Source of the DNA: Erythrobacter sp. HKB08
GTDB taxonomy: Bacteria; Pseudomonadota; Alphaproteobacteria; Sphingomonadales; Sphingomonadaceae
DNA: 64,000 nt
Direction: 5' to 3'
Assembly (NCBI RefSeq): GCF_004114695.1
Contig: NZ_CP035310.1
Location: 1,285,501 to 1,349,500, forward strand
Shown: positions 1 to 64,000 of the stretch, in pieces
Layout of the letters: the number at the start of each line of letters is the position of its first letter
Numbering within the stretch: position 1 is the first letter of the stretch
Translations under genes and position numbers: made by a program
The notes under the pieces: model-generated
Databases searched by the model: none
Told to the model about the DNA's origin: nothing
The model's input: only the letters and a program-made list of their open reading frames with translations

Positions 1-293
1 GAGGAGGTGTGGACGACGTTGGGCTTGAAGGCTTCGAGGTCGGCGCGGTTCGACTTCGACAGGCCGAGCGGGACGCGATATTCGGCGCGGCCCGGGATGG
101 CGACGCTCGGCACGCTGACGAGATCGCCGGTCGGCTCGAACGCCGGTTCCTCTACCGTCGGGGCATAGACACGCAGCGCAGCGCCTTGCCGCAGGAGGTA
201 TTCCGCCAGCCGGTTGAGCGCCTGGTTCGCACCATCGCGTACGTAATTGTAGTTGCCGCTGAACAGCGCAATGCGAAGGTCTGAGGTCTGCAT
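1..293 (-). CDS. Glycosyltransferase family 4-like, N-terminal part only
   Basis: The gene reads on the minus strand from an ATG at 293 and runs off the left edge, leaving 97 residues. The N-terminus (MQTSDLRIALFSGNYNYVRD) and the following helix with GANQALNRLAEYLLRQGA look like the first Rossmann half of GT-B glycosyltransferases of the GDP-mannose-dependent alpha-mannosyltransferase type. Such enzymes build glycolipids or surface polysaccharide at the cytoplasmic face of the membrane. The substrate cannot be read from this fragment. It is divergent from serC across a 197-bp gap. The family call is good; the exact activity is an inference. Confidence 0.7.
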   Translation of the reverse strand, partial: MQTSDLRIALFSGNYNYVRDGANQALNRLAEYLLRQGAALRVYAPTVEEPAFEPTGDLVSVPSVAIPGRAEYRVPLGLSKSNRADLEAFKPNVVHTS

Positions 294-469
294 TGCAAGC
301 GCCCATAGGCGGGAATTCGGCACTTGGCGAGGGGGAGGGCCTCGGCGAGCGCATCTGCGCAACGTCTCGCCGAGTTCCATGGTTTCGTATGCAACCAAAT
401 GCGCGCTTGACTCGTTGCAACGCAACATTACTGCCGCCAGCGGGCCACGCGGTCCCAACGCCGCGCGTG

Positions 470-485
470 CTCTCTGCAAGGAGAG
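470..485 (+). promoter_or_regulatory. Small hairpin covering the serC ribosome binding site
   Basis: CTCTC at 470-474 can pair with GAGAG at 481-485 around a six-base loop. The second arm is the serC Shine-Dalgarno region (AAGGAGAG), five bases before the ATG at 491. A conserved serC leader RNA is known upstream of serC-serA in some Alphaproteobacteria. I cannot confirm that this is the same element. The pairing is seen; regulation is inferred. Confidence 0.3.
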
Positions 486-490
486 AATAC

Positions 491-1651
491 ATGACTACCG
501 AACCGACGCTCAAACCCGAGCGCCCTTTTTTCTCGTCCGGTCCCACGGCAAAGTTCCCGGGCTGGTCCTTCGACAAGCTGCAAACCGAATCGCTCGGTCG
601 CTCGCACCGGTCCGCGACCGGCAAGGCGCGCCTGAAATACGCGATCGACCTGTCGAAGGAGATGCTCGGCGTTCCCGAAGACTATCTCGTCGGCATCATG
701 CCGGCTTCCGACACCGGCGCGCTCGAATGCGCGATGTGGACCATGCTCGATCCCGCGCGTCCCGCGACGGTCGCTGCATGGGAGAGCTTCGGCAACGTCT
801 GGATCCAGGACGCGGTCAAGCAGCTCAAGCTGCCGAAGCTGACCACGCTCGACGCCGATTACGGTGAAATCCCCGACCTCGCCTCGATCCCGCAGGACAA
901 CGACGTCGTCTTCACCTGGAACGGCACCACTTCGGGCGCGAAGATCCCGAACACCGACTGGCTCGCCCCGGGCCGCGAGGGTGTGACCATCAACGACGCC
1001 ACCAGCGCCATCTTCGCGATGGAAATGGACTGGGCGAAGCTCGATGCGACGACCTACAGCTGGCAGAAGGTCATGGGTTCCGAAGCGCAGCACGGCATGC
1101 TGATCCTCAGCCCCAAGGCCGTTGCCCGCATCGAGGAATATGATCCCGAATGGCCGCTGCCCAAGCTCTTCCGCCTGAAGAAGGGTGGCAAGATCAACAC
1201 GAGCATTTTCGAAGGCGCGACGATCAACACGCCCTCGATGCTGGCGACCGAGGACTATATCGCCGCGCTCGAATGGGCGCAGGCTCTGGGCGGCCGCAAG
1301 GCGATGTTCGAACGCGCCGACGCGAATGCCAAGATCGTCACCGACTGGATCGAATCGACGCCCTATGTGCGCAACATGGTCTCCGACCCTGCCAAGCGCA
1401 CCAACACCGGTGTGTGCTTCGTCTTCCAGGGCGACTGGTATGAAAGCCTGTCCGACGAGGACAAGGCGGGCGTGCCCAAGAAGATCGTCAAGATGCTCGA
1501 AGATCGCGGCATCGGCTACGATTTCAACGGCTACCGCGATGCCCCGCCGTCCCTGCGCATCTGGTGTGGCGGCACGGTCGAGCAGGAAGATCTGAAACGT
1601 CTCCTTCCGTGGATCGAGTGGGCCTACGAACAGGTCAAGAGCGGCAGCTGA
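491..1651 (+). CDS. serC: Phosphoserine aminotransferase SerC (alphaproteobacterial type)
   Basis: SerC converts 3-phosphohydroxypyruvate and glutamate to phosphoserine with PLP, the second step of serine synthesis, in the cytoplasm. The 386-residue protein opens MTTEPTLKPERPFFSSGPTA. The likely Schiff-base lysine is K193 in SWQKVMGSEAQHGML, the form typical of the alphaproteobacterial branch. The reading frame extends upstream to about 293, but the ATG at 491 has AAGGAGAG five bases before it and matches the family N-terminus. serA follows 123 bp downstream, so the two probably form a serine operon. The gap holds a REP-like palindromic repeat. Confidence 0.95.
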   Translation: MTTEPTLKPERPFFSSGPTAKFPGWSFDKLQTESLGRSHRSATGKARLKYAIDLSKEMLGVPEDYLVGIMPASDTGALECAMWTMLDPARPATVAAWESFGNVWIQDAVKQLKLPKLTTLDADYGEIPDLASIPQDNDVVFTWNGTTSGAKIPNTDWLAPGREGVTINDATSAIFAMEMDWAKLDATTYSWQKVMGSEAQHGMLILSPKAVARIEEYDPEWPLPKLFRLKKGGKINTSIFEGATINTPSMLATEDYIAALEWAQALGGRKAMFERADANAKIVTDWIESTPYVRNMVSDPAKRTNTGVCFVFQGDWYESLSDEDKAGVPKKIVKMLEDRGIGYDFNGYRDAPPSLRIWCGGTVEQEDLKRLLPWIEWAYEQVKSGS

Positions 1652-1673
1652 CGCGCTGCCAGGCTTTTTTCAT

Positions 1674-1752
1674 CGTCATTCCCGCGAAAGCGGGAATCCA
1701 GCCGAACGATAGGTCTCGATAGCTCTGGATCCCCGCCGTTGCGGGGATGACG
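1674..1752. repeat. REP-like paired palindrome, copy 1
   Basis: Two 28-bp arms (1674-1701 and 1725-1752) face each other in inverted orientation around a 23-bp spacer. Each arm also contains its own hairpin: CCCGC-gaaa-GCGGG in the left arm and CCCCGC-cgtt-GCGGGG in the right. A second copy lies at 16363-16440. This layout resembles REP/BIME elements mobilised by RAYT transposases; no transposase is in the window. It sits between serC and serA, where it could affect mRNA stability or read-through. Confidence 0.85.
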
Positions 1753-1774
1753 ACTTCAAAACTGGAATATTGTC

Positions 1775-3358
1775 ATGAGCAAACCCAAAGTCCTCATTTC
1801 CGACAAGATGGACCCGAATGCCGCGCGCATTTTCGAAGAGCGCGGCTGCGAGGTCGATGTGAAACCCGGCATGACGCCGGATGAACTCAAGGCCGTGATC
1901 GGCGAATACGATGGCCTCGCCATCCGTTCGTCGACCACCGTGACGCCCGAAATCCTCGACGCGGCGACCAATCTGAAGGTCATCGGCCGTGCCGGCATCG
2001 GTGTCGACAATGTCGATATCCCCTATGCCAGCGGGAAGGGCGTCGTCGTGATGAACACGCCGTTCGGCAATTCGATCACCACTGCAGAGCACGCCATCGC
2101 GCTGATCATGGCAGTCGCCCGCCAAATCCCGTCGGCGGATCGCCGCACGCAAGCCGGCGAATGGCCGAAGAACGATTACATGGGTGTCGAAGTGACCGGC
2201 AAGACGCTCGGCCTGATCGGCGCGGGCAACATCGGTTCGATCGTTGCCAGCCGCGCGCTCGGCCTCAAGATGAAGGTCGTCGCCTACGATCCTTTCCTGA
2301 CCGAAGATCGCGCGGTCGAACTCGGCATCGAGAAGGTCGATCTCGAAGGCCTGCTCGCACGCGCCGACTTCATCACGCTGCACACTCCGCTGACCGACCA
2401 GACCCGCAATATCCTGAGCCGCGAGAACCTGGAAAAAACCAAGAAGGGCGTGCGCATCGTCAATTGCGCGCGTGGCGGCCTGATCGACGAGGCGGCACTC
2501 AAGGACCTGCTCGAAAGCGGGCATATCGCCGGTGCCGCGCTCGACGTGTTCGAGACCGAACCGGCCAAGGACAGCCCGCTGTTCGGCACGCCCAACTTCA
2601 TCTCGACCCCGCACCTGGGCGCATCGACTACCGAAGCGCAGGTCAATGTCGCGCTGCAGGTCGCCGAGCAGATGGCGGATTACCTCGTCAATGGCGGCGT
2701 CACCAACGCGCTCAACATGCCGAGCCTCAGCGCCGAGGAAGCGCCGAAGCTCAAGCCCTACATGGGTCTGGCCGAGAAGCTCGGTTCGCTCGTCGGCCAG
2801 CTGGCACATGGCAATCTGACCAAGATCAGCATCGAGCGCGAAGGCCATGCTGCCGAGCTTAATGGCAAGCCGATCGAAGGCGCCGTGCTCGCCGGTCTGA
2901 TGAAGCAGTATTCGGACACGGTGAACATGGTCAACGCGCCCTATCTGGCGAAGGAGCGCGGTCTCGACGTGCGTTCGGTGCGTCACGACCGCGAAGGTGC
3001 CTACAACACGCTGATCCGCGTCACCGTCGGCACCGAACAGGGCGACCGGTCGGTTGCCGGCACGCTGTTCGGCAACGACAATCCGCGCCTGGTGGAGATC
3101 TTCGGCATCGGGATCGAGGCCGAACTTGCCGGACACATGCTCTACATCGTCAACGAGGACGCACCGGGCTTCATCGGTCGCATCGGTACGCTGCTCGGCG
3201 AGCACGGGATCAACATTGGCACCTTCAACCTCGGTCGCCGCGATGCGGGCAGCGAAGCGATCCTCCTGCTGAGCGTCGACCAGCCGATCCCCGATGCTGT
3301 GATCAAGGATGCCTGCGCGCTGGAAGGCGTGAAGGTGGTGAAGGCGCTGGAATTCTGA
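1775..3358 (+). CDS. serA: D-3-phosphoglycerate dehydrogenase SerA, long form
   Basis: SerA oxidises 3-phosphoglycerate to 3-phosphohydroxypyruvate with NAD+, the first committed step of serine synthesis. The 527 residues show the catalytic/NAD-binding D-isomer dehydrogenase fold with GAGNIG at 149-154, the arginine in NCARGGLIDE, the glutamate in VFETEP and the histidine in TPHLGAST. An intervening (ASB) domain and a C-terminal ACT domain (about 455-527, starting HMLYIVNEDAPGFIGRIG) follow. The ACT domain in this family often binds serine for feedback inhibition. hisZ starts 28 bp downstream, so co-transcription is likely. Confidence 0.96.
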   Translation: MSKPKVLISDKMDPNAARIFEERGCEVDVKPGMTPDELKAVIGEYDGLAIRSSTTVTPEILDAATNLKVIGRAGIGVDNVDIPYASGKGVVVMNTPFGNSITTAEHAIALIMAVARQIPSADRRTQAGEWPKNDYMGVEVTGKTLGLIGAGNIGSIVASRALGLKMKVVAYDPFLTEDRAVELGIEKVDLEGLLARADFITLHTPLTDQTRNILSRENLEKTKKGVRIVNCARGGLIDEAALKDLLESGHIAGAALDVFETEPAKDSPLFGTPNFISTPHLGASTTEAQVNVALQVAEQMADYLVNGGVTNALNMPSLSAEEAPKLKPYMGLAEKLGSLVGQLAHGNLTKISIEREGHAAELNGKPIEGAVLAGLMKQYSDTVNMVNAPYLAKERGLDVRSVRHDREGAYNTLIRVTVGTEQGDRSVAGTLFGNDNPRLVEIFGIGIEAELAGHMLYIVNEDAPGFIGRIGTLLGEHGINIGTFNLGRRDAGSEAILLLSVDQPIPDAVIKDACALEGVKVVKALEF

Positions 3359-3386
3359 TGCCTTTTAGGGCAGGGGGCCGCGCGTC

Positions 3387-4493
3387 ATGACGAAACCCGA
3401 CGACCTCCTGCCTGAAGGCCTCGAAGACAAGCTGCCGCGCGAAGCGGCGGTGCTGACCCATGCGATGCGCGCTGCCCTCGGTGTGTTCGATTCGCATGGA
3501 TACGACCGGGTGCGTCCGCCGCTGGTCGAGTTCGAGAAGGCGCTTGCGGGCCGGATGGAAGGCGTGCGCGCCCAGCGCATGTTCCGCTTCGTCGACCCGC
3601 AGAGCCTGCGCACGCTTGCGCTGCGCTCGGACCTCACTCCGCAAGTCGGCCGGATTGCTGCGACGAGCCTCGCCGATACACCGCGCCCGCTGCGCCTGTG
3701 CTACGCCGGCGACACTGCGATCATCCGCGCCGACCAGCTCGACCCTTCGCGCCAGCGCCTGCAAATGGGCGCCGAACTTATTGGGAGCGATAGCGCCGCT
3801 GCTGCCGCTGAAGTCGCAAGCGTCGCGCTCGATGCGCTTGAGGCGGCTGGGGTTACGAACATCTCGATCGACTTCACGCTGCCCGACCTTGTCGACACGC
3901 TGTCGGCAAAGGCGCTCCCGCTCGAACCCTCGCAGGTCGAGGCGGTTCGTCGCGAGCTCGACACCAAGGATGCAGGCGGCCTCAAGGCGGCAGGCGGCGA
4001 AGCCTATCTTCCGCTGCTTTACGCGGCAGGTCCGTTCGACGAGGCGATCGCGCGCCTTGCCGACATCGATGCAGGCGGCGCGCTCGCAACGCGGATCGAG
4101 GGCCTGCGCACTGTCGCCGAGCGCATCGGCAACCGCGCACGTGTCACGCTCGACCCGAGCGAGCGGCACGGGTTCGAATACCAGAGCTGGTTCGGCTTTA
4201 CGCTTTATGCCGACGGCGTGCGCGGCGCGCTGGGTCGCGGCGGAACCTATGCCATCGGCGGTACGGACGAGGTCGCCACCGGCTTCTCGCTCTATGGCGA
4301 CCGCATGGCGGAAGCGCTCGACGAACCGGCTGCCGGCAAGGCCGTCTTCCTGCCGCTCGGCCACGATGCAGGAGCTGCGGCGAAACTGCGCGCCGAAGGA
4401 TGGCGCACCGTCGCCTCGCTCGACGGGAGCGAAGACGCGGCGGCCCTCGGCTGCACCCACCGCCTCGAAGGCGGCGAGCCGGTCGCTCTCTAG
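3387..4493 (+). CDS. hisZ: ATP phosphoribosyltransferase regulatory subunit HisZ
   Basis: HisZ is a class II aminoacyl-tRNA-synthetase-like protein without aminoacylation activity; it pairs with short HisG to form the first enzyme of histidine synthesis. The 368-residue protein has the synthetase-like motifs: an N-terminal LLPEGLEDKLPREAAVLTHA, then RPPLVEFEKAL, FRFVDPQSLRTLALRSDLTP and GGRGGTYAIGG-like late glycine motif (GRGGTYAIGGTDEVATGFSL). It follows serA by 28 bp and its stop shares the tetranucleotide CTAG at 4490-4493 with the convergent reductase. HisG is not in the window. A hisS paralogue is the alternative, but the length and missing anticodon domain favour HisZ. Confidence 0.9.
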   Translation: MTKPDDLLPEGLEDKLPREAAVLTHAMRAALGVFDSHGYDRVRPPLVEFEKALAGRMEGVRAQRMFRFVDPQSLRTLALRSDLTPQVGRIAATSLADTPRPLRLCYAGDTAIIRADQLDPSRQRLQMGAELIGSDSAAAAAEVASVALDALEAAGVTNISIDFTLPDLVDTLSAKALPLEPSQVEAVRRELDTKDAGGLKAAGGEAYLPLLYAAGPFDEAIARLADIDAGGALATRIEGLRTVAERIGNRARVTLDPSERHGFEYQSWFGFTLYADGVRGALGRGGTYAIGGTDEVATGFSLYGDRMAEALDEPAAGKAVFLPLGHDAGAAAKLRAEGWRTVASLDGSEDAAALGCTHRLEGGEPVAL

Positions 4494-5317
4494 CTGTTGA
4501 ACTTGCCCGGCTCGGGACCGATGCGTCCGTCCGGATCGTCCAGCGCGTCGATTTTCGCCATCTGCTCGGTGGTCAGCTCGAAGTCGACGGCGGAGAAATT
4601 GTCGCGAATGTGATCGGGATTGGTCGAGCGCGGCAGTGTGCTGAGGCCATGCTGGATATGCCAGCGGATCACGACTGCTGCGGGCGACTGGCCGGTTTCC
4701 TCGGCAATCGACTTCACCGCATCGCTGCCCATCGCATTGCCCTGTCCGAGCGGCGACCAGCTCTGTGTCACGATGCCCATCTCGTCATGCACGCGGCGCA
4801 TTTCGCGCTGCTGGAACGTGGGGTGCAGTTCGATCTGGTTGAGCGCAGGCACGACGCCGGTATCGTCGACGATGCGCTTCAGGTCTTCCTCGCGGAAGTT
4901 GGAAACGCCGATCGACTTCGCCTTGCCCTGGTCGCGCAGTTCGATGAGTGCCTTCCACGTATCGACGTAAAGGCCCTTTTCGGGACACGGCCAGTGGATC
5001 AGCAGCATGTCGACATGGTCGCGGCCCAGCCGCTCGAGGCATTTGTCAGCCGCTTTCAGCGTGCGGTCGTAGCCCTGGCTCTCGTTCCAGATCTTGGTCT
5101 GCAGGAAGATGTCGGACCAGTCGCCGATGCCTTCGCCGACACCGCGCTCGTTCTGGTAGATCGCGGCGGTATCGATCAGCCAGTAGCCGGCATCGATCGC
5201 CGTGCGCACGGCCTCGGCCGCGTCGTCCTGGTCGATCTCCCAAGTGCCGAAGCCGAGCTGCGGGATCTGGCGATCGTCGTTGAGGGGAAGGGTGGGATAG
5301 TTTTTCGTTTCGCTCAT
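4490..5317 (-). CDS. Aldo/keto reductase
   Basis: A 275-residue NADPH-dependent carbonyl reductase of the aldo/keto reductase (TIM barrel) superfamily. The full catalytic tetrad is visible: D49 and Y54 in LIDTAAIYQNE, K75 in LQTKIWNE and H108 in LLIHWPCP. The signature SIGVSNF and the C-terminal LPRSTNPDHIRDNF cofactor loop are present. The overall pattern is close to the 2,5-diketo-gluconate reductase/DkgA branch, but the substrate cannot be fixed. Start ATG at 5317. It is convergent with hisZ and divergent from purA. Confidence 0.92.
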   Translation of the reverse strand: MSETKNYPTLPLNDDRQIPQLGFGTWEIDQDDAAEAVRTAIDAGYWLIDTAAIYQNERGVGEGIGDWSDIFLQTKIWNESQGYDRTLKAADKCLERLGRDHVDMLLIHWPCPEKGLYVDTWKALIELRDQGKAKSIGVSNFREEDLKRIVDDTGVVPALNQIELHPTFQQREMRRVHDEMGIVTQSWSPLGQGNAMGSDAVKSIAEETGQSPAAVVIRWHIQHGLSTLPRSTNPDHIRDNFSAVDFELTTEQMAKIDALDDPDGRIGPEPGKFNS

Positions 5318-5362
5318 GCCCGAACTACGAATGGAGCATTGCGCAGTTCCGCGTCACGCGCC

Positions 5363-5391
5363 TTGACTTGGCCCATGCTGGCGCTCTAACC
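5363..5391 (+). promoter_or_regulatory. Candidate sigma70-type promoter for purA
   Basis: TTGACT at 5363-5368 is followed 17 bp later by CTAACC at 5386-5391, about 108 bp before the purA ATG. The -35 is strong and the -10 weak. It is the best match in the 181-bp gap between the reductase and purA. Confidence 0.35.
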
Positions 5392-5498
5392 CGCGCGGCG
5401 CATTCGGAGCCCGACGTGCTCCGCCGTTTCATCCGTTTCGCCGAGTCCTGTCGAAGGGCGTTTCCGGATCCACCTTGGCAGGGTGGAGGAGTATAAGC

Positions 5499-6788
5499 AT
5501 GGCCAACGTAACCGTGATCGGCGCCCAGTGGGGCGACGAAGGCAAGGGCAAGATCGTCGACTGGCTGGCAAGCCGCGCCGACGCCGTCGTCCGCTTCCAG
5601 GGCGGTCACAATGCCGGCCATACGCTGGTCGTCGACGGCAATGTCTACAAGCTCAGCCTGCTGCCTTCGGGCATCGTGACCGGCACGCTTTCGATCATCG
5701 GCAATGGCGTCGTGCTCGATCCGTGGCACCTCAAGAGCGAGATCGAGAAGCTCGAAAGCCAGGGCGTCACCATCACCGACGACAATTTCGCGATTGCCGA
5801 CAATTGCCCCCTGATCCTGCCGATCCACCGCGACCTCGACGGCCTGCGTGAAACGGCTGCGGGTGCGGGCAAGATCGGGACGACGGGGCGCGGCATCGGT
5901 CCGGCCTACGAGGACAAGGTCGGTCGCCGTGCGATCCGCGTGTGCGACCTTGCCCATCTCGACAGCCTCGAGCCGCAGCTCGACCGCCTGTGTGCGCACC
6001 ACGACGCGCTGCGTGCCGGTTTCAACGAACCGCCGGTCGACCGCGAGCGTCTGCTCGACGACCTGCGCGAGATCGCGCCTTTCGTGCTCAAGTTCGCCCA
6101 GCCGGTGTGGAAGCGCCTCAAGAAGGTGCGCAAGGCGGGCGCGAAGATCCTGTTCGAAGGCGCGCAGGGCGTGCTGCTCGATATCGATCACGGCACCTAT
6201 CCCTTCGTCACCAGCTCCAACACCGTGAGCGGCACTGCGGCGAGCGGCAGCGGTCTCGGCCCCAATTCGACCGGCTTCGTGCTTGGCATCGTGAAGGCCT
6301 ACACCACGCGCGTCGGCTCGGGCCCGTTCCCGACCGAACTCGACGACGAGATCGGCCAGCGCCTCGGCGAGCGCGGGCATGAATTCGGCACCGTTACCGG
6401 TCGCCAGCGTCGTTGCGGCTGGTTCGACGCGGTCCTCGTCCGCCAGAGCTGCGCGATCAGCGGCGTGACCGGCATCGCGCTAACCAAGGTCGACGTGCTC
6501 GACGGGCTGGAGAAGGTGAAAATCTGCACCGGTTATCGCCTGCGCAACAACGTCTACGACTATTTCCCGAGCCACGCGGCGGATCAGGCCGAAGTCGAGC
6601 CGATCTACGAGGAAATGGACGGCTGGCAGGAATCGACCGCCGGTGCGCGCAGCTGGGCCGACCTTCCGGCGAATGCGATCAAGTACATCCAGCGCGTGCA
6701 GGAACTCATCGAGACGCCGGTCGCCCTGGTTTCGACCAGCCCCGAACGCGATGACACTATCCTGGTGCGCGATCCCTTCGTAGACTGA
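5499..6788 (+). CDS. purA: Adenylosuccinate synthetase PurA
   Basis: PurA joins IMP and aspartate using GTP to give adenylosuccinate, the first step from IMP to AMP. The 429-residue protein begins [18 protein letters not shown], containing the family P-loop-like GDEGKGK; later motifs [21 protein letters not shown] and [14 protein letters not shown] are intact. The ATG at 5499 is chosen over an in-frame start 24 bp upstream because TGGAGGA lies just before it and the family starts here. It is followed after 5 bp by an L,D-transpeptidase gene, which may be co-transcribed. Confidence 0.97.
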
Positions 6789-6793
6789 CGGCC

Positions 6794-7285
6794 ATGCGCC
6801 GCCTTGTCGCCCTCTCGCTGCTCGTCCTCGCCGCCTGTGCGCCGGTCGAGCGTGCGCCACTGGCTGGCAAGGCGGACTTCGTGCTCGTCGACAAGTCGGA
6901 CCGCACGCTCACGCTGATGCGCGATGGCAAGGTGCTGCGCGAATACACCGGCATCGCCTTCGGTGACGAACCTTCGGGCCACAAGCGCTTCGAAGGCGAC
7001 GAGCGCACGCCGGAAGGGCTCTACACGATCGACACGCGCAACCCGGACAGCGCCTATTACCTCTCGCTGCGCATCTCCTATCCGAACGAGCAGGACCGCG
7101 CCTATGCCGAGGCCCAGGGGCGTTCGCCGGGAGGGGACATCTTCATCCACGGCCAGCCCAACAACTCGCCGTTGTCCCGCCTGCCGGGCGACTGGACCGA
7201 CGGCTGCATCGCGGTGAGCAATGCCGAGATGGACGAGCTGTGGCAGGCGATCGAAGACGGCACCCGGATACGCATTCGTCCTTGA
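6794..7285 (+). CDS. L,D-transpeptidase (YkuD) lipoprotein
   Basis: A 163-residue protein with a lipoprotein signal ending LLVLAAC, so C15 is the probable lipidated residue. The remainder is a YkuD catalytic domain of the ErfK type: HGQPNNSPLSRLPGDWTDG then CIAVSNAEMDEL, carrying the histidine and the nucleophilic cysteine. Such enzymes form 3-3 cross-links in peptidoglycan or attach proteins to it in the periplasm. Start ATG 5 bp after purA. The domain is compact and lacks LysM or other wall-binding modules. Which reaction it performs is unknown. Confidence 0.88.
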   Translation: MRRLVALSLLVLAACAPVERAPLAGKADFVLVDKSDRTLTLMRDGKVLREYTGIAFGDEPSGHKRFEGDERTPEGLYTIDTRNPDSAYYLSLRISYPNEQDRAYAEAQGRSPGGDIFIHGQPNNSPLSRLPGDWTDGCIAVSNAEMDELWQAIEDGTRIRIRP

Positions 7286-7299
7286 CTTGATCCTCATTT

Positions 7300-7314
7300 G
7301 TTCTCAACCTGTTC
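7300..7314 (+). promoter_or_regulatory. Alphaproteobacterial-type SOS (LexA) box
   Basis: GTTC at 7300-7303 and GTTC at 7311-7314 are separated by exactly seven bases (TCAACCT), the direct-repeat LexA operator GTTC-N7-GTTC known from Alphaproteobacteria. It lies 22 bp before the ATG at 7336 and downstream of a TTGACT (7282-7287), so it would cover the -10 region. A perfect match is expected about once or twice per 64 kb by chance, so the position is what makes it convincing. Confidence 0.65.
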
Positions 7315-7335
7315 CGATTGGAGCAGGAGTCGCAG

Positions 7336-8313
7336 ATGCAGGCCGATTTTACCTACGAACCCGCCGAGGCGGCGAACGACCCGGCAGGCGTGCCGCTGAC
7401 CGTTTCGGTGTTCGCGGACCGTGCCCATCTGCGCGACCAGATTGCGGAAGATGCACGAGCCGCAGGTTTGCGCATCGGGCAGGTGGGCGACATCGCGCAG
7501 GTGCTCGACGGCGAAGCGCGGCCACTGGGCGACATCGTGCTGCTCGACTGCCCGATTGCCGAGGGGGAGCGTCTGGCTGCATTCGCGCGGCTCGACATGC
7601 GCGTGGCACGTTCCGGTGCGAAGCTGGTGGTGTCGACCAGCGTCGATGCGCTCGACGCGGTGTTCGGTTGCTTCGACCAGTCGCGCGCGCAGATACTCGT
7701 CGATCCGTCTCGCGGAGAGCGGGTGATTGCGCTCGGCGGACTGCTGACGGAAGTGCCGGGCATGCGCCTGCGCGAACTGGCGGAAACCGACCGCATGACG
7801 CTTATGCGCCTGACCGAGCAGGTCGGGCAGATTGCCGAACGGCTGGAAAGGCTCGACCAGCGCGGCATGGCGCAGGATGGCGGCGCATTCCGCTTCGAAT
7901 CGCCGACTTCGGGATATCGCTCCGGCGCCGACGACGGCTCGGCGCGCCTGCGCACGCAGAAGCCACCGCTGCCCGATCCGCGCCTCGTGCGCACGATGAT
8001 CCGCCAGCGCCGCTTGCGCGACGAGTTCTTCGATGCCGAACTGTTTGCCGATCCGGCGTGGGACATCCTGCTCGACCTTACCGCTGCGCGAACGGAGCAT
8101 GTGCGCGTCTCGGTCAGCTCGCTGTGCATCGCCGCAGCCGTCCCGCCGACGACTGCGCTGCGCTGGATAACCCAGATGGTCGAAAGTGGCCTGCTCGAAC
8201 GTCTGCAGGACGATACCGACAAGCGCCGCGTGTTTATCGGCCTGTCCGACAAATCGGCAAATGCGATGGCGAGCTATTTCGCTGCGCTCGGGAAGAAGCG
8301 GGCTGCGGCCTGA
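7336..8313 (+). CDS. Receiver-like/winged-helix regulator, SOS-boxed, function unknown
   Basis: 325 residues; the start at 7336 is preferred over one 18 bp upstream because GGAG lies seven bases before it. Residues about 20-130 resemble a response-regulator receiver (DIVLLDCPIAEGE for the acidic strand, KLVVSTSVDALDAVF for the switch strand). A short helical stretch (TDRMTLMRLTEQVGQIAERL) follows, then a MarR-like winged helix near residues 230-320 containing SSLCIAAAVPPTTALRWITQ and RVFIGLSDKS. It looks like a DNA-binding regulator. No cognate kinase is nearby. The SOS box directly upstream suggests induction by DNA damage, which is an inference. I do not recognise a named family. Confidence 0.6.
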   Translation: MQADFTYEPAEAANDPAGVPLTVSVFADRAHLRDQIAEDARAAGLRIGQVGDIAQVLDGEARPLGDIVLLDCPIAEGERLAAFARLDMRVARSGAKLVVSTSVDALDAVFGCFDQSRAQILVDPSRGERVIALGGLLTEVPGMRLRELAETDRMTLMRLTEQVGQIAERLERLDQRGMAQDGGAFRFESPTSGYRSGADDGSARLRTQKPPLPDPRLVRTMIRQRRLRDEFFDAELFADPAWDILLDLTAARTEHVRVSVSSLCIAAAVPPTTALRWITQMVESGLLERLQDDTDKRRVFIGLSDKSANAMASYFAALGKKRAAA

Positions 8314-8317
8314 GCGA

Positions 8318-9103
8318 TCAACCGTCGCGCCGCAGGATCACTGTCAATTCGTCCTCGTCGACGGCGGGGCTGTGACCTGCTTCAAGGACGCGCCGTACCG
8401 CATCGGCGCGTGACCGGTCGAGGACTGCCGCCGGAATATCGGGTGCGTGGAATACCGTGTCCGCCATGCCGAGCAGGCGCGCCTGCCGCAGTGTCAGGTC
8501 TTCCGGATCGTCGCTCGCAAGCGTGAATTCATGCGTTCCGGTGGCGCGGCGGGACTGATCGCCTGCCAGCCATTGATCGAACCGTCGGGCAGAACTCTCG
8601 TCCAGAACGTCGAGCATGCCGCCTTCGGCCAGTGCGGCATCGATCGCCTGCCTGCGCTCTCCGCCATCGGGAAAGCGAACGCGCATCGCATCGCGCGCCG
8701 CCTCGAGCCTGCTCGCCAGCTTGCCGAGCGATTGCGGCAGGATCTGTTCGATCCGCAGGCGAAGCTGCTTGGCAAGACCGGCCGATGCGCCCGAGGTGCC
8801 GATGGCGATCAGCACCGGATCGCGGTCGAGAATGCTCGGCGTGGTGAAATCGCACAGTTCCGGGCGGTCGGCGACGTTGACCAGCAGACCCTTCGCTTTC
8901 AGTCGCCGCGCGATCGCCTCGGCCTTGCGCGGGTCTTCCACCGCGATGAATGCGAGCGATGCGTAATGCGCCTCCGCCTCGCCGCAGGGAATGCCGCCCG
9001 CGCGTTCGACCAGCCGCTGTTTGGCCTCGCCCATCGCCCCTTCGGAAACGACCACCACGCGCTGTCCGGCAATGCGGTGGAGCAGGGGGAGCGAGCGGAT
9101 CAT
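8318..9103 (-). CDS. Siroheme synthase N-terminal domain (precorrin-2 dehydrogenase/ferrochelatase) with decayed C-terminus
   Basis: The 261-residue protein (ATG at 9103) matches the CysG N-terminal module that oxidises precorrin-2 and inserts iron to give siroheme for sulfite/nitrite reductase. D79 in NVADRPELCDF fits the catalytic aspartate and TSGASAGLAKQLRLRIEQIL the second conserved block. Two features are odd. The NAD-binding glycine motif is altered to VVSEGAMGEAKQRL. Residues about 191-239 (EDLTLRQARLLGMADTVF, then AAVLDRSRADAVRR) look like the first 50 residues of the SUMT methyltransferase domain with its glycine loop lost. It is the last gene of the argH-lptM-lysA run, 10 bp after lysA. 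Confidence 0.8.
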   Translation of the reverse strand: MIRSLPLLHRIAGQRVVVVSEGAMGEAKQRLVERAGGIPCGEAEAHYASLAFIAVEDPRKAEAIARRLKAKGLLVNVADRPELCDFTTPSILDRDPVLIAIGTSGASAGLAKQLRLRIEQILPQSLGKLASRLEAARDAMRVRFPDGGERRQAIDAALAEGGMLDVLDESSARRFDQWLAGDQSRRATGTHEFTLASDDPEDLTLRQARLLGMADTVFHAPDIPAAVLDRSRADAVRRVLEAGHSPAVDEDELTVILRRDG

Positions 9104-9113
9104 CGAGCGGCCC

Positions 9114-10370
9114 CTAGAGCCAGGCGGGCACGCGCTCGGCCGCCATGATCTCGCCGGCGGGCAGGCGGTCGGCGACGACTTCGAACCGGTCCCCATCGAC
9201 CAGCACTTCGGCGACGAAGCCGCGGCTGTTGTAGGAGGATGCCATGGTCGCACCATATGCGCCTGCAGTTCGGAAAACCGCGAGGTCGCCTGCCGCCACC
9301 GCATCACATTCGCGGCCCATCGCGAAGGTATCGCCGGTCTCGCAAATCGGACCAACGATATTGGCAGTCATCCGCTCGCCGGTCGGTTCGACCGCCTCGA
9401 AATCGTGCCAGGCGCCGTAGAGGGCCGGGCGGGCGAGGTCGTTCATGGCGGCATCGACGATGACGAAAGGATCGTTAATCCCGCGCTTCACGCGGATCAC
9501 GCGCGTCAGCAAAACGCCGGCATTGCCCGCGATCACGCGGCCCGGCTCGAACATCAGCTGCACGTCCCAGCCGCGCGTCGCCCGTTCGACCATCGCGCCA
9601 TATTCGGCAGGAGGCGGAAGCTCCTCGCCCTTGCGATAGGGAACGCCGAGACCGCCGCCGAGATCGACATGGGTCACCTTGCGCCCGTCCGCCCGCAGCG
9701 TTTCGACGAGCCGGCCGATCTTGCCGAACGCCGTCTCCAGCGGCTCCAGCGTGCCGAGCTGGCTGCCGATGTGGATCGCCACGCCGCGCAGGTCGAGGCC
9801 GGGAAGTTCCGACAGACGGGCATACATGGCCGGTGCATCGCCGATGGGCACGCCGAACTTGTTGTCCGCCTTGCCGGTCGAAATCTTGTCGTGCGTGCCG
9901 GCATCGACATCCGGATTGATCCGCAGCGCACAGCGCGCCTTCAGGCCGAGCGCGGCTGCGATCTCGGCAAGCTCCTGCCCCTCTTCTTCGGATTCGATGT
10001 TGAACTGGCCGATGTCCGCGTCGAGCGCGTAGCGCAGTTCCTGCTGGGTCTTGCCGACGCCGGAGAACACGATGTCCTGCGGGGCCATGCCTGCGGCCAT
10101 CGCGCGGGCAAGCTCGCCGCCGGAAACGACGTCCGCGCCGTAGCCTTCGCGCTGGAGGACGCCCAGCACGGCAAGGTTCGGATTGGCCTTGACCGCAAAG
10201 GCGATGTGCGGGTTCTTCAGCCCCGACAGCGCCTCACGGAAGACGCGCGCATGGCGCACCAGCGTGGCGCGCGAATAGACATAGACCGGCGTGCCGACTT
10301 CGCGGGCAATGCGCGGGAGCGGCACGTCCTCGGCATGCATGACGCCGTCGCGGATCTGGAAATGGTCCAT
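9114..10370 (-). CDS. lysA: Diaminopimelate decarboxylase LysA
   Basis: LysA decarboxylates meso-diaminopimelate to L-lysine with PLP, the last step of lysine synthesis. The 418-residue alanine-racemase-fold protein has the PLP lysine K61 in IAFAVKANPN, the HIGSQLG motif, the glycine-rich DLGGGLGVPY phosphate loop, the FEPGR motif and CETGDTF at the second subunit's active site. Full length for the family. It lies 9 bp downstream of the lptM-like gene and 10 bp upstream of the siroheme gene, the conserved argH-lipoprotein-lysA order of many proteobacteria. Confidence 0.96.
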   Translation of the reverse strand: MDHFQIRDGVMHAEDVPLPRIAREVGTPVYVYSRATLVRHARVFREALSGLKNPHIAFAVKANPNLAVLGVLQREGYGADVVSGGELARAMAAGMAPQDIVFSGVGKTQQELRYALDADIGQFNIESEEEGQELAEIAAALGLKARCALRINPDVDAGTHDKISTGKADNKFGVPIGDAPAMYARLSELPGLDLRGVAIHIGSQLGTLEPLETAFGKIGRLVETLRADGRKVTHVDLGGGLGVPYRKGEELPPPAEYGAMVERATRGWDVQLMFEPGRVIAGNAGVLLTRVIRVKRGINDPFVIVDAAMNDLARPALYGAWHDFEAVEPTGERMTANIVGPICETGDTFAMGRECDAVAAGDLAVFRTAGAYGATMASSYNSRGFVAEVLVDGDRFEVVADRLPAGEIMAAERVPAWL

Positions 10371-10379
10371 CGGTGGTGC

Positions 10380-10631
10380 TCAGCGATCCTCGGGCGGCGG
10401 AAGGTCGAAAGGATCGTCCTCGCGCTCTTCGGAACGGCGGCGCAGTTCCACGCTGCGTTCCGGCACGGCGAGGGGGTCCGGTTCGAGCAGTTCGCTCGCC
10501 TCGGGCGTCGCCTCCGCACCGAAGGGCGTGACTGGCAGGCCTTCACCCGGCGCAGTCTCCAGCGGCGCACGCTGGCCGCAAGCTGCAAGGGTAAGTCCAA
10601 GTCCCACAAGAAGAGCGGTTTTCGTCATCAT
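10380..10631 (-). CDS. lptM: LptM-like small lipoprotein
   Basis: An 83-residue protein with a lipoprotein signal ([20 protein letters not shown]); the motif [11 protein letters not shown] matches the short N-terminal signature of the LptM/YifL family (consensus CGxxGPL). Enterobacterial LptM helps the LptDE LPS translocon mature in the outer membrane. The C-terminal part is acidic and proline-rich ([13 protein letters not shown]) with no fold I recognise. Start codons at 10631 and 10628 are both possible; the first overlaps the argH stop. The position between argH and lysA is the conserved context for this family. Function here is inferred. Confidence 0.75.
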
Positions 10632-12040
10632 TCCATTCCCAGCGCGGTTCGAGCTTCGGCCACCCGCTGCCTTACCTGTTCGGGCGCGGTGCCGCCATAG
10701 GAGGCGCGCGATGCGACCGAGGCGTCGACCGAGAGCGCAGCGAACACGCGTTCGTCGATACGCTCGTCGATCGCCTGCAGTTCCTCGAGCGTCAGCGCGT
10801 CGAGTGCCACGCCCTTGCTTTCGGCCAGCTTGACCGCCGCGCCGGTGATGTGATGCGCCTCGCGGAACGGAATGTCCGCCTCGCGCACGAGCCAGTCGGC
10901 AAGGTCGGTCGCGGTAGCATAGCCGAGCTCCGCCGCCTGGCGCATCCTTCCGGTCTGGAAGCTGCAGTCGGCGACCATGCCGGTCATGGCCGCGATGCAC
11001 AGGTCGAGCAGTCCCGCGGCCTCGAAAACCGGCGGCTTGTCGTCCTGCATGTCCTTCGAATAGGCGAGCGGCAGGCCTTTCATCGTGACCATCAGCGCGG
11101 TCGCCGCACCGACGATGCGCCCCGCATGACCGCGCACCAGTTCGGCCGCGTCTGGGTTCTTCTTTTGCGGCATGATCGAACTGCCGGTCGACAGCGTATC
11201 GGGCATGCGCGCAAAACCGAAGGGCTGGCTCGCCCAGATGATCATCTCTTCCGCGAGGCGCGACAGGTGAAGCGAGCACTGGGCGGCAGCCATCAGGTAA
11301 TCGAGCGCAAAGTCGCGGTCGCTTACCGCATCGAGGCTGTTGCGCGTCGGCCGGTCGAAGCCGAGCACCTCGCTGGTCGCCTCGCGGTCGATATCGAAGC
11401 CGGTCCCGGCAAGCGCCGCGCTGCCGAGCGGGCTTTCGTTGAGCCGCTCGCGGGCCGCCTCGAAGCGGGCGATGTCACGCCGCGCCATCTCGTAGTAGGC
11501 CATCAGGTGGTGGCCGAGCGTGACCGGCTGTGCGGTTTGCAAATGGGTGAAGCCCGGCATGATACTGTCGGTGTGCTCGCCTGCGCGGGCGACCAGAGCG
11601 CGCTGGTATTCGCGCAGGCCCGCAAGCGCGCGGTCGATCGCCTCGCGCACCCACAGGCGGAAATCGGTCGCCACCTGGTCGTTGCGGCTGCGCGCGGTGT
11701 GCAAACGCCCTGCAGCCGGACCGATGAGCTCGGCGAGGCGGCTTTCGACGGTCATGTGGATGTCTTCGAGGTCCCAGTCCTCGGGCACGCCGTCCCGCTC
11801 GTATTCGCCGGCGATCGTATCGAGCCCGCCGAGGATCGCCTCGCAATCCTCGCGGCTGATGATGCCCTGGTCGGCGAGCATGGCTGCGTGTGCCTTCGAG
11901 GCCGCGATGTCCTGCCGCCAGAGCGCCTTGTCGAACGGAATCGAGGCATTGATTTCGCGCATGATGGCGCTAGGCCCTTCCGCGAACCTGCCACCCCACA
12001 TCTGGTTGGAGCCCGAATTGTCCTTGCGCTGGTCGCTCAC
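10628..12040 (-). CDS. argH: Argininosuccinate lyase ArgH
   Basis: ArgH splits argininosuccinate to arginine and fumarate. The family signature [12 protein letters not shown] with its catalytic serine loop is intact, as are [12 protein letters not shown] and [17 protein letters not shown]. The conserved segment starts [14 protein letters not shown] with an ATG at 12001, but an in-frame GTG at 12040 adds 13 residues ([13 protein letters not shown]) of the kind seen in relatives; I take the GTG, with moderate certainty. With that start the gene overlaps the first codons of the divergent TlpA-like gene. It leads the minus-strand run argH-lptM-lysA-siroheme gene. Confidence 0.93.
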
Positions 12041-12584
12041 TCTCGTCGCCCTGACACTGCCTCTTGCCGCGTGCGATAGGCAAGCACCCGAGGAGGCGCA
12101 AGAACAGGGCGCATTGGAGAGCGAGAAGGCAAGCTTGTCCGGCACGATCGATCGCAGCCGTGCAGGCGAGCTGATGCCGGCGGAGCTGGTACGCGATCCG
12201 GCAGGGCGCGAGCTCAATCTCGGCGCGCTCCAGGGACAGCCCGTGCTGGTCAATTTGTGGGCGACATGGTGCGCCCCCTGCGTCGTCGAAATGCCGATCC
12301 TCGACGATCTGGCTGCCGAATACGACGGCGCGCTGCGCGTAGTGACCGTGAGCCAGGACATGCAGGGTGCGGAGAAGGTCGTGCCGTTCTTCGAGAAGAA
12401 TGGCTACGAGATGCTCGAACCGTGGCTCGATCCCGACAACAAGCTGGGCTTCGCACTGGGCGACGGGGTCCTGCCGGTCACCATCCTTTACGATGCCAGC
12501 GGGCGCGAGGTGTGGCGCGTCTCGGGCGAATACGACTGGGCCGGCGCGGAAGCGCGCGAGGCCATTGCGGAGGTTGTGGAGTAG
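12018..12584 (+). CDS. TlpA-like thioredoxin-fold lipoprotein
   Basis: A 188-residue envelope thiol-disulfide protein. No ATG is available near the signal sequence; the TTG at 12018 has TTGGAG six bases upstream and gives [19 protein letters not shown] with C19 as the lipobox cysteine. The thioredoxin motif is WATWCAPC, the usual TlpA/ResE-type active site, and a cis-proline segment [10 protein letters not shown] follows. TlpA proteins reduce apocytochrome c or copper-site cysteines in the periplasm. A second in-frame TTG at 12024 is also possible. It diverges from argH with overlapping 5' ends. Confidence 0.85.
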
Positions 12585-12622
12585 GGAGCTCGGGCTGCGC
12601 CGCCTCCCTCGCTGTTCGTGAA

Positions 12623-12647
12623 AGTTCTTCGTCCTTCACGAAGAACT
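12623..12647 (-). terminator. Hairpin downstream of tRNA-Val
   Basis: AGTTCTTCGT (12623-12632) and ACGAAGAACT (12638-12647) form a perfect 10-bp stem with a five-base loop, touching the tRNA 3' end on the minus strand and followed there by TTTC. It is probably the tRNA terminator. An alternative pairing (TTCGTGAA/TTCACGAA) is also possible. Confidence 0.5.
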
Positions 12648-12722
12648 GGTGGGCGATGACAGGCTCGAACTGCCGACCCTCTCGGTGTAAACGAGATGCT
12701 CTACCAACTGAGCTAATCGCCC
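12647..12722 (-). tRNA. tRNA-Val (anticodon TAC)
   Basis: The minus strand folds into a full 76-base cloverleaf. The acceptor stem is GGGCGAT/ATCGCCC, the D arm GCTC-AGTTGGTA-GAGC, the anticodon stem TCTCG/CGAGA with loop TTTACAC (anticodon TAC, reading GUA), and the T arm has loop TTCGAGC. The discriminator A and the CCA end are encoded. It is isolated, with no other tRNA nearby. Confidence 0.97.
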
Positions 12723-12768
12723 TTCCCGGCTAGCGGGTGCGCTGCACATAGCGGGCGCTGGTTTAAAT

Positions 12769-13407
12769 TCAACTGGTCTTGTTGCTCGCGAGTGGCTTTC
12801 GAGCCGTCATCATCATGCTTTTCCAGAGATAGGGCGCCCGCCCGAGGCCGCTGAAGCTCTCGATTTCAAATCCTTGCGCCGCAAGCAGCGCCTCCAAGGT
12901 CTTCCGGCTGAAAAACTTGATGTGTCCGCCATGCCAAAGCGCAGTGTGGTGATGGTCCCACTTGCCTGCGAGCGACAGGGCGAGGTTCTTCCAGTACCCG
13001 TGATAGGGAGTGGTGACGATGAAGTGCCCGCCGGGTTTCAGCGCCTCCCATGCGAAGCGAGCAAGCTCGTGCGGCGCGAACAAGTGCTCGACCACTTCCG
13101 TGCTGACGACCGCGTCGAATGGGGCGCCGTCGAGAACGGTGCCGCTAGCTGCGAAGTCGGCGCGCGAGAATTCGAGTTCGGGATAGTGCTTACGGGCGAT
13201 CGCGATCCCCTCTTCATCGCCATCGATCCCGAGCGTCTTCATCTCTGCTGCGGCAATTTTCGCCGTCACGGAGCCGTTGCCGCAGCCCGCATCGAGAACC
13301 CTGAGCGCGCCGAGCGCCTCCAGCTTCGCGACGATCGCGGGCGCGATGTAGTCGGTCGATCCCGGTGCGTGTTCGGTCCAGCCGTAATTCTCGGTGATGG
13401 CGCTCAT
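12769..13407 (-). CDS. Class I SAM-dependent methyltransferase
   Basis: A 212-residue protein with SAM-binding motif I VLDAGCGNGSVTAKI, an acidic residue at the end of strand 2 (LGIDGDEEG), and the post-motif FDAVVSTEVVEHLF typical of UbiG/type 11 methyltransferases. The tail carries HGGHIKFFSRKTLEALL, common in small-molecule or lipid methyltransferases of this group. The ATG at 13407 is preferred over an upstream in-frame start at 13455. It diverges from the asparaginase gene. The substrate is unknown. Confidence 0.85.
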   Translation of the reverse strand: MSAITENYGWTEHAPGSTDYIAPAIVAKLEALGALRVLDAGCGNGSVTAKIAAAEMKTLGIDGDEEGIAIARKHYPELEFSRADFAASGTVLDGAPFDAVVSTEVVEHLFAPHELARFAWEALKPGGHFIVTTPYHGYWKNLALSLAGKWDHHHTALWHGGHIKFFSRKTLEALLAAQGFEIESFSGLGRAPYLWKSMMMTARKPLASNKTS

Positions 13408-13498
13408 GACGGGGGGATATGCGGGAGCGTCTTCACAGAGGCAATGCGCGCGCACCGACTATCCTTGTGCTTTTTCCGGGTTGGGATATTGGCGTGCC

Positions 13499-14476
13499 AT
13501 GACCAGCCGGATCACAGTCCTCGCCACCGGTGGCACCATCGCGGGCATTGCGGGCTCCGCGATTGCGAAGGACTATGTCGCCGGGCAGATCGATATCGAG
13601 GCCTATCTCGAGCAGGTCGGCGGGCTGGGGCTGGAAGCGGAGTTTTCCGGTCGGCAGATCGCCAATATCGATTCGGCCGATATCGGTCCCGAGGTATGGA
13701 ACGCGCTGCATCCCGCGGTGATGGAGGCGCTTGCCGATGAGAGCTGCCAGGGCGTCATCGTCACCCACGGTACCGATACGCTCGAGGAAACCGCGTTCCT
13801 GCTCGACCTGACGCTGCCGGCGAGCAAGCCGGTCGTGCTGGTCGGGGCCATGCGCCCGGCGGATGCAGTCGGCTATGACGGCCTGCGCAATTTCGCCAAC
13901 GCGGTGCGCGTGGCGGGCGACAGGCAGGCGGCGGGGCGCGGCGTGCTGGTCGTGATGGGCGACCGCGTGTTCGGCGCGCGAGACGTGCGCAAGGTCCGCA
14001 CTCGGGGCACGGACGCATTTCGCGGCTTTCCGCGCGAGTCCGTCGGGCTAGTAACACCTGCCTCGCTCGAATGGTTCGGCGCGCCCTGGCGGGTCGATGC
14101 GAGCGCCCAGTTCGCATGGCAGGACGAGCTACCCGATGTCGGTATTCTCTTCGCCCATGCCGGGCTGGATGCCGCTTCGGTCGCGCGCTTCCTCGGCGAG
14201 GACATGCGCGGCGTGGTCGTCGCCGGCGTGGGCGAGGGGAACATGTCGGAAGCGGTGCGTCAGGAGCTCGTCGCGCGGCGCAAGCAGGGCCTGCGAGTCG
14301 TTCGCGCCAGCCGGGCCGACGAGGGGCTGGTAGACCGAGAGCCGGAGGACGATGGGAACGGCTTCGTCGCCGCCCGCGCGCTCAATCCGCAAAAGGCGCG
14401 CATCCTGCTGCAGCTGCTGATCGCGCACGGGGTCGACGACCCCGCGGCGATCCAGCGTGCATTCGACGGAAGCTAG
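13499..14476 (+). CDS. L-asparaginase (bacterial type I/II fold)
   Basis: The 325-residue enzyme hydrolyses asparagine to aspartate and ammonia. Both catalytic threonine motifs are present: ATGGTIAG with T13 near the N-terminus and THGTDTLEET at 89-98 with T92-D93. No signal peptide is visible, so it is probably cytoplasmic despite sequence resemblance to the AnsB branch. The ATG at 13499 matches the family start. It lies between a divergent methyltransferase and a convergent dehydrogenase, with no operon partner. Confidence 0.92.
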   Translation: MTSRITVLATGGTIAGIAGSAIAKDYVAGQIDIEAYLEQVGGLGLEAEFSGRQIANIDSADIGPEVWNALHPAVMEALADESCQGVIVTHGTDTLEETAFLLDLTLPASKPVVLVGAMRPADAVGYDGLRNFANAVRVAGDRQAAGRGVLVVMGDRVFGARDVRKVRTRGTDAFRGFPRESVGLVTPASLEWFGAPWRVDASAQFAWQDELPDVGILFAHAGLDAASVARFLGEDMRGVVVAGVGEGNMSEAVRQELVARRKQGLRVVRASRADEGLVDREPEDDGNGFVAARALNPQKARILLQLLIAHGVDDPAAIQRAFDGS

Positions 14477-14483
14477 CCGAAGC

Positions 14484-15596
14484 TTAGCTCCACGGCGTGA
14501 CGAGATACTTCTCGCCGGTCTTCATCGCGCGATAATCGGTCACCGCGTCCTTGGTCAGCATTTCTTCGAGATTGACCCGGCGTTTGTAGCTGCTGGCGAA
14601 GGTGGTGGTGAGGTTGTCGAGCACCCGCTGGCGCATGCGCATCATCGTTTCCATGCCAGCCTGCTGGAGGAACGGGGTGAGCAGCCAGCCCGAAAGCGTC
14701 CAGCCGAAGCCGTAGCTCGGCGTCAGGATGGTCGGACCCATGTCGAGGCGACCGTAGATGAACATGCGCTTCGCCTGGTTCGAGCCGTAGCGCGAATATT
14801 CGGTCATCTTGCTGACCGCGACCTGCTCCATCGCCTTGAACACATTGTCGACCGCCTGCCCGCCGCCGATCGGGTCGAAGCCGTAGAAGGCGTCGGTCGC
14901 ATCGATCGCTTCGCGCAGCTGCTTCATGAAGTCGTCGTCGGACGAGTTCACGATGTACTTCGCACCGAGGCCCTTGAGCAGGTCGACATGCTCGGCCTTG
15001 CGCACGATGTTGACGAGTTCGATGCCGTCTTCCTGGCAGATCTTGATCAGCATCTGGCCGAGGTTCGACGCCGCTGCAGTGTGCACGATCGCCTTCGCGC
15101 CATCCATCTTGGCGTTCTCGACGAAGCCGAGGGCGGTCATCGGGTTGACGAAGGCGCTCGCGCCGTCCTCTGCCGAATGGTCGCCGAGCGGCAGGCACAT
15201 CGCGGCCTCGGCGATGACATATTGGCTGTAGGCATTGCCCGGCACGCAGGCGACGCGCTGGCCGTCGAGCGCCTTAGCCATCTCGCTGTCGCCCGTCGCG
15301 ACGACGGTGCCTGCGCCTTCATTGCCTGCCGGCAGCTTCTGGCCGTGGCGCGCCTTGGAGCCGGTGTTGAACGGCTCGGGCATGTTCGCGACGTATTTGC
15401 CCTGCGTGTACTGGGCGTTCTCGAGGTCGGCCGCACCGGTCAGGATCGCGAGGTCCGACGGGTTGATCGGCGCCGCTTCCATCCTGACGAGGACCTGGTT
15501 GCCGGTCGGCTCGGGAACGGTGACCTCCTCGATCTCGACGGTCAGCGTGCCGTCCGCTTCGAGCGTGGTGAAAAGCTGTTTGCCGGTGGTGGTCAT
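14484..15596 (-). CDS. MDR-superfamily dehydrogenase (quinone oxidoreductase-like)
   Basis: A 370-residue medium-chain dehydrogenase/reductase. The N-terminal GroES-like half has [11 protein letters not shown] and [12 protein letters not shown]; the C-terminal Rossmann half has [19 protein letters not shown] and [14 protein letters not shown]. No structural-zinc cysteine cluster is evident, which fits the NADPH-dependent quinone/enoyl reductase branches. Its ATG at 15596 overlaps the truA stop in an ATGA, so it is translationally coupled to truA; this says little about substrate, which is unknown. Confidence 0.85.
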
Positions 15597-16351
15597 TTCT
15601 CGTTCTCCTCTCCGGGATAGGTTGCGGCCACGAAGTAGAGGCCGTGCGGGGGTGCGTTCAAGCCCAGTTCCTGTCTGTCGCGTGCAAGCAAAGCTTCGCC
15701 GACCTGCTCCTCGCGCCAGCGGCCCATGCCGACGAGCGCGAGGCAGCCGACCATGCTGCGCACCTGGTGGTGCAGGAAGCTGCGCGCCGCGGTGCGGATT
15801 ATCACATGCTCGCCTTCGCGGCTGACGTCGAGATGGTCGAGCGTCTTGACCGGGCTCTGCGCCTGGCAGTGGACGGAACGGAAGGTGGTGAAATCGTGGT
15901 GCCCGACCAGCGCCTGCGCCGCGCGGTGCATCGCTTGGTGATCGAGTTCCTGCGCAACCTGCCACGCCCGGTTGGCTTCCAGCGTCAGCGGAGCGCGGCG
16001 GTTGCAGATGCGGTATTCGTAGGAACGTCCGGTGCAGGAGAAACGCGCGTGCCACTCGTCGTCGACCTCGCGGCAGTCGAGCACCGCGATCGGGTCGGGC
16101 CTGAGGTGATAGTTGAGTGCTTCCATCAGCCGGAAGGGCTCGATGTCCTTCTCGATATCGAAATGGCTGCGCATCGCGAGCGCGTGGACGCCGGTATCGG
16201 TGCGCCCGGCGCTGTGCAGGGTAACGGTCTCTCCGGTGACCTTGTGCGCCGCTTCCTCGAGCGACTGCTGCACGCTCGGCCCGTGCTTCTGGCGCTGCAG
16301 GCCCTGGAACGGCGTGCCGTCGAATTCGATGGTGAGCGCGAAGCGGGTCAT
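15593..16351 (-). CDS. truA: tRNA pseudouridine(38-40) synthase TruA
   Basis: TruA isomerises uridines 38-40 in the tRNA anticodon arm to pseudouridine. The 252-residue protein opens [20 protein letters not shown] and holds the catalytic aspartate D52 in [11 protein letters not shown]. The conserved [13 protein letters not shown] and [12 protein letters not shown] near the C-terminus are intact. The ATG at 16351 is used rather than a TTG six bases upstream. The stop overlaps the start of the downstream dehydrogenase. A REP-like repeat lies in the gap between it and fmt. Confidence 0.96.
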
Positions 16352-16362
16352 ATCCAACGCGC

Positions 16363-16440
16363 CGTCATTCCCGCAAACGCGGGAATCCAGAATTGATGGT
16401 CGCTTGGTCGCCCTGGATCCCCGCCTTCGCGGGGATGGCG
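16363..16440. repeat. REP-like paired palindrome, copy 2
   Basis: The arms are at 16363-16390 and 16413-16440, 28 bp each, inverted, with internal hairpins CCCGC-aaac-GCGGG and CCCCGC-cttc-GCGGGG. The arms differ from copy 1 (1674-1752) at only a few positions, while the 22-bp spacer is unrelated. It lies between truA and fmt, 12 bp upstream of the truA start. Confidence 0.85.
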
Positions 16441-16457
16441 AGGGGGAGATAGGGCTA

Positions 16458-17363
16458 TCACGCTATCGTCATTCCCTTGTCGACCGGCTTGCCGCGCAGG
16501 AAATCGCTGCGGTCCATCGCAGGCTTGCCGGCGCGTTGCAGTCGCAGCGGCCGGATTGCGCCTTCGCCGCAGGCTATCGCGAGGTCATCGTCGAGCACTT
16601 CGCCGGGTTTGCCCGATGCCTCGACGACTTCGGCGCGCAGGAACTTCACCCGCTCGCCGTCCAGCTCGCTCCATGCGCCGGGGAAGGGGGCGAGGCCGTG
16701 GATGTGCCGCATCACCTCCTGCGCCGGCTTCGTCCAGTCGATGCGGGCCTCGGCCTTGTCGATCTTGGGCGCGTAGGTCGCGTCCTCGTCGTCTTGCGCA
16801 ACAGGCACGTGGATCGCGAGATCGCGCAGCGTGCCGACCATGAGCTGCGCACCGAGATGCGCCAGTTCCTCGGTCAGTTCGCCGGTGGTCTTCTGGTCGA
16901 TCGTGGTGCGCGCGGTTGCCAGCATCGGGCCGGTGTCGAGCCCTGCTTCCATCTGCATGATCGTCACGCCGGTGGTCGGATCGCCCGCCATGATCGCACG
17001 GTGGATCGGCGCGGCACCGCGCCAGCGCGGCAGGATCGAGGCATGGACATTGAGGCAGCCGTTCGCAGGGGCATCGAGGATCGCCTGCGGCAGGATCAGC
17101 CCATAGGCCGCCACGACCGCGACATCGGCACCGAGCGCGCCGAATTTCTCCTGCTCCTCGGCCGATTTGAGCGACTTGGGAGAGCGCACTTCGATGCCGA
17201 GCCGCTCCGCTACCTTCTGCACCGGCGAGGGCTGCAGCTTCTTGCCCCGTCCCGCCGGGCGCGGCGGCTGGGTGTAGACCGCGACGATCTCGTGCGCCGC
17301 CTTGTGCAGCGCTTCGAGCGTCGGCACGGCGAAATCGGGCGTTCCCATGAAGACGATGCGCAT
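16458..17363 (-). CDS. fmt: Methionyl-tRNA formyltransferase Fmt
   Basis: Fmt formylates the initiator Met-tRNA using 10-formyltetrahydrofolate. The 301-residue protein begins [19 protein letters not shown] and has the formyl-transfer motif [16 protein letters not shown] with its asparagine and histidine, the [17 protein letters not shown] block, and a C-terminal OB-like domain from about residue 205. It is on the opposite strand to def, the enzyme that later removes the formyl group, with recR between them. In many bacteria fmt and def are adjacent; here they are split between strands. Confidence 0.97.
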
Positions 17364-17415
17364 AAGAGAGGGTCGGACCTTTCGTTGACTAGGCGCAGCC
17401 CCTATCTGTCAGGCC

Positions 17416-18012
17416 ATGGCATCGCAAGAGATCGAGGCACTTAGCGCAGCACTCGCCCGCCTGCCGGGTCTCGGCCCGCGTTCCGCGCGGCGTGCGGTGC
17501 TGTGGCTGGTCAAGCGGCGCGAGCAGGCGCTGCCGCAATTGCTCGATGCGATGGAGCAGGTGCGCGACCGGCTGGTCGAATGCGACGTCTGCGGCAATAT
17601 CGATACGCAGAACCCCTGCGGCATCTGCGCCGATCCGCGCCGCGACGCGAAATCGATCTGCGTGGTGGAGGACGTTTCCGACCTATGGGCACTCGACCGC
17701 GCGAAGCTGTTCACCGGCACCTATCACGTGCTCGGCGGAAGGCTCTCGGCACTCGACGGCGTGCGGCCGGAGGATCTCAATATCGCCAGCCTGCTCGACC
17801 GGGTAGAGAAGGGCGGGGTCGACGAGGTGGTCCTCGCGATGAACGCGACGCTCGAAGGGCAGACCACCAGCCATTACATCGCCGAACGGCTGGAGAGCTT
17901 CCCGGTGCGCATCACCCAGCTCGCTCACGGCCTGCCGGTCGGCGGTGAACTCGACTATCTCGACGAAGGTACGCTCGCGCAGGCCCTTAGGGCGCGCAGG
18001 CCGGTTGGATAG
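17416..18012 (+). CDS. recR: Recombination mediator RecR
   Basis: RecR acts with RecF/RecO to load RecA on gapped DNA. The 198-residue protein has the N-terminal helix-hairpin-helix ([16 protein letters not shown]), a C4 zinc finger ([19 protein letters not shown]), the Toprim domain beginning [14 protein letters not shown] with [16 protein letters not shown], and the C-terminal Walker B-like tail. It diverges from fmt with a 52-bp gap and lies upstream of def. No GTTC-N7-GTTC box is seen in front of it. Confidence 0.96.
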
Positions 18013-18039
18013 GCGATCAGACTGATCGCAATGCTGCGC

Positions 18040-18068
18040 TTGCTAAGCGCGGCGCCCGACCCTATTTT
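18040..18068 (+). promoter_or_regulatory. Promoter of def, predicted leaderless
   Basis: TTGCTA at 18040-18045, a 17-bp spacer, and TATTTT at 18063-18068 form a good sigma70-type promoter. Only six bases separate the -10 box from the def ATG at 18075, so transcription should begin at or next to the A of the ATG. No Shine-Dalgarno is present. The rmuC promoter has exactly the same geometry. Confidence 0.6.
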
Positions 18069-18074
18069 ACGACC

Positions 18075-18641
18075 ATGGCTATCCGTGAAATTCTCGAAGT
18101 GCCGGATCCCCGGCTCAAGGTCGTGTCCGAACCCGTGACCGAGTTCGACGACGAGCTGAAGACGCTCGTCGAGGACATGTTCGAAACCATGTACGATGCA
18201 CCCGGCATCGGTCTCGCCGCGATCCAGGTCGGCGTGCCGAAGCGCGTGCTCGTGATCGACCTGCAGGAGCCGGATACCGAAGCCGAGCCGGAAGATTGCG
18301 GCGATAGCGGTTGCGGCCACAAGCATTACCCGGTGAAGAACGATCCGCGCGTCTTCATCAATCCGGAAATCCTCGATCCGTCGGAAGACCTTGCGACCTA
18401 TCAGGAAGGCTGTCTTTCGGTCCCCGAGATCTTCGCCGACGTCGATCGCCCGGCGACCTGCCGCGTGCGCTACCAGGACCTCGAGGGCAAGACCCACGAA
18501 GAGGACATGGACGGCCTGCTCGCGACCTGCCTGCAGCACGAGATGGACCACCTCGAAGGCATCCTTTTCATCGACCACCTCAGTCGCCTGAAACGGCAGA
18601 TGGCGCTGAAGAAGCTCGACAAGCTGCGCAAAGCAGCCTGA
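18075..18641 (+). CDS. def: Peptide deformylase Def
   Basis: Def removes the N-formyl group from nascent proteins using a bound Fe2+ or Zn2+. All three motifs are present in the 188-residue protein: GIGLAAIQVG, EGCLSVP with the metal-binding cysteine, and QHEMDHLEG with the two metal-binding histidines. Between the first two motifs sits an acidic insertion rich in Cys and His (EPEDCGDSGCGHKHY, about residues 71-85) that is longer than in the E. coli enzyme. The gene has its own promoter and ends at a strong terminator. Confidence 0.95.
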   Translation: MAIREILEVPDPRLKVVSEPVTEFDDELKTLVEDMFETMYDAPGIGLAAIQVGVPKRVLVIDLQEPDTEAEPEDCGDSGCGHKHYPVKNDPRVFINPEILDPSEDLATYQEGCLSVPEIFADVDRPATCRVRYQDLEGKTHEEDMDGLLATCLQHEMDHLEGILFIDHLSRLKRQMALKKLDKLRKAA

Positions 18642-18657
18642 TCGCCCGGACACAACG

Positions 18658-18687
18658 AAAAAGCCCCGCTCACCGGCGGGGCTTTTT
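18658..18687. terminator. Bidirectional rho-independent terminator
   Basis: AAAAAGCCCCGC and GCGGGGCTTTTT pair as a perfect 12-bp stem around a six-base loop. With A- and T-tracts on both sides it can end transcripts from def (plus) and from the copper-binding gene (minus), which converge here. Confidence 0.92.
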
Positions 18688-18708
18688 GTTTGTGCGATCG
18701 GCAGCGGA

Positions 18709-19107
18709 TCAGGCGGCTTCGACCATTCCTTCGAGCGCCTTGACGCAATCTTCCATGCACTCGCGGCACATCCGCTCGCAGCGGCGGCAATGGTCGTTGT
18801 CGTGCTTGGCGCACTCCTCCGCGCAGACCTTGCACGCGATGATGCAGGCTTCGAGCAGCGACTTGATGACGACGGTCTTGCCATGAGTGCGGCGCGCGGC
18901 AACCGTGCTGACGGCCTGGCAGATGTCCGAACAGTCCGAGCACTTGCGGATGCATTCGGACATGTCGCCGTCTTCGCCGTTGCAGGCATCGATGCAGGAA
19001 TTGCAGATCGCCGCGCAATACATCGCGTGCTTCACCGCCTCGGCGAGTTGTTCGTTGTAATCCGACCCGACCTGCGGGTGCTCCTTGATCATTTCCTTGA
19101 TCGACAT
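18709..19107 (-). CDS. Four-helix-bundle copper-binding protein (DUF326/Csp-like)
   Basis: A 132-residue protein with 17 cysteines, many spaced as CxxC or CxxxC along four predicted helices (for example MYCAAICNSCIDAC, CIRKCSDCSDIC, CIIACKVCAEEC and CRRCERMCRECMEDC). This matches the copper storage protein/DUF326 family, whose tetramers bind many Cu(I) ions inside the bundles. No Tat or Sec signal is present, so it should be cytosolic (Csp3-like). It is divergent from rmuC and ends at the shared terminator. No copper exporter or CueR-like gene is adjacent. Confidence 0.9.
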   Translation of the reverse strand: MSIKEMIKEHPQVGSDYNEQLAEAVKHAMYCAAICNSCIDACNGEDGDMSECIRKCSDCSDICQAVSTVAARRTHGKTVVIKSLLEACIIACKVCAEECAKHDNDHCRRCERMCRECMEDCVKALEGMVEAA

Positions 19108-19178
19108 GGGAAAATTCTCCTTTCGGGTAAGGAAGCGGGCGGGGCTGGGGATTGTTCCGCTTCGGAGCGAATGGGTCC

Positions 19179-19208
19179 TTGGCGCGTGGCGACGTTCCGA
19201 CTATGTTC
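19179..19208 (+). promoter_or_regulatory. rmuC promoter with overlapping SOS box, predicted leaderless
   Basis: TTGGCG (19179-19184), 17 bp, then TATGTT (19202-19207) forms the promoter, and the ATG at 19214 follows six bases later with no ribosome binding site. GTTC-N7-GTTC occupies 19194-19208, overlapping the -10 box exactly as a LexA operator should. rmuC is reported in the SOS regulon of some Alphaproteobacteria, which supports the reading. Confidence 0.7.
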
Positions 19209-19213
19209 TGCTG

Positions 19214-20617
19214 ATGGATGCAGTTTCTATCGCTCTGATTTTCGTCGCGCTGCTTGTCGGCGCAGGCATTGGCTGGTTCGTCGGATCGCGTCCCGCGGCC
19301 GACTGGAAGTCGCGCTTCGAAGGGCGCGATGGCGAGGCGAAGGAGCTGGACGAGAAGTTTCGCAAGGCCATCGTTGACCTCGAAAATGCGAGCGTCCGGG
19401 CTGAACGGGCCGACGAGCTTGAGCGCAAGCTGGACGGCACGCGCGAGGAACTGACCGCACTCAAGGCGCAGGCCGCCGGTTTCGAGGAGCAGAAGCGGCT
19501 GCTCGAGGAGAGCCGCGAGAAGCTGCTCAAGGAATTCGAGAATACCGGCGCCAAGGTGCTCGATGGTGTGCAGGCCAAATTCTTGGAACAGGCCAGCGAG
19601 CGCTTCGGCCATGCGGAGAAATCCTCCGAAGAGAAGATCAAGGCGCTGCTGACCCCGGTGGGCGAACGGCTGAAGAAATACGAAGAGCAGGTCGAGACGT
19701 TGGAGAAGCAGCGGGTCGACGCCTTCGGACGGCTCTACCAGCAGATCACCGAGATGCAGCGTGGGCAGGAAGAGGTCCGGCGCGAGGCGCAGCGGCTTGG
19801 CAACTCGCTGACCAATGCGCCCAAGGCGCGCGGCCGGTGGGGCGAGCGGGCATTGCAGAACGTGCTCGAACAGTGCGGCCTTGCCGAGCACACCGATTTC
19901 CATCTCGAACAGTCGATGGAAACCAGCGAGGGGCGGCTGCGACCCGATGCGATCGTCAATGTTCCGGGCCAGAAGAAGCTGGTGATCGACGCCAAGGTTT
20001 CGCTCAACGCCTACCAGGCCGCGTTCGAGGCGGATGACGAGGGGGAGCGCAAGCGTCACCTCGACCTGCATGCGAAGTCCATGCGCACCCACGTCCAGAC
20101 GCTCGGTTCGAAGGGCTACCAGAGCCAGTTCGACGATGCGCCGGACTATGTGGTTATGTTTGTGCCGGGCGAGCACTTCGTCGCCGCCGCTCTCGAACAC
20201 GATCCGGAACTGTGGGATTTCGCCTTCCACAATAAGGTGCTGCTCGCCACCCCGACGAATCTCGTCGCCATCGCGCGCACTGTCGCGCAGGTCTGGCGGC
20301 AAGACACTATCGCTAGAGAGGCGATGGAAATCGGCAAGGCCGGGGCGGAACTCTACGACCGTCTGGCGGTGGCGGCCGAGCATATGAAGCGCGTCGGCGG
20401 CGGGCTGGAAACCGCGGTCAACAACTACAACAAGTTCGTCGGCAGCTTCGAGCGCAACGTCCTCTCGTCCGGTCGGCGACTGGCCGAGAAGGGCATCGAG
20501 ATCGGCAAGCGCGAAATCGAGGAAGTGCCCAAGGTCGAGGCCAGCCCGCGCTACAACAACGACGATGCCGCGAAGATCGAGGATGAGACCGGGGACCAGC
20601 GCGACGCGGCGGAATGA
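19214..20617 (+). CDS. rmuC: DNA recombination protein RmuC
   Basis: RmuC-family proteins limit DNA inversions and are predicted nucleases. The 467-residue protein has an N-terminal transmembrane segment (about residues 4-24), a long coiled coil rich in E, K and R to about residue 195, and the RmuC domain with KARGRWGERALQNVLEQCGL, RPDAIVNVPGQKKLVIDAKV and DYVVMFVPGEHFVAAAL. The membrane anchor plus coiled coil is usual for the family. The ATG at 19214 fits the anchor and the upstream SOS-controlled promoter; the frame is open further upstream. Confidence 0.93.
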   Translation: MDAVSIALIFVALLVGAGIGWFVGSRPAADWKSRFEGRDGEAKELDEKFRKAIVDLENASVRAERADELERKLDGTREELTALKAQAAGFEEQKRLLEESREKLLKEFENTGAKVLDGVQAKFLEQASERFGHAEKSSEEKIKALLTPVGERLKKYEEQVETLEKQRVDAFGRLYQQITEMQRGQEEVRREAQRLGNSLTNAPKARGRWGERALQNVLEQCGLAEHTDFHLEQSMETSEGRLRPDAIVNVPGQKKLVIDAKVSLNAYQAAFEADDEGERKRHLDLHAKSMRTHVQTLGSKGYQSQFDDAPDYVVMFVPGEHFVAAALEHDPELWDFAFHNKVLLATPTNLVAIARTVAQVWRQDTIAREAMEIGKAGAELYDRLAVAAEHMKRVGGGLETAVNNYNKFVGSFERNVLSSGRRLAEKGIEIGKREIEEVPKVEASPRYNNDDAAKIEDETGDQRDAAE

Positions 20618-20635
20618 TTTTCAGGGGAGGGGCAA

Positions 20636-21277
20636 GTGAAGCCAATCGGACTTATCGCGGCAATCGGCCTTTTCGCGCTGGGATCGCCCGCGCATGCCGA
20701 GCGCTTCGAGCCCCGGAACGAGTGCGCTGATTTTGAAGACGCGGAAGCATTCCGCATGGCGCTCGCGACCGCTGTAGCCAATCGCGACGAGGCCATGCTC
20801 GAGCCGCTGGTCGATTCCGAGATCCTGCTCGACTTCGGCGGCGGCTCGGGCTGGGAGACGATGCGGGAACGTCTGACATCGGACGATTACCGCCTGTGGG
20901 CCGAACTCGACAAGATTCTCCGCCTCGGCTGCGCGATCGAAGAGGACGGCGGAATGATGGCGCTGCCGTGGTACTGGACGCAGGACCTCGGTCTGGAAGA
21001 CCCGTTCTCGACCATGCTCGTTGTCGGTTTCGATGTCCCGCTGCGCCAGGGCCGAGCCCCTGACTCCCCGCTGCTCGACCGGATCAGTTGGCAAGCCGTG
21101 ACGCTGCTCGATGACTGGACGGACAATCCCGAAGCGCTCGTCCATGTACAATTTCCGAGCGGGCGCAAGGGCTACATCGCGTGGAAGAACCTGCGCTCGC
21201 AGGTCGATTACCGGCTACTTGCCGAAAAGGACGAAGACGGCACATATCGCATCACGACCTTCGTCGCCGGCGACTGA
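20636..21277 (+). CDS. Secreted protein of unknown function
   Basis: A 213-residue protein beginning at a GTG (20636) with GGGGAGGGG nearby. A Sec signal peptide is clear (MKPIGLIAAIGLFALGSPAHA, cleavage after AHA at about residue 21), so the product is periplasmic. The mature part has a DEAMLEPLVDSEILLDFGGG segment, an aromatic ALPWYWTQDLG, and a C-terminal VQFPSGRKGYIAWKNLRS that resembles an SH3-like strand pattern. I do not recognise a family. It starts 18 bp after rmuC and is likely co-transcribed, and would then be SOS-linked. Confidence 0.7.
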   Translation: MKPIGLIAAIGLFALGSPAHAERFEPRNECADFEDAEAFRMALATAVANRDEAMLEPLVDSEILLDFGGGSGWETMRERLTSDDYRLWAELDKILRLGCAIEEDGGMMALPWYWTQDLGLEDPFSTMLVVGFDVPLRQGRAPDSPLLDRISWQAVTLLDDWTDNPEALVHVQFPSGRKGYIAWKNLRSQVDYRLLAEKDEDGTYRITTFVAGD

Positions 21278-22093
21278 TCAGCCCTCCAGCGAGTCCAGCA
21301 CCTCGTAGGCCAGCACGGCGGCTGCAACCGCGGCATTGAGGCTGTCGGCACGTCCGCGCATCGGCATGGTGACGCGCAGGTCGCATTCGGTCTCGTAGGC
21401 TTCAGGTAGTCCTTGGGACTCGTTCCCTACCATCACGAAGCACGGCGCGGCATAGGGCGCCCCGCGATAGGGAACCGCCTCGCGCAGGCTGGCCGCGACG
21501 AGCTGGCCTTCGCCCTCGCGCAGCCAGGGCACGAATTCCTCCCACCGCGCCTGTACGACGCGCTGGGTGAAGACCGCCCCCATGCTCGCGCGCACCGCTT
21601 CGACGCTGAACGGGTCGGCGCAGTCGTCGAGCAGGATCAGCCCGCCGGCCCCGACCGCATCGCCGGTTCGCAGCATGGTCCCGAGGTTCCCGGGATCGCG
21701 CAGCGCTTGCGCGACGAGCCAGATCCTCGCCTTGGATCGGTCTAGGCTTTCGAGCGACGTATCGAACTCGGCAAAGACGCCCGCGACGGCCTGCGGATTG
21801 TCCTTGCCGGTAATCTTGGCGAGGATGTCTCCGCTGGTCTCGATGATCTCGCCGCCCTTCGCATCGACCGCATCGACCAGCGCATCGACCAGCGGGTGCG
21901 GGTCGCGCCCCTCGGCCATGACGAGGATCTCGGGCACATGGCCGCATTCCCGCGCGTCGGTGAGCAGGCGCAGGCCCTCGGCAAGGAACTTTCCCTCGCG
22001 TTTGCGGTGCTTCTTCTCGCGCAGCGAGCGGATAAACTTGACCGTCGGGTTGGAGAAACCGGTAACCTGCCGACGGTTCGCGCCGGCGCTCAT
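21278..22093 (-). CDS. SpoU/TrmH-family RNA 2'-O-methyltransferase
   Basis: A 271-residue SPOUT enzyme. An N-terminal substrate-binding domain opens NPTVKFIRSLREKKHRKREG and contains FLAEGLRLL. The knotted catalytic domain shows the three SpoU motifs: LRDPGNLGTMLRTGDAVGA, CFVMVGNESQGLPEAYE and MPMRGRADSLNAAVAAAVL. Such enzymes methylate ribose in rRNA or tRNA; the target (RlmB-like or TsnR-like) cannot be fixed. Its ATG at 22093 overlaps the HPr stop (ATGA), so it is translated together with the PTS genes, an unexplained pairing. Confidence 0.9.
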   Translation of the reverse strand: MSAGANRRQVTGFSNPTVKFIRSLREKKHRKREGKFLAEGLRLLTDARECGHVPEILVMAEGRDPHPLVDALVDAVDAKGGEIIETSGDILAKITGKDNPQAVAGVFAEFDTSLESLDRSKARIWLVAQALRDPGNLGTMLRTGDAVGAGGLILLDDCADPFSVEAVRASMGAVFTQRVVQARWEEFVPWLREGEGQLVAASLREAVPYRGAPYAAPCFVMVGNESQGLPEAYETECDLRVTMPMRGRADSLNAAVAAAVLAYEVLDSLEG

Positions 22094-22368
22094 TCCTCGC
22101 CGAACCCGTTTTCGACCAGCGCGGACAGATCGGCCAGAACCGCCTCGGCATTTTCGCCCGCGACGATCAGTTCGACCGTGTCGCCCTTGGCAGCGCCGAG
22201 CATCATCAGCCCGAGGATGGAGCCGCCCGCGGCCTCGTTGCCGTCCTTGGCGACCTTGACCTGCGTAGTCGCGGGAAGTTCCGCCACGGCACCGACGAAC
22301 TTTGCGCTCGCCCGCGCGTGCAGGCCGCGCTGGTTGACGATGGTGATCGTCTTGCGATGTTCGCTCAT
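22090..22368 (-). CDS. ptsH: Phosphocarrier protein HPr
   Basis: A 92-residue HPr. The active-site histidine is H17 in NQRGLHARAS, phosphorylated by enzyme I. The regulatory serine is S50 in GGSILGLMML, the site HprK would modify. In Alphaproteobacteria this HPr works in a nitrogen/carbon-type regulatory PTS rather than sugar uptake. It overlaps the upstream EIIA gene by four bases and the downstream SpoU gene by four bases. No enzyme I gene is in the window. Confidence 0.95.
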   Translation of the reverse strand: MSEHRKTITIVNQRGLHARASAKFVGAVAELPATTQVKVAKDGNEAAGGSILGLMMLGAAKGDTVELIVAGENAEAVLADLSALVENGFGEE

Positions 22369-22793
22369 GCTGCGTCCGTCTTGGATGCCTTGCCGTCCTG
22401 TCCGAGCAGCTCGGAAGCGACGGTGATGTAGGATCGGCCGGCTTCGCGCGCGGCGCAGACGGTGGTGTAGACGTCGTGCTTCTGGCGCGCGCCGGCAAGG
22501 CGGATCAGCATCGGCAGGTTGATGCCGGCGATGACCTCGACCCGACCCTGTTCGAGTAGCGAAATCGCCAGGTTCGAGGGCGTTCCCCCGAACAGGTCGG
22601 TCAGGATGATGACGCCGGAACCGCTGTCGACTTTCTCGATCGCGGCGGAGATTTCCTCGCGCCGCTGTTCCATGTCGTCATGCGGGCCGATGCAGACCGT
22701 CTCGACGGCTTCCTGCTCGCCCACGACATGCTCCATGGCATGCACGAATTCCTCGGCCAGATTGCCATGCGTGACTAGGATCAGTCCGATCAT
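22365..22793 (-). CDS. PTS EIIA component, mannose family
   Basis: A 142-residue EIIA-Man domain. H9 in ILVTHGNLAEEF is the phosphorylated histidine, and ILTDLFGGTPSNLA is the family signature. It stands alone, without IIB, IIC or IID parts, so it is regulatory. It accepts phosphate from HPr and in alphaproteobacteria is reported to influence metabolism or the ChvG/ChvI pathway. It lies 67 bp after rapZ and overlaps ptsH. Confidence 0.93.
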   Translation of the reverse strand: MIGLILVTHGNLAEEFVHAMEHVVGEQEAVETVCIGPHDDMEQRREEISAAIEKVDSGSGVIILTDLFGGTPSNLAISLLEQGRVEVIAGINLPMLIRLAGARQKHDVYTTVCAAREAGRSYITVASELLGQDGKASKTDAA

Positions 22794-22860
22794 AGGGAAA
22801 TGGGGGTCTTCGTTTCTGCCCTGAAAGCCCCCGCGGCGCGGATGGGAGCGATTCCATGCT

Positions 22861-23820
22861 TCATGTCTTGGGCCCTTCGATTTCGTCGGCCGCGCGCGAG
22901 CCCAGGTTGCGGTGGAGGACCGTGGGCGAAAATCCTGCGTCGCGCAAGGCCTCCTCCATCAGCGATGCGGTGAAGACCGAGCGATGGCGCCCGCCCGTGC
23001 AGCCGAAGGCGACGTTTACATAGGCCTTCCCCTGTTCGCGGTAGCGCGGGAGCAATGTCAGCAGCAGGTCGCGCATCTGGCCGAAAGCTGTGTCGAACGT
23101 CGGATCCTTGCGGATATGCTCGCCGACAGCGGGATCGAGACCGGTCTGTTCGCGCAGTTCATCGACCCAGTGCGGGTTGTCGAGGAAGCGCATGTCGAAC
23201 ACGAGATCGGCAAGCGGCGGCGTGCCGCGCGCGAAACCGAAGCTGGAAATGATTACCGACATGTCCTGCGGCGCGCTCGCCGAGAAATTCTCGCGGATGG
23301 CCTGCTTGAGGTCGTTGCTCGAATATTCGGTCGTGTCGATCACCACGTCGGCCCAGCGCCGCAGCGGTTCGAGCAGTTCGCGCTCGGCCTGGATGCCGAC
23401 ACGGACCGGCCGGCCACTGGCCATCGGGTGGCGACGGCGCGTCTCGTTGTAGCGCCGTTCGAGCTCGCCGCTCGCGCAGTCGATGAAGACGGTGGTGAGG
23501 AGGATGTCCTCCTCGCTGCTCAGTTCCTTCACTCGCTCGATGATGTCGGAAGGCACGAAGCCGCGCGTGCGGCTGTCGAAACCGATTGCAAGCGGGCCGA
23601 GCTGGCGTTCCTCCGCCTCGCTGCCGATCAGCCGGTCGAGCAGGCGGATGGGGAAATTGTCGATCGCTTCCCAGCCCAAGTCTTCGAGCACGCGCAGGGC
23701 GGTCGTCTTGCCCGCGCCCGACAGGCCGGTGACGAGCAGGATGTGCTGCCGTCCGTCCTCGCTTGCCTGTGCCGAATCGCTGGTCATGCTTGGCGCGGTG
23801 TGCGCCTTGGCGCGGCGCAT
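22861..23820 (-). CDS. rapZ: RNase adapter RapZ
   Basis: A 319-residue P-loop protein: Walker A GLSGAGKTT near residue 33, Walker B-like TTVFIDCASGELERRYNETRR, and the C-terminal NVAFGCTGGRHRSVF segment that binds GlcN6P in enteric RapZ. In E. coli RapZ guides RNase E to the small RNA GlmZ. In Alphaproteobacteria its partner is less clear, but the position between hprK and the EIIA gene is conserved. Starts at 23820 and 23787 are both possible; neither has a clear Shine-Dalgarno, and I list the longer form. Confidence 0.92.
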   Translation of the reverse strand: MRRAKAHTAPSMTSDSAQASEDGRQHILLVTGLSGAGKTTALRVLEDLGWEAIDNFPIRLLDRLIGSEAEERQLGPLAIGFDSRTRGFVPSDIIERVKELSSEEDILLTTVFIDCASGELERRYNETRRRHPMASGRPVRVGIQAERELLEPLRRWADVVIDTTEYSSNDLKQAIRENFSASAPQDMSVIISSFGFARGTPPLADLVFDMRFLDNPHWVDELREQTGLDPAVGEHIRKDPTFDTAFGQMRDLLLTLLPRYREQGKAYVNVAFGCTGGRHRSVFTASLMEEALRDAGFSPTVLHRNLGSRAADEIEGPKT

Positions 23821-23829
23821 GAAAAGACC

Positions 23830-24267
23830 CTATCCGCCTTTGCCGTCCGCCGGGTGGGGCAGTCCGTGAAGGAGAAGCGCCTGTTCTGCGCGGATCGCAT
23901 CGGCGATGCCATGAAGGGCGAAGCGGATGGAGGGAACCGCGATCCCTTCCAGCTCGGTGCGGTCGGCCGCCTCGATGAAACGCGGCGCGCCAGGATCGAT
24001 TTTGAGAACCATCGACACAGGCGCTTGTGTGCAATCGAAGCTGACGATGCCGACGTTGCGGATTTCGAATTTTCCACGCGTTGCAGGTGGCGGTGCGGCA
24101 ATCAGGCGTGATCCGTCCCGCTCGAGCGAAACACCGTCGTCGCCGATCAGCACCGCGCCGCGATCGATCAGGGCCAGCGCGAGCGAGCTCTTGCCTGACC
24201 CCGGCGGTCCCGCAATCAGCAGGGCGCGCCCGTCGATCGCGACACCGGTGAACTGGCGCAGCGGCAT
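23830..24267 (-). CDS. hprK: HPr kinase/phosphorylase HprK, short alphaproteobacterial form
   Basis: The 145-residue protein contains only the catalytic C-terminal domain of HprK, as is normal in Alphaproteobacteria. The P-loop GPPGSGKSSLALALID lies at 20-35, with GDDGVSLERDG and a loop GIVSFDCTQAP following. It phosphorylates HPr on serine 50. The N-terminal sensory domain of the Bacillus enzyme is absent. It sits 5 bp after chvG and 9 bp before the longer rapZ start, in the order chvI-chvG-hprK-rapZ-EIIA-ptsH. Confidence 0.93.
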   Translation of the reverse strand: MPLRQFTGVAIDGRALLIAGPPGSGKSSLALALIDRGAVLIGDDGVSLERDGSRLIAAPPPATRGKFEIRNVGIVSFDCTQAPVSMVLKIDPGAPRFIEAADRTELEGIAVPSIRFALHGIADAIRAEQALLLHGLPHPADGKGG

Positions 24268-24272
24268 CTCTG

Positions 24273-25853
24273 CTACGTGCCCGAGCGGCGCACCGTCGGC
24301 AAGCGCAGCAGGAGGCGTGCGCCTTGCTTGCCGTCCTTGCGGCTCTCGGCGACGAGGTCCCCGTCATGCGCCTCGGCGATGGTACGCGCGATGGCGAGGC
24401 CTAGGCCACTGTGGTGACCGAAATCCTCGGCATCGGGGCGGATCGAGTGGAAGCGCTGGAAGACCTTTTCGCGCGCTTCTTCAGGAATGCCGGTGCCTTC
24501 GTCCTCGACCGCCAGCGACACGCATTCGTCGTCGATCGAGATTGCGATATCGATTGCTCCCCCGGGCGGTGAGAAAGACACGGCATTGTCGAGCAGGTTC
24601 TCGATCACGCGCTCGAGCCGCACCGGAACGCCGCGCACCACCGCTTGCCCCATCGGCTGGCGCAGACGGACGTCGTGCCCGTCGTTTTCCGAACGGTTCT
24701 CGCGTCGGTCGATGATCGCCTGTGTCAGCGCACCGAGGTCGATCGGCTCGAAAGTGGCGCGCGAGATTTCGGCGTCGACGCGGCTTGCATCGGAGATTTC
24801 CGTCACAAGGCGGTCGATCCGGCGCACGTCATGCGAGGCGATATCGAGCAATTGCTTGCGCAGCTCGCCATCGTCGACCCGGCCGAGCGATTCCACCGCG
24901 CTGCGCAGCGAAGCGAGCGGGTTCTTGATTTCGTGGGCAACGTCTGCGGCGAAATGTTCGACCGCGTCGATCCGTTCGCGCAGCGTATCGGTCATGTCAG
25001 AGACCGCGCGGGCGAGCAGGCCGATCTCGTCGTGCCGCTCGGGCAGGCGCGGGACTTCGACATCGCGTTCACGCCCGCTGCGCACGCGCTGGGCGGCCTT
25101 GGACAGGGTGCGAAGCGGCAGGACGATCGTTCGCGCGAGGTAGAGCGAAAGCAGGATCGAGGCGATCAGCGCGAGGAACACCGCGACCCCCAGCGTCGAG
25201 CGGGCGCTGCGCACGGCTTCGGTGATGTCGACCGCGTTGCGCGTCGTCAGCAAGGTCGCGCCCTGCTGGCCGACCGGTGCGGCTGCGGTGATGACGGGCG
25301 ACCCATCGCTCCAGTCGCGCAGCTTGATCTGGCTCAGCCCGGTTTCGCGGGCAGCCTTCAGTTCGGGCCAGGCATCGGCGTTCTCGCTTTCCGGCTCGAC
25401 GTAATCTTCTACTGGCGGAGCGGAAACGACGGCATCGACCAGCTTGTCGAGCGTCTGGGCGAAGTCTTCGCTCCAGTCGTCCTTGCTGGTGTCGGAGAAG
25501 GTGAAGGACGGCTCGTCTAGCGCGAAGCTGTCGGCCCACAAGAGGCCTTCTGCATCGAACATGCGTAGCCGCATGCGCTGTTCCTTGCCGATCTGGACGA
25601 GCAACGCTTCCTGCCGCTGGCGGGTCGCACCGGCGAGAGCCTCTGCCGTGATCTGCGCCTCGATGCGGGCAAGCTTGTAGCGCTCGTTGAGCAACTGCTT
25701 GCGATAACCGTCGAGATAGAAGATCCCGCCGCCCAGCAGTGCAAGCGGCAACAGGTTGACCGCGAGGATGCGGACGGTGAGGGAGAACCGGCTCGCCAGG
25801 CTCGATTTCTCGAGCCCCGCGTCGAGCCTGCCGGTCAGGCGCGTATTAGCCAT
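24273..25853 (-). CDS. chvG: Sensor histidine kinase ChvG/ExoS family
   Basis: A 526-residue membrane kinase with transmembrane segments at about 27-47 and 220-240 around a periplasmic sensor domain, a HAMP segment (about 241-293), and the HisKA box [18 protein letters not shown] with H307 as the phosphorylated residue. The HATPase domain shows [14 protein letters not shown] and [14 protein letters not shown]. ChvG senses acidity or envelope stress in rhizobia and Agrobacterium. Its ATG at 25853 overlaps the chvI stop by eight bases. The pair plus hprK and PTS genes is a well known alphaproteobacterial cluster. Confidence 0.93.
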
Positions 25854-26595
25854 CGGAGAAGCTGTACCCCGCGCCGTAGAGCGTCTCGATCGCACCGAAT
25901 TGCTTGTCGACGCCGCGGAACTTGCGGCGCATGCGCTTGATATGGCTGTCGACCGTCCGGTCGTCGACGAAGATGTCGTCCGGATAGGCCGCGTCCATCA
26001 GCTGGTTGCGCGACTTGATGACACCCGGGCGGATCGCCAGCGCTTCGAGGATCAGGAACTCGGTCACCGTGAGCGAAACGGGCTTCCCGTCCCAGCTGAC
26101 ATAGTGGCGCGCCGGGTCCATCAGCAGGCGGCCGCGCACGATCTGTTCGCCCTGCTTTTCGGCAGTCTCGCTGCCTTCGCTCGTCTGGGCGATGGCGCGT
26201 GCCTCGCTGCGGCGCAGGCAGGCGCGGATGCGCGCGACCAGCAGGCGCAGGCTGAAGGGCTTGGCGATATAGTCGTCCGCGCCGAGTTCGAGGCCGGCTT
26301 CCTCGTCCTGCTCGTCGTCCTTGCTGGTCAGGAAGATGACCGGCAGCGAGGAATTCTCACGCAGGCGGCGCAGCAGTTCCATCCCATCCATCTTGGGCAT
26401 CTTGATGTCGAAAACGGCGAGGTCCGGCGGGTTCTCGAGGAGCGCCTTGAGCGCCGCTTCGCCATCCGAATAGAGGCGCGTAGCGAAGCCTTCCGCCTGC
26501 AGCGCGATCGAGACGGTAGTGAGAATGTTGCGGTCGTCATCGACCAGCGCGATGACCTGCTGGCCTTCCCTTGGTGTCGACTGGTTTTCCGACAT
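25846..26595 (-). CDS. chvI: Response regulator ChvI family
   Basis: A 249-residue OmpR-type regulator. The receiver carries the acidic pair in ALVDDDRN, the phosphorylated D63 in [12 protein letters not shown] at LTSKDD and K in IAKPFSL. The C-terminal winged helix has [12 protein letters not shown] and [13 protein letters not shown]. The ATG at 26595 has GGAGAG just before it and is preferred over a GTG 18 bp upstream. It is divergent from pckA across a 241-bp regulatory gap. pckA is a known ChvI target in some relatives, so control across this gap is plausible. Confidence 0.93.
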
Positions 26596-26722
26596 GAACT
26601 CTCCGCAATTCACACCCTTGCCGGGGTTGGCGCGACGCTAGCCGCTTACGCTTGGCGAGACAACGCGATAGCGGCCCTGGTGCGAGATATAGGATTCGCT
26701 CCACAGTCCGCCGCACTACGGT

Positions 26723-26751
26723 TTGACGCGGTGGCAGTGCGACATTATGCG
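26723..26751 (+). promoter_or_regulatory. Candidate pckA promoter
   Basis: TTGACG at 26723-26728 and TATGCG at 26746-26751 are 17 bp apart, about 85 bp before the pckA GTG. It is the best sigma70-type match in the chvI-pckA gap. Confidence 0.5.
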
Positions 26752-26765
26752 CATCCGGAGACGCA

Positions 26766-26781
26766 ATGCATACCTATGCAT
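26766..26781. promoter_or_regulatory. 16-bp inverted repeat in the pckA leader
   Basis: ATGCATA (26766-26772), a two-base spacer CC, and TATGCAT (26775-26781) form a perfect palindrome. It sits about 15 bp downstream of the candidate -10 box, where a repressor would block transcription. The binding protein is unknown. Confidence 0.5.
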
Positions 26782-26836
26782 GGCGAATCGGGTCGCGCCA
26801 CGGACGGCCCGATATCCCGTATCGCAGGAGACCTCA

Positions 26837-28459
26837 GTGACCATCGCGCTTTCCCACTCGCTCGCCTCCCAGGGGATCGAGACCGACGCAAAGATTCACC
26901 CGAACCTCGGCACCGCGCAGCTCGTCGAGCATGCGATCGACAATGGCGAGGGCCGCCTGTCGAAATACGGTTCGCTGGTGGTCGAAACGGGCAAGCACAC
27001 CGGCCGCAGCGCGAAGGACAAGTTCATCGTCAAGGACGACGAGACGGCCGACACCGTGTGGTGGGGCAAGACCAACGTCGACATGACGCCGGAGCATTTC
27101 GCCGCGCTGAAGGAAGATTTCCTCAAGGCCGTCGGCGAGAAGGAAACGCTCTACGTCGCCGACCTGTTCGGCGGCTCGCAGCCGGAACACCGCGTGAAGG
27201 TGCGCGTGATCAACGAACTCGCGTGGCACAACCTCTTCATTCGCACGCTGCTGTGCCGTCCGACCGCGGACGAGCTCGAAGGCTTCGTGCCGGAATACAC
27301 GATCATCGACCTGCCGACCTTCCGCGCCGATCCCGAGCGTCACGGGACCCGCAGCGAAACGGTCGTCGCCGTGAACCTGTCGGAAAAGCTCATCCTCATC
27401 GGCGGCACGAAATATGCCGGCGAAATGAAGAAGAGCGTCTTCGGCATCCTCAACTACCTCCTGCCGACCAAGGGCGTGATGCCGATGCACTGTTCGGCCA
27501 ATGTCGGCCCGGACGGCAAGACGGCGGTCTTCTTCGGCCTTTCGGGCACCGGCAAGACCACGCTTTCGGCCGATGCCAGCCGCACGCTGATCGGCGATGA
27601 CGAGCATGGCTGGTCGGACACGGCGGTCTTCAACTTCGAAGGCGGCTGCTACGCCAAGATGATCCGACTGTCGGAAGAGGCCGAGCCGGAAATCTACGCC
27701 ACCACCCGCATGTTCGGCACCGTGCTCGAAAACGTGGTGATGGACGAGCAGACCCGCGAACTCGACTTCGACGACAACTCGCTCGCCGAGAACACCCGCG
27801 GCGCCTATCCGATCGACTACATCCCGAACACGAGCGAGCACAATCTCGGGCCCGTTCCGAGCAACGTCGTGATGCTGACCGCCGATGCGTTCGGCGTGCT
27901 GCCTCCGATCGCGCGCCTCACTCCCGACCAGGCGATGTATCACTTCCTGTCGGGCTACACCGCGAAGGTTGCCGGCACCGAAATCGGCGTGACCGAACCG
28001 GAAGCGACCTTCTCGACCTGCTTCGGCGCGCCCTTCATGCCGCGCCACCCGAGCGTCTACGGCAACCTGCTCAAGGAGCGCATCGCCAAGGGCGGCGTGC
28101 AGTGCTGGCTGCTCAATACCGGCTGGACCGGCGGCAAGTACGGCGTCGGCAACCGCATGCCGATCAAGGCGACCCGCGCGCTGCTCAACGCCGCGCTCGA
28201 CGGCAAGATGGACGATGTCGAGTTCCGCAAGGACCCGAACTTCGGTTTCGACGTGCCGGTGAGCGTTCCGGCGCTCGAGGAAGCAGGTATCGACCAGACG
28301 ATCCTCGACCCGCGTTCGACCTGGGCCGACAAGGACGAATACGACCGCACCGCGCACAAGCTGGTGCAGCTCTTCGTCGACAATTTCGCGCAGTTCGAAA
28401 GCCACGTCGACGAAGGCGTGAAGCAGGCGGCTCCGCAGTCGGCGGCACAGGTCGCCTGA
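26837..28459 (+). CDS. pckA: Phosphoenolpyruvate carboxykinase (ATP)
   Basis: PckA makes phosphoenolpyruvate from oxaloacetate and ATP, the entry step of gluconeogenesis. The 540-residue protein has the kinase-1a P-loop [11 protein letters not shown], the metal-binding GDDEHGWSD, the substrate loop [13 protein letters not shown], and the [15 protein letters not shown] segment. The start is a GTG at 26837 with GGAG six bases upstream. It is monocistronic, ends at a strong terminator, and diverges from chvI-chvG-hprK-PTS, a conserved arrangement linking carbon flux to that signalling cluster. Confidence 0.97.
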
Positions 28460-28481
28460 ACCAGATCAAGAGCTGGAGAGG

Positions 28482-28519
28482 AAAGGCTCCCTTCCCGATA
28501 GCGGGGAGGGAGCCTTTTT
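28482..28519 (+). terminator. Rho-independent terminator of pckA
   Basis: GGCTCCCTTCCC and GGGGAGGGAGCC pair as a 12-bp stem (one G-T pair) around a six-base loop, followed by TTTTT at 28515-28519. Confidence 0.92.
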
Positions 28520-28573
28520 CTTTGCACATGGGTCGCCCATGATGGGCAGCGAATCGAAAGAGGGAGGTGATTG

Positions 28574-28894
28574 ATGAGCCTGTTCGACAGTATTCTCGGC
28601 CAAGTCAGCGACAATCCGACGGTCAAGAACATGGCCGAGAAGTTCGGCATCGACCCGGCCGATGCCGCGAAGGCGGTTGCCGCGCTCGGAGAAGCGCATC
28701 AGGACCCGCGCGACACGATCGAGGTCGCACAGGCGAAGACCGGCATGGATGCAGCCATGCTCAATCAGATCCGCGATGCGATTGGCGGGGAAGGGTCCCT
28801 TTCCAAGTTCGCCTCGATGCTCGACCGCGATGGCGACGGCAGCCCGCTGGACGATATCGCCAGCATGGCGAGCAGCTTCTTCGGCAAGAAATAG
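28574..28894 (+). CDS. DUF937-like small protein with Ca-binding-like loop
   Basis: A 106-residue protein with no signal peptide. The C-terminus has LDRDGDGSPLDDIASMASSFFG, which matches the end of DUF937/YidB-type proteins (DxDGDGS followed by LDDI). The central part is helical and alanine-rich. The function of this family is unknown; the DxDxDGS loop looks like an EF-hand/dockerin calcium loop. AGGGAGGTGA lies just before the ATG, an unusually strong ribosome binding site. It stands alone between pckA and the CHAT gene. Confidence 0.75.
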   Translation: MSLFDSILGQVSDNPTVKNMAEKFGIDPADAAKAVAALGEAHQDPRDTIEVAQAKTGMDAAMLNQIRDAIGGEGSLSKFASMLDRDGDGSPLDDIASMASSFFGKK

Positions 28895-28900
28895 CGCGCG

Positions 28901-30421
28901 CTAGCTGCTCGTCGCGATGCTCGGCTGGCCGTAGACGGTGAAGCTGGCCCACAGCTTGGGATCGTCGCGGAACGGGTAGTTGCCCTTCGAATCCCTGTAA
29001 TCGCGGGTCATGCGCTGCGCTTCCTGCATCGCGATCTCCGGCGCCTTGCCCTTCTTCAGCTGGTCCATGAAACGGGTCATCAGGATGAGGGTCGCCTTGT
29101 CGCTGACGTTCCACAGGCTCGCGATAACCTGGCTGGCGCCTTTCGCGGTCCAGGTGCGTGCGACGCCGAAACCGCCGCCGTCCATGTAACGCCCGAGGCC
29201 GGTCTGACATGCGCTCATCACGACGATGGGGTTGTTCTCGCGCATACCGTCGAAGCGTTCCTGCCGGATATGGCCCGGGCGGTAGTGGCTGTTGCCGGAC
29301 ATGGCGATGAGCCCCTGGGTGAGCGGATTGACCTTCTGGTCGGCGATCGCGTGCGTCGCGATGTAGATCATCCCGGCTTTCGGCCGCTCCTTGATTGCGG
29401 AGACCAACGCCTGCCGCGTCGCATCCTTGCCCATCAGCACGCGCGACTTGTCCGGATCGACCCGCGATGCGACGCGCTTCGCTTCCAGCTCGGCACCGGG
29501 CAGGTCCTTCCAGATATAGACCGGATCGTCCGACAGGTCGGGATTGCCGACGATCACAGCCTGTTCGAGATCGAGCCGCCTGTGGTCGAAACCGAGATCT
29601 TCGCCTGCCAGCGATGCGATGTCGGGCAGAACGACGAACGACCAGTTCTCATACGCCTCGCGGCCACCAAGCTTGAGCGCGGCATAGGGCGCAGTACCGG
29701 TGTCGCGCGTGCCGACGATCAGCAGGCGCCCCTGTCGTTCTGCAAGCGCCTCCCCGACGATGCGCGGGAGCAGCTGCTCCGCCGTTTTCGCGAGCGTCTC
29801 CTCGCGCTTCGCTTTCGCCTCCTCGGTATTGTCCTCGGCGCGAAGCTGGCGGAGGTCGGCCGGGGTGGGAGCAGGCTCGCCGCGCAGGCGCGGTGCGCGA
29901 ACTTCGGCAAAGCGGTTGACCCCTATGCCTTCCGTCAATTGGCCGAGACCCTGGTAGGGATTGCCGCTGTTGCTCATGATGATCCCGCCATCGGGCGAAA
30001 AAAGCCATGCGGTGACGAAGCTCCCGTCGAGTGAATGGACCAGCGCGTAGGTCGGCACGCCGTCTTCCGACAGGCGCGCGAGGTTGGCCTTGATCTGTTC
30101 GAGGTCGCGCTGGGCGCGTTCGAGGTCCTTGTCCTTGCCCGGCTCGACGACGTAGCCGGTCAGCTCCTTCGTGCGCATCACCTCGGCGAACAGGCGCGAG
30201 CCGGCAAGCATCTCCAGGAGCTGGTTGCTCTCCCACTCCATCAGCGGGACGGTCATGTCTATTTCGTAGGAGGCGGGCCCTGCAGGTTGCGCGTCAGCTG
30301 CCTGTTCGGGAAGGTCGGCGAATTGCGCGATCTCCTCCGGCGGGGACGCGGTCTCTTTCGGCGCGTCCTCGCAGGCGCTGAGGCACAGGGCGGCTGCACA
30401 AATGGCGACAATGTAACGCAC
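28901..30421 (-). CDS. CHAT-domain (caspase-like) lipoprotein
   Basis: A 506-residue protein with a lipoprotein signal (MRYIVAICAAALCLSAC, C17 lipidated). The C-terminal half is a CHAT domain of the caspase/separase clan: catalytic H357 in MIYIATHAIAD and C405 in VVMSACQTGLG, with the GGGFGVARTWTAKGASQVIASLW block after it. The N-terminal half (about 50-230) is helical, with a coiled segment around residues 100-118. Most studied CHAT proteases are cytosolic and work in defence with TPR or gasdermin partners; this one should sit in the periplasm. No partner is adjacent. Confidence 0.88.
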   Translation of the reverse strand: MRYIVAICAAALCLSACEDAPKETASPPEEIAQFADLPEQAADAQPAGPASYEIDMTVPLMEWESNQLLEMLAGSRLFAEVMRTKELTGYVVEPGKDKDLERAQRDLEQIKANLARLSEDGVPTYALVHSLDGSFVTAWLFSPDGGIIMSNSGNPYQGLGQLTEGIGVNRFAEVRAPRLRGEPAPTPADLRQLRAEDNTEEAKAKREETLAKTAEQLLPRIVGEALAERQGRLLIVGTRDTGTAPYAALKLGGREAYENWSFVVLPDIASLAGEDLGFDHRRLDLEQAVIVGNPDLSDDPVYIWKDLPGAELEAKRVASRVDPDKSRVLMGKDATRQALVSAIKERPKAGMIYIATHAIADQKVNPLTQGLIAMSGNSHYRPGHIRQERFDGMRENNPIVVMSACQTGLGRYMDGGGFGVARTWTAKGASQVIASLWNVSDKATLILMTRFMDQLKKGKAPEIAMQEAQRMTRDYRDSKGNYPFRDDPKLWASFTVYGQPSIATSS

Positions 30422-30501
30422 GACGACTCCCCATCATCCTGCGATCCCGTCGGAGGAGGAAACGCTCGGCGAGGCGGTTTGTCAAATCGTCGCGAGCAGG
30501 C

Positions 30502-32352
30502 TCAGGCCGTAGTGCGCTCCACATAGCGCGCGACATTCTTCGCCAGCACGTCGAGCGGAGCGTTGCCGCCGAGGATGACGGCGTCGTTGAACGCCTTCAT
30601 GTCGTAGGCCTCGCCCAGCGCACTTTCCGCAAGCGCGCGCTGGCGCACGATCTCGCTGTGACCGACCTTGTAGCCGCAGGCCTGGCCCGCCCAGCTGCAA
30701 TAGCGATCGACTTCGCTCTCGACCTCGGGTCGCTTCGAGCCGTTGCGCTCGACGAAGAAATTGACCGCACGCTCGCGGCTCCAGCGCTTGTGGTGGAGAC
30801 CGGTGTCGACGACCATGCGGCAGGCACGGAACGCGAGGCTCTGCAGATAGCCGAGGCGCCCGACCTTGAAGTCGTCATAGGCGCCGAGCTCGTCCGCCAG
30901 CTGTTCGCCGTAGAGCGCCCAGCCTTCGCTGAAGGCATTGAAGGCGAGGATCGAGCGGATCAGCGGCAGGCGGTTGGAATATTCGCCCTCCCACACATGG
31001 CCCGGGATGGTCTCGTGATAGGTGAGGTCGGCAAGGTCGTATTTGCGGTGAAGATCGGTCGTGCGCAGGTTGATCCACATGCGACCGGGGATCGTGCCGT
31101 CCTTGCTCCCCGCACCGCCATAGGCGCCCGGCGCTCCGGGTTCTTCGGCGAGGGGCAAGCGGCGCACTTCGAGGTTCGGGTCGACCAGCGTGTTGAAAGC
31201 GCGCGGCATCTGCGACTTGATCCAGTCGATCCGGTCGTTGATGAAGGCCATGATCTCTGCCCGGCCCGGATCGCCTTCCTTGAACTTGTAGCGCGAGTCC
31301 TCGGACAGAGCCTGCATCCGCTCTCCGACGCTGCCAGTGGTGTAGCCGATTTCCTTCAGGATCGGGTCCATGCGGGCATGAAGCGCTGCGAGTTCTTCGA
31401 GGCCGCGTTCATGCACCTCGTCCGGCGATAGCGTCGTCGTGGTGCTGGCGCGCAGGCCCCAGGCATACCACTCGTCGCCGCGCGGGCGCGCCCACAGCCC
31501 GGGATCGGACGTCGCGACCTTCTGCTGCGCATAAAGCTCGGCAAGCTGCGCTTCGAGCGCGGGTGCGACCCGTTCGGTGACGATCTTGCGAGCACGGCCC
31601 GCCGCGACACCTGCATGCTCGTTCTTGGACATGGCGAGCGGTGCGACGAGCGCGCCGCCTCCCATCGCGTCCTGCAAGGTCGTGCGCATCTGGTCGACTG
31701 CCTTGGCGAGCAGGAAGTCCGGCGGAACGACGCCCATGCCGCGCGCCGCCTTCATCCGGCCCAGTTCGCCATTCAGGACTTCGGGCAGCTGCTCCAGCCT
31801 TGCGACATAGGCGTCGAAATCCTCGGCCTCGCGCAGCGGATGGGTGGAATCGAAGAAGCGCGGTGCATCGAGGTAGGTGCCGACGTTCTGGATCACGACA
31901 TAGGGCGTATTGCGCCAGCTGCCGACGGCGACATCGCCATAGGGCAGGGCGAAGCCATCGAGCGCGGTCGAATAGGCGCTTTCGACGACATCGAGATTGG
32001 TCACCGTGTCGGCATCGAGGCCTTCGCGCGGGTATCGCTTCACCAGCTCCAGGTCGCGCCGCAGCTGCGCGGCATAGGCAGCTTGGCCCTGTGCCGACTG
32101 GTCTTCCATCCTGGAGCGCAGCGACGCGTAATTGCCGGTATCGACGCCAAGGGAGGTTGCCCGTTCCGGCTCGTGTTCGAGCAGGCTGTAGGCCACGCCT
32201 TCGAGCAGGCGGTCGGCACCGATCTGGCGGGCTTCGTCGAGCGCGCCGGGGCGCACGGCGTAGGAGGCGCAGCCGCCAAGGGTGAGCGCGGTCGACGCGC
32301 CAAGTCCGGCGAGGACCTGGCGGCGGGTGATGTCGAAATGCTGGGAGTTCAT
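30502..32352 (-). CDS. DUF885 family putative metallopeptidase, lipoprotein
   Basis: A 616-residue protein. The N-terminus has a twin-arginine-type motif (FDITRRQVLAGLGASTALTL) followed by GGC, so it is probably Tat-exported and lipidated. The DUF885 signature is present: a zinc-binding-like YHETIPGHVWEG and, downstream, FSEGWALYGEQLADELG. The family is annotated as putative dipeptidase or carboxypeptidase-like metalloenzymes. It lies 80 bp from the CHAT gene on the same strand, both envelope-located, but nothing ties them functionally. The ATG at 32352 is preferred over upstream in-frame starts. Confidence 0.88.
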   Translation of the reverse strand: MNSQHFDITRRQVLAGLGASTALTLGGCASYAVRPGALDEARQIGADRLLEGVAYSLLEHEPERATSLGVDTGNYASLRSRMEDQSAQGQAAYAAQLRRDLELVKRYPREGLDADTVTNLDVVESAYSTALDGFALPYGDVAVGSWRNTPYVVIQNVGTYLDAPRFFDSTHPLREAEDFDAYVARLEQLPEVLNGELGRMKAARGMGVVPPDFLLAKAVDQMRTTLQDAMGGGALVAPLAMSKNEHAGVAAGRARKIVTERVAPALEAQLAELYAQQKVATSDPGLWARPRGDEWYAWGLRASTTTTLSPDEVHERGLEELAALHARMDPILKEIGYTTGSVGERMQALSEDSRYKFKEGDPGRAEIMAFINDRIDWIKSQMPRAFNTLVDPNLEVRRLPLAEEPGAPGAYGGAGSKDGTIPGRMWINLRTTDLHRKYDLADLTYHETIPGHVWEGEYSNRLPLIRSILAFNAFSEGWALYGEQLADELGAYDDFKVGRLGYLQSLAFRACRMVVDTGLHHKRWSRERAVNFFVERNGSKRPEVESEVDRYCSWAGQACGYKVGHSEIVRQRALAESALGEAYDMKAFNDAVILGGNAPLDVLAKNVARYVERTTA

Positions 32353-32461
32353 GCGCGGTGTGTGACGCGGCTCCGCGAAACTGTCAAAGCCTCTCTTGAG
32401 GCGGCCAGCCGGTTTCGCGCGATATCTTTCCACCCGAGCCGCGATTGGCTAGGCGTTGGTC

Positions 32462-32680
32462 ATGGACCTGATACTCTCGCTCGTCGTTCTCGCCGCGATC
32501 GGCCTTTGCATCGCTGCATGGTTTGCGTGGAAGCGCGGTTCGCGCCAGCAGGCCGTCCTGATGTTCGTGCTGGCGCTGGTCGGCGTGGTGAACGTGCTGA
32601 TCTGGACCGTTCCCGACAGCGAAGGAACGTCGCCGGTCGACAAGATCGAGGCGGCGACGCCCTCCGGGGACGGCTCCTAG
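32462..32680 (+). CDS. Small two-span membrane protein
   Basis: A 72-residue protein with two hydrophobic segments (MDLILSLVVLAAIGLCIAAW and QQAVLMFVLALVGVVNVLIW) separated by the basic KRGSRQ turn, and an acidic tail. Inside-positive charges predict a hairpin in the inner membrane. I do not recognise a family. Its stop shares CTAG at 32677-32680 with the convergent tonB. Confidence 0.65.
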   Translation: MDLILSLVVLAAIGLCIAAWFAWKRGSRQQAVLMFVLALVGVVNVLIWTVPDSEGTSPVDKIEAATPSGDGS

Positions 32681-33357
32681 TCGGGAAGCTGCCAGCGCAC
32701 CGCGTTGCGATAGGTGCCCGGCGACTTGATCCCCTTGCTGTCACGGGCCGCGCTGAACCTCGCGCGGCGTTCGATCAGCCGGCACGTCGCATCATCAAGC
32801 TGCGAGTGGCCGCTGCTGCTCGTCACGCGGCAGGTCTCGACCCTGCCGTTCGCGCCGACGCGCACTTCGAAACCGACCGTGCCCTGCAGTTCGCGGGTGA
32901 TCCAGCTCGACTTGTAGTCCGCCGTCGTGACCCAGCCGCCCGGGTTGTTGCTCGGCTTGGCAGGGAGCGGATCGAAGGTCGGTTCGGGCTTGGGCGTGGG
33001 TTTGACGAAGGTATCGCCGCGCGGCGGGACTTTCTCGAGGATCGGCCCGAGTGGCGGAAGCTCGACGGTCGTCCCGAGGTCGGGCGGCGCGGTCGGTATG
33101 CTGACCGGCGGTTCCGGCGTGTAGATGTCGGGCGCCTGCGGGGTCTGCGTTTCGACCTGTTCGGGCTCGATTTCCTGTTCCGGAGGCGGCGGATCGAGCT
33201 CGAACTCGGTCGCCGGCAGGGGTTTTTCTTCGGTGATGTAGGGCATGACCGTCGAAAGACCGGTGATCAGGATTCCGCCGATTGCGGCATGGATCGCGAT
33301 GACCCCTGCAATCGCGGTGATCCGGCCGTTCGAGGTGTTCTGGTCGACATAGGCCAT
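32677..33357 (-). CDS. tonB: Energy transducer TonB
   Basis: A 226-residue protein with one N-terminal transmembrane helix (about 13-35), a periplasmic proline-rich spacer (PPPPEQEIEPEQVETQTPQA and a later KPTPKPEPTFDPLPAKP), and a C-terminal TonB domain (ELQGTVGFEVRVGANGRVE, AVRWQLPD). It passes proton-motive energy from ExbBD to outer-membrane receptors. ExbB and ExbD are not in the window. The ATG at 33357 has GGAGAGGAGA upstream on the minus strand. An operator-like palindrome lies 55 bp upstream. Confidence 0.93.
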   Translation of the reverse strand: MAYVDQNTSNGRITAIAGVIAIHAAIGGILITGLSTVMPYITEEKPLPATEFELDPPPPEQEIEPEQVETQTPQAPDIYTPEPPVSIPTAPPDLGTTVELPPLGPILEKVPPRGDTFVKPTPKPEPTFDPLPAKPSNNPGGWVTTADYKSSWITRELQGTVGFEVRVGANGRVETCRVTSSSGHSQLDDATCRLIERRARFSAARDSKGIKSPGTYRNAVRWQLPD

Positions 33358-33411
33358 TGTGCTTCTCCTCTCCTGCGAGGCGGCACGACCCGAGGCCTCG
33401 CGACTCGTGCA

Positions 33412-33423
33412 ATGTTACAACAT
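33412..33423. promoter_or_regulatory. Palindrome upstream of tonB
   Basis: ATGTT-AC-AACAT at 33412-33423 is an inverted repeat with a two-base centre, 55-66 bp before the tonB ATG. It resembles operators of Fur-superfamily metal regulators such as Zur. The repeat is seen; the regulator is a guess. Confidence 0.4.
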
Positions 33424-33509
33424 CACATACTGAGGGCAAGGCTTTTCGCGTGGCGTTTTGCCACTGGTTTCAGGAGGCTAGGAGAAGCGCGGCCGCGAAG
33501 GCCCGCCGA

Positions 33510-34166
33510 TCACTTGATCGGGCAGGCCGGGTCGAGGCGGAAATCGAGGTAGTTGTCGACCGATGCCATCAGCTCGGCCTGCTCGTTCTCGAAGAAGTGG
33601 TTCGCGCGCGGAATTTCTTCGTGATGGATGGTAATGTGCTTCTGCGTGCGCAGCTTGTCGACCAGCTTCTGGACGGCTGCGGGCTGCACCACCGTATCCG
33701 CCGCACCCTGGATGAAGATACCCGAAGCCGGGCAGGGGGCGAGGAACGAGAAATCATACATGTTCGCGGGCGGCGCGATCGAGATGAAGCCGCGGATCTC
33801 CGGGCGGCGCATGAGTAGCTGCATGCCGATCAGCGCGCCGAAGCTCACGCCGGCGACCCAGGTCACCTGCGCTTCTTCGTGGATCGACTGCACCCAGTCG
33901 AGCGCAGCAGCGGCATCGGAAAGTTCGCCGATGCCGTTGTCGAAGCTGCCCTGGCTGCGGCCGACGCCGCGGAAATTGAACCGCAGCGTGGCGAAACCAC
34001 GGTCGACGAAGGTCTTGTAGAGCCGCTGCGTAATCTGCTCGTTCATCGTGCCACCACCCTGCGGGTGCGGGTGGAGGATCATCGCAACCGGCGCACGCGG
34101 GCGCGGCGGCGGAGAGAAACGACCTTCGAGGCGACCCTCTGGGCCGGGAAAAATCACTGTGGGCAT
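33510..34166 (-). CDS. Alpha/beta hydrolase of the small dienelactone-like type
   Basis: A 218-residue hydrolase with an oxyanion motif HPHPQGGGTMNEQI, the nucleophile elbow GVSFGAL, the acid in IQGAADTVVQP and the histidine in PRANHFFE, giving a complete Ser-Asp-His triad. Family members (COG2945-like) have no assigned substrate. The ATG at 34166 is chosen because MPTVIFPGPEGRLEG is the family N-terminus. It is divergent from the cysteine-desulfurase cluster. Confidence 0.88.
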   Translation of the reverse strand: MPTVIFPGPEGRLEGRFSPPPRPRAPVAMILHPHPQGGGTMNEQITQRLYKTFVDRGFATLRFNFRGVGRSQGSFDNGIGELSDAAAALDWVQSIHEEAQVTWVAGVSFGALIGMQLLMRRPEIRGFISIAPPANMYDFSFLAPCPASGIFIQGAADTVVQPAAVQKLVDKLRTQKHITIHHEEIPRANHFFENEQAELMASVDNYLDFRLDPACPIK

Positions 34167-34274
34167 CGCTATATACCTGTCCGAATGGATGCCGCGCGGC
34201 TGGCGCGCGAGAAGTCGCTGGCTATATAGTGTTTGTTCGATAAATCGCAATCATCGTAACCATAGGCGCATCCC

Positions 34275-35303
34275 ATTTCCGAACGCATCTATCTCGACCA
34301 CGCCGCGACCAGCCCGATCCGGCCCGAAGCGCTCGCCGCGATGGAGGAAGGTTTCGCGATCTGGGCGAACCCGTCGAGCCCCCATGCCGAGGGCCGCAAG
34401 GCCAAGGCGGCGCTGGAAGATGCGCGCGCCCGGATCAAGCGCTCGCTCGGCTGGGACGGCGAGGTAATCTTCACCAGCGGGGCGAGCGAGGCTGCGGCCT
34501 TGGCCCTGCGCAATGCGAAGGCCGGCGCGCGTCTCGTATCGAGCGTCGAGCATGATTGCATCCTCGGTACCGTCCCCGATGCCGAGCGCCTGCCCGTCGC
34601 AGCAGATGGAGCGCTGGACCTGGAAGTTCTTTCTGAGGCTGTGCAGCGCGAGAGGCCACTGGTTGCGGTCCAGCACGTCAATTCCGAGACCGGGAACCGG
34701 CAGGACCTCGAAGCAGTCATGCGGATCGTCTCCGAAGCGGGCGGGTTGCTCCTCGCCGATTGCGCGCAGAGTGCGGGCAAGATGCCGCTTCCGCCGTGCG
34801 ACATGGCGATCGTCTCGGCGCACAAGTTCGGCGGGCCTATCGGCGTGGGCGCATTGCTCTTGTCCGACTACGCGCTGCTCGAACCGGTCGGCGGGCACGA
34901 GCGCGGCTATCGGCGCGGGACGGAGAACATGCCCGGCGTCCTCGGCATGGCCGCGGCGCTCGAAGCTGCAGGCGATACCTATGTCGAGACGGACGTGATG
35001 GAGCCACTCGACGCGTTAGGCGGTTCGCTGGGTCTCGCCGACCCGACGCCCTATATCCGCGCGCTTTCCATGCCGAACATGGGCGCGAGCGCGCAGGTGA
35101 TGCGGCTCGACATGGCGGGGATCGCGGTTTCGCAGGGCAGCGCCTGTTCGAGCGGGACGATGAAGGTCAGCCGGGTGCTGGAGGCAATGCAGGTCGATCC
35201 GGCTGTCGCTGCGAATACGATCCGCGTCAGCGTCGGCTGGAACACGACCCGCGCCGAAGTGGAACGTTTCTGTGAGGTCTGGCTTGAGATGGCAGGACGA
35301 TGA
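34275..35303 (+). CDS. Cysteine desulfurase-like protein with apparent ATT start
   Basis: A PLP enzyme of the NifS/IscS family, 342 residues if it starts at the ATT at 34275 (SERIYLDHAATSPIRPEAL follows). The PLP lysine is in IVSAHKFGGP and the cysteine loop is VSQGSACSSGTMK. The first ATG, at 34341, would remove the conserved YLDHAAT strand, and a TAG at 34263 closes the frame upstream, with no ATG, GTG or TTG between. ATT is a rare real start; a sequencing error for ATG is the alternative. It overlaps the next desulfurase by four bases. Confidence 0.8.
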   Translation: MSERIYLDHAATSPIRPEALAAMEEGFAIWANPSSPHAEGRKAKAALEDARARIKRSLGWDGEVIFTSGASEAAALALRNAKAGARLVSSVEHDCILGTVPDAERLPVAADGALDLEVLSEAVQRERPLVAVQHVNSETGNRQDLEAVMRIVSEAGGLLLADCAQSAGKMPLPPCDMAIVSAHKFGGPIGVGALLLSDYALLEPVGGHERGYRRGTENMPGVLGMAAALEAAGDTYVETDVMEPLDALGGSLGLADPTPYIRALSMPNMGASAQVMRLDMAGIAVSQGSACSSGTMKVSRVLEAMQVDPAVAANTIRVSVGWNTTRAEVERFCEVWLEMAGR

Positions 35304-36379
35304 TTTACCTCGACTACCAAGCCACGACCCCGCTCGCCCCTGAAGCGCGCGACGCGATGCTACGCTGGCTCGACGGGCCGGACGGGACCGGCTTCGGCAA
35401 CCCGCACAGCGCACACCGGATGGGTCGGCAGGCGGCTGCGGCGGTCGAACTCGCACGCGACCGCGTGGCAGCACTGTTCCCGGCGGGCGGCAAGGTCATC
35501 TTCACCGGCAGCGCGACCGAGGCGATCAATCTCGCCATTCGCGGCACGGCTTCGCGCGGCGGGACGGTCTCGGTCTCCGCCATCGAGCATGCAGCGGTGC
35601 TCGATACGGCGAAATCGTGCGGCAAGTGGCATGAGCTTAACGTCGCGCAGGACGGGCAGTGCAATGTGAAGCAGGATCCGCCGTCCGATACGCGCCTCAT
35701 CTGCGTCATGCAGGTAAACAACGAGATCGGCACCATCCAGCCGACGCTCGACTGGCATCGCCGTGCCAAGGAAATGAACGCGCTCTACCTGTGCGATGCG
35801 GTGCAGGCCTACGGCAAGATGGAAGTCACCGGCGCGGACATGATCGCCATCAGCGCGCACAAGTTTCACGGGCCCAAGGGCATCGGCGCGCTGTGGGTGC
35901 GCGACGGGCTCGAGCTGGAGGAAGTGCAGACCGGTGGCGGGCAGGAATTCGGCCTGCGCTCCGGCACGCTCAGCCCCGCGCTATGCGCCGGTTTCGGCGC
36001 GGCGGCCAAGGAAGCGAAAGACCGGATGGCGCAGGATGCCGAGCATATCGAACAGCTCTGGTCCCGCGCCCGCGAGCTCTTCTCCGACTGGACGCTCAAC
36101 GGTAGCGAGGACGCGCGCTGGCATGGCAATCTCAATATCCGCCGCGAAGGCCTCGATGTCGCGCGGCTGATGAGCGACTGCCGCAATGTGATGTTCAGCG
36201 CGGGCAGCGCCTGTGCCAGCGGATCGGGCCGGCCGAGCCATGTGCTCAAGGCGATCGGCCTGTCCGACGAGGAAGCGAAAAGCTCGATCCGCCTCGGCTT
36301 CGGTCGCTACACGACGATGGAGCAGATCGAAGAGGCGGCGCAGGCGATCAATACCGCTGCAAAGGAGCAGGGCCTGTGA
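35300..36379 (+). CDS. Cysteine desulfurase NifS/IscS family
   Basis: A 359-residue PLP enzyme that takes sulfur from cysteine for Fe-S clusters or tRNA thiolation. Signature elements: MIYLDYQATTPLAPEA, the histidine in SAIEHAAVLD, the PLP lysine in ISAHKFHGPKG, and the mobile cysteine loop SAGSACASGSGRPSHVL. It overlaps the upstream desulfurase-like gene (ATGA) and the downstream ferredoxin (GTGA), so the three are coupled. No IscU, SufB or SufC scaffold gene is present here. Confidence 0.94.
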   Translation: MIYLDYQATTPLAPEARDAMLRWLDGPDGTGFGNPHSAHRMGRQAAAAVELARDRVAALFPAGGKVIFTGSATEAINLAIRGTASRGGTVSVSAIEHAAVLDTAKSCGKWHELNVAQDGQCNVKQDPPSDTRLICVMQVNNEIGTIQPTLDWHRRAKEMNALYLCDAVQAYGKMEVTGADMIAISAHKFHGPKGIGALWVRDGLELEEVQTGGGQEFGLRSGTLSPALCAGFGAAAKEAKDRMAQDAEHIEQLWSRARELFSDWTLNGSEDARWHGNLNIRREGLDVARLMSDCRNVMFSAGSACASGSGRPSHVLKAIGLSDEEAKSSIRLGFGRYTTMEQIEEAAQAINTAAKEQGL

Positions 36380-36711
36380 GCGTCCGGGTCGCTTTCACCA
36401 CTGCAAAGGGCGAGCGCGTCGAAGCCGAGGGCGAAGCGGGCATTCCGCTGCTCGAGGTCGCACAGGCCGCCGGAATGCCGCTCGAGGGGACATGCGAAGG
36501 GCAGATGGCCTGCTCGACCTGCCATGTCGTCATCGCGCGCGAGTGGTTCGGCAAACTTGTGGAAGCGAGCGAGGAGGAAGAGGACATGCTCGACCTCGCC
36601 GCCGGTGTTCAGCCGACCAGCCGCCTGTCTTGCCAGATCCTGCTGTCGGACGATCTCGACGGGCTGGAAGTCTCCATCCCAGCCGAAAGCAACGACATGA
36701 GCGGCTTCTAG
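36376..36711 (+). CDS. Adrenodoxin-type 2Fe-2S ferredoxin
   Basis: A 111-residue [2Fe-2S] ferredoxin. The four ligands follow C-x5-C-x2-C...C: C40, C46, C49 in GTCEGQMACSTCHVV and C86 in RLSCQIL. This is the vertebrate adrenodoxin/bacterial Fdx pattern used in Fe-S assembly or P450 reduction. The start is a GTG at 36376 overlapping the desulfurase stop, which points to Fe-S assembly. Its stop shares CTAG at 36708-36711 with the convergent DUF4349 gene. Confidence 0.94.
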   Translation: MSVRVAFTTAKGERVEAEGEAGIPLLEVAQAAGMPLEGTCEGQMACSTCHVVIAREWFGKLVEASEEEEDMLDLAAGVQPTSRLSCQILLSDDLDGLEVSIPAESNDMSGF

Positions 36712-37706
36712 CTTTCTGCGGTTTCCCTCTCGCGCTTGCGCCAGAACCGGATGCGCAGGCCGAAGCGGTGGAGTATCCAGCGGATCGCCAGCAGGAAGAG
36801 CGTAATCGGGACCAAAGCGGTCGCAATGTAGATTAATGCCGAAACGGTGACGCCCAGCGTGCTGCCGATTGACGCTATCGCGTCCCTGACCGGTTCGACG
36901 AAGCCGACCTGCCTGTTGGTCCACGCGGTGTTGTACTCGATCGAGACCATGCTGAAGCGGATCCGGTTGCGCAGCTCCTGAAGCTTGGAGCGGGTGGAAT
37001 CGATCTCCTGATTGATTTCCGCCACCGCCTTTTCGGCTTTCACAAGCTCGTCGACCGAGCCGCGATTGCCTTGCAGAATCGCGGTCAGCTTGTCGCGCAG
37101 GACCAGCCGCGAGGCGAGGCGCGCTTCCGTGTCGATGATCGTTTCCGACAAGTCTTCGCCGTCGACCACGAAGGAGACCTGTTCTCCGCCTAGTTCTTCC
37201 GCCGGCGCTCGCAGCGCATCGCCGAATGCACGCGCCTGGTTTGCCTCGACTTGCAACTGCAGCTGCCCGTAACCGTCGTATCCGTCGCTCCCGGCCTGCG
37301 ACATGCGAAGAATCCGGCATTTGGGGCCGAGACCTTCGCACAGCGCGACATGTGCCTTTTGGAGTTCGGGGATGTCTTCCTGATCGATCTGGAAGCCGAA
37401 GCTGTAGGAATAGGCGATGCTCGATTGTGCGGGCTGCACCTGCGCCTGCGAAGTCTCTGCTGTCTCGGTTCGACGCGCAACCTGCCGCACGGCACTGCCT
37501 GGTCCAGCCGACGGGCCCGAATCGAACATGTTGAGCGGGCCGCTGGACTGGGCTTCCCAGAAGCCGAACTCATTTACCGGAGCATCACCGACCGCCTCGG
37601 GTTCGATCCGCTCGACAACCGCCTCGGCCTCGTTCACCTGCTCGCTCTCCCCGCAGGCTGTGAGCGCGAGTGCGGCGAGCGCCGGGAAGACAAAAGATTT
37701 CCGCAT
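36708..37706 (-). CDS. DUF4349 lipoprotein, paralogue 1
   Basis: A 332-residue envelope protein: a lipoprotein signal (MRKSFVFPALAALALTAC), a variable acidic linker, the DUF4349 core (AYSYSFGFQIDQEDIPELQK; LSETIIDTEARLASRLVLRDKL; VDELVKAEKAVAEINQEIDS coiled coil), and a C-terminal transmembrane helix (about 290-315) followed by a very basic tail. Function unknown. A good Shine-Dalgarno (GGAGGGG) precedes the ATG at 37706. A related gene lies 136 bp upstream on the same strand, so this is a tandem duplication. Confidence 0.85.
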   Translation of the reverse strand: MRKSFVFPALAALALTACGESEQVNEAEAVVERIEPEAVGDAPVNEFGFWEAQSSGPLNMFDSGPSAGPGSAVRQVARRTETAETSQAQVQPAQSSIAYSYSFGFQIDQEDIPELQKAHVALCEGLGPKCRILRMSQAGSDGYDGYGQLQLQVEANQARAFGDALRAPAEELGGEQVSFVVDGEDLSETIIDTEARLASRLVLRDKLTAILQGNRGSVDELVKAEKAVAEINQEIDSTRSKLQELRNRIRFSMVSIEYNTAWTNRQVGFVEPVRDAIASIGSTLGVTVSALIYIATALVPITLFLLAIRWILHRFGLRIRFWRKRERETAES

Positions 37707-37842
37707 TTCAATCCCCTCCGCTGGTGTGCTGCAACATCCGGCAGAGTGCTGCAAGGGGGTGAGGGGGCGCCCTGGGGGACAGTTGCGGGCACCCCCTCGC
37801 TTCGCCGCCCGCCCTTGGAGGAGCGGCAGGCGGCGAATGGGG

Positions 37843-38757
37843 TCAGGCTTCGGTCGGATGCGGGTTCATCCGGCGATTGATCGCGCGGCCCGCGTAGACG
37901 ATGCCTCCGATCGGCAGCAGCACGGCGCCGAGCAGGATCAGGGCCGCGATGACGAAGCCGAAGATCGAGCCGAGCGATCCCACCGCGCCCTGGATCGGCG
38001 AGAGGAAGTCGCCGGCGACCGGCGTGCTGCTTTCGTAGGAGATGTTCATCCGCGTGTAGGCGACGCGGCTCTTCATTTCCTTCACCCAGGCGCGGGCCTG
38101 GTCGATCTCCTGGTTGACCTGCGCGACGCTGCGTTCGGCCTCGACCAGTTCGGCCACCGTGCCGCGCCGCGTCTTGAGGACTTCGAGCAGCCGGTCGCGC
38201 AGCACCGTGCGGGCGCGCAGGCGGGCCTCGGTGTCGACGATCGCCTTGGAGAGGTCTTCACCCTCGATCGAATGGGTCACCTGTTCGCCGTCCAGCATTT
38301 CCGCCTCGGGAGAGAGCTTTGCGCCAAATTCGCGCGCCTTGTCGGCCGCGACCGCGAGCTGGAGCGTTCCGCGCGCATATTCGCCGGTTTCGCCTTCGTG
38401 ATCCATCGAGAGGATCCGGCAGGTGTAGGGCCCTTGCGCTTCGCACAGGTCGGCGTGTTCCTGCTGCAGCTTGGCGATGTTGTCGCCCGGAAGGCTGAAG
38501 CCGTAGCGGTAGATGTAGGCGATCTTCGGGACGTTGAGCGGGATGTCGCCTGAGGGAACTTCGCTTGCCATGGGGTCCGCCGAAGCCTCGACGGCGGCAT
38601 CTGCGCTCGCTTCCATTTCGGCGATTTCGGACGGAGCCTCGGCCATGTCGACTGCGGCTTCCTCGTACATCGCTTCACTGCTCTGGTCGGAGCAACCGGC
38701 GAGCAATGCGCCAGCCGCAACCACACCCAGAAAACCTGCTTTCAGTTCACGCCTCAT
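37843..38757 (-). CDS. DUF4349 lipoprotein, paralogue 2
   Basis: A 304-residue relative of the neighbouring gene, with the same order of parts: lipoprotein signal (GFLGVVAAGALLAGC), acidic alanine-rich linker, core (AYIYRYGFSLPGDNIAKLQQ; LSKAIVDTEARLRARTVLRD; VAELVEAERSVAQVNQEIDQ), and a C-terminal transmembrane helix. Both keep a conserved cysteine pair in the core (ADLCEAQGPYTCRIL here, ALCEGLGPKCRIL in paralogue 1). The DUF4349 role is unknown. The ATG at 38757 is preferred over an in-frame start at 38817. Confidence 0.85.
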   Translation of the reverse strand: MRRELKAGFLGVVAAGALLAGCSDQSSEAMYEEAAVDMAEAPSEIAEMEASADAAVEASADPMASEVPSGDIPLNVPKIAYIYRYGFSLPGDNIAKLQQEHADLCEAQGPYTCRILSMDHEGETGEYARGTLQLAVAADKAREFGAKLSPEAEMLDGEQVTHSIEGEDLSKAIVDTEARLRARTVLRDRLLEVLKTRRGTVAELVEAERSVAQVNQEIDQARAWVKEMKSRVAYTRMNISYESSTPVAGDFLSPIQGAVGSLGSIFGFVIAALILLGAVLLPIGGIVYAGRAINRRMNPHPTEA

Positions 38758-38828
38758 TTCAGCCTCCTTTTGGCCATAATTTAGCCACAATTGGGCGAGG
38801 CGTGCCTCATTCGTCAACCCCCAAACGC

Positions 38829-38862
38829 AAAAAGCCCCGCCGCATCGCTGCGGCAGGGCCTC
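38829..38862 (-). terminator. Rho-independent terminator after the PfpI-like gene
   Basis: On the minus strand GCCC-t-GCCGCA and TGCGGC-g-GGGC pair around GCGA, followed by TTTTT. It lies just past the PfpI-like gene stop and before the DUF4349 genes. Confidence 0.85.
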
Positions 38863-38886
38863 TCAAATATCTGAATTATCGAAGGT

Positions 38887-39426
38887 TTATGCGGCCTTCT
38901 TCATTTCTCCGCCGAGGCGCGAAATGAGGGCCTTCGAGAAGGCCGGAATGTCGTCGGGGTTGCGACTCGTGATCAGGTTTCCGTCCTCTGCGACTTCCTG
39001 GTCGACCACATTTGCGCCTGCATTGGCGAGATCGGTGCGGACCGACGGCCACGAGGTGACGGTCTTGCCCTTCACGATGTCTGCTTCGACGAGCATCCAC
39101 GGGGCATGGCAGATTGCTGCGATCGGCTTGTTCGCCATATCGAACCCGCGCACGATTGCCACGGCGCGTTCGTTCATGCGCAGGATGTCGGGGTTGATCT
39201 GGCCGCCCGGGAGGAGGAGCGCGTCGTAGTCGCCGACTTCGACTTCATCGACCGTGATGTCGACCGAGACCTTGTCGCCCCAGTTCTTATCGTTCCACCC
39301 GGTGATTTCACCGTCCTCGAGGCTGGCGACGGTCGTTTCGATTCCGGCGTCTTCGAGATTGGCCTTCGGCTTCATGAGTTCCGATTGTTCAAAGCCGTCG
39401 GTGGCGAGGATCAGTACGCGTGTCAT
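38887..39426 (-). CDS. DJ-1/PfpI family protein
   Basis: A 179-residue single-domain protein of the class I glutamine amidotransferase-like superfamily. The nucleophile is C106 with H107 in AAICHAPWML, preceded by the acidic E14 region (GFEQSELMKP) that supports it. Members act as deglycases, chaperones or general stress proteins; the closest pattern is the YhbO/PfpI branch. It has its own terminator and diverges from parC. Confidence 0.9.
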   Translation of the reverse strand: MTRVLILATDGFEQSELMKPKANLEDAGIETTVASLEDGEITGWNDKNWGDKVSVDITVDEVEVGDYDALLLPGGQINPDILRMNERAVAIVRGFDMANKPIAAICHAPWMLVEADIVKGKTVTSWPSVRTDLANAGANVVDQEVAEDGNLITSRNPDDIPAFSKALISRLGGEMKKAA

Positions 39427-39523
39427 GAGTAACTCCTTGATTTGCTGTTACCCGATCTACGCGTGGGGAAAGCCTTGCGTTCCGGCCTGTTAGGCGAGTT
39501 GAGGCGGTGATAAGGCGAGTTGC

Positions 39524-41827
39524 ATGTCCGTTACCGAAGACGAAAAAGACCCGTTCGACGCGATCGTCGATGCTCCGTTCGATTCCGCGCTTGAAGAGCG
39601 TTATCTCGTCTATGCGCTCTCGACGATTACCGCCCGTTCGCTGCCCGACCTGCGCGACGGGTTGAAGCCGGTCCACCGCCGCCTGCTATGGACCATGCGG
39701 CAGCTGAAGCTCGACCCGAGCAACGCCTTCAAGAAGAGCGCGCGGGTGGTCGGCGAGGTCATCGGTAAGTATCACCCGCATGGCGACGCGGCGGCCTATG
39801 ACGCGATGGTCCGCCTCGCGCAGGATTTCGCGCTGCGCTATCCGCTGGTCGAGGGGCAGGGCAACTTCGGCAATATCGACGGCGATAATGCCGCCGCCTA
39901 TCGCTACACCGAAGCGCGACTGACCAAGACGGCGATGCGCCTGATGGCAGGCCTCGACGAAGGAACGGTCGATTTCATCCCGACCTACAATGGCGAGGAG
40001 GAAGAGCCCGAGCTGTTCCCCGGCCTGTTCCCCAACCTGCTCGCCAATGGCGCGAGCGGTATCGCGGTCGGCATGGCCACCAACATCCCCTCGCACAACG
40101 TCACCGAGATCATCGACGCGACGCTCGAGCTGATCGACAATCCACATGTCGAGCATGCGCGGCTGATGGAGTTGTTCAAGGGTCCGGACCTGCCGACCGG
40201 CGGCCTGATCGTCGACAGCCCGGAGGCAATCTCCAATGCCTACGAAACCGGGCGTGGCAGCTTCCGCATTCGTGGCCGTTTCCATGCGGCGGAGGCCGAG
40301 AAGGAAGAGGACCGCGATGCCGGGATCGAGCGGCTCGGCGGCGGCCAGTGGCAGCTCGTCATCAGCGAAATCCCGTACCAAGTGCAGAAGGGCAAGCTGA
40401 TCGAGCAGATCGCCCAGCTCATCGCCGACAAGAAGCTGCCGATCCTCGACGATGTGCGCGACGAGAGCGACGAGAACATCCGCATCGTGCTCGTCCCGCG
40501 CAGCCGCAATGTCGATGCCGAACTGCTCAAGGAAAGCCTCTACAAGCTGACCGACCTCGAGACGCGCTTCGGGCTCAACATGAACGTCCTCGATGCGACG
40601 CGCACGCCCATGGTGATGGGCCTGAAGGAGCTGCTCGAACACTGGACGCGCAGCCAGATCGAGATCCTCCAGCGCCGCAGCCAGCACCGGCTCGACCAGA
40701 TCGCCCGCCGGTTGGAACTGGTCGAAGGCTATATAATCGCTTTCCTCAACCTCGACCGCGTGATCGAGATCATCCGCTACGAGGACGATCCCAAGGCGGT
40801 GATGATGGAGGAGTTCAAGCTCACCGACCGCCAGGCCGAAGCGATCCTCAACATGCGCCTGCGCAGCTTGCGCAAGCTGGAGGAAATGCAGCTGCGGCAG
40901 GAGAAGGACGACCTGCTGAAAGAGCAGGACGAGCTGAACAAGCTGCTCGGTTCGCCCGCCCGCCAGCGCACGCGCCTCAAGCGTGATCTCAATGCCCTGC
41001 GCAAGGAATATGCCGAGGACGCCAAGCTCGGCCCGCGCCGCACGACGATCGAGGAAGCTGCCCCGACGGTCGAGTTCAGCATGGATGCGATGATCGAGAA
41101 GGAACCGGTCACCGTCATCCTGTCGCAAAAGGGCTGGGTGCGCGGCGCGAAAGGCCATGTCGATCTCGATACCGAGGACCGGCGCGGCGACTTCAAGTAC
41201 AAGGAGGGCGACGGTCCCGCCTTCGCGCTGCATGCACAGACGACCGACAAACTGCTGATCGTGGCTGACAACGGCCGCATCTATACGCTCGGGGCCGACA
41301 AGCTTCCGGGCGCGCGCGGCTTCGGCGAACCGATCCGCAACATGCTCGACATCGATGCGAATGCGCAGATCATCGGCGTCATCGTCTATCGCCAGAAGGG
41401 CCAGATGCTGCTCGCCGCGACCACCGGCAAGGGCTTTGCCGCGCAGATGGACGAGATCCTCGCGGAGACGAAGAAGGGCCGCCAGGTCGTCAACCTGAAG
41501 GGCGATGCCAAGGTGCAGGTGGTCCGCGAAATCGCCGAGGAGCACGATCACATCGCGGTGGTCGGCGACAACCGCAAGCTGGTCGTCTTCAGCCTCGAAG
41601 AGCTGCCGATGCTAGCGCGCGGGCAGGGCGTGACGCTGCAACGCTATCGCGACGGCGGGCTGTCGGATGCGACGACCTTCAAGCTGGAGGACGGCCTCAG
41701 CTGGACGATGGGCGGGAAGGGCGACCGTACCCGTACGGAGAACGAGATCTGGCAGTGGAAGGTCGCACGCGGTGCTGCCGGACGCCTGCCGCCGCAGGGT
41801 TTTCCGCGCGACAATACATTCGACTGA
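39524..41827 (+). CDS. parC: DNA topoisomerase IV subunit A ParC
   Basis: The 767-residue breakage-reunion subunit of topoisomerase IV, which decatenates daughter chromosomes. The N-terminal domain has [24 protein letters not shown] (quinolone-region residues in the typical order) and the catalytic tyrosine Y128 in [11 protein letters not shown]. The long coiled-coil and the C-terminal beta-pinwheel repeats follow. Length and early sequence fit ParC rather than GyrA, which carries a longer C-terminal domain with the GyrA box. A 10-bp direct repeat (AGGCGAGTTG at 39492 and 39513) precedes the ATG. Confidence 0.93.
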
Positions 41828-41849
41828 CCCGGCTCAGGATCGAGCAAAG

Positions 41850-41889
41850 AAAAAGGGCCGGAAGCGTCAACCGCTCCCGGCCCTTTTTT
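41850..41889. terminator. Bidirectional terminator between parC and the periplasmic repeat protein
   Basis: AAAAAGGGCCGG and CCGGCCCTTTTTT pair around a 14-base centre that itself folds (AGCG/CGCT). Poly-A and poly-T flanks let it serve both convergent genes. Confidence 0.9.
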
Positions 41890-41905
41890 CTAAAACGCTT
41901 CGAGC

Positions 41906-42454
41906 TTACTCGGCAGCGTCTTCGCTCGCAGCTTCCGGAGCAGCGGTGGCGGCAGCCTGTGCAGCCAGTGCTTCTTCGATCTGCGCTTCGGTGAAGATCA
42001 CGGCGAGTGCATCACCCTGCATGGTGAAGTTCTCGCGAACCAGTGCGAACGGGCCGTCTTCGCGGGCGACGACGACGTTGTCGCCTTCGACGCTCTCGAC
42101 GACACCGAGGGTGACACCGCCACGGGTGACGACGGTCGCGCCGGCAACGAGAGCCGCATCGCGCTTGGCGTCCACTTCAGCCATCTGGCCGTCGATCATG
42201 GCGTTGAGCTGGTCCTTGGTGACCGTGATGGTCGGGCCGGCTTCGCTGGTGCCGAAGGCGGTGGTCGGCAGGGCAGCGACGTGCTTGCCGGTGTTCAGGC
42301 TGACGGTGCCGTTCTCGACCTTGTCGACGGTGCCGACCGGGTTGCCCTGCGGGCCGAGGACGGTTGCACCGGCGACGAGGCCGTTGTCCTGCGCTGCGAG
42401 CGGGCTGGCGAGAAGTGCGGCGGCGGCGCCGGCTGCGAAAATACGATTGATCAT
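41906..42454 (-). CDS. Periplasmic protein with an internal duplication
   Basis: A 182-residue protein with a Sec signal (MINRIFAAGAAAALLASPLAAQ). Two related segments follow: LVAGATVLGPQGNPVGTVDK at about 26-45 and LVAGATVVTRGGVTLGVVES at about 102-121, each leading into a short beta-rich stretch like a PRC-barrel half. The C-terminus is alanine- and glutamate-rich. No named family is recognised. The 228-bp gap upstream (42455-42682) shows nothing beyond a small CCAGC/GCTGG hairpin. Confidence 0.7.
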   Translation of the reverse strand: MINRIFAAGAAAALLASPLAAQDNGLVAGATVLGPQGNPVGTVDKVENGTVSLNTGKHVAALPTTAFGTSEAGPTITVTKDQLNAMIDGQMAEVDAKRDAALVAGATVVTRGGVTLGVVESVEGDNVVVAREDGPFALVRENFTMQGDALAVIFTEAQIEEALAAQAAATAAPEAASEDAAE

Positions 42455-42682
42455 GTTCTGTCTCTCCGTCTTTCGGACGTTGTTTGTCATCCGCAGCGCA
42501 CCCCCGGGCGCGACAGGCGAACTAGTATGAAGAGGCGGGATAGGATCACACGAGGGACCCATGGCGACCCGCAGGTCTCGACCCGAAGGGGCCGAATGGC
42601 GCGGTCAAATGCCAGCGCGAGGCTGGTCTGACAACCCCTGCCTTCTAGCCAATCAACGATGAAGGGGACCTGAAGGTTTCCG

Positions 42683-43864
42683 TCAGCTGCGTTTCTGCAG
42701 GAATTCCTGCAAGATAGCCTCGACCCGCTGGCGATCGGGAAAACCTTCCGCGATCCACCTGGCTTCGACCGCGCGCAGCGTCCTCGCGACCTCGGGACCG
42801 GTTGCGATTCCGCGCTGGACGATTTCGCCGCCCTTCATCGGCAGCTGCGGGATATCCCACCCTCGCAGCGGAGTCGTCGAAGCTCCCTGGAGCAGGAGCC
42901 GGTCGATCGCGCATTCGCGGCTCTCGGTGTAGGCGAGGGCGCGGGGATCGGCGACATCACCCTCGTTCCGCTCGGCAGCGCAGGTCAGGCGCTCGCGCTG
43001 CTGGCGTGAGAGGCGCAGGCGTGCGGCAACGGTCTCGGCCACCGGGCGAAGGGCAGGCAGCAGGGCGGCGAGGCGGCGGATCGGATCGGGCGCTTCGCTT
43101 TCGCGCCGCTCCGTCTCGATCGACGCCTTGAGCGCCTCCACACCCTTTTTGCAACACTCCGGCAGGACGACCGGGAGCACGCCGAGCCGGTGCATCCGGG
43201 CCACGGTCTCGCTCGGGTCGGGCAGGGAGAGCAGCGACAGCAGTTCCATAGCCACGCGCTCACGGCTCAAACCCTTGAGCGTTTCGGCCAGTTCGGCGCA
43301 GGCCGCTTCCGCCGTTTCGTCGAGCTCCGCGCCGAAGCGGGCCTGGAAGCGGAAGTAGCGCAGGATGCGTAGGTGATCTTCGCGAATGCGCTGGTGGGCA
43401 TCACCGATGAAGCGCACGCGCCGTGCTGCAAGATCGTCGATCCCGCCGAAGTAGTCCTCGATCTCCAGTGTGTCGGGATGGGCGTAGAGAGCATTGATGG
43501 TGAAATCGCGCCGCGCGGCGTCGTCGCGCCATTCGCTCGCGAAAGCGACCGTCGCGCGGCGGCCATCGGTCGAAACATCTTTGCGCAGCGTCGTGACTTC
43601 GACCGGGCCGGTGGGCAGGATTGCAGTGATCGTGCCGTGGTCGATGCCGGTCGGGACGGTGCGGATGTCCGCCTCCTTGCAGCGCGCCATGACCTCGTCG
43701 GGCAGCAACGGCGTCGCCGCGTCGATATCCTTCACCTCGATATCGAGCAAAGTGTCGCGCACGGCCCCGCCGACCCAGCGGACGTTCTCGATCCCCAGCG
43801 CAGCGACGAGGCGCGCAAGGTCGTCGCGCCGGGTCCACGGGGCAGGAGGCAGGGTCTTGCTCAT
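42683..43864 (-). CDS. cca: CCA tRNA nucleotidyltransferase
   Basis: Class II nucleotidyltransferase of the polA polymerase/CCA type, 393 residues. The signature VRWVGGAVRDTLLDIEVKDIDAAT contains the GG and DxD catalytic residues; TVAFASEWRDDAARRDFTINAL is motif B and REDHLRILRYFRFQARFG motif C/D. The C-terminal helical part is less conserved. It adds or repairs the 3' CCA of tRNAs. The tRNA-Val here already encodes CCA, so its role may be repair. It follows the Nudix gene on the minus strand by 23 bp. Confidence 0.93.
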   Translation of the reverse strand: MSKTLPPAPWTRRDDLARLVAALGIENVRWVGGAVRDTLLDIEVKDIDAATPLLPDEVMARCKEADIRTVPTGIDHGTITAILPTGPVEVTTLRKDVSTDGRRATVAFASEWRDDAARRDFTINALYAHPDTLEIEDYFGGIDDLAARRVRFIGDAHQRIREDHLRILRYFRFQARFGAELDETAEAACAELAETLKGLSRERVAMELLSLLSLPDPSETVARMHRLGVLPVVLPECCKKGVEALKASIETERRESEAPDPIRRLAALLPALRPVAETVAARLRLSRQQRERLTCAAERNEGDVADPRALAYTESRECAIDRLLLQGASTTPLRGWDIPQLPMKGGEIVQRGIATGPEVARTLRAVEARWIAEGFPDRQRVEAILQEFLQKRS

Positions 43865-43887
43865 GCGCGCGCTATAGTCCGCCCCGG

Positions 43888-44481
43888 TCAGTCGAGCCAA
43901 GCCAGTCGGCGCGAGAGGTTGGAGATAATCGCGGCCGTAACGCCCCAGATGCGAAAGCCCTCGTAATGCATTTCGAGGTAGCGGCGCATGTCGCCCTTCC
44001 AGAAGACCTCGTTCTCGGTCCAGTTGTCGGGGTGCATCAGGAGGTCGAGCGGCGCTTCGAACCATGCCTCGACCTCGCGCGGGTTCGGGACAAGGGGAAG
44101 GTCGGGCGGCACGACGCCCAACACCGGCGTAATGTCGAAGCCGGTGCCTGTCTGGTAGCGATCGGTCGTGCCGATCAGCCGCACGTGGGTGCGGTGAAGC
44201 GCAAGTTCTTCCTCCGCCTCGCGCAGGGCGGCTTCGACGGCGTCCTCGCCCGGATCCTGCTTGCCGCCGGGGAAGGCGACCTGCCCGGGGTGGTCGCGCA
44301 GGTAGTCGGGACGCTTGGTCAGGATAACGCCGGGCCGCTCGCGCTCGGTAATCGCGATGAGGACAGCAGCCTCTGCCGTCCGGTCGAGGTCGGCAAAACG
44401 CGCATCGCTCATCAGGTCGGGGATGTCTTCCCGGTGCCCCTCGTCGAACAGGCGGGTCAGTCGGTTGAAGAGATCGCTCAT
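43888..44481 (-). CDS. CoA-type Nudix pyrophosphatase
   Basis: A 197-residue Nudix hydrolase. The extended UPF0035 motif VILTKRPDYLRDHPGQVAFP marks the coenzyme A diphosphatase branch (NudL), and the Nudix box starts G73 and continues KQDPGEDAVEAALREAEEEL. The final glycine of the box is replaced by alanine. The enzyme cleaves CoA to 4'-phosphopantetheine and 3',5'-ADP, a form of CoA turnover. The ATG at 44481 overlaps the DUF1285 stop. Confidence 0.88.
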   Translation of the reverse strand: MSDLFNRLTRLFDEGHREDIPDLMSDARFADLDRTAEAAVLIAITERERPGVILTKRPDYLRDHPGQVAFPGGKQDPGEDAVEAALREAEEELALHRTHVRLIGTTDRYQTGTGFDITPVLGVVPPDLPLVPNPREVEAWFEAPLDLLMHPDNWTENEVFWKGDMRRYLEMHYEGFRIWGVTAAIISNLSRRLAWLD

Positions 44482-45026
44482 GCCGGGAGGAGGGAGAATT
44501 CCGCGCCCTGGCTGCTGACGGTCCAGTCCTCGCCCTGCTGCAAGGCGATCTCGGCCAGCTGGGCGTAGGTCGAGCGATTGAGCCGGGCTTCGCAACCGCG
44601 CCGTACGCCGAGATAGATCGCGGGCGTTTCCTCGCTGCCTGCTGCCCGAAGCGGATGGTCCGCATCGGCGACAACCAACTCGTCGGTATTGAGGCGGAAA
44701 GCGAGGCCGCCGTCCCGCTCGACCACGTCGACAGCGATGAAGGCCGCATCCTCGACTTCGATCGACTGCTTCTCGAACGGCGTTACCAGCCAGTGTTGCC
44801 CGTCCTCGTCGCGCTTGAGCAGGCCGGAGAAAGCGCGGACCATCGCCTTGCGCGAAATCGGGCTGCCATCGTGATACCACGTGCCGTCCGCCGCGATGCG
44901 CATCAGGCTGTCGCCCGTGCTTTCGGGCGACCATTGCTCGACCGGCGGGAGTTTGCGCGCGGCAACCTGCTCGGCCACTTCGGCGAGCGTGAGGGAGGCC
45001 AGTTCGGGTGGTGGTTCGTACGGCAT
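44478..45026 (-). CDS. DUF1285 protein
   Basis: A 182-residue cytosolic protein. PVEQWSPESTGDSLMRIAAD, GTWYHDGSPISRKAMVRAFS and HWLVTPFEKQSIEVEDAAF fit DUF1285, a family of unknown function known from structures. Its stop overlaps the start of the Nudix gene and GNAT lies 24 bp upstream on the same strand, so GNAT-DUF1285-Nudix-cca form a run. Confidence 0.82.
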   Translation of the reverse strand: MPYEPPPELASLTLAEVAEQVAARKLPPVEQWSPESTGDSLMRIAADGTWYHDGSPISRKAMVRAFSGLLKRDEDGQHWLVTPFEKQSIEVEDAAFIAVDVVERDGGLAFRLNTDELVVADADHPLRAAGSEETPAIYLGVRRGCEARLNRSTYAQLAEIALQQGEDWTVSSQGAEFSLLPA

Positions 45027-45050
45027 TGGGTTTCCGATGCCAGAACGCAG

Positions 45051-45587
45051 CTAGCTCGCCAAGGCTCCCGGCCAGGGGCCTAGCATGCCTTCCTCGGGCA
45101 GCACCGCCGGATTGTCGCACCTTACGAGCAGGCGCGCATGGTCGACCGGGCCGGGGCAGTGCCATTTGGCGGTCGGTTCGGCAGTGAAGCCGAAGAAGCG
45201 ACCGTAATATTCCGGATCGCCGATCATGACCTGGGGCAGGGCGGGCGCATCGCTCGTCGCGCTGGCCGCGACCGCCTCTAGCGCGGCAATCATCAGCATC
45301 TTGCCGAAGCCTTCGTTCTGGCGCTCTGGCACGACCGCGACCGGGCCGACCATCAGCAGCGGCGAGTTCCGCCCCTCGGGATCGGTCAGGGCGACCGGCC
45401 AAAGCTGGATCGTGCCGACGAGATATTCGTCTTCGTCGAGCGCGGCGAAGCTCAACCCGTCGAGCCATTCGACGCCCTCGCGGATGCGATAGGCGGTGCG
45501 CGCATGCCTATCCTCGCCGAATGATCGGTCGAGAAGCTGTTCGATCATTTCCGGATCGACAGCGGAAAGGGGGACAAGCGTCGCCAT
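45051..45587 (-). CDS. GNAT family N-acetyltransferase
   Basis: A 178-residue GNAT-fold protein. The acetyl-CoA pyrophosphate loop is VPERQNEGFGKMLMIAALEA, a R/QxxG/A-like pattern. The sequence GPVAVVPERQNEGFG and VMIGDPEYYGRFFGF match the YhbS-type subgroup (putative N-acetyltransferase). Substrate unknown. It heads the minus-strand run toward cca. Confidence 0.85.
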   Translation of the reverse strand: MATLVPLSAVDPEMIEQLLDRSFGEDRHARTAYRIREGVEWLDGLSFAALDEDEYLVGTIQLWPVALTDPEGRNSPLLMVGPVAVVPERQNEGFGKMLMIAALEAVAASATSDAPALPQVMIGDPEYYGRFFGFTAEPTAKWHCPGPVDHARLLVRCDNPAVLPEEGMLGPWPGALAS

Positions 45588-45651
45588 GGCGCGCGCCGAT
45601 AGGGCGGGCGTGCCGCCCTGTCGATCAATTTCGCCTGTAGCCGCCTATCGC

Positions 45652-46842
45652 CTAGCTTGCGGGGGTGAGGCGCAGCAGCTTGCCGCCTTCGCCGTTCTGC
45701 AGGACGTAGAGCGCACCGTCCGGGCCTTCGAGCACTTTGCGCAGGCGTGCGCCCATCTCGTATCGCCCGGCCTCGCGCGCCGTAGTGCCGTCGAATTCGA
45801 CGCGGACGAGAGCTTCGGAGCGAAGGCCCGCGATCACCGCATTGCCTTTCCAATCCGCGAAGAGGTCGCCGTTGACGAAAGTGAAGTCGCCCGGCGCGAT
45901 GACCGGCGTCCAGCCCAGCTCGGGTGCTTCGAATTCGGAGCGGGTCGCGTGATCGGGGATCGGGCCGCCGTCGTAGTGGATGCCGTCCGATACGGTCGGC
46001 CAGCCATAGTTCTTGCCGCGCTCGACGAGGTTTAGCTCGTCACCACCGCGCGGGCCGTGCTCGATCTCCCACAGCTCGCCCTTGGCATTGAACTGCAGGC
46101 CGAGGATGTTGCGATGACCCCACGACCAGATCTGGTCGCTCGGGCTGCCCTGGCTAGCGAGCGGATTGCCCGCTGCGGGCGTGCCGTCGAGGTTCAGGCG
46201 AACGACCGTGCCGAGCGTGTTCGAGGTGTCCTGCGCCGGTTCCATCTTCTGGCGATCGCCGCTCGCGATGAAGAGGTATTTCTCGTCCGGCGAGAATGCG
46301 ATCCGATGCGAATAGTGGCCGCGGCCGCTTACCTTGGGTGCCTGGCGCCAGATGACGTTCATGCCTTCGATGCGGCAGGCATCCGCTTCTTCGCAAACCA
46401 GCGTGCCGCGACCGACGACCGCGCCGCGCGTGTCGCCTTCGCCGGCTTCGGCCCAGCTCAGGTAAATCGTGCGGCGATCGAGCGTGCTGCTCGCTTCGGA
46501 CTTGAGGAAAGCAACGTCACCGAGGCCGCCCTGGCCGCCGTAGTCGACGGTGGGGACACCGGTAACCGTGCCGAGCCGGCCCGACGCGACGTCGAAGAAC
46601 TTCATCGTGCCCGGCTTTTCCGTGATGAAAAGCACCTGCGTACCGGGCGCGAATGCCGCAGCCCAAGGCTCGTTATAGGTGCCGTGTTCGGTGACCGAGA
46701 AGGGGCCCACCTGGTAGGCATCGGTAGGGGCGGGCGTCGAAACGGCCTCGCGCGAGCTGTCCCCATAAGCTTCGGTCCCGCAGCTTGCGAGCGCGAGGAC
46801 GGCGGGGGATAGGAGAAGGGCGAGCGAAGAGTTTTTCATCAT
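45652..46842 (-). CDS. PQQ-type soluble sugar dehydrogenase, lipoprotein
   Basis: A 396-residue beta-propeller protein of the glucose/sorbosone dehydrogenase family (Asd/YliI-like). A lipoprotein signal (SSLALLLSPAVLALASC) is present. Family motifs include GQGGLGDVAF, SHRIAFSPDEKYLFIASGD, LDGTPAAGNPL, WSWGHRNILGLQF and HGPRGGDELNL. It would oxidise an aldose or other sugar in the periplasm with PQQ. Starts at 46848, 46842 and 46839 are possible; 46842 is best spaced from AGG. Its start codon overlaps that of the divergent rnhB inside a palindrome. Confidence 0.9.
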   Translation of the reverse strand: MMKNSSLALLLSPAVLALASCGTEAYGDSSREAVSTPAPTDAYQVGPFSVTEHGTYNEPWAAAFAPGTQVLFITEKPGTMKFFDVASGRLGTVTGVPTVDYGGQGGLGDVAFLKSEASSTLDRRTIYLSWAEAGEGDTRGAVVGRGTLVCEEADACRIEGMNVIWRQAPKVSGRGHYSHRIAFSPDEKYLFIASGDRQKMEPAQDTSNTLGTVVRLNLDGTPAAGNPLASQGSPSDQIWSWGHRNILGLQFNAKGELWEIEHGPRGGDELNLVERGKNYGWPTVSDGIHYDGGPIPDHATRSEFEAPELGWTPVIAPGDFTFVNGDLFADWKGNAVIAGLRSEALVRVEFDGTTAREAGRYEMGARLRKVLEGPDGALYVLQNGEGGKLLRLTPAS

Positions 46843-47470
46843 GGTCATGACCTGCGGAACACCTGACAACGGAATTTGTGCCGAGGACCTCGTTTTCGGC
46901 GTCGATGAAGCCGGACGCGGCCCCCTGGCCGGCCCTGTTGTCGCGTCTGCGGTCGCGCTGTGCAAGCCCCGGCCTGGCGGCCTGGACGACTCCAAGAAAC
47001 TCACCGCCGCCCGCCGCGCGAAGCTCGATCTGGCGATCCGCGAACGCTGCGCATGGTCGGTGGCCGTGGTCGATGTCGAGGAGATCGACCGGCTCAACAT
47101 CTTCGGCGCGACCATGCTCGCCATGACACTGGCCGTTGCGCAATTGGCCGAGGCACTCGGCGCCGAGCCGCGCAATGTCCTGATCGACGGCAATGCCACG
47201 CCGGAGGGTCGCCGCGCCGAATGGTGCTGGCCGGCCAAGGCAATCGTCGGAGGCGACGGGATCGAGCCGGCGATCTCGGCTGCCTCGATCGTCGCGAAGG
47301 AATGGCGCGACCGGATGATGCTCGAAGCGGCGCAGGAGCACCCCGAGTACGGGTGGGAGCGGAACAAGGGATACGGCACCAAGGATCACATGGAGGCGCT
47401 GCGCATCCATGGCCCGACCCCGCTGCACCGGCGCAGCTTCGCACCGGTTTCGCAGATGGTCCTGCTCTAG
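46841..47470 (+). CDS. rnhB: Ribonuclease HII
   Basis: A 209-residue RNase HII that removes single ribonucleotides from DNA. The catalytic carboxylates are in VFGVDEAGRGPLAGPVVA and LIDGNATP; the conserved tyrosine-containing helix ends in KGYGTKDHMEAL. ATG at 46841 or 46847 are both usable, and no strong ribosome site is seen. The end shares CTAG at 47467-47470 with the convergent LysR-type gene. Confidence 0.95.
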   Translation: MVMTCGTPDNGICAEDLVFGVDEAGRGPLAGPVVASAVALCKPRPGGLDDSKKLTAARRAKLDLAIRERCAWSVAVVDVEEIDRLNIFGATMLAMTLAVAQLAEALGAEPRNVLIDGNATPEGRRAEWCWPAKAIVGGDGIEPAISAASIVAKEWRDRMMLEAAQEHPEYGWERNKGYGTKDHMEALRIHGPTPLHRRSFAPVSQMVLL

Positions 47471-48366
47471 GTCAGCATCTCGCGGGCTTCGGCTGCGACG
47501 ACTTCGGCGATTGCAGCAAAGCTCTGCGCATAGGCAGCTCCATTGCGCCACACGGCTGCAACCGAGCGTTCGACGTTCCAGCCCTCGACCTTGATGCGCT
47601 TGACCATGTCCTCTCCGCCGGTTTCGGAGCGCAGGTAAAGCTCCGGCAGGATCGCCATGCCGAGGCCCGAGCCTGCCATCTGCCGCAAGCTGTCGAGGCT
47701 CGTGCCCTCGTAGTCGCGCAGCAGTTCCGCCTCGTACTGGTTGCAGATGCCTTCGATCTGGCGGTGGTAGTGGTGCCGCGGATCGAGGCTCAGGATCGGC
47801 GCGCCGCGCAATGCTTCTCGCGGCAACGGCTCGCGTTTCAGCAAAGCGTTGTCCGGGGTTGCGACGAGGCACAGCGGCTCGCGAAACAGCGGTTCGATAT
47901 GCAGGTCGCCGCCGGGTACGGGGAGGGGGGCGAGCATCATGTCGAGCGCGCCGTTGCGTAGCTCGTTGAACTGCTCGTCCGGAATGCCTTCGCGAATATA
48001 CAGCCGCAGGTTGGGGTGCTTCTGGTGCAGCCGCACGACCGCCAGCGGCATGAGATAGGGCCCGATGGTTGGCGATACGCCGACGCGGATCGTGCCGGCC
48101 ATGCCGTCCTCGTGCGCGGCGGCGAGCGCCTTGATCTCCGCGACGTCGCGCATGACCCGCCGGGCGCGGGCCACCACGTCGCGCCCGATCGGTGTCAGTC
48201 GTACCGGCCGCCCACGCTCGACCAGCTTCGCGCCGAGCCTGTGCTCGAGCTCTCGAATCTGCTGGCTGAGCGTCGGCTGCGAGACATAGGTGGTGTCCGC
48301 TGCACGCCCGAAATGGCGCGTGTCGTCGAGGGCGACGAGGTACTGGAGCTGTCTGAGCGTAGGCAT
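47467..48366 (-). CDS. OxyR-like LysR regulator lacking the peroxidatic cysteine
   Basis: A 299-residue LysR-type regulator. The winged helix has FGRAADTTYVSQPTLSQQIR. Regulatory-domain segments (KHPNLRLYIREGIPDEQF, GLGMAILPELYL) resemble OxyR. The C208 of OxyR is kept (QIEGICNQY at 203-211), but the position of peroxidatic C199 is H199, within PRHHYHRQ. A disulfide-based peroxide switch as in OxyR is therefore unlikely. An ATAG-N7-CTAT site overlaps its start region. It could sense by a different chemistry or use another ligand. Confidence 0.85.
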   Translation of the reverse strand: MPTLRQLQYLVALDDTRHFGRAADTTYVSQPTLSQQIRELEHRLGAKLVERGRPVRLTPIGRDVVARARRVMRDVAEIKALAAAHEDGMAGTIRVGVSPTIGPYLMPLAVVRLHQKHPNLRLYIREGIPDEQFNELRNGALDMMLAPLPVPGGDLHIEPLFREPLCLVATPDNALLKREPLPREALRGAPILSLDPRHHYHRQIEGICNQYEAELLRDYEGTSLDSLRQMAGSGLGMAILPELYLRSETGGEDMVKRIKVEGWNVERSVAAVWRNGAAYAQSFAAIAEVVAAEAREMLT

Positions 48367-48367
48367 G

Positions 48368-48382
48368 ATAGATGCAAACTAT
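48368..48382. promoter_or_regulatory. ATAG-N7-CTAT operator-like site at the LysR start
   Basis: ATAG at 48368-48371 and CTAT at 48379-48382, seven bases apart, match one half of the OxyR consensus. The site touches the ATG at 48366 and overlaps a TAGTTT -10-like box read on the minus strand, so binding would repress. No second half-site of the same quality follows. Confidence 0.55.
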
Positions 48383-48398
48383 TGGACCGCGATTTTCG

Positions 48399-48410
48399 TT
48401 CCAATTGGAA
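48399..48410. repeat. 12-bp perfect palindrome between the LysR gene and DUF465 gene
   Basis: TTCCAATTGGAA is a perfect palindrome at 48399-48410, 63 bp before the DUF465 ATG. It also forms the -35 region (TTGGAA on the minus strand) of a predicted LysR promoter. A regulatory function is possible and unproven. Confidence 0.4.
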
Positions 48411-48472
48411 TTATCGCCTGCCTCGCAACATATCGCTCCTGCAACAGGGCAGTCGGTTCAACGGAGGCAGTA

Positions 48473-48643
48473 ATGGAAGGCTACATTTCTAAGCTGCGTC
48501 GCAGGCACCGGCGCCTCGACAGGCTGATCGACACCAGCAAGGCCGCGGGCAAGCAGGAGGATGTGAAGATCCTCAAGCGCATCCGGCTGAAGCTGAAAGA
48601 CCGGATCGTCGCTGCGCAGAGAAATCTCCAAGGCTCAGCGTAG
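48473..48643 (+). CDS. DUF465/YdcH-like small protein
   Basis: A 56-residue, basic, helical protein (MEGYISKLRRRHRRLDRLI, then KQEDVKILKRIRLKLKDRI) typical of the YdcH/DUF465 family. The role is unknown; such proteins appear near stress or cell-division genes in Alphaproteobacteria. ACGGAGGCAG precedes the ATG. It is divergent from the LysR gene. Confidence 0.82.
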   Translation: MEGYISKLRRRHRRLDRLIDTSKAAGKQEDVKILKRIRLKLKDRIVAAQRNLQGSA

Positions 48644-48650
48644 CGACACG

Positions 48651-48706
48651 GCGGCGTACGGGGTCCTCTTACCCCATCCCCTCCCCCTCAGGGCCCCGTA
48701 CGCCGC
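48651..48706 (+). promoter_or_regulatory. Long hairpin in the nhaA leader
   Basis: GCGGCGTACGGGG (48651-48663) and CCCCGTACGCCGC (48694-48706) form a perfect 13-bp stem. The 30-base loop can fold again (GGGG/CCCC and CCC/GGG). The element ends 39 bp before the nhaA ATG. Structured nhaA leaders have been reported as lithium riboswitches in some bacteria. I cannot match this to their consensus; a terminator is the alternative. Confidence 0.45.
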
Positions 48707-48745
48707 ACAATTTTCCCCTCGAGAACAGAACCACCGGAGCATCCC

Positions 48746-49918
48746 ATGGTCGTCCGTACCGCTGCGCAGTCGCTGCGTGCCTTCATGCAGGAAGAAAGCG
48801 CGGGCGGTATCGTGCTGATGGTTGCGGCAGTGCTTGCGCTCCTCGCGGCGAACAGCGTGCTGGCACCGGGCTATTTCGCAATGCTCCAGACCGAGATCGC
48901 GGTCACCGTGGGCGGTGGCGGGATCGAGAAGCCCGCGCTGCTGTGGATCAACGACGGGCTGATGGCGGTGTTCTTCCTCCTCGTCGGTCTCGAAGTGAAG
49001 CGCGAGGTCCTGACCGGCCAGTTGTCGAGCTGGTCGCAGGCCTCTCTTCCCCTGTTCGCGGCACTCGGGGGGATGATCGCGCCGGCGCTCGTCTTCGTCG
49101 CCATCAACTGGTCGAACCCGGAAAACCTCAACGGCTGGGCGATCCCCGCCGCGACCGATATCGCCTTCGCGCTCGGCGTGCTCGCGCTGCTGGGCAGCCA
49201 TGTTCCCGTGGCATTGAAGGCATTGCTGCTCGCAATCGCGGTGATCGACGATATCGGCGCGATCGCCGTCATCGCGATCTTCTACACCCCCGGCGTCGAG
49301 ACCGGCATGCTGCTGGCTGCGACTGCAACGCTGGCGCTGCTGTTCGGCATCGGCCGGGCGAGGGTGAGTTCGTCGATCCCCTACATCATCCTCGGTGCAG
49401 TGCTCTGGTTCTTCGTCCTCAAGTCCGGTGTCCATGCGACGCTTGCGGGCGTGGCTCTCGCCATGGCTATCCCGCTGCACGACCGGACCGGCGATGCCGT
49501 GCTCGAGCGGATGGAACACGCGCTGCATCCGTGGGTTGCGTTTCTCGTGGTTCCCATTTTCGCTTTCGCCAACGCCGGAGTGACGCTGATCGGGCTCGAG
49601 CCGTCCGCGCTGCTTGCGCCGCTGCCGCTTGGCATTGCGCTCGGCCTGCTGGTCGGCAAGCAGATCGGCATCGTCGGCTTCGCCTGGCTTGCGGCGAAGA
49701 CCGGTATTTCGCGACTGCCCGAGGGTATTTCGTGGCGCCAGCTGTGGGGGCTTTCGCTGATTGCCGGTATCGGTTTCACCATGAGCCTGTTCATCGGCAA
49801 CCTCGCATTCGTCGACGCGGCGCAGGTCGATGCGGTCAAGCTGGGCGTACTTGCAGGTTCGCTCGTCTCCGCCCTGGCCGGGATCGCCTTGCTGCGCACA
49901 GGACGCGTGACGGCCTGA
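48746..49918 (+). CDS. nhaA: Na+/H+ antiporter NhaA
   Basis: A 390-residue inner-membrane antiporter with about 12 transmembrane segments. The functional acidic residues are visible: D138 in AATDIAFALG and the pair D168-D169 in AVIDDIGAIA. KREVLTGQL after the second helix and the conserved KSGVHATLAGV segment (helix VIII) are also present. It exports sodium, and lithium, against protons to keep pH and salt tolerance, fitting a marine habitat. Its stop overlaps the ATG of the next gene (TGATG), so the two antiporters are coupled. Confidence 0.96.
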   Translation: MVVRTAAQSLRAFMQEESAGGIVLMVAAVLALLAANSVLAPGYFAMLQTEIAVTVGGGGIEKPALLWINDGLMAVFFLLVGLEVKREVLTGQLSSWSQASLPLFAALGGMIAPALVFVAINWSNPENLNGWAIPAATDIAFALGVLALLGSHVPVALKALLLAIAVIDDIGAIAVIAIFYTPGVETGMLLAATATLALLFGIGRARVSSSIPYIILGAVLWFFVLKSGVHATLAGVALAMAIPLHDRTGDAVLERMEHALHPWVAFLVVPIFAFANAGVTLIGLEPSALLAPLPLGIALGLLVGKQIGIVGFAWLAAKTGISRLPEGISWRQLWGLSLIAGIGFTMSLFIGNLAFVDAAQVDAVKLGVLAGSLVSALAGIALLRTGRVTA

Positions 49919-50844
49919 TGGGCGGCGCGATCCTGCTAGTGCTCGGCGGCCTCGTCGGGCTGGCCATCGGCGGCGAGCTGCTGGTGCGCGGCTCGGTCGG
50001 CATTGCGCGCTACCTCAAGATATCGAGCCTCATCACCGGTCTCGTGATCGTCGGCTTCGCGACGTCGATGCCGGAGATGGTGGCGAGCATCCAGGCGGCG
50101 ATGATCGGTTCGCCCGGTATCGCCTGGGGCAACATCGTCGGCTCCAACATCGCCAACTCGCTGCTGATCCTCGGGTCCGCCGCGCTGATCGCACCGATTG
50201 CGCTGACCGGCCTCGGCAAGCGCGATGCGAATGTAGCGCTCGGTGCCACCGTGCTGCTAGTTGTGCTGGCATATCTGCAGATCGGCCATCCGCTGATCGG
50301 GGCAGGGCTGCTGTTCTGCATCGTCGCATACATCGTGTGGCGCTACACCCACCCGCGATCGCTCGAGGAAGACGATGACGGTGAGGACGGCCCGCAACGC
50401 ACTTGGCTGGCGGTGCTCTTCTTCCTTGCCGGCCTCGCGATCCTGATTTTTGCCGGAAAGATACTCGTCGATGGCGCCGTCGACCTGGCGCGCCTGTTCG
50501 GCCTTAGCGAGACGGCCATCGGACTGACGATCGTCGCAGTCGGCACTTCTCTGCCGGAGCTCGCCGCGTCCGTTGCCGCAGCATGGCGAGGGCGCTCTGG
50601 CCTAGCGCTGGGCAACGTCATCGGCTCCAACATCTACAACATCCTGCTGATCGGCGGTGCGACCATGAGCATCGCGCCGGGGGCGCTACCTGCCGACATC
50701 CTTGGCCTCGAGCTCGGCTTGCTCCTCGTGTCCGCAATTGCGATCGCGGCCCTGATGTGGCGGGCGCCGTCGATCTCGCGCCCGGTTGGCGGGCTGCTGG
50801 TTCTGATCTTCTTCGCCAACACCGGACTGCTGCTCCTGCAATAA
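49918..50844 (+). CDS. Calcium/sodium antiporter (CaCA family, YrbG-like)
   Basis: A 308-residue membrane protein with about 10 helices in two inverted halves. Both alpha repeats are intact: GFATSMPEMVAS with NIVGSNIANSLLILG in the first, and VAVGTSLPELAAS with NVIGSNIYNILLIGG in the second, which carry the ion-binding acidic residues. It exchanges sodium or potassium for calcium. It is translationally coupled to nhaA. The acidic hydrophilic loop EEDDDGEDGPQR separates the halves. Confidence 0.92.
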   Translation: MGGAILLVLGGLVGLAIGGELLVRGSVGIARYLKISSLITGLVIVGFATSMPEMVASIQAAMIGSPGIAWGNIVGSNIANSLLILGSAALIAPIALTGLGKRDANVALGATVLLVVLAYLQIGHPLIGAGLLFCIVAYIVWRYTHPRSLEEDDDGEDGPQRTWLAVLFFLAGLAILIFAGKILVDGAVDLARLFGLSETAIGLTIVAVGTSLPELAASVAAAWRGRSGLALGNVIGSNIYNILLIGGATMSIAPGALPADILGLELGLLLVSAIAIAALMWRAPSISRPVGGLLVLIFFANTGLLLLQ

Positions 50845-50856
50845 ATCGCTTCGAGC

Positions 50857-51009
50857 GAGTCATTGGTGCAACACCCCATCATGTCGAGTCACGACAAAGT
50901 GCGCAGACTCAACATCTTGTGGGGGACTCTTTCTGTTCTTTCATGGTTAGCGGCCCGTTAACCATATGCTGCGATCATTCGGTGCTTGACGCGGAGTCCG
51001 GTTGGACTC
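50857..51009. promoter_or_regulatory. GANTC cluster and CtrA-like site upstream of ccrM
   Basis: Six GANTC sites (50857, 50886, 50906, 50925, 50994, 51005) lie within 153 bp; about 0.6 would be expected by chance. A TTAG-N7-TTAAC sequence at 50947-50962 matches the CtrA consensus TTAA-N7-TTAAC with one change. In Caulobacter ccrM is activated by CtrA and its promoter is sensitive to GANTC methylation, so this region probably gives cell-cycle control of ccrM. Confidence 0.75.
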
Positions 51010-51036
51010 ACCCTGTGGATAACTCGCGTATCCTGA

Positions 51037-52194
<1,158 letters not shown>

Positions 52195-52269
52195 ATTTCC
52201 TACTGCTTTGGCGAAGGTCCATCGGCGGTTGCCGGTGGGCGAGCCTGATTTCCCGCCGGAGCCGCGTGC

Positions 52270-53385
52270 ATGACCAAGTCTGTCTACATCCGCCCCATCG
52301 GCACCACACCGAGCCCGCAGGCAGAGCATGGCAATGCCGTGCGGATCGCAGGCGGAATGACCTATGCGCACCGCTTCGCCGTCATCGTGCGCGAGGGCGG
52401 GGCGGTGATCGACCGCTTCCTCGCCTCGCCGGAAACGATCGACGACGTGCTGGGCGATCTGTCCGACGACATTGCCGCGGAAGCCGAACGGCAGTGGACC
52501 GCGCTGCGCTTTGCCCACCCGGCATTGCAGCTGGGCGACAGGTCGATCCATCTCGACCAGCCGCAGGTCATGGGCATCCTCAATGTGACGCCCGACAGCT
52601 TTTCGGATGGCGGCGAATTCATCGAGCGGCCCGAAGCCGGACGCGCCCACGCGGCGGCAATGCTTGAAGCCGGGGCTGCGCTGATCGACATCGGCGGTGA
52701 AAGCACGCGGCCCGGTGCCGCAGCGACCTGGGAAGGCGACGAGCTGGAGCGCGTCGTTCCGGCAGTCGAATATTGCAGCGCGATGGGTGCGGCGATCAGC
52801 GTCGATACGCGCAGGCCAGCCGTCATGGAGGCTGCGCTCGATGCAGGGGCGCATCTCGTCAACGACATATCCGCACTGCGCTACGATCCGCGCAGCCGCG
52901 AATTCGTAGCCTCGCGCGCTTGCCCCGTCGTGCTGATGCATGCGCCCGGAAACGGCGACAACCCCCATGCGGGCGGCGATTACGAGGCGGTCGTGTTCGA
53001 CGTGTTCGACGGCCTGAAGGAACGCCGTGACGAGGCTATCGCGGCCGGCATCCCGCAGGAACGCATCATCCTCGATCCCGGCATCGGCTTCGGCAAGTCG
53101 CTGGCCGAGAACCTCGCCGTCATGAATGCGCTGGCGATGTACCATGCGCTCGGCTGTCCGCTGCTGCTGGGCGCGAGTCGCAAGCGGATGATTGGGGCGC
53201 TGAGTAATGAAGCGCCCGCCGAACAGCGCCTCGGCGGCAGTATCGCCCTCGCGATCGCGGGCATGAATGCAGGCGTCCAGTTGCTGCGGGTCCACGACGT
53301 TCCGCAGACGGTGCAGGCGCGCAATGTCTGGCGCGGCCAGCGCGATGCGGCGCTGACCGATTTCGCCGAATTGCCGGGCAGCTAG
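52270..53385 (+). CDS. folP: Dihydropteroate synthase FolP with N-terminal extension
   Basis: FolP joins pterin pyrophosphate and p-aminobenzoate in folate synthesis. The DHPS domain starts at about residue 98 ([19 protein letters not shown]) and has [41 protein letters not shown] and [11 protein letters not shown]. The first ~95 residues are an alphaproteobacterial addition of unknown role. The ATG at 52270 has GGAG ten bases upstream. It ends in CTAG at 53382-53385 shared with the SDR gene. It lies 75 bp after ccrM. Confidence 0.94.
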
Positions 53386-54167
53386 GACCCCGGCGAAGCG
53401 GCTGAGCCTGCCAGCAGGCCGCCGTCGAGGGTCAGCTCCGCGCCGGTCGTATAGGCGCTCTCGTCGCTGGCGAGGAATACGCACATGGCGGCGACCTCCT
53501 CGACCGTGCCGAAGCGCTTGAGCGGCGTATCGGAAACCAGCGCTGCCATCTTCTCCTCGCGGTCGGGGCCGTCGCCCAGCATCGGCTCCCAGATAGGGGT
53601 GAGGATTGCAGCGGGATGGACCGAGTTGCAGCGGATCTTCCAGCCGTGCTGCGCGCAATAGAGCGCGACCGACTTCGAGTGGTTGCGGATCGCCGCCTTG
53701 CTCGATGCATAGGCCGCAGCGCCGGGGATGCCGACGAGGCCCGAGCGCGAGGACATGTTGATGATCGAGCCTGTCCCCGCTGCCTTCATCGCGCGGATCG
53801 CGTAGCGGCAGCCGAGGAATGTGCCGTCGTTGTTGACTGCGTGCACAGCGTGCCAGTCTTCCAGCGAGGCGTTTTCCGGATCATGCGGGCCGGGAGAGCT
53901 TTCGAAGCCCGTGATGCCCGCGTTGTTGACCATGATGTCGATCGCCGGATGCGATTTCTCGAGCGCGAGCCAGGCCGCCTCGTCGCGCACATCGAGCTTC
54001 AGGAACTCGCAGCCGATCGCCTCTGCAGCGGACTTGCCCTCTACCTCGTCGATATCGGTCAGCAGGACGCTTGCGCCCTCGCGGACGAATGCTTCGCAGA
54101 TGCCGCGCCCGATCCCGCGTGCGCCGCCGGTTACGACAGCCCGTTTTCCCTTCAGCCGACCAGTCAT
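53382..54167 (-). CDS. Short-chain dehydrogenase/reductase
   Basis: A 261-residue classical SDR. The dinucleotide motif [10 protein letters not shown], structural NNAG (VNNAGITG), catalytic serine in NMSSRSG and YASSK with Y and K are all present. The C-terminal tail [17 protein letters not shown] is the usual end of the family. Substrate unknown. The ATG at 54167 overlaps the stop of the upstream Cys-rich gene. Confidence 0.92.
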
Positions 54168-55063
54168 GCGCAGGCCTCATCGCCGGGCCGGAGCTTGCAT
54201 CCGGTTTCGAGCATGTTCTTGGCCCGCGTGCTGTCGGCCGGGCCGCTGTCGCCATTGTCGTAGTCCTCGGCGAGCCAGAAGCAAGATTCGGCTTCGGCAA
54301 AGTCGCTACACGCACGGCCGAGGTAAGTGCGGATCAAGTGCTGGTCCTCATCCTCGCCATGGAGCTCGACAGCCTCCGCCGCAGCGATGCAGGATTTCGA
54401 CGAAGCCCCGGCAGGCGCGGGCGGACAGGCGCCCTTCGCAGCCATTAGGACGTCTGCATTCTCGATCGGGCCGAACTGGTATTTGCCCAACAGGTCCAGA
54501 AACTCGGAACACGTCTCGTAATTGCCGCGCTCACAGCCGAGCGCGAACGCTGCCTTCGCAACTGCGGGATTCTTCTCGACTTCCCTCCCGGTGAGGTGTG
54601 CAAGACCGTAGAGCGAACATCCGTCGCCATCACCTGCTTCGCAGGCCGATGCGAGCAGCGAATAGCGCAGTTCGGTGTGGACCGCTGCAATCTCGGGATC
54701 GACCTGTTCCCGCGACATCTGGAAATAGAGGCTTATGCAGGAACTCGCGCTACCGCGCGCGCAAAGGTCCTGCGCCATGCTGCGGTAAAGCGGGTGGTCC
54801 TTGTAGTCACTGGTCACGATAGAGCAGGCGAGATTGGTCCGGCCCTGTTCGAGCATCGCATCCGGCGTTTCCAGGCAGAGGTTGATCGTGCGCCGCGTCG
54901 CGGCAGCGTGCTCGCCTCGCTCGCGCTGCGCCTTGATGTCTTTCAGTTCGGCAAAAACACGATCCTGATGGGCCTTGAATGCATCATCCTGCGCGCCGAC
55001 CGGCGCGAGCGAGAGCGAACCGGCGAGCGCCGCCAATAGAATGGTCCTGAATCGATCGAGCAT
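54164..55063 (-). CDS. Secreted Cys-rich Sel1-like repeat protein
   Basis: A 299-residue protein with a Sec signal ([20 protein letters not shown]). The mature part has repeating patterns of the kind [20 protein letters not shown] and [20 protein letters not shown], with paired cysteines about 10 residues apart, as in Hcp-like Sel1 repeat proteins. It is periplasmic and probably disulfide-rich. Its function is unknown; such repeats usually bind protein partners. The stop overlaps the ATG of the SDR gene. Confidence 0.72.
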
Positions 55064-55134
55064 ACCACCTCCCCCTTGGGGTAAGTGATAGCTGCTCAGT
55101 CGGTCTTGTCGATGCCCCTGCGGCGATCGTCGGG

Positions 55135-55569
55135 TCAGCTGCCGATGCGCTCGACAAGCCGTGCGATCGTCTGGCCCATCCAGGCTTCATCGACATCTTC
55201 ATAGCGCGCATGGATCGGCTCGCCCTGTGCGACCGTGTAGGCGCTGCGTTCGATCGGGCCGATAGCGGCGATCGCGCGGCCCTTGTCGAGCGCAACACCG
55301 AGGCCGGCAACGCGCTGGCCGTGGACCTTGACGACGAAGCGCTTGGTATTTCCCTCGCCGCCTTCCTCGTTGATCTCGACATCGGTCCGGTCTGCGACAG
55401 CACCTTTGACGAGTTCGACGAGCCGGACGAGCTTGGGTGCTTCATCACGCGCCCAGCGCATGCGTTCGTAATTCTCCGCGTTGATCTTGCGCGAAAGACG
55501 GTCGAGCGCATCGCGCACGGAATCGTCGGAAGTGGCGGCAACAGGGGTGGAAACGGGGCCGTCGACCAT
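55135..55569 (-). CDS. Cytosolic protein of unknown function next to a sigma54-type regulator
   Basis: A 144-residue protein with no signal peptide and no recognised family. It has a helical N-terminal half (SVRDALDRLSRKINAENYER) and a beta-rich middle (VEINEEGGEGNTKRFVVKVH, then VAGLGVALDKGRAIAAIGPI). The tail is helical (AWMGQTIARLVERIG). Only 10 bp separate it from the response-regulator gene upstream on the same strand, so they are probably co-transcribed. A regulatory partner role is possible but unsupported. Confidence 0.65.
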   Translation of the reverse strand: MVDGPVSTPVAATSDDSVRDALDRLSRKINAENYERMRWARDEAPKLVRLVELVKGAVADRTDVEINEEGGEGNTKRFVVKVHGQRVAGLGVALDKGRAIAAIGPIERSAYTVAQGEPIHARYEDVDEAWMGQTIARLVERIGS

Positions 55570-55579
55570 GTGGGAAATC

Positions 55580-57001
55580 CTATGCGGCGTTGTCGATGCC
55601 GAGATCGGCGAGTTTGCGGTAGAGCGTGGAGCGCCCGATGCCGAGACGGCGGGCGACTTCGGTCATGCGGCCGCGATAGTGGCCGATGGCGAGGCGAATG
55701 ACGTCGGCCTCGATCTCTTCGAGCGGGCGCAGGTTGCCGTCGGCTGCGTAGAGCATGACCCCGACGCCTTCCTGTATCGGCTTGGCGCTTTCCTCGCGGA
55801 TCTCGCCGAGCAGCTCGGAAAGCTGCGGGAAGTGGTCGATGGTCAGCGTCTGCCCCTCGCAGAAGACTGCTGCACGGAACAGGACCGCCTGTAGCTGGCG
55901 GACATTGCCCGGCCAGTCGTAGGCCGACAGCAGCGTCAATGCGCTGTCGCTGATCGAGAGCGAGCGAAGCCCCGGCTGTTCCCCGATCTTGCCGAGGAAA
56001 TAGCGCGCGAGCGCCGCGATATCGCCGGGCCGTTCGCGCAGGGCGGGCATGGTGATCTTGGTGCTGGAGATTTCCTTCAGCAGATCCGGGTGGAAATGCC
56101 CCTGATCGTTGAGATCGGCGAGCGGCAGGTTGCTCGCGCTCAGCAGGCGCACATCGACGCGGAAGCCGTGCTTCGCGCCGACCGGACGGACGATGCCGCT
56201 GCGCAGCGTCTCGGCAAGCTTGGCCTGCAGATCCTCGCTCAGCCGGTCGATCTCGTCGATCACCAGCGTGCCGCCGTCGCAGTGCTGCAAGGCGCCGATC
56301 TGGCGGTCGAATGCACCCGGAAAGGCGTTCTGCTCATGTCCGAAGAGGACGGATTCGATGGAATTCGCCGGTACGCCGCGGGCGTTGATCAGGCGGAAAG
56401 GAGCCTTGGCGCGCGGGCTTGCCGCATGCATCGCACGCAGCAGCATTTCCTTGCCGGTGCCGCTCTCGCCCTCGATCAGCACGCTGCCGTGGCCGCGCGC
56501 CGCCTTGGCCGCCTTTGCCAATGCCGCCCGGAAGTTGGGCGCGGTTCCGATCATCGAATCGAAGTCGAGCAGCGGCGAGAGTTTCTCGGTCAGCGGCTGC
56601 AGTTCGTCGCGCGGCGCTTCCTGCTTGGTTGCACTGCGCAGCGCCTGCATCAACCGGTCCGGAGCGACCGGCTTGATGAGATAATCGTTTGCGCCTGCGC
56701 GCATTGCCTCGACTGCCAGCAGCGGGGAGGCGCTGGCGGTCAGCATGAGGATTGGCAGGCCGGGGCGGCGTTCCTTCAATTGGCGAATCAGCTCGCAGGC
56801 ATCGTCACCCGGCACCCACTGGTCGAGGATGATGGCGGACAGCTGCATGCCCTGCCGCGTGCCAAGGGTGGCAATCGCCGTCTCGGAATCGGACACGACG
56901 AGCGTGCGCCATCCCTCGCGTGCAGCGAGTGCGGTGATGAGCCGGCTCTGCGCCGGTTCATCGTCGATAAGCATCAGCAAGCGCGAATCGCTTTCGGCCA
57001 T
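55580..57001 (-). CDS. Sigma54-type AAA+ response regulator with altered GAFTGA loop
   Basis: A 473-residue NtrC-like protein: receiver with D60 (AIILDQWVPGDDACEL), AAA+ core with Walker A GESGTGKE at 178-185 and Walker B GTLVIDEID at 244-252, and a Fis-type helix-turn-helix (RRLGIGRSTLYRKLADLG). The sigma54-contacting loop is NAFPGA at 225-230 instead of GAFTGA. The substitution of G and T in that loop usually abolishes sigma54 activation, so it may act as a sigma70-dependent regulator or a repressor. Start 57001 is chosen; 57019 is also possible. No kinase gene is adjacent. Confidence 0.88.
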   Translation of the reverse strand: MAESDSRLLMLIDDEPAQSRLITALAAREGWRTLVVSDSETAIATLGTRQGMQLSAIILDQWVPGDDACELIRQLKERRPGLPILMLTASASPLLAVEAMRAGANDYLIKPVAPDRLMQALRSATKQEAPRDELQPLTEKLSPLLDFDSMIGTAPNFRAALAKAAKAARGHGSVLIEGESGTGKEMLLRAMHAASPRAKAPFRLINARGVPANSIESVLFGHEQNAFPGAFDRQIGALQHCDGGTLVIDEIDRLSEDLQAKLAETLRSGIVRPVGAKHGFRVDVRLLSASNLPLADLNDQGHFHPDLLKEISSTKITMPALRERPGDIAALARYFLGKIGEQPGLRSLSISDSALTLLSAYDWPGNVRQLQAVLFRAAVFCEGQTLTIDHFPQLSELLGEIREESAKPIQEGVGVMLYAADGNLRPLEEIEADVIRLAIGHYRGRMTEVARRLGIGRSTLYRKLADLGIDNAA

Positions 57002-57091
57002 GTGTCCCGTCCGTCCCATGGTGAAACAGGCGTCCCGTTTAGGGTCAGGGAGTAAAGGTCCGATTAAGGGTAAGAACTGCTCGTCGCGCTC

Positions 57092-57120
57092 TTGAAGCGC
57101 TTCACCACCCGCGATAGACC
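57092..57120 (+). promoter_or_regulatory. Weak candidate promoter for the oxidase-like peptide and pnt genes
   Basis: TTGAAG (57092-57097) and TAGACC (57115-57120) are 17 bp apart. This is the best match in front of the small gene at 57158 and the pnt operon. Confidence 0.3.
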
Positions 57121-57157
57121 CTGCGCCGATACGAAAACTCTATTGGGGAACCCAAGA

Positions 57158-57280
57158 ATGTCCGCAAACGACATGAAAGCTGCTGAAAAAACCTATGGCG
57201 GCTTCATCGCATCGCTCAAATGGGCCGTGCCGCTGATTGCCCTGATCGCCCTCGTGGTGGTCGTGCTGATCGCAGACTGA
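57158..57280 (+). CDS. aa3-type cytochrome c oxidase subunit IV-like peptide
   Basis: A 40-residue protein with one transmembrane helix (MSANDMKAAEKTYGGFIASL then KWAVPLIALIALVVVVLIAD). The motif KTYGGFIxxxKW and the single helix match the bacterial aa3 oxidase subunit IV family (PF07835). No oxidase gene is nearby; the 13-bp gap to pntA suggests co-transcription with the transhydrogenase, an unusual place for it. Very short, so the family call is moderate. Confidence 0.7.
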   Translation: MSANDMKAAEKTYGGFIASLKWAVPLIALIALVVVVLIAD

Positions 57281-57293
57281 TACCGAACGTATC

Positions 57294-58415
57294 TTGCGCA
57301 TAGCGACCCTGAAAGAGCGCGCAGCGGGGGAAACGCGCGTTTCAGTGACGCCCGAGACGGTGAAGAAATTCATCGCACTCGGAGCGGAAATGGCTGTCGA
57401 GGAGGGCGCCGGGGAGGGCGCCTCAATCTCCGACGAGGCCTATCGCGAAGCCGGAGCAGAAGTCACCACCGGGCCGAAAGCGGTCGCGGGGGCCGACATC
57501 GTGCTCGGCGTCCAGGCACCTGACGTCATGACGCTCGCCGGAGCGAAGGATGGCGCGTGGGTGGCTGCCACCTTCGATCCCTTCCGCGACAAGGCGCGTG
57601 TCGAGGCCTACGCGAAAGCGGGCTTCGAGGCGCTGTCGATGGAATTCATGCCGCGCATCACGCGTGCGCAGAGCATGGACGTGCTCTCCAGCCAGTCGAA
57701 CCTTGCAGGCTACAAGGCGGTGCTCGCAGCGGCGGACGAGTTCGGCCGCGCCTTTCCGATGATGATGACTGCCGCTGGGACGATCCACGCGGCGAAGGCC
57801 TTCATCATGGGTGTCGGCGTTGCAGGCTTGCAGGCCATCGCGACCGCTCGCCGCCTCGGTGCGCAGGTTTCCGCGACCGACGTACGCTCGGCGACCAAGG
57901 AGCAGATCCAGTCGCTCGGCGCGAAGCCGATCTTCGTCGAAAGCGTCGAGGGTATCGAGGGCGAAGGCTCGGGCGGCTATGCCACCGAGATGAGCGAGGA
58001 ATACCAGAAGGCGCAGGCCGAGCTGGTATCCGGCCACATCGCCAAGCAGGACATCGTCATCACCACCGCGCTCATCCCGGGCCGCGATGCACCGCGCCTG
58101 ATTTCGGACGCGCAGATCGCGACGATGAAACCGGGCAGCGTGATCTTCGACCTCGCCGTAGCGCAAGGCGGCAATGTCGAGGGGAGCGAGGCCGACAAGG
58201 TCGTGGTGAAACACGGCGTGAAGATCATGGGCTTCTCCAACACGCCCGCGCATCTCGCCGCCGATGCATCGGCGCTGTTTGCGCGCAACCTCTACAACTT
58301 CCTCTCCGCCTTCTGGGACAAGGACGCGGGCAAGCCGGTTCTCGACGAGGAAATCGGCGATGCGATCCGCCTGACGCAGGGCGGCAAGGTCGTAAACGAG
58401 AGGCTCCAAGGGTGA
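57294..58415 (+). CDS. pntA: NAD(P) transhydrogenase subunit alpha, part 1 (soluble domain)
   Basis: The 373-residue NAD(H)-binding domain I of proton-translocating transhydrogenase. It opens MRIATLKERAAGETRVSVTP, a start seen at a TTG (57294) with no Shine-Dalgarno. NAD-binding VGVAGLQAIATARRLGAQV and the conserved SAFWDKDAG near the end are present. In the two-part alpha form the membrane domain is a separate small protein, here at 58806. An unrelated secreted-protein gene lies between the two, which is unusual. Confidence 0.93.
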   Translation: MRIATLKERAAGETRVSVTPETVKKFIALGAEMAVEEGAGEGASISDEAYREAGAEVTTGPKAVAGADIVLGVQAPDVMTLAGAKDGAWVAATFDPFRDKARVEAYAKAGFEALSMEFMPRITRAQSMDVLSSQSNLAGYKAVLAAADEFGRAFPMMMTAAGTIHAAKAFIMGVGVAGLQAIATARRLGAQVSATDVRSATKEQIQSLGAKPIFVESVEGIEGEGSGGYATEMSEEYQKAQAELVSGHIAKQDIVITTALIPGRDAPRLISDAQIATMKPGSVIFDLAVAQGGNVEGSEADKVVVKHGVKIMGFSNTPAHLAADASALFARNLYNFLSAFWDKDAGKPVLDEEIGDAIRLTQGGKVVNERLQG

Positions 58416-58804
58416 GGGCGCTAGTCGCACTCGCTGCACTGTTACTGCTTGCCGGAAATGCGCCGGAAGAAGAGCCGCAGGGCGAGCCGCCGCATCCTAT
58501 CGAGGGCGAATGGACGGTCGATTTGCGGCTGTCGATTTCCGACCCGCCCTATACGCAGCCGATGGAAATCCGCCTGTCGCACACCAACGAAGTGACCGGC
58601 ATTTTCTACGGCTCGCAGATCGAGGCCGGGAAGCTCGGCTCGGCTCAGGGGCGCGAATGCATCGCGTTCCGCACAAGCGACAATTCGGGTGCCTACCAGC
58701 ATTCCGCCTGCCTCGTAGGCGCGGTGCTGGTCGGACAGAGCTGGTCGGAGGGGCGCGGCTTCGTACTGCCGTGGACCGCCACTCCGACGGCATCGGGGGA
58801 CTGA
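58412..58804 (+). CDS. Secreted protein of unknown function inside the pnt operon
   Basis: A 130-residue protein starting at a GTG (58412) that overlaps the pntA stop, with its own stop one base before the next ATG region. A signal peptide is visible (MRALVALAALLLLAGNAPEE). The mature part includes PIEGEWTVDLRLSISD and EVTGIFYGSQIEAGKLG, which look like a small beta-barrel. No family is recognised. It is inserted between the soluble and membrane parts of the transhydrogenase. Confidence 0.7.
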   Translation: MRALVALAALLLLAGNAPEEEPQGEPPHPIEGEWTVDLRLSISDPPYTQPMEIRLSHTNEVTGIFYGSQIEAGKLGSAQGRECIAFRTSDNSGAYQHSACLVGAVLVGQSWSEGRGFVLPWTATPTASGD

Positions 58805-58805
58805 C

Positions 58806-59090
58806 ATGGACTTCATTTCCATCCTATCGATTTTCGTGCTGGCGTGTTTCGTCGGCTATTACGTGGTCTGGTCGGTTACGCCCGCGCTGCACACGCCGCT
58901 GATGGCGGTGACCAATGCGATTTCCTCGGTGATCATCGTCGGCGCGCTCATCGCGAGTGCCGAGGCGGGTAGCCTCGTTGCCAAGTGGCTCGGCCTTGCC
59001 GCCGTCGTACTGGCTAGCGTGAACATCTTCGGCGGCTTTGCCGTCACCGAGCGCATGCTCGCGATGTACAAGAAGAAGGAGAAGAAGTGA
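58806..59090 (+). CDS. NAD(P) transhydrogenase subunit alpha, part 2 (membrane domain)
   Basis: A 94-residue membrane protein with three transmembrane helices, the alpha-2 (PntAB) segment. ALHTPLMAVTNAISSVIIVG is the hallmark, with KWLGLAAVVLASVNIFGGFA and the ending TERMLAMYKKKEKK. It forms part of the proton channel with PntB. The stop overlaps the pntB ATG, so the two are translationally coupled. Confidence 0.92.
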   Translation: MDFISILSIFVLACFVGYYVVWSVTPALHTPLMAVTNAISSVIIVGALIASAEAGSLVAKWLGLAAVVLASVNIFGGFAVTERMLAMYKKKEKK

Positions 59091-60526
59091 TGTTCTCCTT
59101 CCTTGCAGCCGGGGCCGAAAGCGGCGGCGTGAACCCGTGGGTTGCGCTCGCCTATCTCGTTGCTGGCATCTTCTTCATCCTGGCGCTTCGCGGGCTTTCG
59201 AGCCCGAGCACCAGCCGCGCGGGCAACCGCTTCGGCATGGCAGGGATGCTCATCGCCGTCATTACTACGCTGGTGACGCACGAAGTTGCGAGCCTGCCGG
59301 AAATCGGCGTGGCGATGTTCCTCGGCGGGATCATCGGCTTCACCATCGCGCGGCGCATCGCCATGACCGCGATGCCGGAACTGGTTGCTGCGTTCCACTC
59401 GCTCGTCGGTCTCGCTGCGGTGCTGGTCGGCTGGGCGGCCTATCTCGAACCGGGTGCTTTCGGCCTACTCGATGGCGATACGATTGCGACTGTCAGCCGC
59501 GTGGAAATGGCGCTGGGCGTCGCGATCGGTGCGATTACCTTCTCAGGCTCCGTGATCGCCTTTGCCAAGCTTTCGGGCAAAATGAGTGGCGCGCCGATCC
59601 TGCTGCCCGCACGTCACGTAATCAACCTCGGCACGCTGGTCGCCATCATCGTGCTGACCGCGCTCTTCGCGATGGGCCAGGTGGCGAGCCAGGAATATTT
59701 CATCGCCATCACTGTGCTGGCATTCGTCGTCGGTTTCCTGCTGATCATCCCGATCGGCGGGGCTGATATGCCGGTCGTGGTCTCGATGCTGAATTCCTAT
59801 TCGGGCTGGGCCGCTGCGGCGATGGGCTTCACCCTCGGCAACACCGCGATGATCATAACTGGCGCGCTGGTCGGCGCGTCGGGTGCGATCCTCAGCTACA
59901 TCATGTGCCGCGCGATGAACCGCAGCTTCATCTCGGTCATTGCGGGCGGTTTCGGTGCCGATGCGAGCGCGGGCGGCGGCGGTGGGGGCGAGCAGCGTCC
60001 CTACAAGACCGGCAGCGCGGAAGACGCCGCCTACATGCTCGAACAGGCCGAGAAGGTCATCATCATCCCGGGCTACGGCATGGCGGTCGCGCAGGCGCAG
60101 CATGCGCTGCGTGAAATGTGCGACCTGCTCGAAGAACAGGGTGTCGAAGTGAAGTTCGCCATCCACCCTGTCGCGGGGCGCATGCCGGGGCACATGAACG
60201 TGCTGCTGGCCGAAGCGAGCGTCGATTACGACAAGGTCTTCGAGCTTGAGGACATCAATAGCGAATTCGCACAGGCCGATGTCGCCTTCATCATCGGCGC
60301 GAACGACGTGGTGAACCCGGCCGCCAAGACGGACAAGAGCTCGCCCATTTACGGCATGCCGGTGTTCGACGTCGACAAGGCCAAGCAGGTCTTCTTCATC
60401 AAGCGCTCGATGGGCGGGGTCGGCTATGCGGGCGTCGACAACGACGTTTTCTACATGGACCAGACCGTGATGCTGCTGTCCGATGCGAAGAAGATGGTCG
60501 AGGAAATCGTGAAGGCGCTCGACTGA
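59090..60526 (+). CDS. pntB: NAD(P) transhydrogenase subunit beta
   Basis: A 478-residue protein: eight or nine transmembrane helices (domain II; GGADMPVVVSMLNSYSGWAA is a conserved segment), then the NADP(H)-binding domain III with IIIPGYGMAVAQAQHALREM and GANDVVNPAAK. A six-glycine run (SAGGGGGGEQRP) forms the linker. It couples hydride transfer from NADH to NADP+ with proton movement, supplying NADPH. The ATG at 59090 has AAGGAG upstream and overlaps the previous stop. Confidence 0.94.
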   Translation: MFSFLAAGAESGGVNPWVALAYLVAGIFFILALRGLSSPSTSRAGNRFGMAGMLIAVITTLVTHEVASLPEIGVAMFLGGIIGFTIARRIAMTAMPELVAAFHSLVGLAAVLVGWAAYLEPGAFGLLDGDTIATVSRVEMALGVAIGAITFSGSVIAFAKLSGKMSGAPILLPARHVINLGTLVAIIVLTALFAMGQVASQEYFIAITVLAFVVGFLLIIPIGGADMPVVVSMLNSYSGWAAAAMGFTLGNTAMIITGALVGASGAILSYIMCRAMNRSFISVIAGGFGADASAGGGGGGEQRPYKTGSAEDAAYMLEQAEKVIIIPGYGMAVAQAQHALREMCDLLEEQGVEVKFAIHPVAGRMPGHMNVLLAEASVDYDKVFELEDINSEFAQADVAFIIGANDVVNPAAKTDKSSPIYGMPVFDVDKAKQVFFIKRSMGGVGYAGVDNDVFYMDQTVMLLSDAKKMVEEIVKALD

Positions 60527-60846
60527 TGCGGCTTCTGCTGCTGCCGCTCGGCGCGGCGCTGCTGCTGACCGGCTGCATCGACAAGATCGCGGAGAGCCGC
60601 GTCAAATCCGCACTGCTCGATGCAGGGCTGAGCGAGCGCAACAGCGCCTGCATGGCCGAGCGGATGGTCGACCGCCTGTCGATCTCCCAGCTGCGAAAGC
60701 TGGAGAACCTCGCCCCTCGCGAAGGCGAACCGAAGAAGCCGACGTCGCTCTCCGGTTACGTAGAACGCGTCCGCCGTGTCGGGGATGTCGAGGTTCTGAC
60801 CGTGACCAGCAGTTCCGCCGCCCTGTGCGCAGCGGGCTTCGGCTGA
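60526..60846 (+). CDS. Small lipoprotein of unknown function
   Basis: A 106-residue protein with a lipoprotein signal (MRLLLLPLGAALLLTGC, C17) and a short helical domain (IAESRVKSALLDAGLSERNS, MVDRLSISQLRKLENLA). Two further cysteines (SACMAE, AALCAAGFG) may pair. No family recognised. The ATG overlaps the pntB stop, so it is the last gene of the pnt operon. Confidence 0.7.
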   Translation: MRLLLLPLGAALLLTGCIDKIAESRVKSALLDAGLSERNSACMAERMVDRLSISQLRKLENLAPREGEPKKPTSLSGYVERVRRVGDVEVLTVTSSSAALCAAGFG

Positions 60847-60852
60847 GCGCCG

Positions 60853-61269
60853 TCAGGCGCGGGTGAAATTCGCCGTCCGGCAGAACAGCAGGACGCAGCC
60901 CTTCACCTTCAGCGTGTTACCGCTGCGCCAGACCTGCGCATCGAAATAGCGTCCGTCTTCCGGGCTATAGCCTTCACCCTTGAAGCGGCTGCCGTCGGCG
61001 GTGAGGTCCCAGAAAATCCGGAGGCCAAGCAGCTTGCGATCGCGCAGGGCCGCCTTGGGGTTCTCCGTATCGCGCGCACCGCCTGCCGGTTCGGGCACGA
61101 GAAACCGGTCGATCCGCCCGCACATCGCATTGCCGCACTTGTAGAACGCGATGACCGAACGCCCGTCATCGGTCTTCCATTTGCCCTCGATCGAAGCGGG
61201 CGAAGCCTGCGCCGTACCGGCAGTCAGGGCGGCTCCGGCAAAGGCCAGGGCAAGTGCAATCTTCCTCAT
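60853..61269 (-). CDS. DUF2147 secreted protein
   Basis: A 138-residue protein with a Sec signal (IALALAFAGAALTAGTAQAS) and the DUF2147 pattern: IEGKWKTDDGRSVIAFYKCG, FWDLTADGSRFKGEGYSPED, then VWRSGNTLKVKGCVLLFCRT. DUF2147 is a lipocalin-like small barrel of unknown role; GSRFKGEGYSPEDG is its typical loop. It is convergent with the lipoprotein at 60526. Confidence 0.85.
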   Translation of the reverse strand: MRKIALALAFAGAALTAGTAQASPASIEGKWKTDDGRSVIAFYKCGNAMCGRIDRFLVPEPAGGARDTENPKAALRDRKLLGLRIFWDLTADGSRFKGEGYSPEDGRYFDAQVWRSGNTLKVKGCVLLFCRTANFTRA

Positions 61270-61367
61270 TCGGGCATCCTTTCGCGTTTCCTAGTGATAC
61301 GCTGCGCAGCGGGACTTGGTTTCACCGGCCACTTCGCGCAGGATGGCCGCAAGAGGGAGAGATTGCC

Positions 61368-62579
61368 ATGCCGAAACTGAACCTTGCCTGTTGCGCCGCT
61401 TTCGCAGCGCTCGTCGCCGCCAATCCGGCACTGGCCGAAACCATTACGGTCGAAGCGGGCGAGGGCGCACAGGAACGGCTGCAGGAAGCGCTGATCCTTG
61501 CAGGCGAGGGCGACGAGATCGTCCTCGGCGAAGGGCGCTTCGTCCTGACCGACGGCCTCAGCCTCGATGTCGACGGAGTGACCGTGCGCGGTGCGGGGAT
61601 GGACGAAACCGTGCTCGATTTCACGACCCAGCAGGGTGCGGGCGAAGGCCTGCTGGTGACGAGCGACAATGTCACCCTGCGCGACTTCGCGCTGGAGAAC
61701 CCGAAGGGTGACGGGGTCAAGTCAAAGGGCGCCGACAACATCGTCTACAGCCGCATCCGCGTCACCTGGACCAACGGGCCCGACCCGGACAACGGTGCCT
61801 ACGGCATCTATCCGGTCGAAAGCACCGGCGTGCTGGTGACCGGATCGAAAGTCTCGGGCGCGTCCGACGCAGGGATCTATGTCGGCCAGAGCAAGGACAT
61901 CACTGTCCGCAATTCGATCGTCGAGGCGAATGTCGCCGGGATCGAGATCGAGAATAGCCGCAATGCGCTGGTCGAGAACAATATCGCCACGCGTAACACC
62001 GGCGGCCTGCTCGTATTCGACCTGCCGAACCTGCCGGTGATGGGCGGCGGCAACGTGATCCTGCGCCGCAATCTCGTGGTCGACAACGACACGGCGAATT
62101 TCGCGCCGCCGGGCAATATCGTCGCCGGCGTAAGGCGCGGAACGGGCATCCTGGTGATGGCCAACGACGGCGTGCTGGTCGAGGACAACATCCTCGAAAA
62201 CAATCCCACGGCGCATGTGATGGTGATCGCCTACACCCAGCCCTACGAGGACGAGCGCTACAATCCCTTCGCGCGCAATGTCGTTGTCGGCGAGAACACA
62301 TTCGGTCGGGGCGGCGACGATCCGCAGCTCGATGGCGGCGAGATGCTGGTCGCAGCCTTCGGCGGCTCGCTGCCGCCGGTCATGTGGGACGGCGTGGCCG
62401 AAGGCGATACCGGCCTGACCGTGGTCGATGGCGTTGCCGGCTGGTCGCTCAATCTCTCATCGCCCGGACAGGACCCCGCAACCGGTTCGCCCGGACCGCT
62501 GCAGGTCGCGCAGCCGAGCTATGAATTCGACACCGCATCGGTGGGCGCACCGGCTGAACTGGAGGCGCGGATCAAGTGA
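61368..62579 (+). CDS. Secreted parallel beta-helix protein
   Basis: A 403-residue protein with a Sec signal (LNLACCAAFAALVAANPALA). The mature protein is a right-handed parallel beta-helix (NosD/periplasmic copper-binding type repeats): SDNVTLRDFALENPKGDGVK, GVLVTGSKVSGASDAGIYVG, NALVENNIATRNTGGLLVF. This type is found paired with a diheme cytochrome c of the SO2930/HNE_0200 group, as it is here, with the next gene overlapping its stop. The ATG at 61368 has GAGGGAGAG upstream. Function of the pair is unknown. Confidence 0.88.
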   Translation: MPKLNLACCAAFAALVAANPALAETITVEAGEGAQERLQEALILAGEGDEIVLGEGRFVLTDGLSLDVDGVTVRGAGMDETVLDFTTQQGAGEGLLVTSDNVTLRDFALENPKGDGVKSKGADNIVYSRIRVTWTNGPDPDNGAYGIYPVESTGVLVTGSKVSGASDAGIYVGQSKDITVRNSIVEANVAGIEIENSRNALVENNIATRNTGGLLVFDLPNLPVMGGGNVILRRNLVVDNDTANFAPPGNIVAGVRRGTGILVMANDGVLVEDNILENNPTAHVMVIAYTQPYEDERYNPFARNVVVGENTFGRGGDDPQLDGGEMLVAAFGGSLPPVMWDGVAEGDTGLTVVDGVAGWSLNLSSPGQDPATGSPGPLQVAQPSYEFDTASVGAPAELEARIK

Positions 62580-63622
62580 AACGCGGAGCTGCCCTCCTGC
62601 TGGCCGCTGCCATCGCCGCCCTGTCGGCGGTTGCGACATCCGGTGCTGATGGCGGAGCCCGCGTGGATGTGACGCAGGAGCCCGGGCCGGTCAGTGTCAA
62701 TGGTCACCAGATCGCCAACGGCCTGCCGAGATTGCTGTCGCACTACGGCTTTTTCAGCGACCTTGCCGGTCAAGCGCCAGCTTACCCCGTCACGGAATAT
62801 CGCCTCAACACGCCGTTATTTTCCGACGGGGCGGAAAAACTCCGCTTCGTATATGTGCCGGGCGGCGAGAAGGTGTCCTTCGACGAGGCGGGCAGGCTGC
62901 AATTCCCGGTCGGCAGCGCGCTGATCAAGACCTTCGCTTTCGGCAAAGGCGCGGACCGGCGGCTGATCGAAACGAGGGTGCTGCTCCACCGCACCGATGG
63001 CTGGATCGCGCTGCCCTATCGCTGGAACGAGGAGCAGACCGACGCGACGCTCGTCGTCGCAGGTGCGCGCGAAGATGTCGTGACGCCTTCGGGCGAGGCG
63101 ATCAGCTACCGCATCCCCAACAAGAACCAATGCAAGGAATGCCACGGTCAGAACGATGCGGTGGTGCCGATCGGCCCGCGCATCCAGAACCTGCACCCCG
63201 CCATGGTCATCGGCCTTACCGGTGACCAGCCGCAGGGCACGAACACTTTTCCGGTCTGGGAGCATCGCGCCGATGCGCCGGTAGATGCCGCCGCGCGCGC
63301 CTATCTCGACGTCAATTGCGCGCATTGCCATCGCCCCGGATCGACCGCATCGAACAGCGGGCTCGACCTGCGCTGGGAACAGGACGATCCCCAGGCGATC
63401 GGCTTGATGAAGCGGCCTGTTGCAGCGGGCAGGGGCTCGGGCAATCTCCTGTTCGATATCGTCCCGGGCGAGCCGGAACAGTCGATCCTGCTGCACCGCA
63501 TGGCAAGTCCGGAACCCGGTGTCGCGATGCCGGAGCTGGGTAAGTCGACGATCGATCATGACGGTGTCGAGATCGTCAGGCGCTGGATTGCCGGGATGCC
63601 AGCGCAGACGCGCGCGGAATGA
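62576..63622 (+). CDS. Diheme cytochrome c-like protein (SO2930/HNE_0200 type)
   Basis: A 348-residue secreted protein. The signal is AALLLAAAIAALSAVATSGA and the start a GTG (62576) overlapping the beta-helix gene stop. Two heme-binding motifs are present, CKECH (YRIPNKNQCKECHGQNDA) and CAHCH (LDVNCAHCHRPGSTASNSG), so two c-type hemes are likely. The pair with a beta-helix protein is conserved in several proteobacteria, with unknown function. It might move electrons in the periplasm to a substrate bound by the helix. Confidence 0.85.
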   Translation: MKRGAALLLAAAIAALSAVATSGADGGARVDVTQEPGPVSVNGHQIANGLPRLLSHYGFFSDLAGQAPAYPVTEYRLNTPLFSDGAEKLRFVYVPGGEKVSFDEAGRLQFPVGSALIKTFAFGKGADRRLIETRVLLHRTDGWIALPYRWNEEQTDATLVVAGAREDVVTPSGEAISYRIPNKNQCKECHGQNDAVVPIGPRIQNLHPAMVIGLTGDQPQGTNTFPVWEHRADAPVDAAARAYLDVNCAHCHRPGSTASNSGLDLRWEQDDPQAIGLMKRPVAAGRGSGNLLFDIVPGEPEQSILLHRMASPEPGVAMPELGKSTIDHDGVEIVRRWIAGMPAQTRAE

Positions 63623-63657
63623 TCGTCCGGGGCTGACGAGGAAGGAAGCAAACGACA

Positions 63658-64000
63658 ATGCTGAAATGGACCTTGCGCATTCTCGGAGTGCTTCTCGCGA
63701 TCCTTGTCATCGCGTTCCTGCTCTTTCGCGCGCCAGATACCGACCCGGCAGAGATGCGCGCGAAATACGGCGGTGAGAGCTCGCAGTTCGTCGCGCTCGA
63801 CAAGGGTCTCGAAGTGCATTTGCGCGACGAAGGTCCGCGCGATGCGCCCGCGATCATCCTGCTCCACGGCTCGAACGCCGACCTGCATACGTGGCAGGCA
63901 TGGGCAGACGGCCTTGCCGAGAAGTACCGCGTCATCCGTTTCGACCAGCGCGGCCACGGCCTGACCGGCGGCACCGCAGACGAGGACTACGCCACCGCCG
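63658..64000 (+). CDS. Alpha/beta hydrolase with N-terminal membrane helix, truncated by the window end
   Basis: The 114 visible residues start at an ATG (63658) with GGAAGG upstream. A transmembrane helix or signal anchor (WTLRILGVLLAILVIAFLLF) is followed by the hydrolase N-terminal strand IILLHGSNADLHTWQAWADG and FDQRGHGLTGG. The nucleophile serine and later parts lie beyond the window. It is 35 bp after the cytochrome gene and may be in its operon. Confidence 0.85.
   Translation, partial: MLKWTLRILGVLLAILVIAFLLFRAPDTDPAEMRAKYGGESSQFVALDKGLEVHLRDEGPRDAPAIILLHGSNADLHTWQAWADGLAEKYRVIRFDQRGHGLTGGTADEDYATA

Follow-up and report, generated by a model that had tools for sequence, protein, structure and literature searches.

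A conserved SOS box precedes the gene of a putative receiver-MarR transcription factor in Erythrobacter and Qipengyuania relatives

Main finding

Gene 7336-8313 of the window (the whole 64-kb stretch of DNA that was analysed) encodes a predicted transcription factor that combines an atypical receiver domain with a MarR-type winged helix. Based on its promoter and on the comparison with related genomes, it is likely that LexA represses this gene and that the product forms a second regulatory step of the SOS response. SOS regulation of the gene is well supported by sequence conservation, and reading the product as a second-tier transcription factor is reasonable given its domains. In this group, DNA damage would thus probably turn on one more gene regulator. 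Accounts of the SOS response usually have a single repressor that controls repair genes directly; a LexA-controlled transcription factor that is conserved would add a second regulatory layer in an alphaproteobacterial group whose named members are Qipengyuania and Erythrobacter and, if true, DNA damage there may control something beyond repair.

Locus and promoter

The genome consists of one contig of 2.75 Mb, and the window corresponds to its bases 1285501-1349500. Local gene order is purA, a ykuD-type gene, and the regulator gene, followed by a cysG-type gene and lysA in convergent orientation; the regulator gene is probably transcribed alone, because the following gene is convergent. Its neighbours are housekeeping genes. 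The preliminary description had stated that no kinase lies nearby, which holds for the nine neighbours scanned (1.8-13.5 kb, two short frames there left out), none of which is a cognate kinase. The main features of the locus are as follows.

7336-8313, + strand: regulator gene, 325 aa, ATG start
7282-7287, + strand: -35-like TTGACT; the logo of 64 orthologous promoters shows strong conservation of CTTGAC
7289-7292, + strand: GATC, a degenerate word 11 bp before the first GTTC that may be a third LexA half-site
7300-7314, + strand: predicted LexA operator (SOS box), GTTCTCAACCTGTTC, a perfect GTTC-N7-GTTC conserved in orthologues
7305-7310, + strand: presumed -10 element CAACCT, weak, inside the operator and 17 bp from the -35 element, placed by the position of TTGACT

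Both elements described earlier, the perfect box and the TTGACT upstream of it, were found in the sequence. The gap between TTGAC (7282-7286) and the box is 13 nt, and a further 21 nt separate the box from the ATG at 7336, which is preceded by GGAGCAGGAG. An alternative in-frame TTG start at 7318 is possible and less likely than this ATG. TTGACT also covers 7283-7285, where the YkuD-type gene upstream has its stop codon.

Taken by itself the box proves nothing. The window contains 3 perfect matches versus 1.69 ± 1.38 expected, which is not significant alone and agrees with the earlier estimate of one or two chance matches per 64 kb. Genome-wide, 57 perfect boxes are present versus 37 for the reversed control pattern, and the majority of the 57 lie inside open frames. 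What decides that the box exceeds chance is its conservation in the promoters of orthologues, as judged by sequence comparison.

Conservation of the box among orthologues

A protein search of 199 genomes of the host's family gave matches in 189. All 150 listed matches were oriented and their upstream DNA was read, which yielded 80 evaluable orthologues and 68 distant homologues; L108 and L111, located at contig edges without upstream sequence, were left out of the box counts. The SOS reading was to fall if the box were not conserved in orthologues, and it held: among the matches listed, 64 of the 80 evaluable orthologues carry a perfect box in the same promoter, 56 of these 64 with the same TTGAC-to-box spacing of 13 nt. 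The number expected by background in the orthologue promoter stretches is about 0.24, as derived from 14 other perfect boxes in 413 kb of the same loci (both strands). Relatives of purA, ykuD, or cysG are found in the fetched flanks of 78 of the 80 orthologues. According to the logo of the 64 promoters, TTT before the LexA words is also conserved, and four spacer positions between the GTTC words carry little information.

Among the 16 orthologues without a perfect box, 12 have a promoter site with one mismatch (10 in register with TTGA), and four (L092, L099, L105, and L112) have no convincing promoter site. One of the 12, L040, also carries a perfect box at -76 on the opposite strand. Such a further opposite-strand perfect box near the promoter is seen in L040, L074, and L075 (about -76 to -79) and in L110 (-37), and some promoters would therefore have two sites.

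The orthologue clade of 80 has 100% SH-aLRT support in a quick tree of 106 rows, from which L108, L111, L114, and L132 (under 230 aa) were left out. The box label needs 13 changes on this tree, and well-supported branches force 7 or more of these, so the site seems to have been lost or altered fairly often. Orthologues of named hosts taken from another collection (Qipengyuania and Erythrobacter) have the perfect box in 5 of 5 cases, and these five loci may coincide in species with genomes already counted. The named hosts fit the group guessed in the preliminary description (Erythrobacteraceae/Sphingomonadales).

The same box at other genes

In this genome, a perfect box precedes lexA, recA, pcrA/uvrD, radA, rmuC, and an imuA-like gene, as well as two radical-SAM genes and the gene of a DinG/YoaA-like helicase; before the imuA-like gene and one radical-SAM gene it is reversed. 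Gene names were assigned by NCBIfam, the imuA match being weak (E 1.5e-6) and several proteins being cut by the ends of the fetched stretches. Another boxed gene, which has no NCBIfam match, is presumably mmcB. The regulator-gene operator has the same core as the operators that precede lexA and recA in this genome, and the LexA consensus given for Caulobacter is likewise GTTCN7GTTC (PMC12700426).

These genes also serve as yardsticks for box retention. A box is present in 30 of 30 lexA loci (the 30 best loci; 97 genomes with a match), and, within the genomes of the orthologue clade, in 21 of 22 recA loci and 16 of 19 rmuC loci (each from the 30 best; 58 and 56 genomes matched, respectively). 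Retention for the regulator gene is thus similar to that of rmuC and below that of recA and lexA. These yardsticks exclude imuA loci, whose start sites were unsure.

Two of the boxed genes deserve separate mention. The window contains a second SOS gene, rmuC (19214-20614), with the perfect box GTTCCGACTATGTTC at 19194-19208, 5 nt before its ATG. Elsewhere in this genome (L020, 1007177-1007191), a perfect box starts 68 nt before the ATG of what looks by eye like a phage-type integrase gene, which suggests a damage-inducible mobile element.

Operator details

In all 30 lexA operators (L190-L219), one more GTT-like word stands 11 bp before the box (GTTG in 25, GTTT in 3, and GTTC in 2), so that the lexA operators of the family consist of three half-sites in phase (GTTG/GTTT/GTTC-N7-GTTC-N7-GTTC). 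This arrangement, present at every one of the 30 loci, is a testable prediction on LexA binding in the group. The word is found in none of the 29 recA and 27 rmuC operators (all loci with a box). Among the 64 regulator-gene operators, the position 11 bp upstream has at least 3 of the 4 letters of GTTC in 32 cases (GATC in 26), and offsets one or two bases away match in only 0-5. The position 22 bp upstream of the box also matches in 32 of 64, mostly as ATTC; this signal may be simply promoter sequence, its letters lying within the conserved TTC before TTGAC.

It is possible that GATC at 7289-7292 represents a third, weaker LexA half-site. Its conservation could instead reflect promoter constraints, because the word sits between the -35 and -10 elements. 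CTTGACNTGATC was also considered as a separate site of the regulator itself and rejected; the genome has one other perfect match to it, at 512232. Compared with such a site, the half-site reading fits the GATC position better: L168 has a complete GTTC there, and in L102-L104, which have lost the perfect box, an ATTC/GTTC pair persists in the third-half-site register.

Distant homologues

Outside the orthologue clade, a perfect box in either orientation lies upstream of 13 of the 68 distant homologues, versus 1.22 expected from the rest of the loci, and 55 have none; equal windows downstream of the 68 genes contain 0 boxes. In 9 of the 13 (L120, L121, L125, L126, L128, L330, L333, L342, and L350) the box is reversed (GAAC-N7-GAAC) and located 0-40 nt before a possible start codon. 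Judged by eye, the boxes of L123 and L364 are too far from the start, and the starts of L129 and L331 are unsure. The reversed orientation outside the clade suggests that LexA control of the protein family was gained or rebuilt more than once.

The view of LexA control as limited to the clade was dropped, as 7 of 28 and then 13 of 68 distant homologues proved to be boxed in the wider search. An earlier count of 0 of 28 covered only the same strand and 320 nt before the matched part, and the match often starts far inside the protein; the widened count covered both orientations up to the start of the frame, and the 40 added rows gave 6 boxed ones. The recurrence of the box in distant homologues supports LexA control, and only the sharp clade boundary is weakened.

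L113 (G087) and L116 (G151), deep relatives that adjoin purA, have no LexA box in either orientation. The open frame of L113 overlaps the end of the purA frame, and this relative may therefore be co-transcribed with purA. Another genome (G015) contains, along with the boxed orthologue L032, a paralogue of the regulator (L114) with 51% identity over the C-terminal half, and a second open frame upstream of L114 looks related by eye. The neighbourhoods of paralogues (seven loci) have no consistent neighbour that would hint at function. In a class-wide search 21 of 240 genomes have a match, which outside the family is mostly to the C-terminal winged-helix part.

Protein architecture

The receiver-like domain, linker, and MarR-like winged helix proposed in the preliminary description are borne out by Pfam, by profile comparison, and by a structure model, with the refinement that the receiver has no usual Lys. 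The predicted parts are the following.

7387-7743, + strand: atypical receiver domain, residues 18-136; D28, D71, and T101 mostly kept, no Lys at 123
7762-7869, + strand: long helix, probable coiled linker, residues 143-178 (from the model, partly low confidence)
7960-8289, + strand: MarR-type winged-helix region, residues 209-318, the most conserved part

The Pfam MarR family matches residues 258-299 with 25.2 bits (cut-off 24.6), and at E up to 0.01 MarR and HTH_27 match 64 and 75 of 78 orthologues, respectively. The receiver half has no Pfam match in the window protein or in the 78 orthologues. Compared with the PDB, a profile built on these orthologues matches the NtrC receiver (E 1.4e-4), CheY, and MarR proteins. 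The predicted structure, a monomer model of medium confidence (mean pLDDT 65, built from six sequences only), has a (beta-alpha)5 fold over residues 22-136, continues with a helix (143-178), and ends in a winged helix (240-324), in which a terminal helix (305-324) is present. Foldseek matches of the model are FleR/Spo0F receivers and MarR proteins, and VIA-align reports receivers, the CpaE-type one (4dn6) included, with Z up to 13.6 over 114 residues at 2.5 A.

The alignment of 78 orthologues (L108, L110, L111, and L112 left out) separates the two halves. Mean identity to the window protein is 71.5% for the winged-helix region and 53.4% for the receiver, and all 27 invariant columns belong to the C-terminal part. 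As for the residues that mark response regulators, the protein has the receiver fold and the phospho-acceptor Asp, and lacks the acidic pair and the Lys. D71, the Asp at the end of strand 3, is present in 71 of 78 orthologues, T101 in 73, and D28 in 69. Position 27 is A, S, T, or C in all 78 and never acidic, and position 123 (end of strand 5) is D, E, N, A, Q, S, G, or R, with Lys in 0 of 78. Because the Lys and one of the two acidic residues are missing, the receiver is atypical, and a role as a standard phosphorylation switch is improbable.

Alternative explanations

The most serious alternative accepts LexA control and assigns the protein a local or structural role, for instance in assisting other proteins at damaged DNA or regulating a single partner, its winged helix binding DNA non-specifically. 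It agrees with the fact that no targets, autoregulatory motif, or regulated neighbour were found, that the adjoining genes are housekeeping ones, and that repair genes make up most of the named genes with an SOS box elsewhere in this genome. The winged helix, however, is highly conserved with many invariant residues and resembles MarR regulators by both sequence and fold, so this explanation seems unlikely. In the search for targets, the second GTTC of the recA box was seen to lie within a palindrome, TGTTC-N5-GAACA, at 28 of 30 loci (L229-L258), and the palindrome occurs at 16 places in this genome. It was rejected as a target of the regulator: recA loci outside the orthologue clade also have it, and it is therefore not tied to the regulator gene.

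A different view is that the repeat only resembles a LexA site and serves as an operator for some other regulator or for the protein's own autoregulation. MarR-type proteins often repress their own gene, and boxes recur before the 13 boxed distant homologues of the same protein. Moreover, the first spacer letter is T in 50 of the 64 regulator-gene operators, but C in 24 of 30 lexA and 23 of 29 recA operators. On the other hand, the identical GTTCN7GTTC core stands before lexA and recA in the same genome family, the lexA operator has a half-site at the same 11-bp phase, and the repeat is direct, whereas typical MarR sites are inverted repeats. The logo of 64 promoters has no further strongly conserved or palindromic element that would indicate autoregulation; no own binding site can be proposed from it, because it contains only CTTGAC, the LexA words, TTT, and the GATC position. 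An operator of this other kind is considered improbable. Least credible of all, and close to negligible, is a chance match or a conserved -35/-10 core promoter mistaken for a LexA box. The near-expected number of matches in the window and the location of the box at the expected -10 place would agree with it, but the excess over background among the orthologues contradicts chance, and the low-information spacer, together with the lexA, recA, and rmuC words at other or no TTGAC distances, contradicts a core promoter.

Proposed mechanism

According to the preferred reading, in which LexA represses a second-tier transcription factor, LexA would occupy 7300-7314 in the undamaged cell, covering the presumed -10 element and blocking RNA polymerase. 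Upon damage, RecA on single-stranded DNA would induce self-cleavage of LexA, and the regulator gene would be transcribed. The product would then act as a transcription factor altering the expression of a second set of genes, with the receiver most likely serving as a dimerisation or protein/ligand-sensing module rather than a phosphorylation switch. In this scheme we infer that LexA binds and represses, that the gene is induced, that its product binds DNA, and that a target set exists.

A more far-reaching version, a lineage-wide SOS cascade with a three-half-site operator, separate LexA capture, a response to damage plus a second signal, and a late gene set, is tentative and on balance rather doubtful. 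In Erythrobacter-like bacteria the operator would here repeat its half-site in tandem every 11 bp, up to three times, like that of lexA, and other branches of the family would have come under LexA separately, via reversed boxes at start codons. The amount of the regulator would represent the damage signal, its kinase-independent receiver would read a second one, and separate late genes would be switched.

Comparison with known systems

The operator and its promoter-proximal place are the same as in the alphaproteobacterial LexA regulon of the GTTCN7GTTC type, described in Caulobacter (PMC12700426). The present gene, however, encodes a putative transcription factor and not a repair enzyme. Half of the regulator-gene operators share the lexA-type extra word resembling a half-site, in contrast to the operators of recA and rmuC.

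Regarding its output domain, the protein resembles MarR-family regulators in its winged helix, according to both Pfam MarR and MarR structures, but has about 200 extra N-terminal residues that form the receiver and the linker. The receiver part shares the (beta-alpha)5 fold and the strand-3 Asp with two-component receivers (NtrC, CheY, and Spo0F) and with the receiver-like domain of CpaE. In contrast to two-component regulators, it has no strand-5 Lys in any of the 78 orthologues and a single acidic residue after strand 1, its output is of MarR type, and the nine neighbours scanned include no kinase.

Among the open-licence papers searched, no report was found of a LexA-controlled receiver-MarR regulator or of the SOS regulon of Sphingomonadales or Erythrobacter. 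A parallel is HigX of Caulobacter crescentus, an SOS-induced transcription factor with targets outside DNA repair (PMC13384398). HigX combines a LytTR domain with four predicted transmembrane helices and is located behind the LexA-dependent higBA promoter. The present protein, likewise a predicted transcription factor of the SOS response, has receiver and MarR folds and a LexA box of its own.
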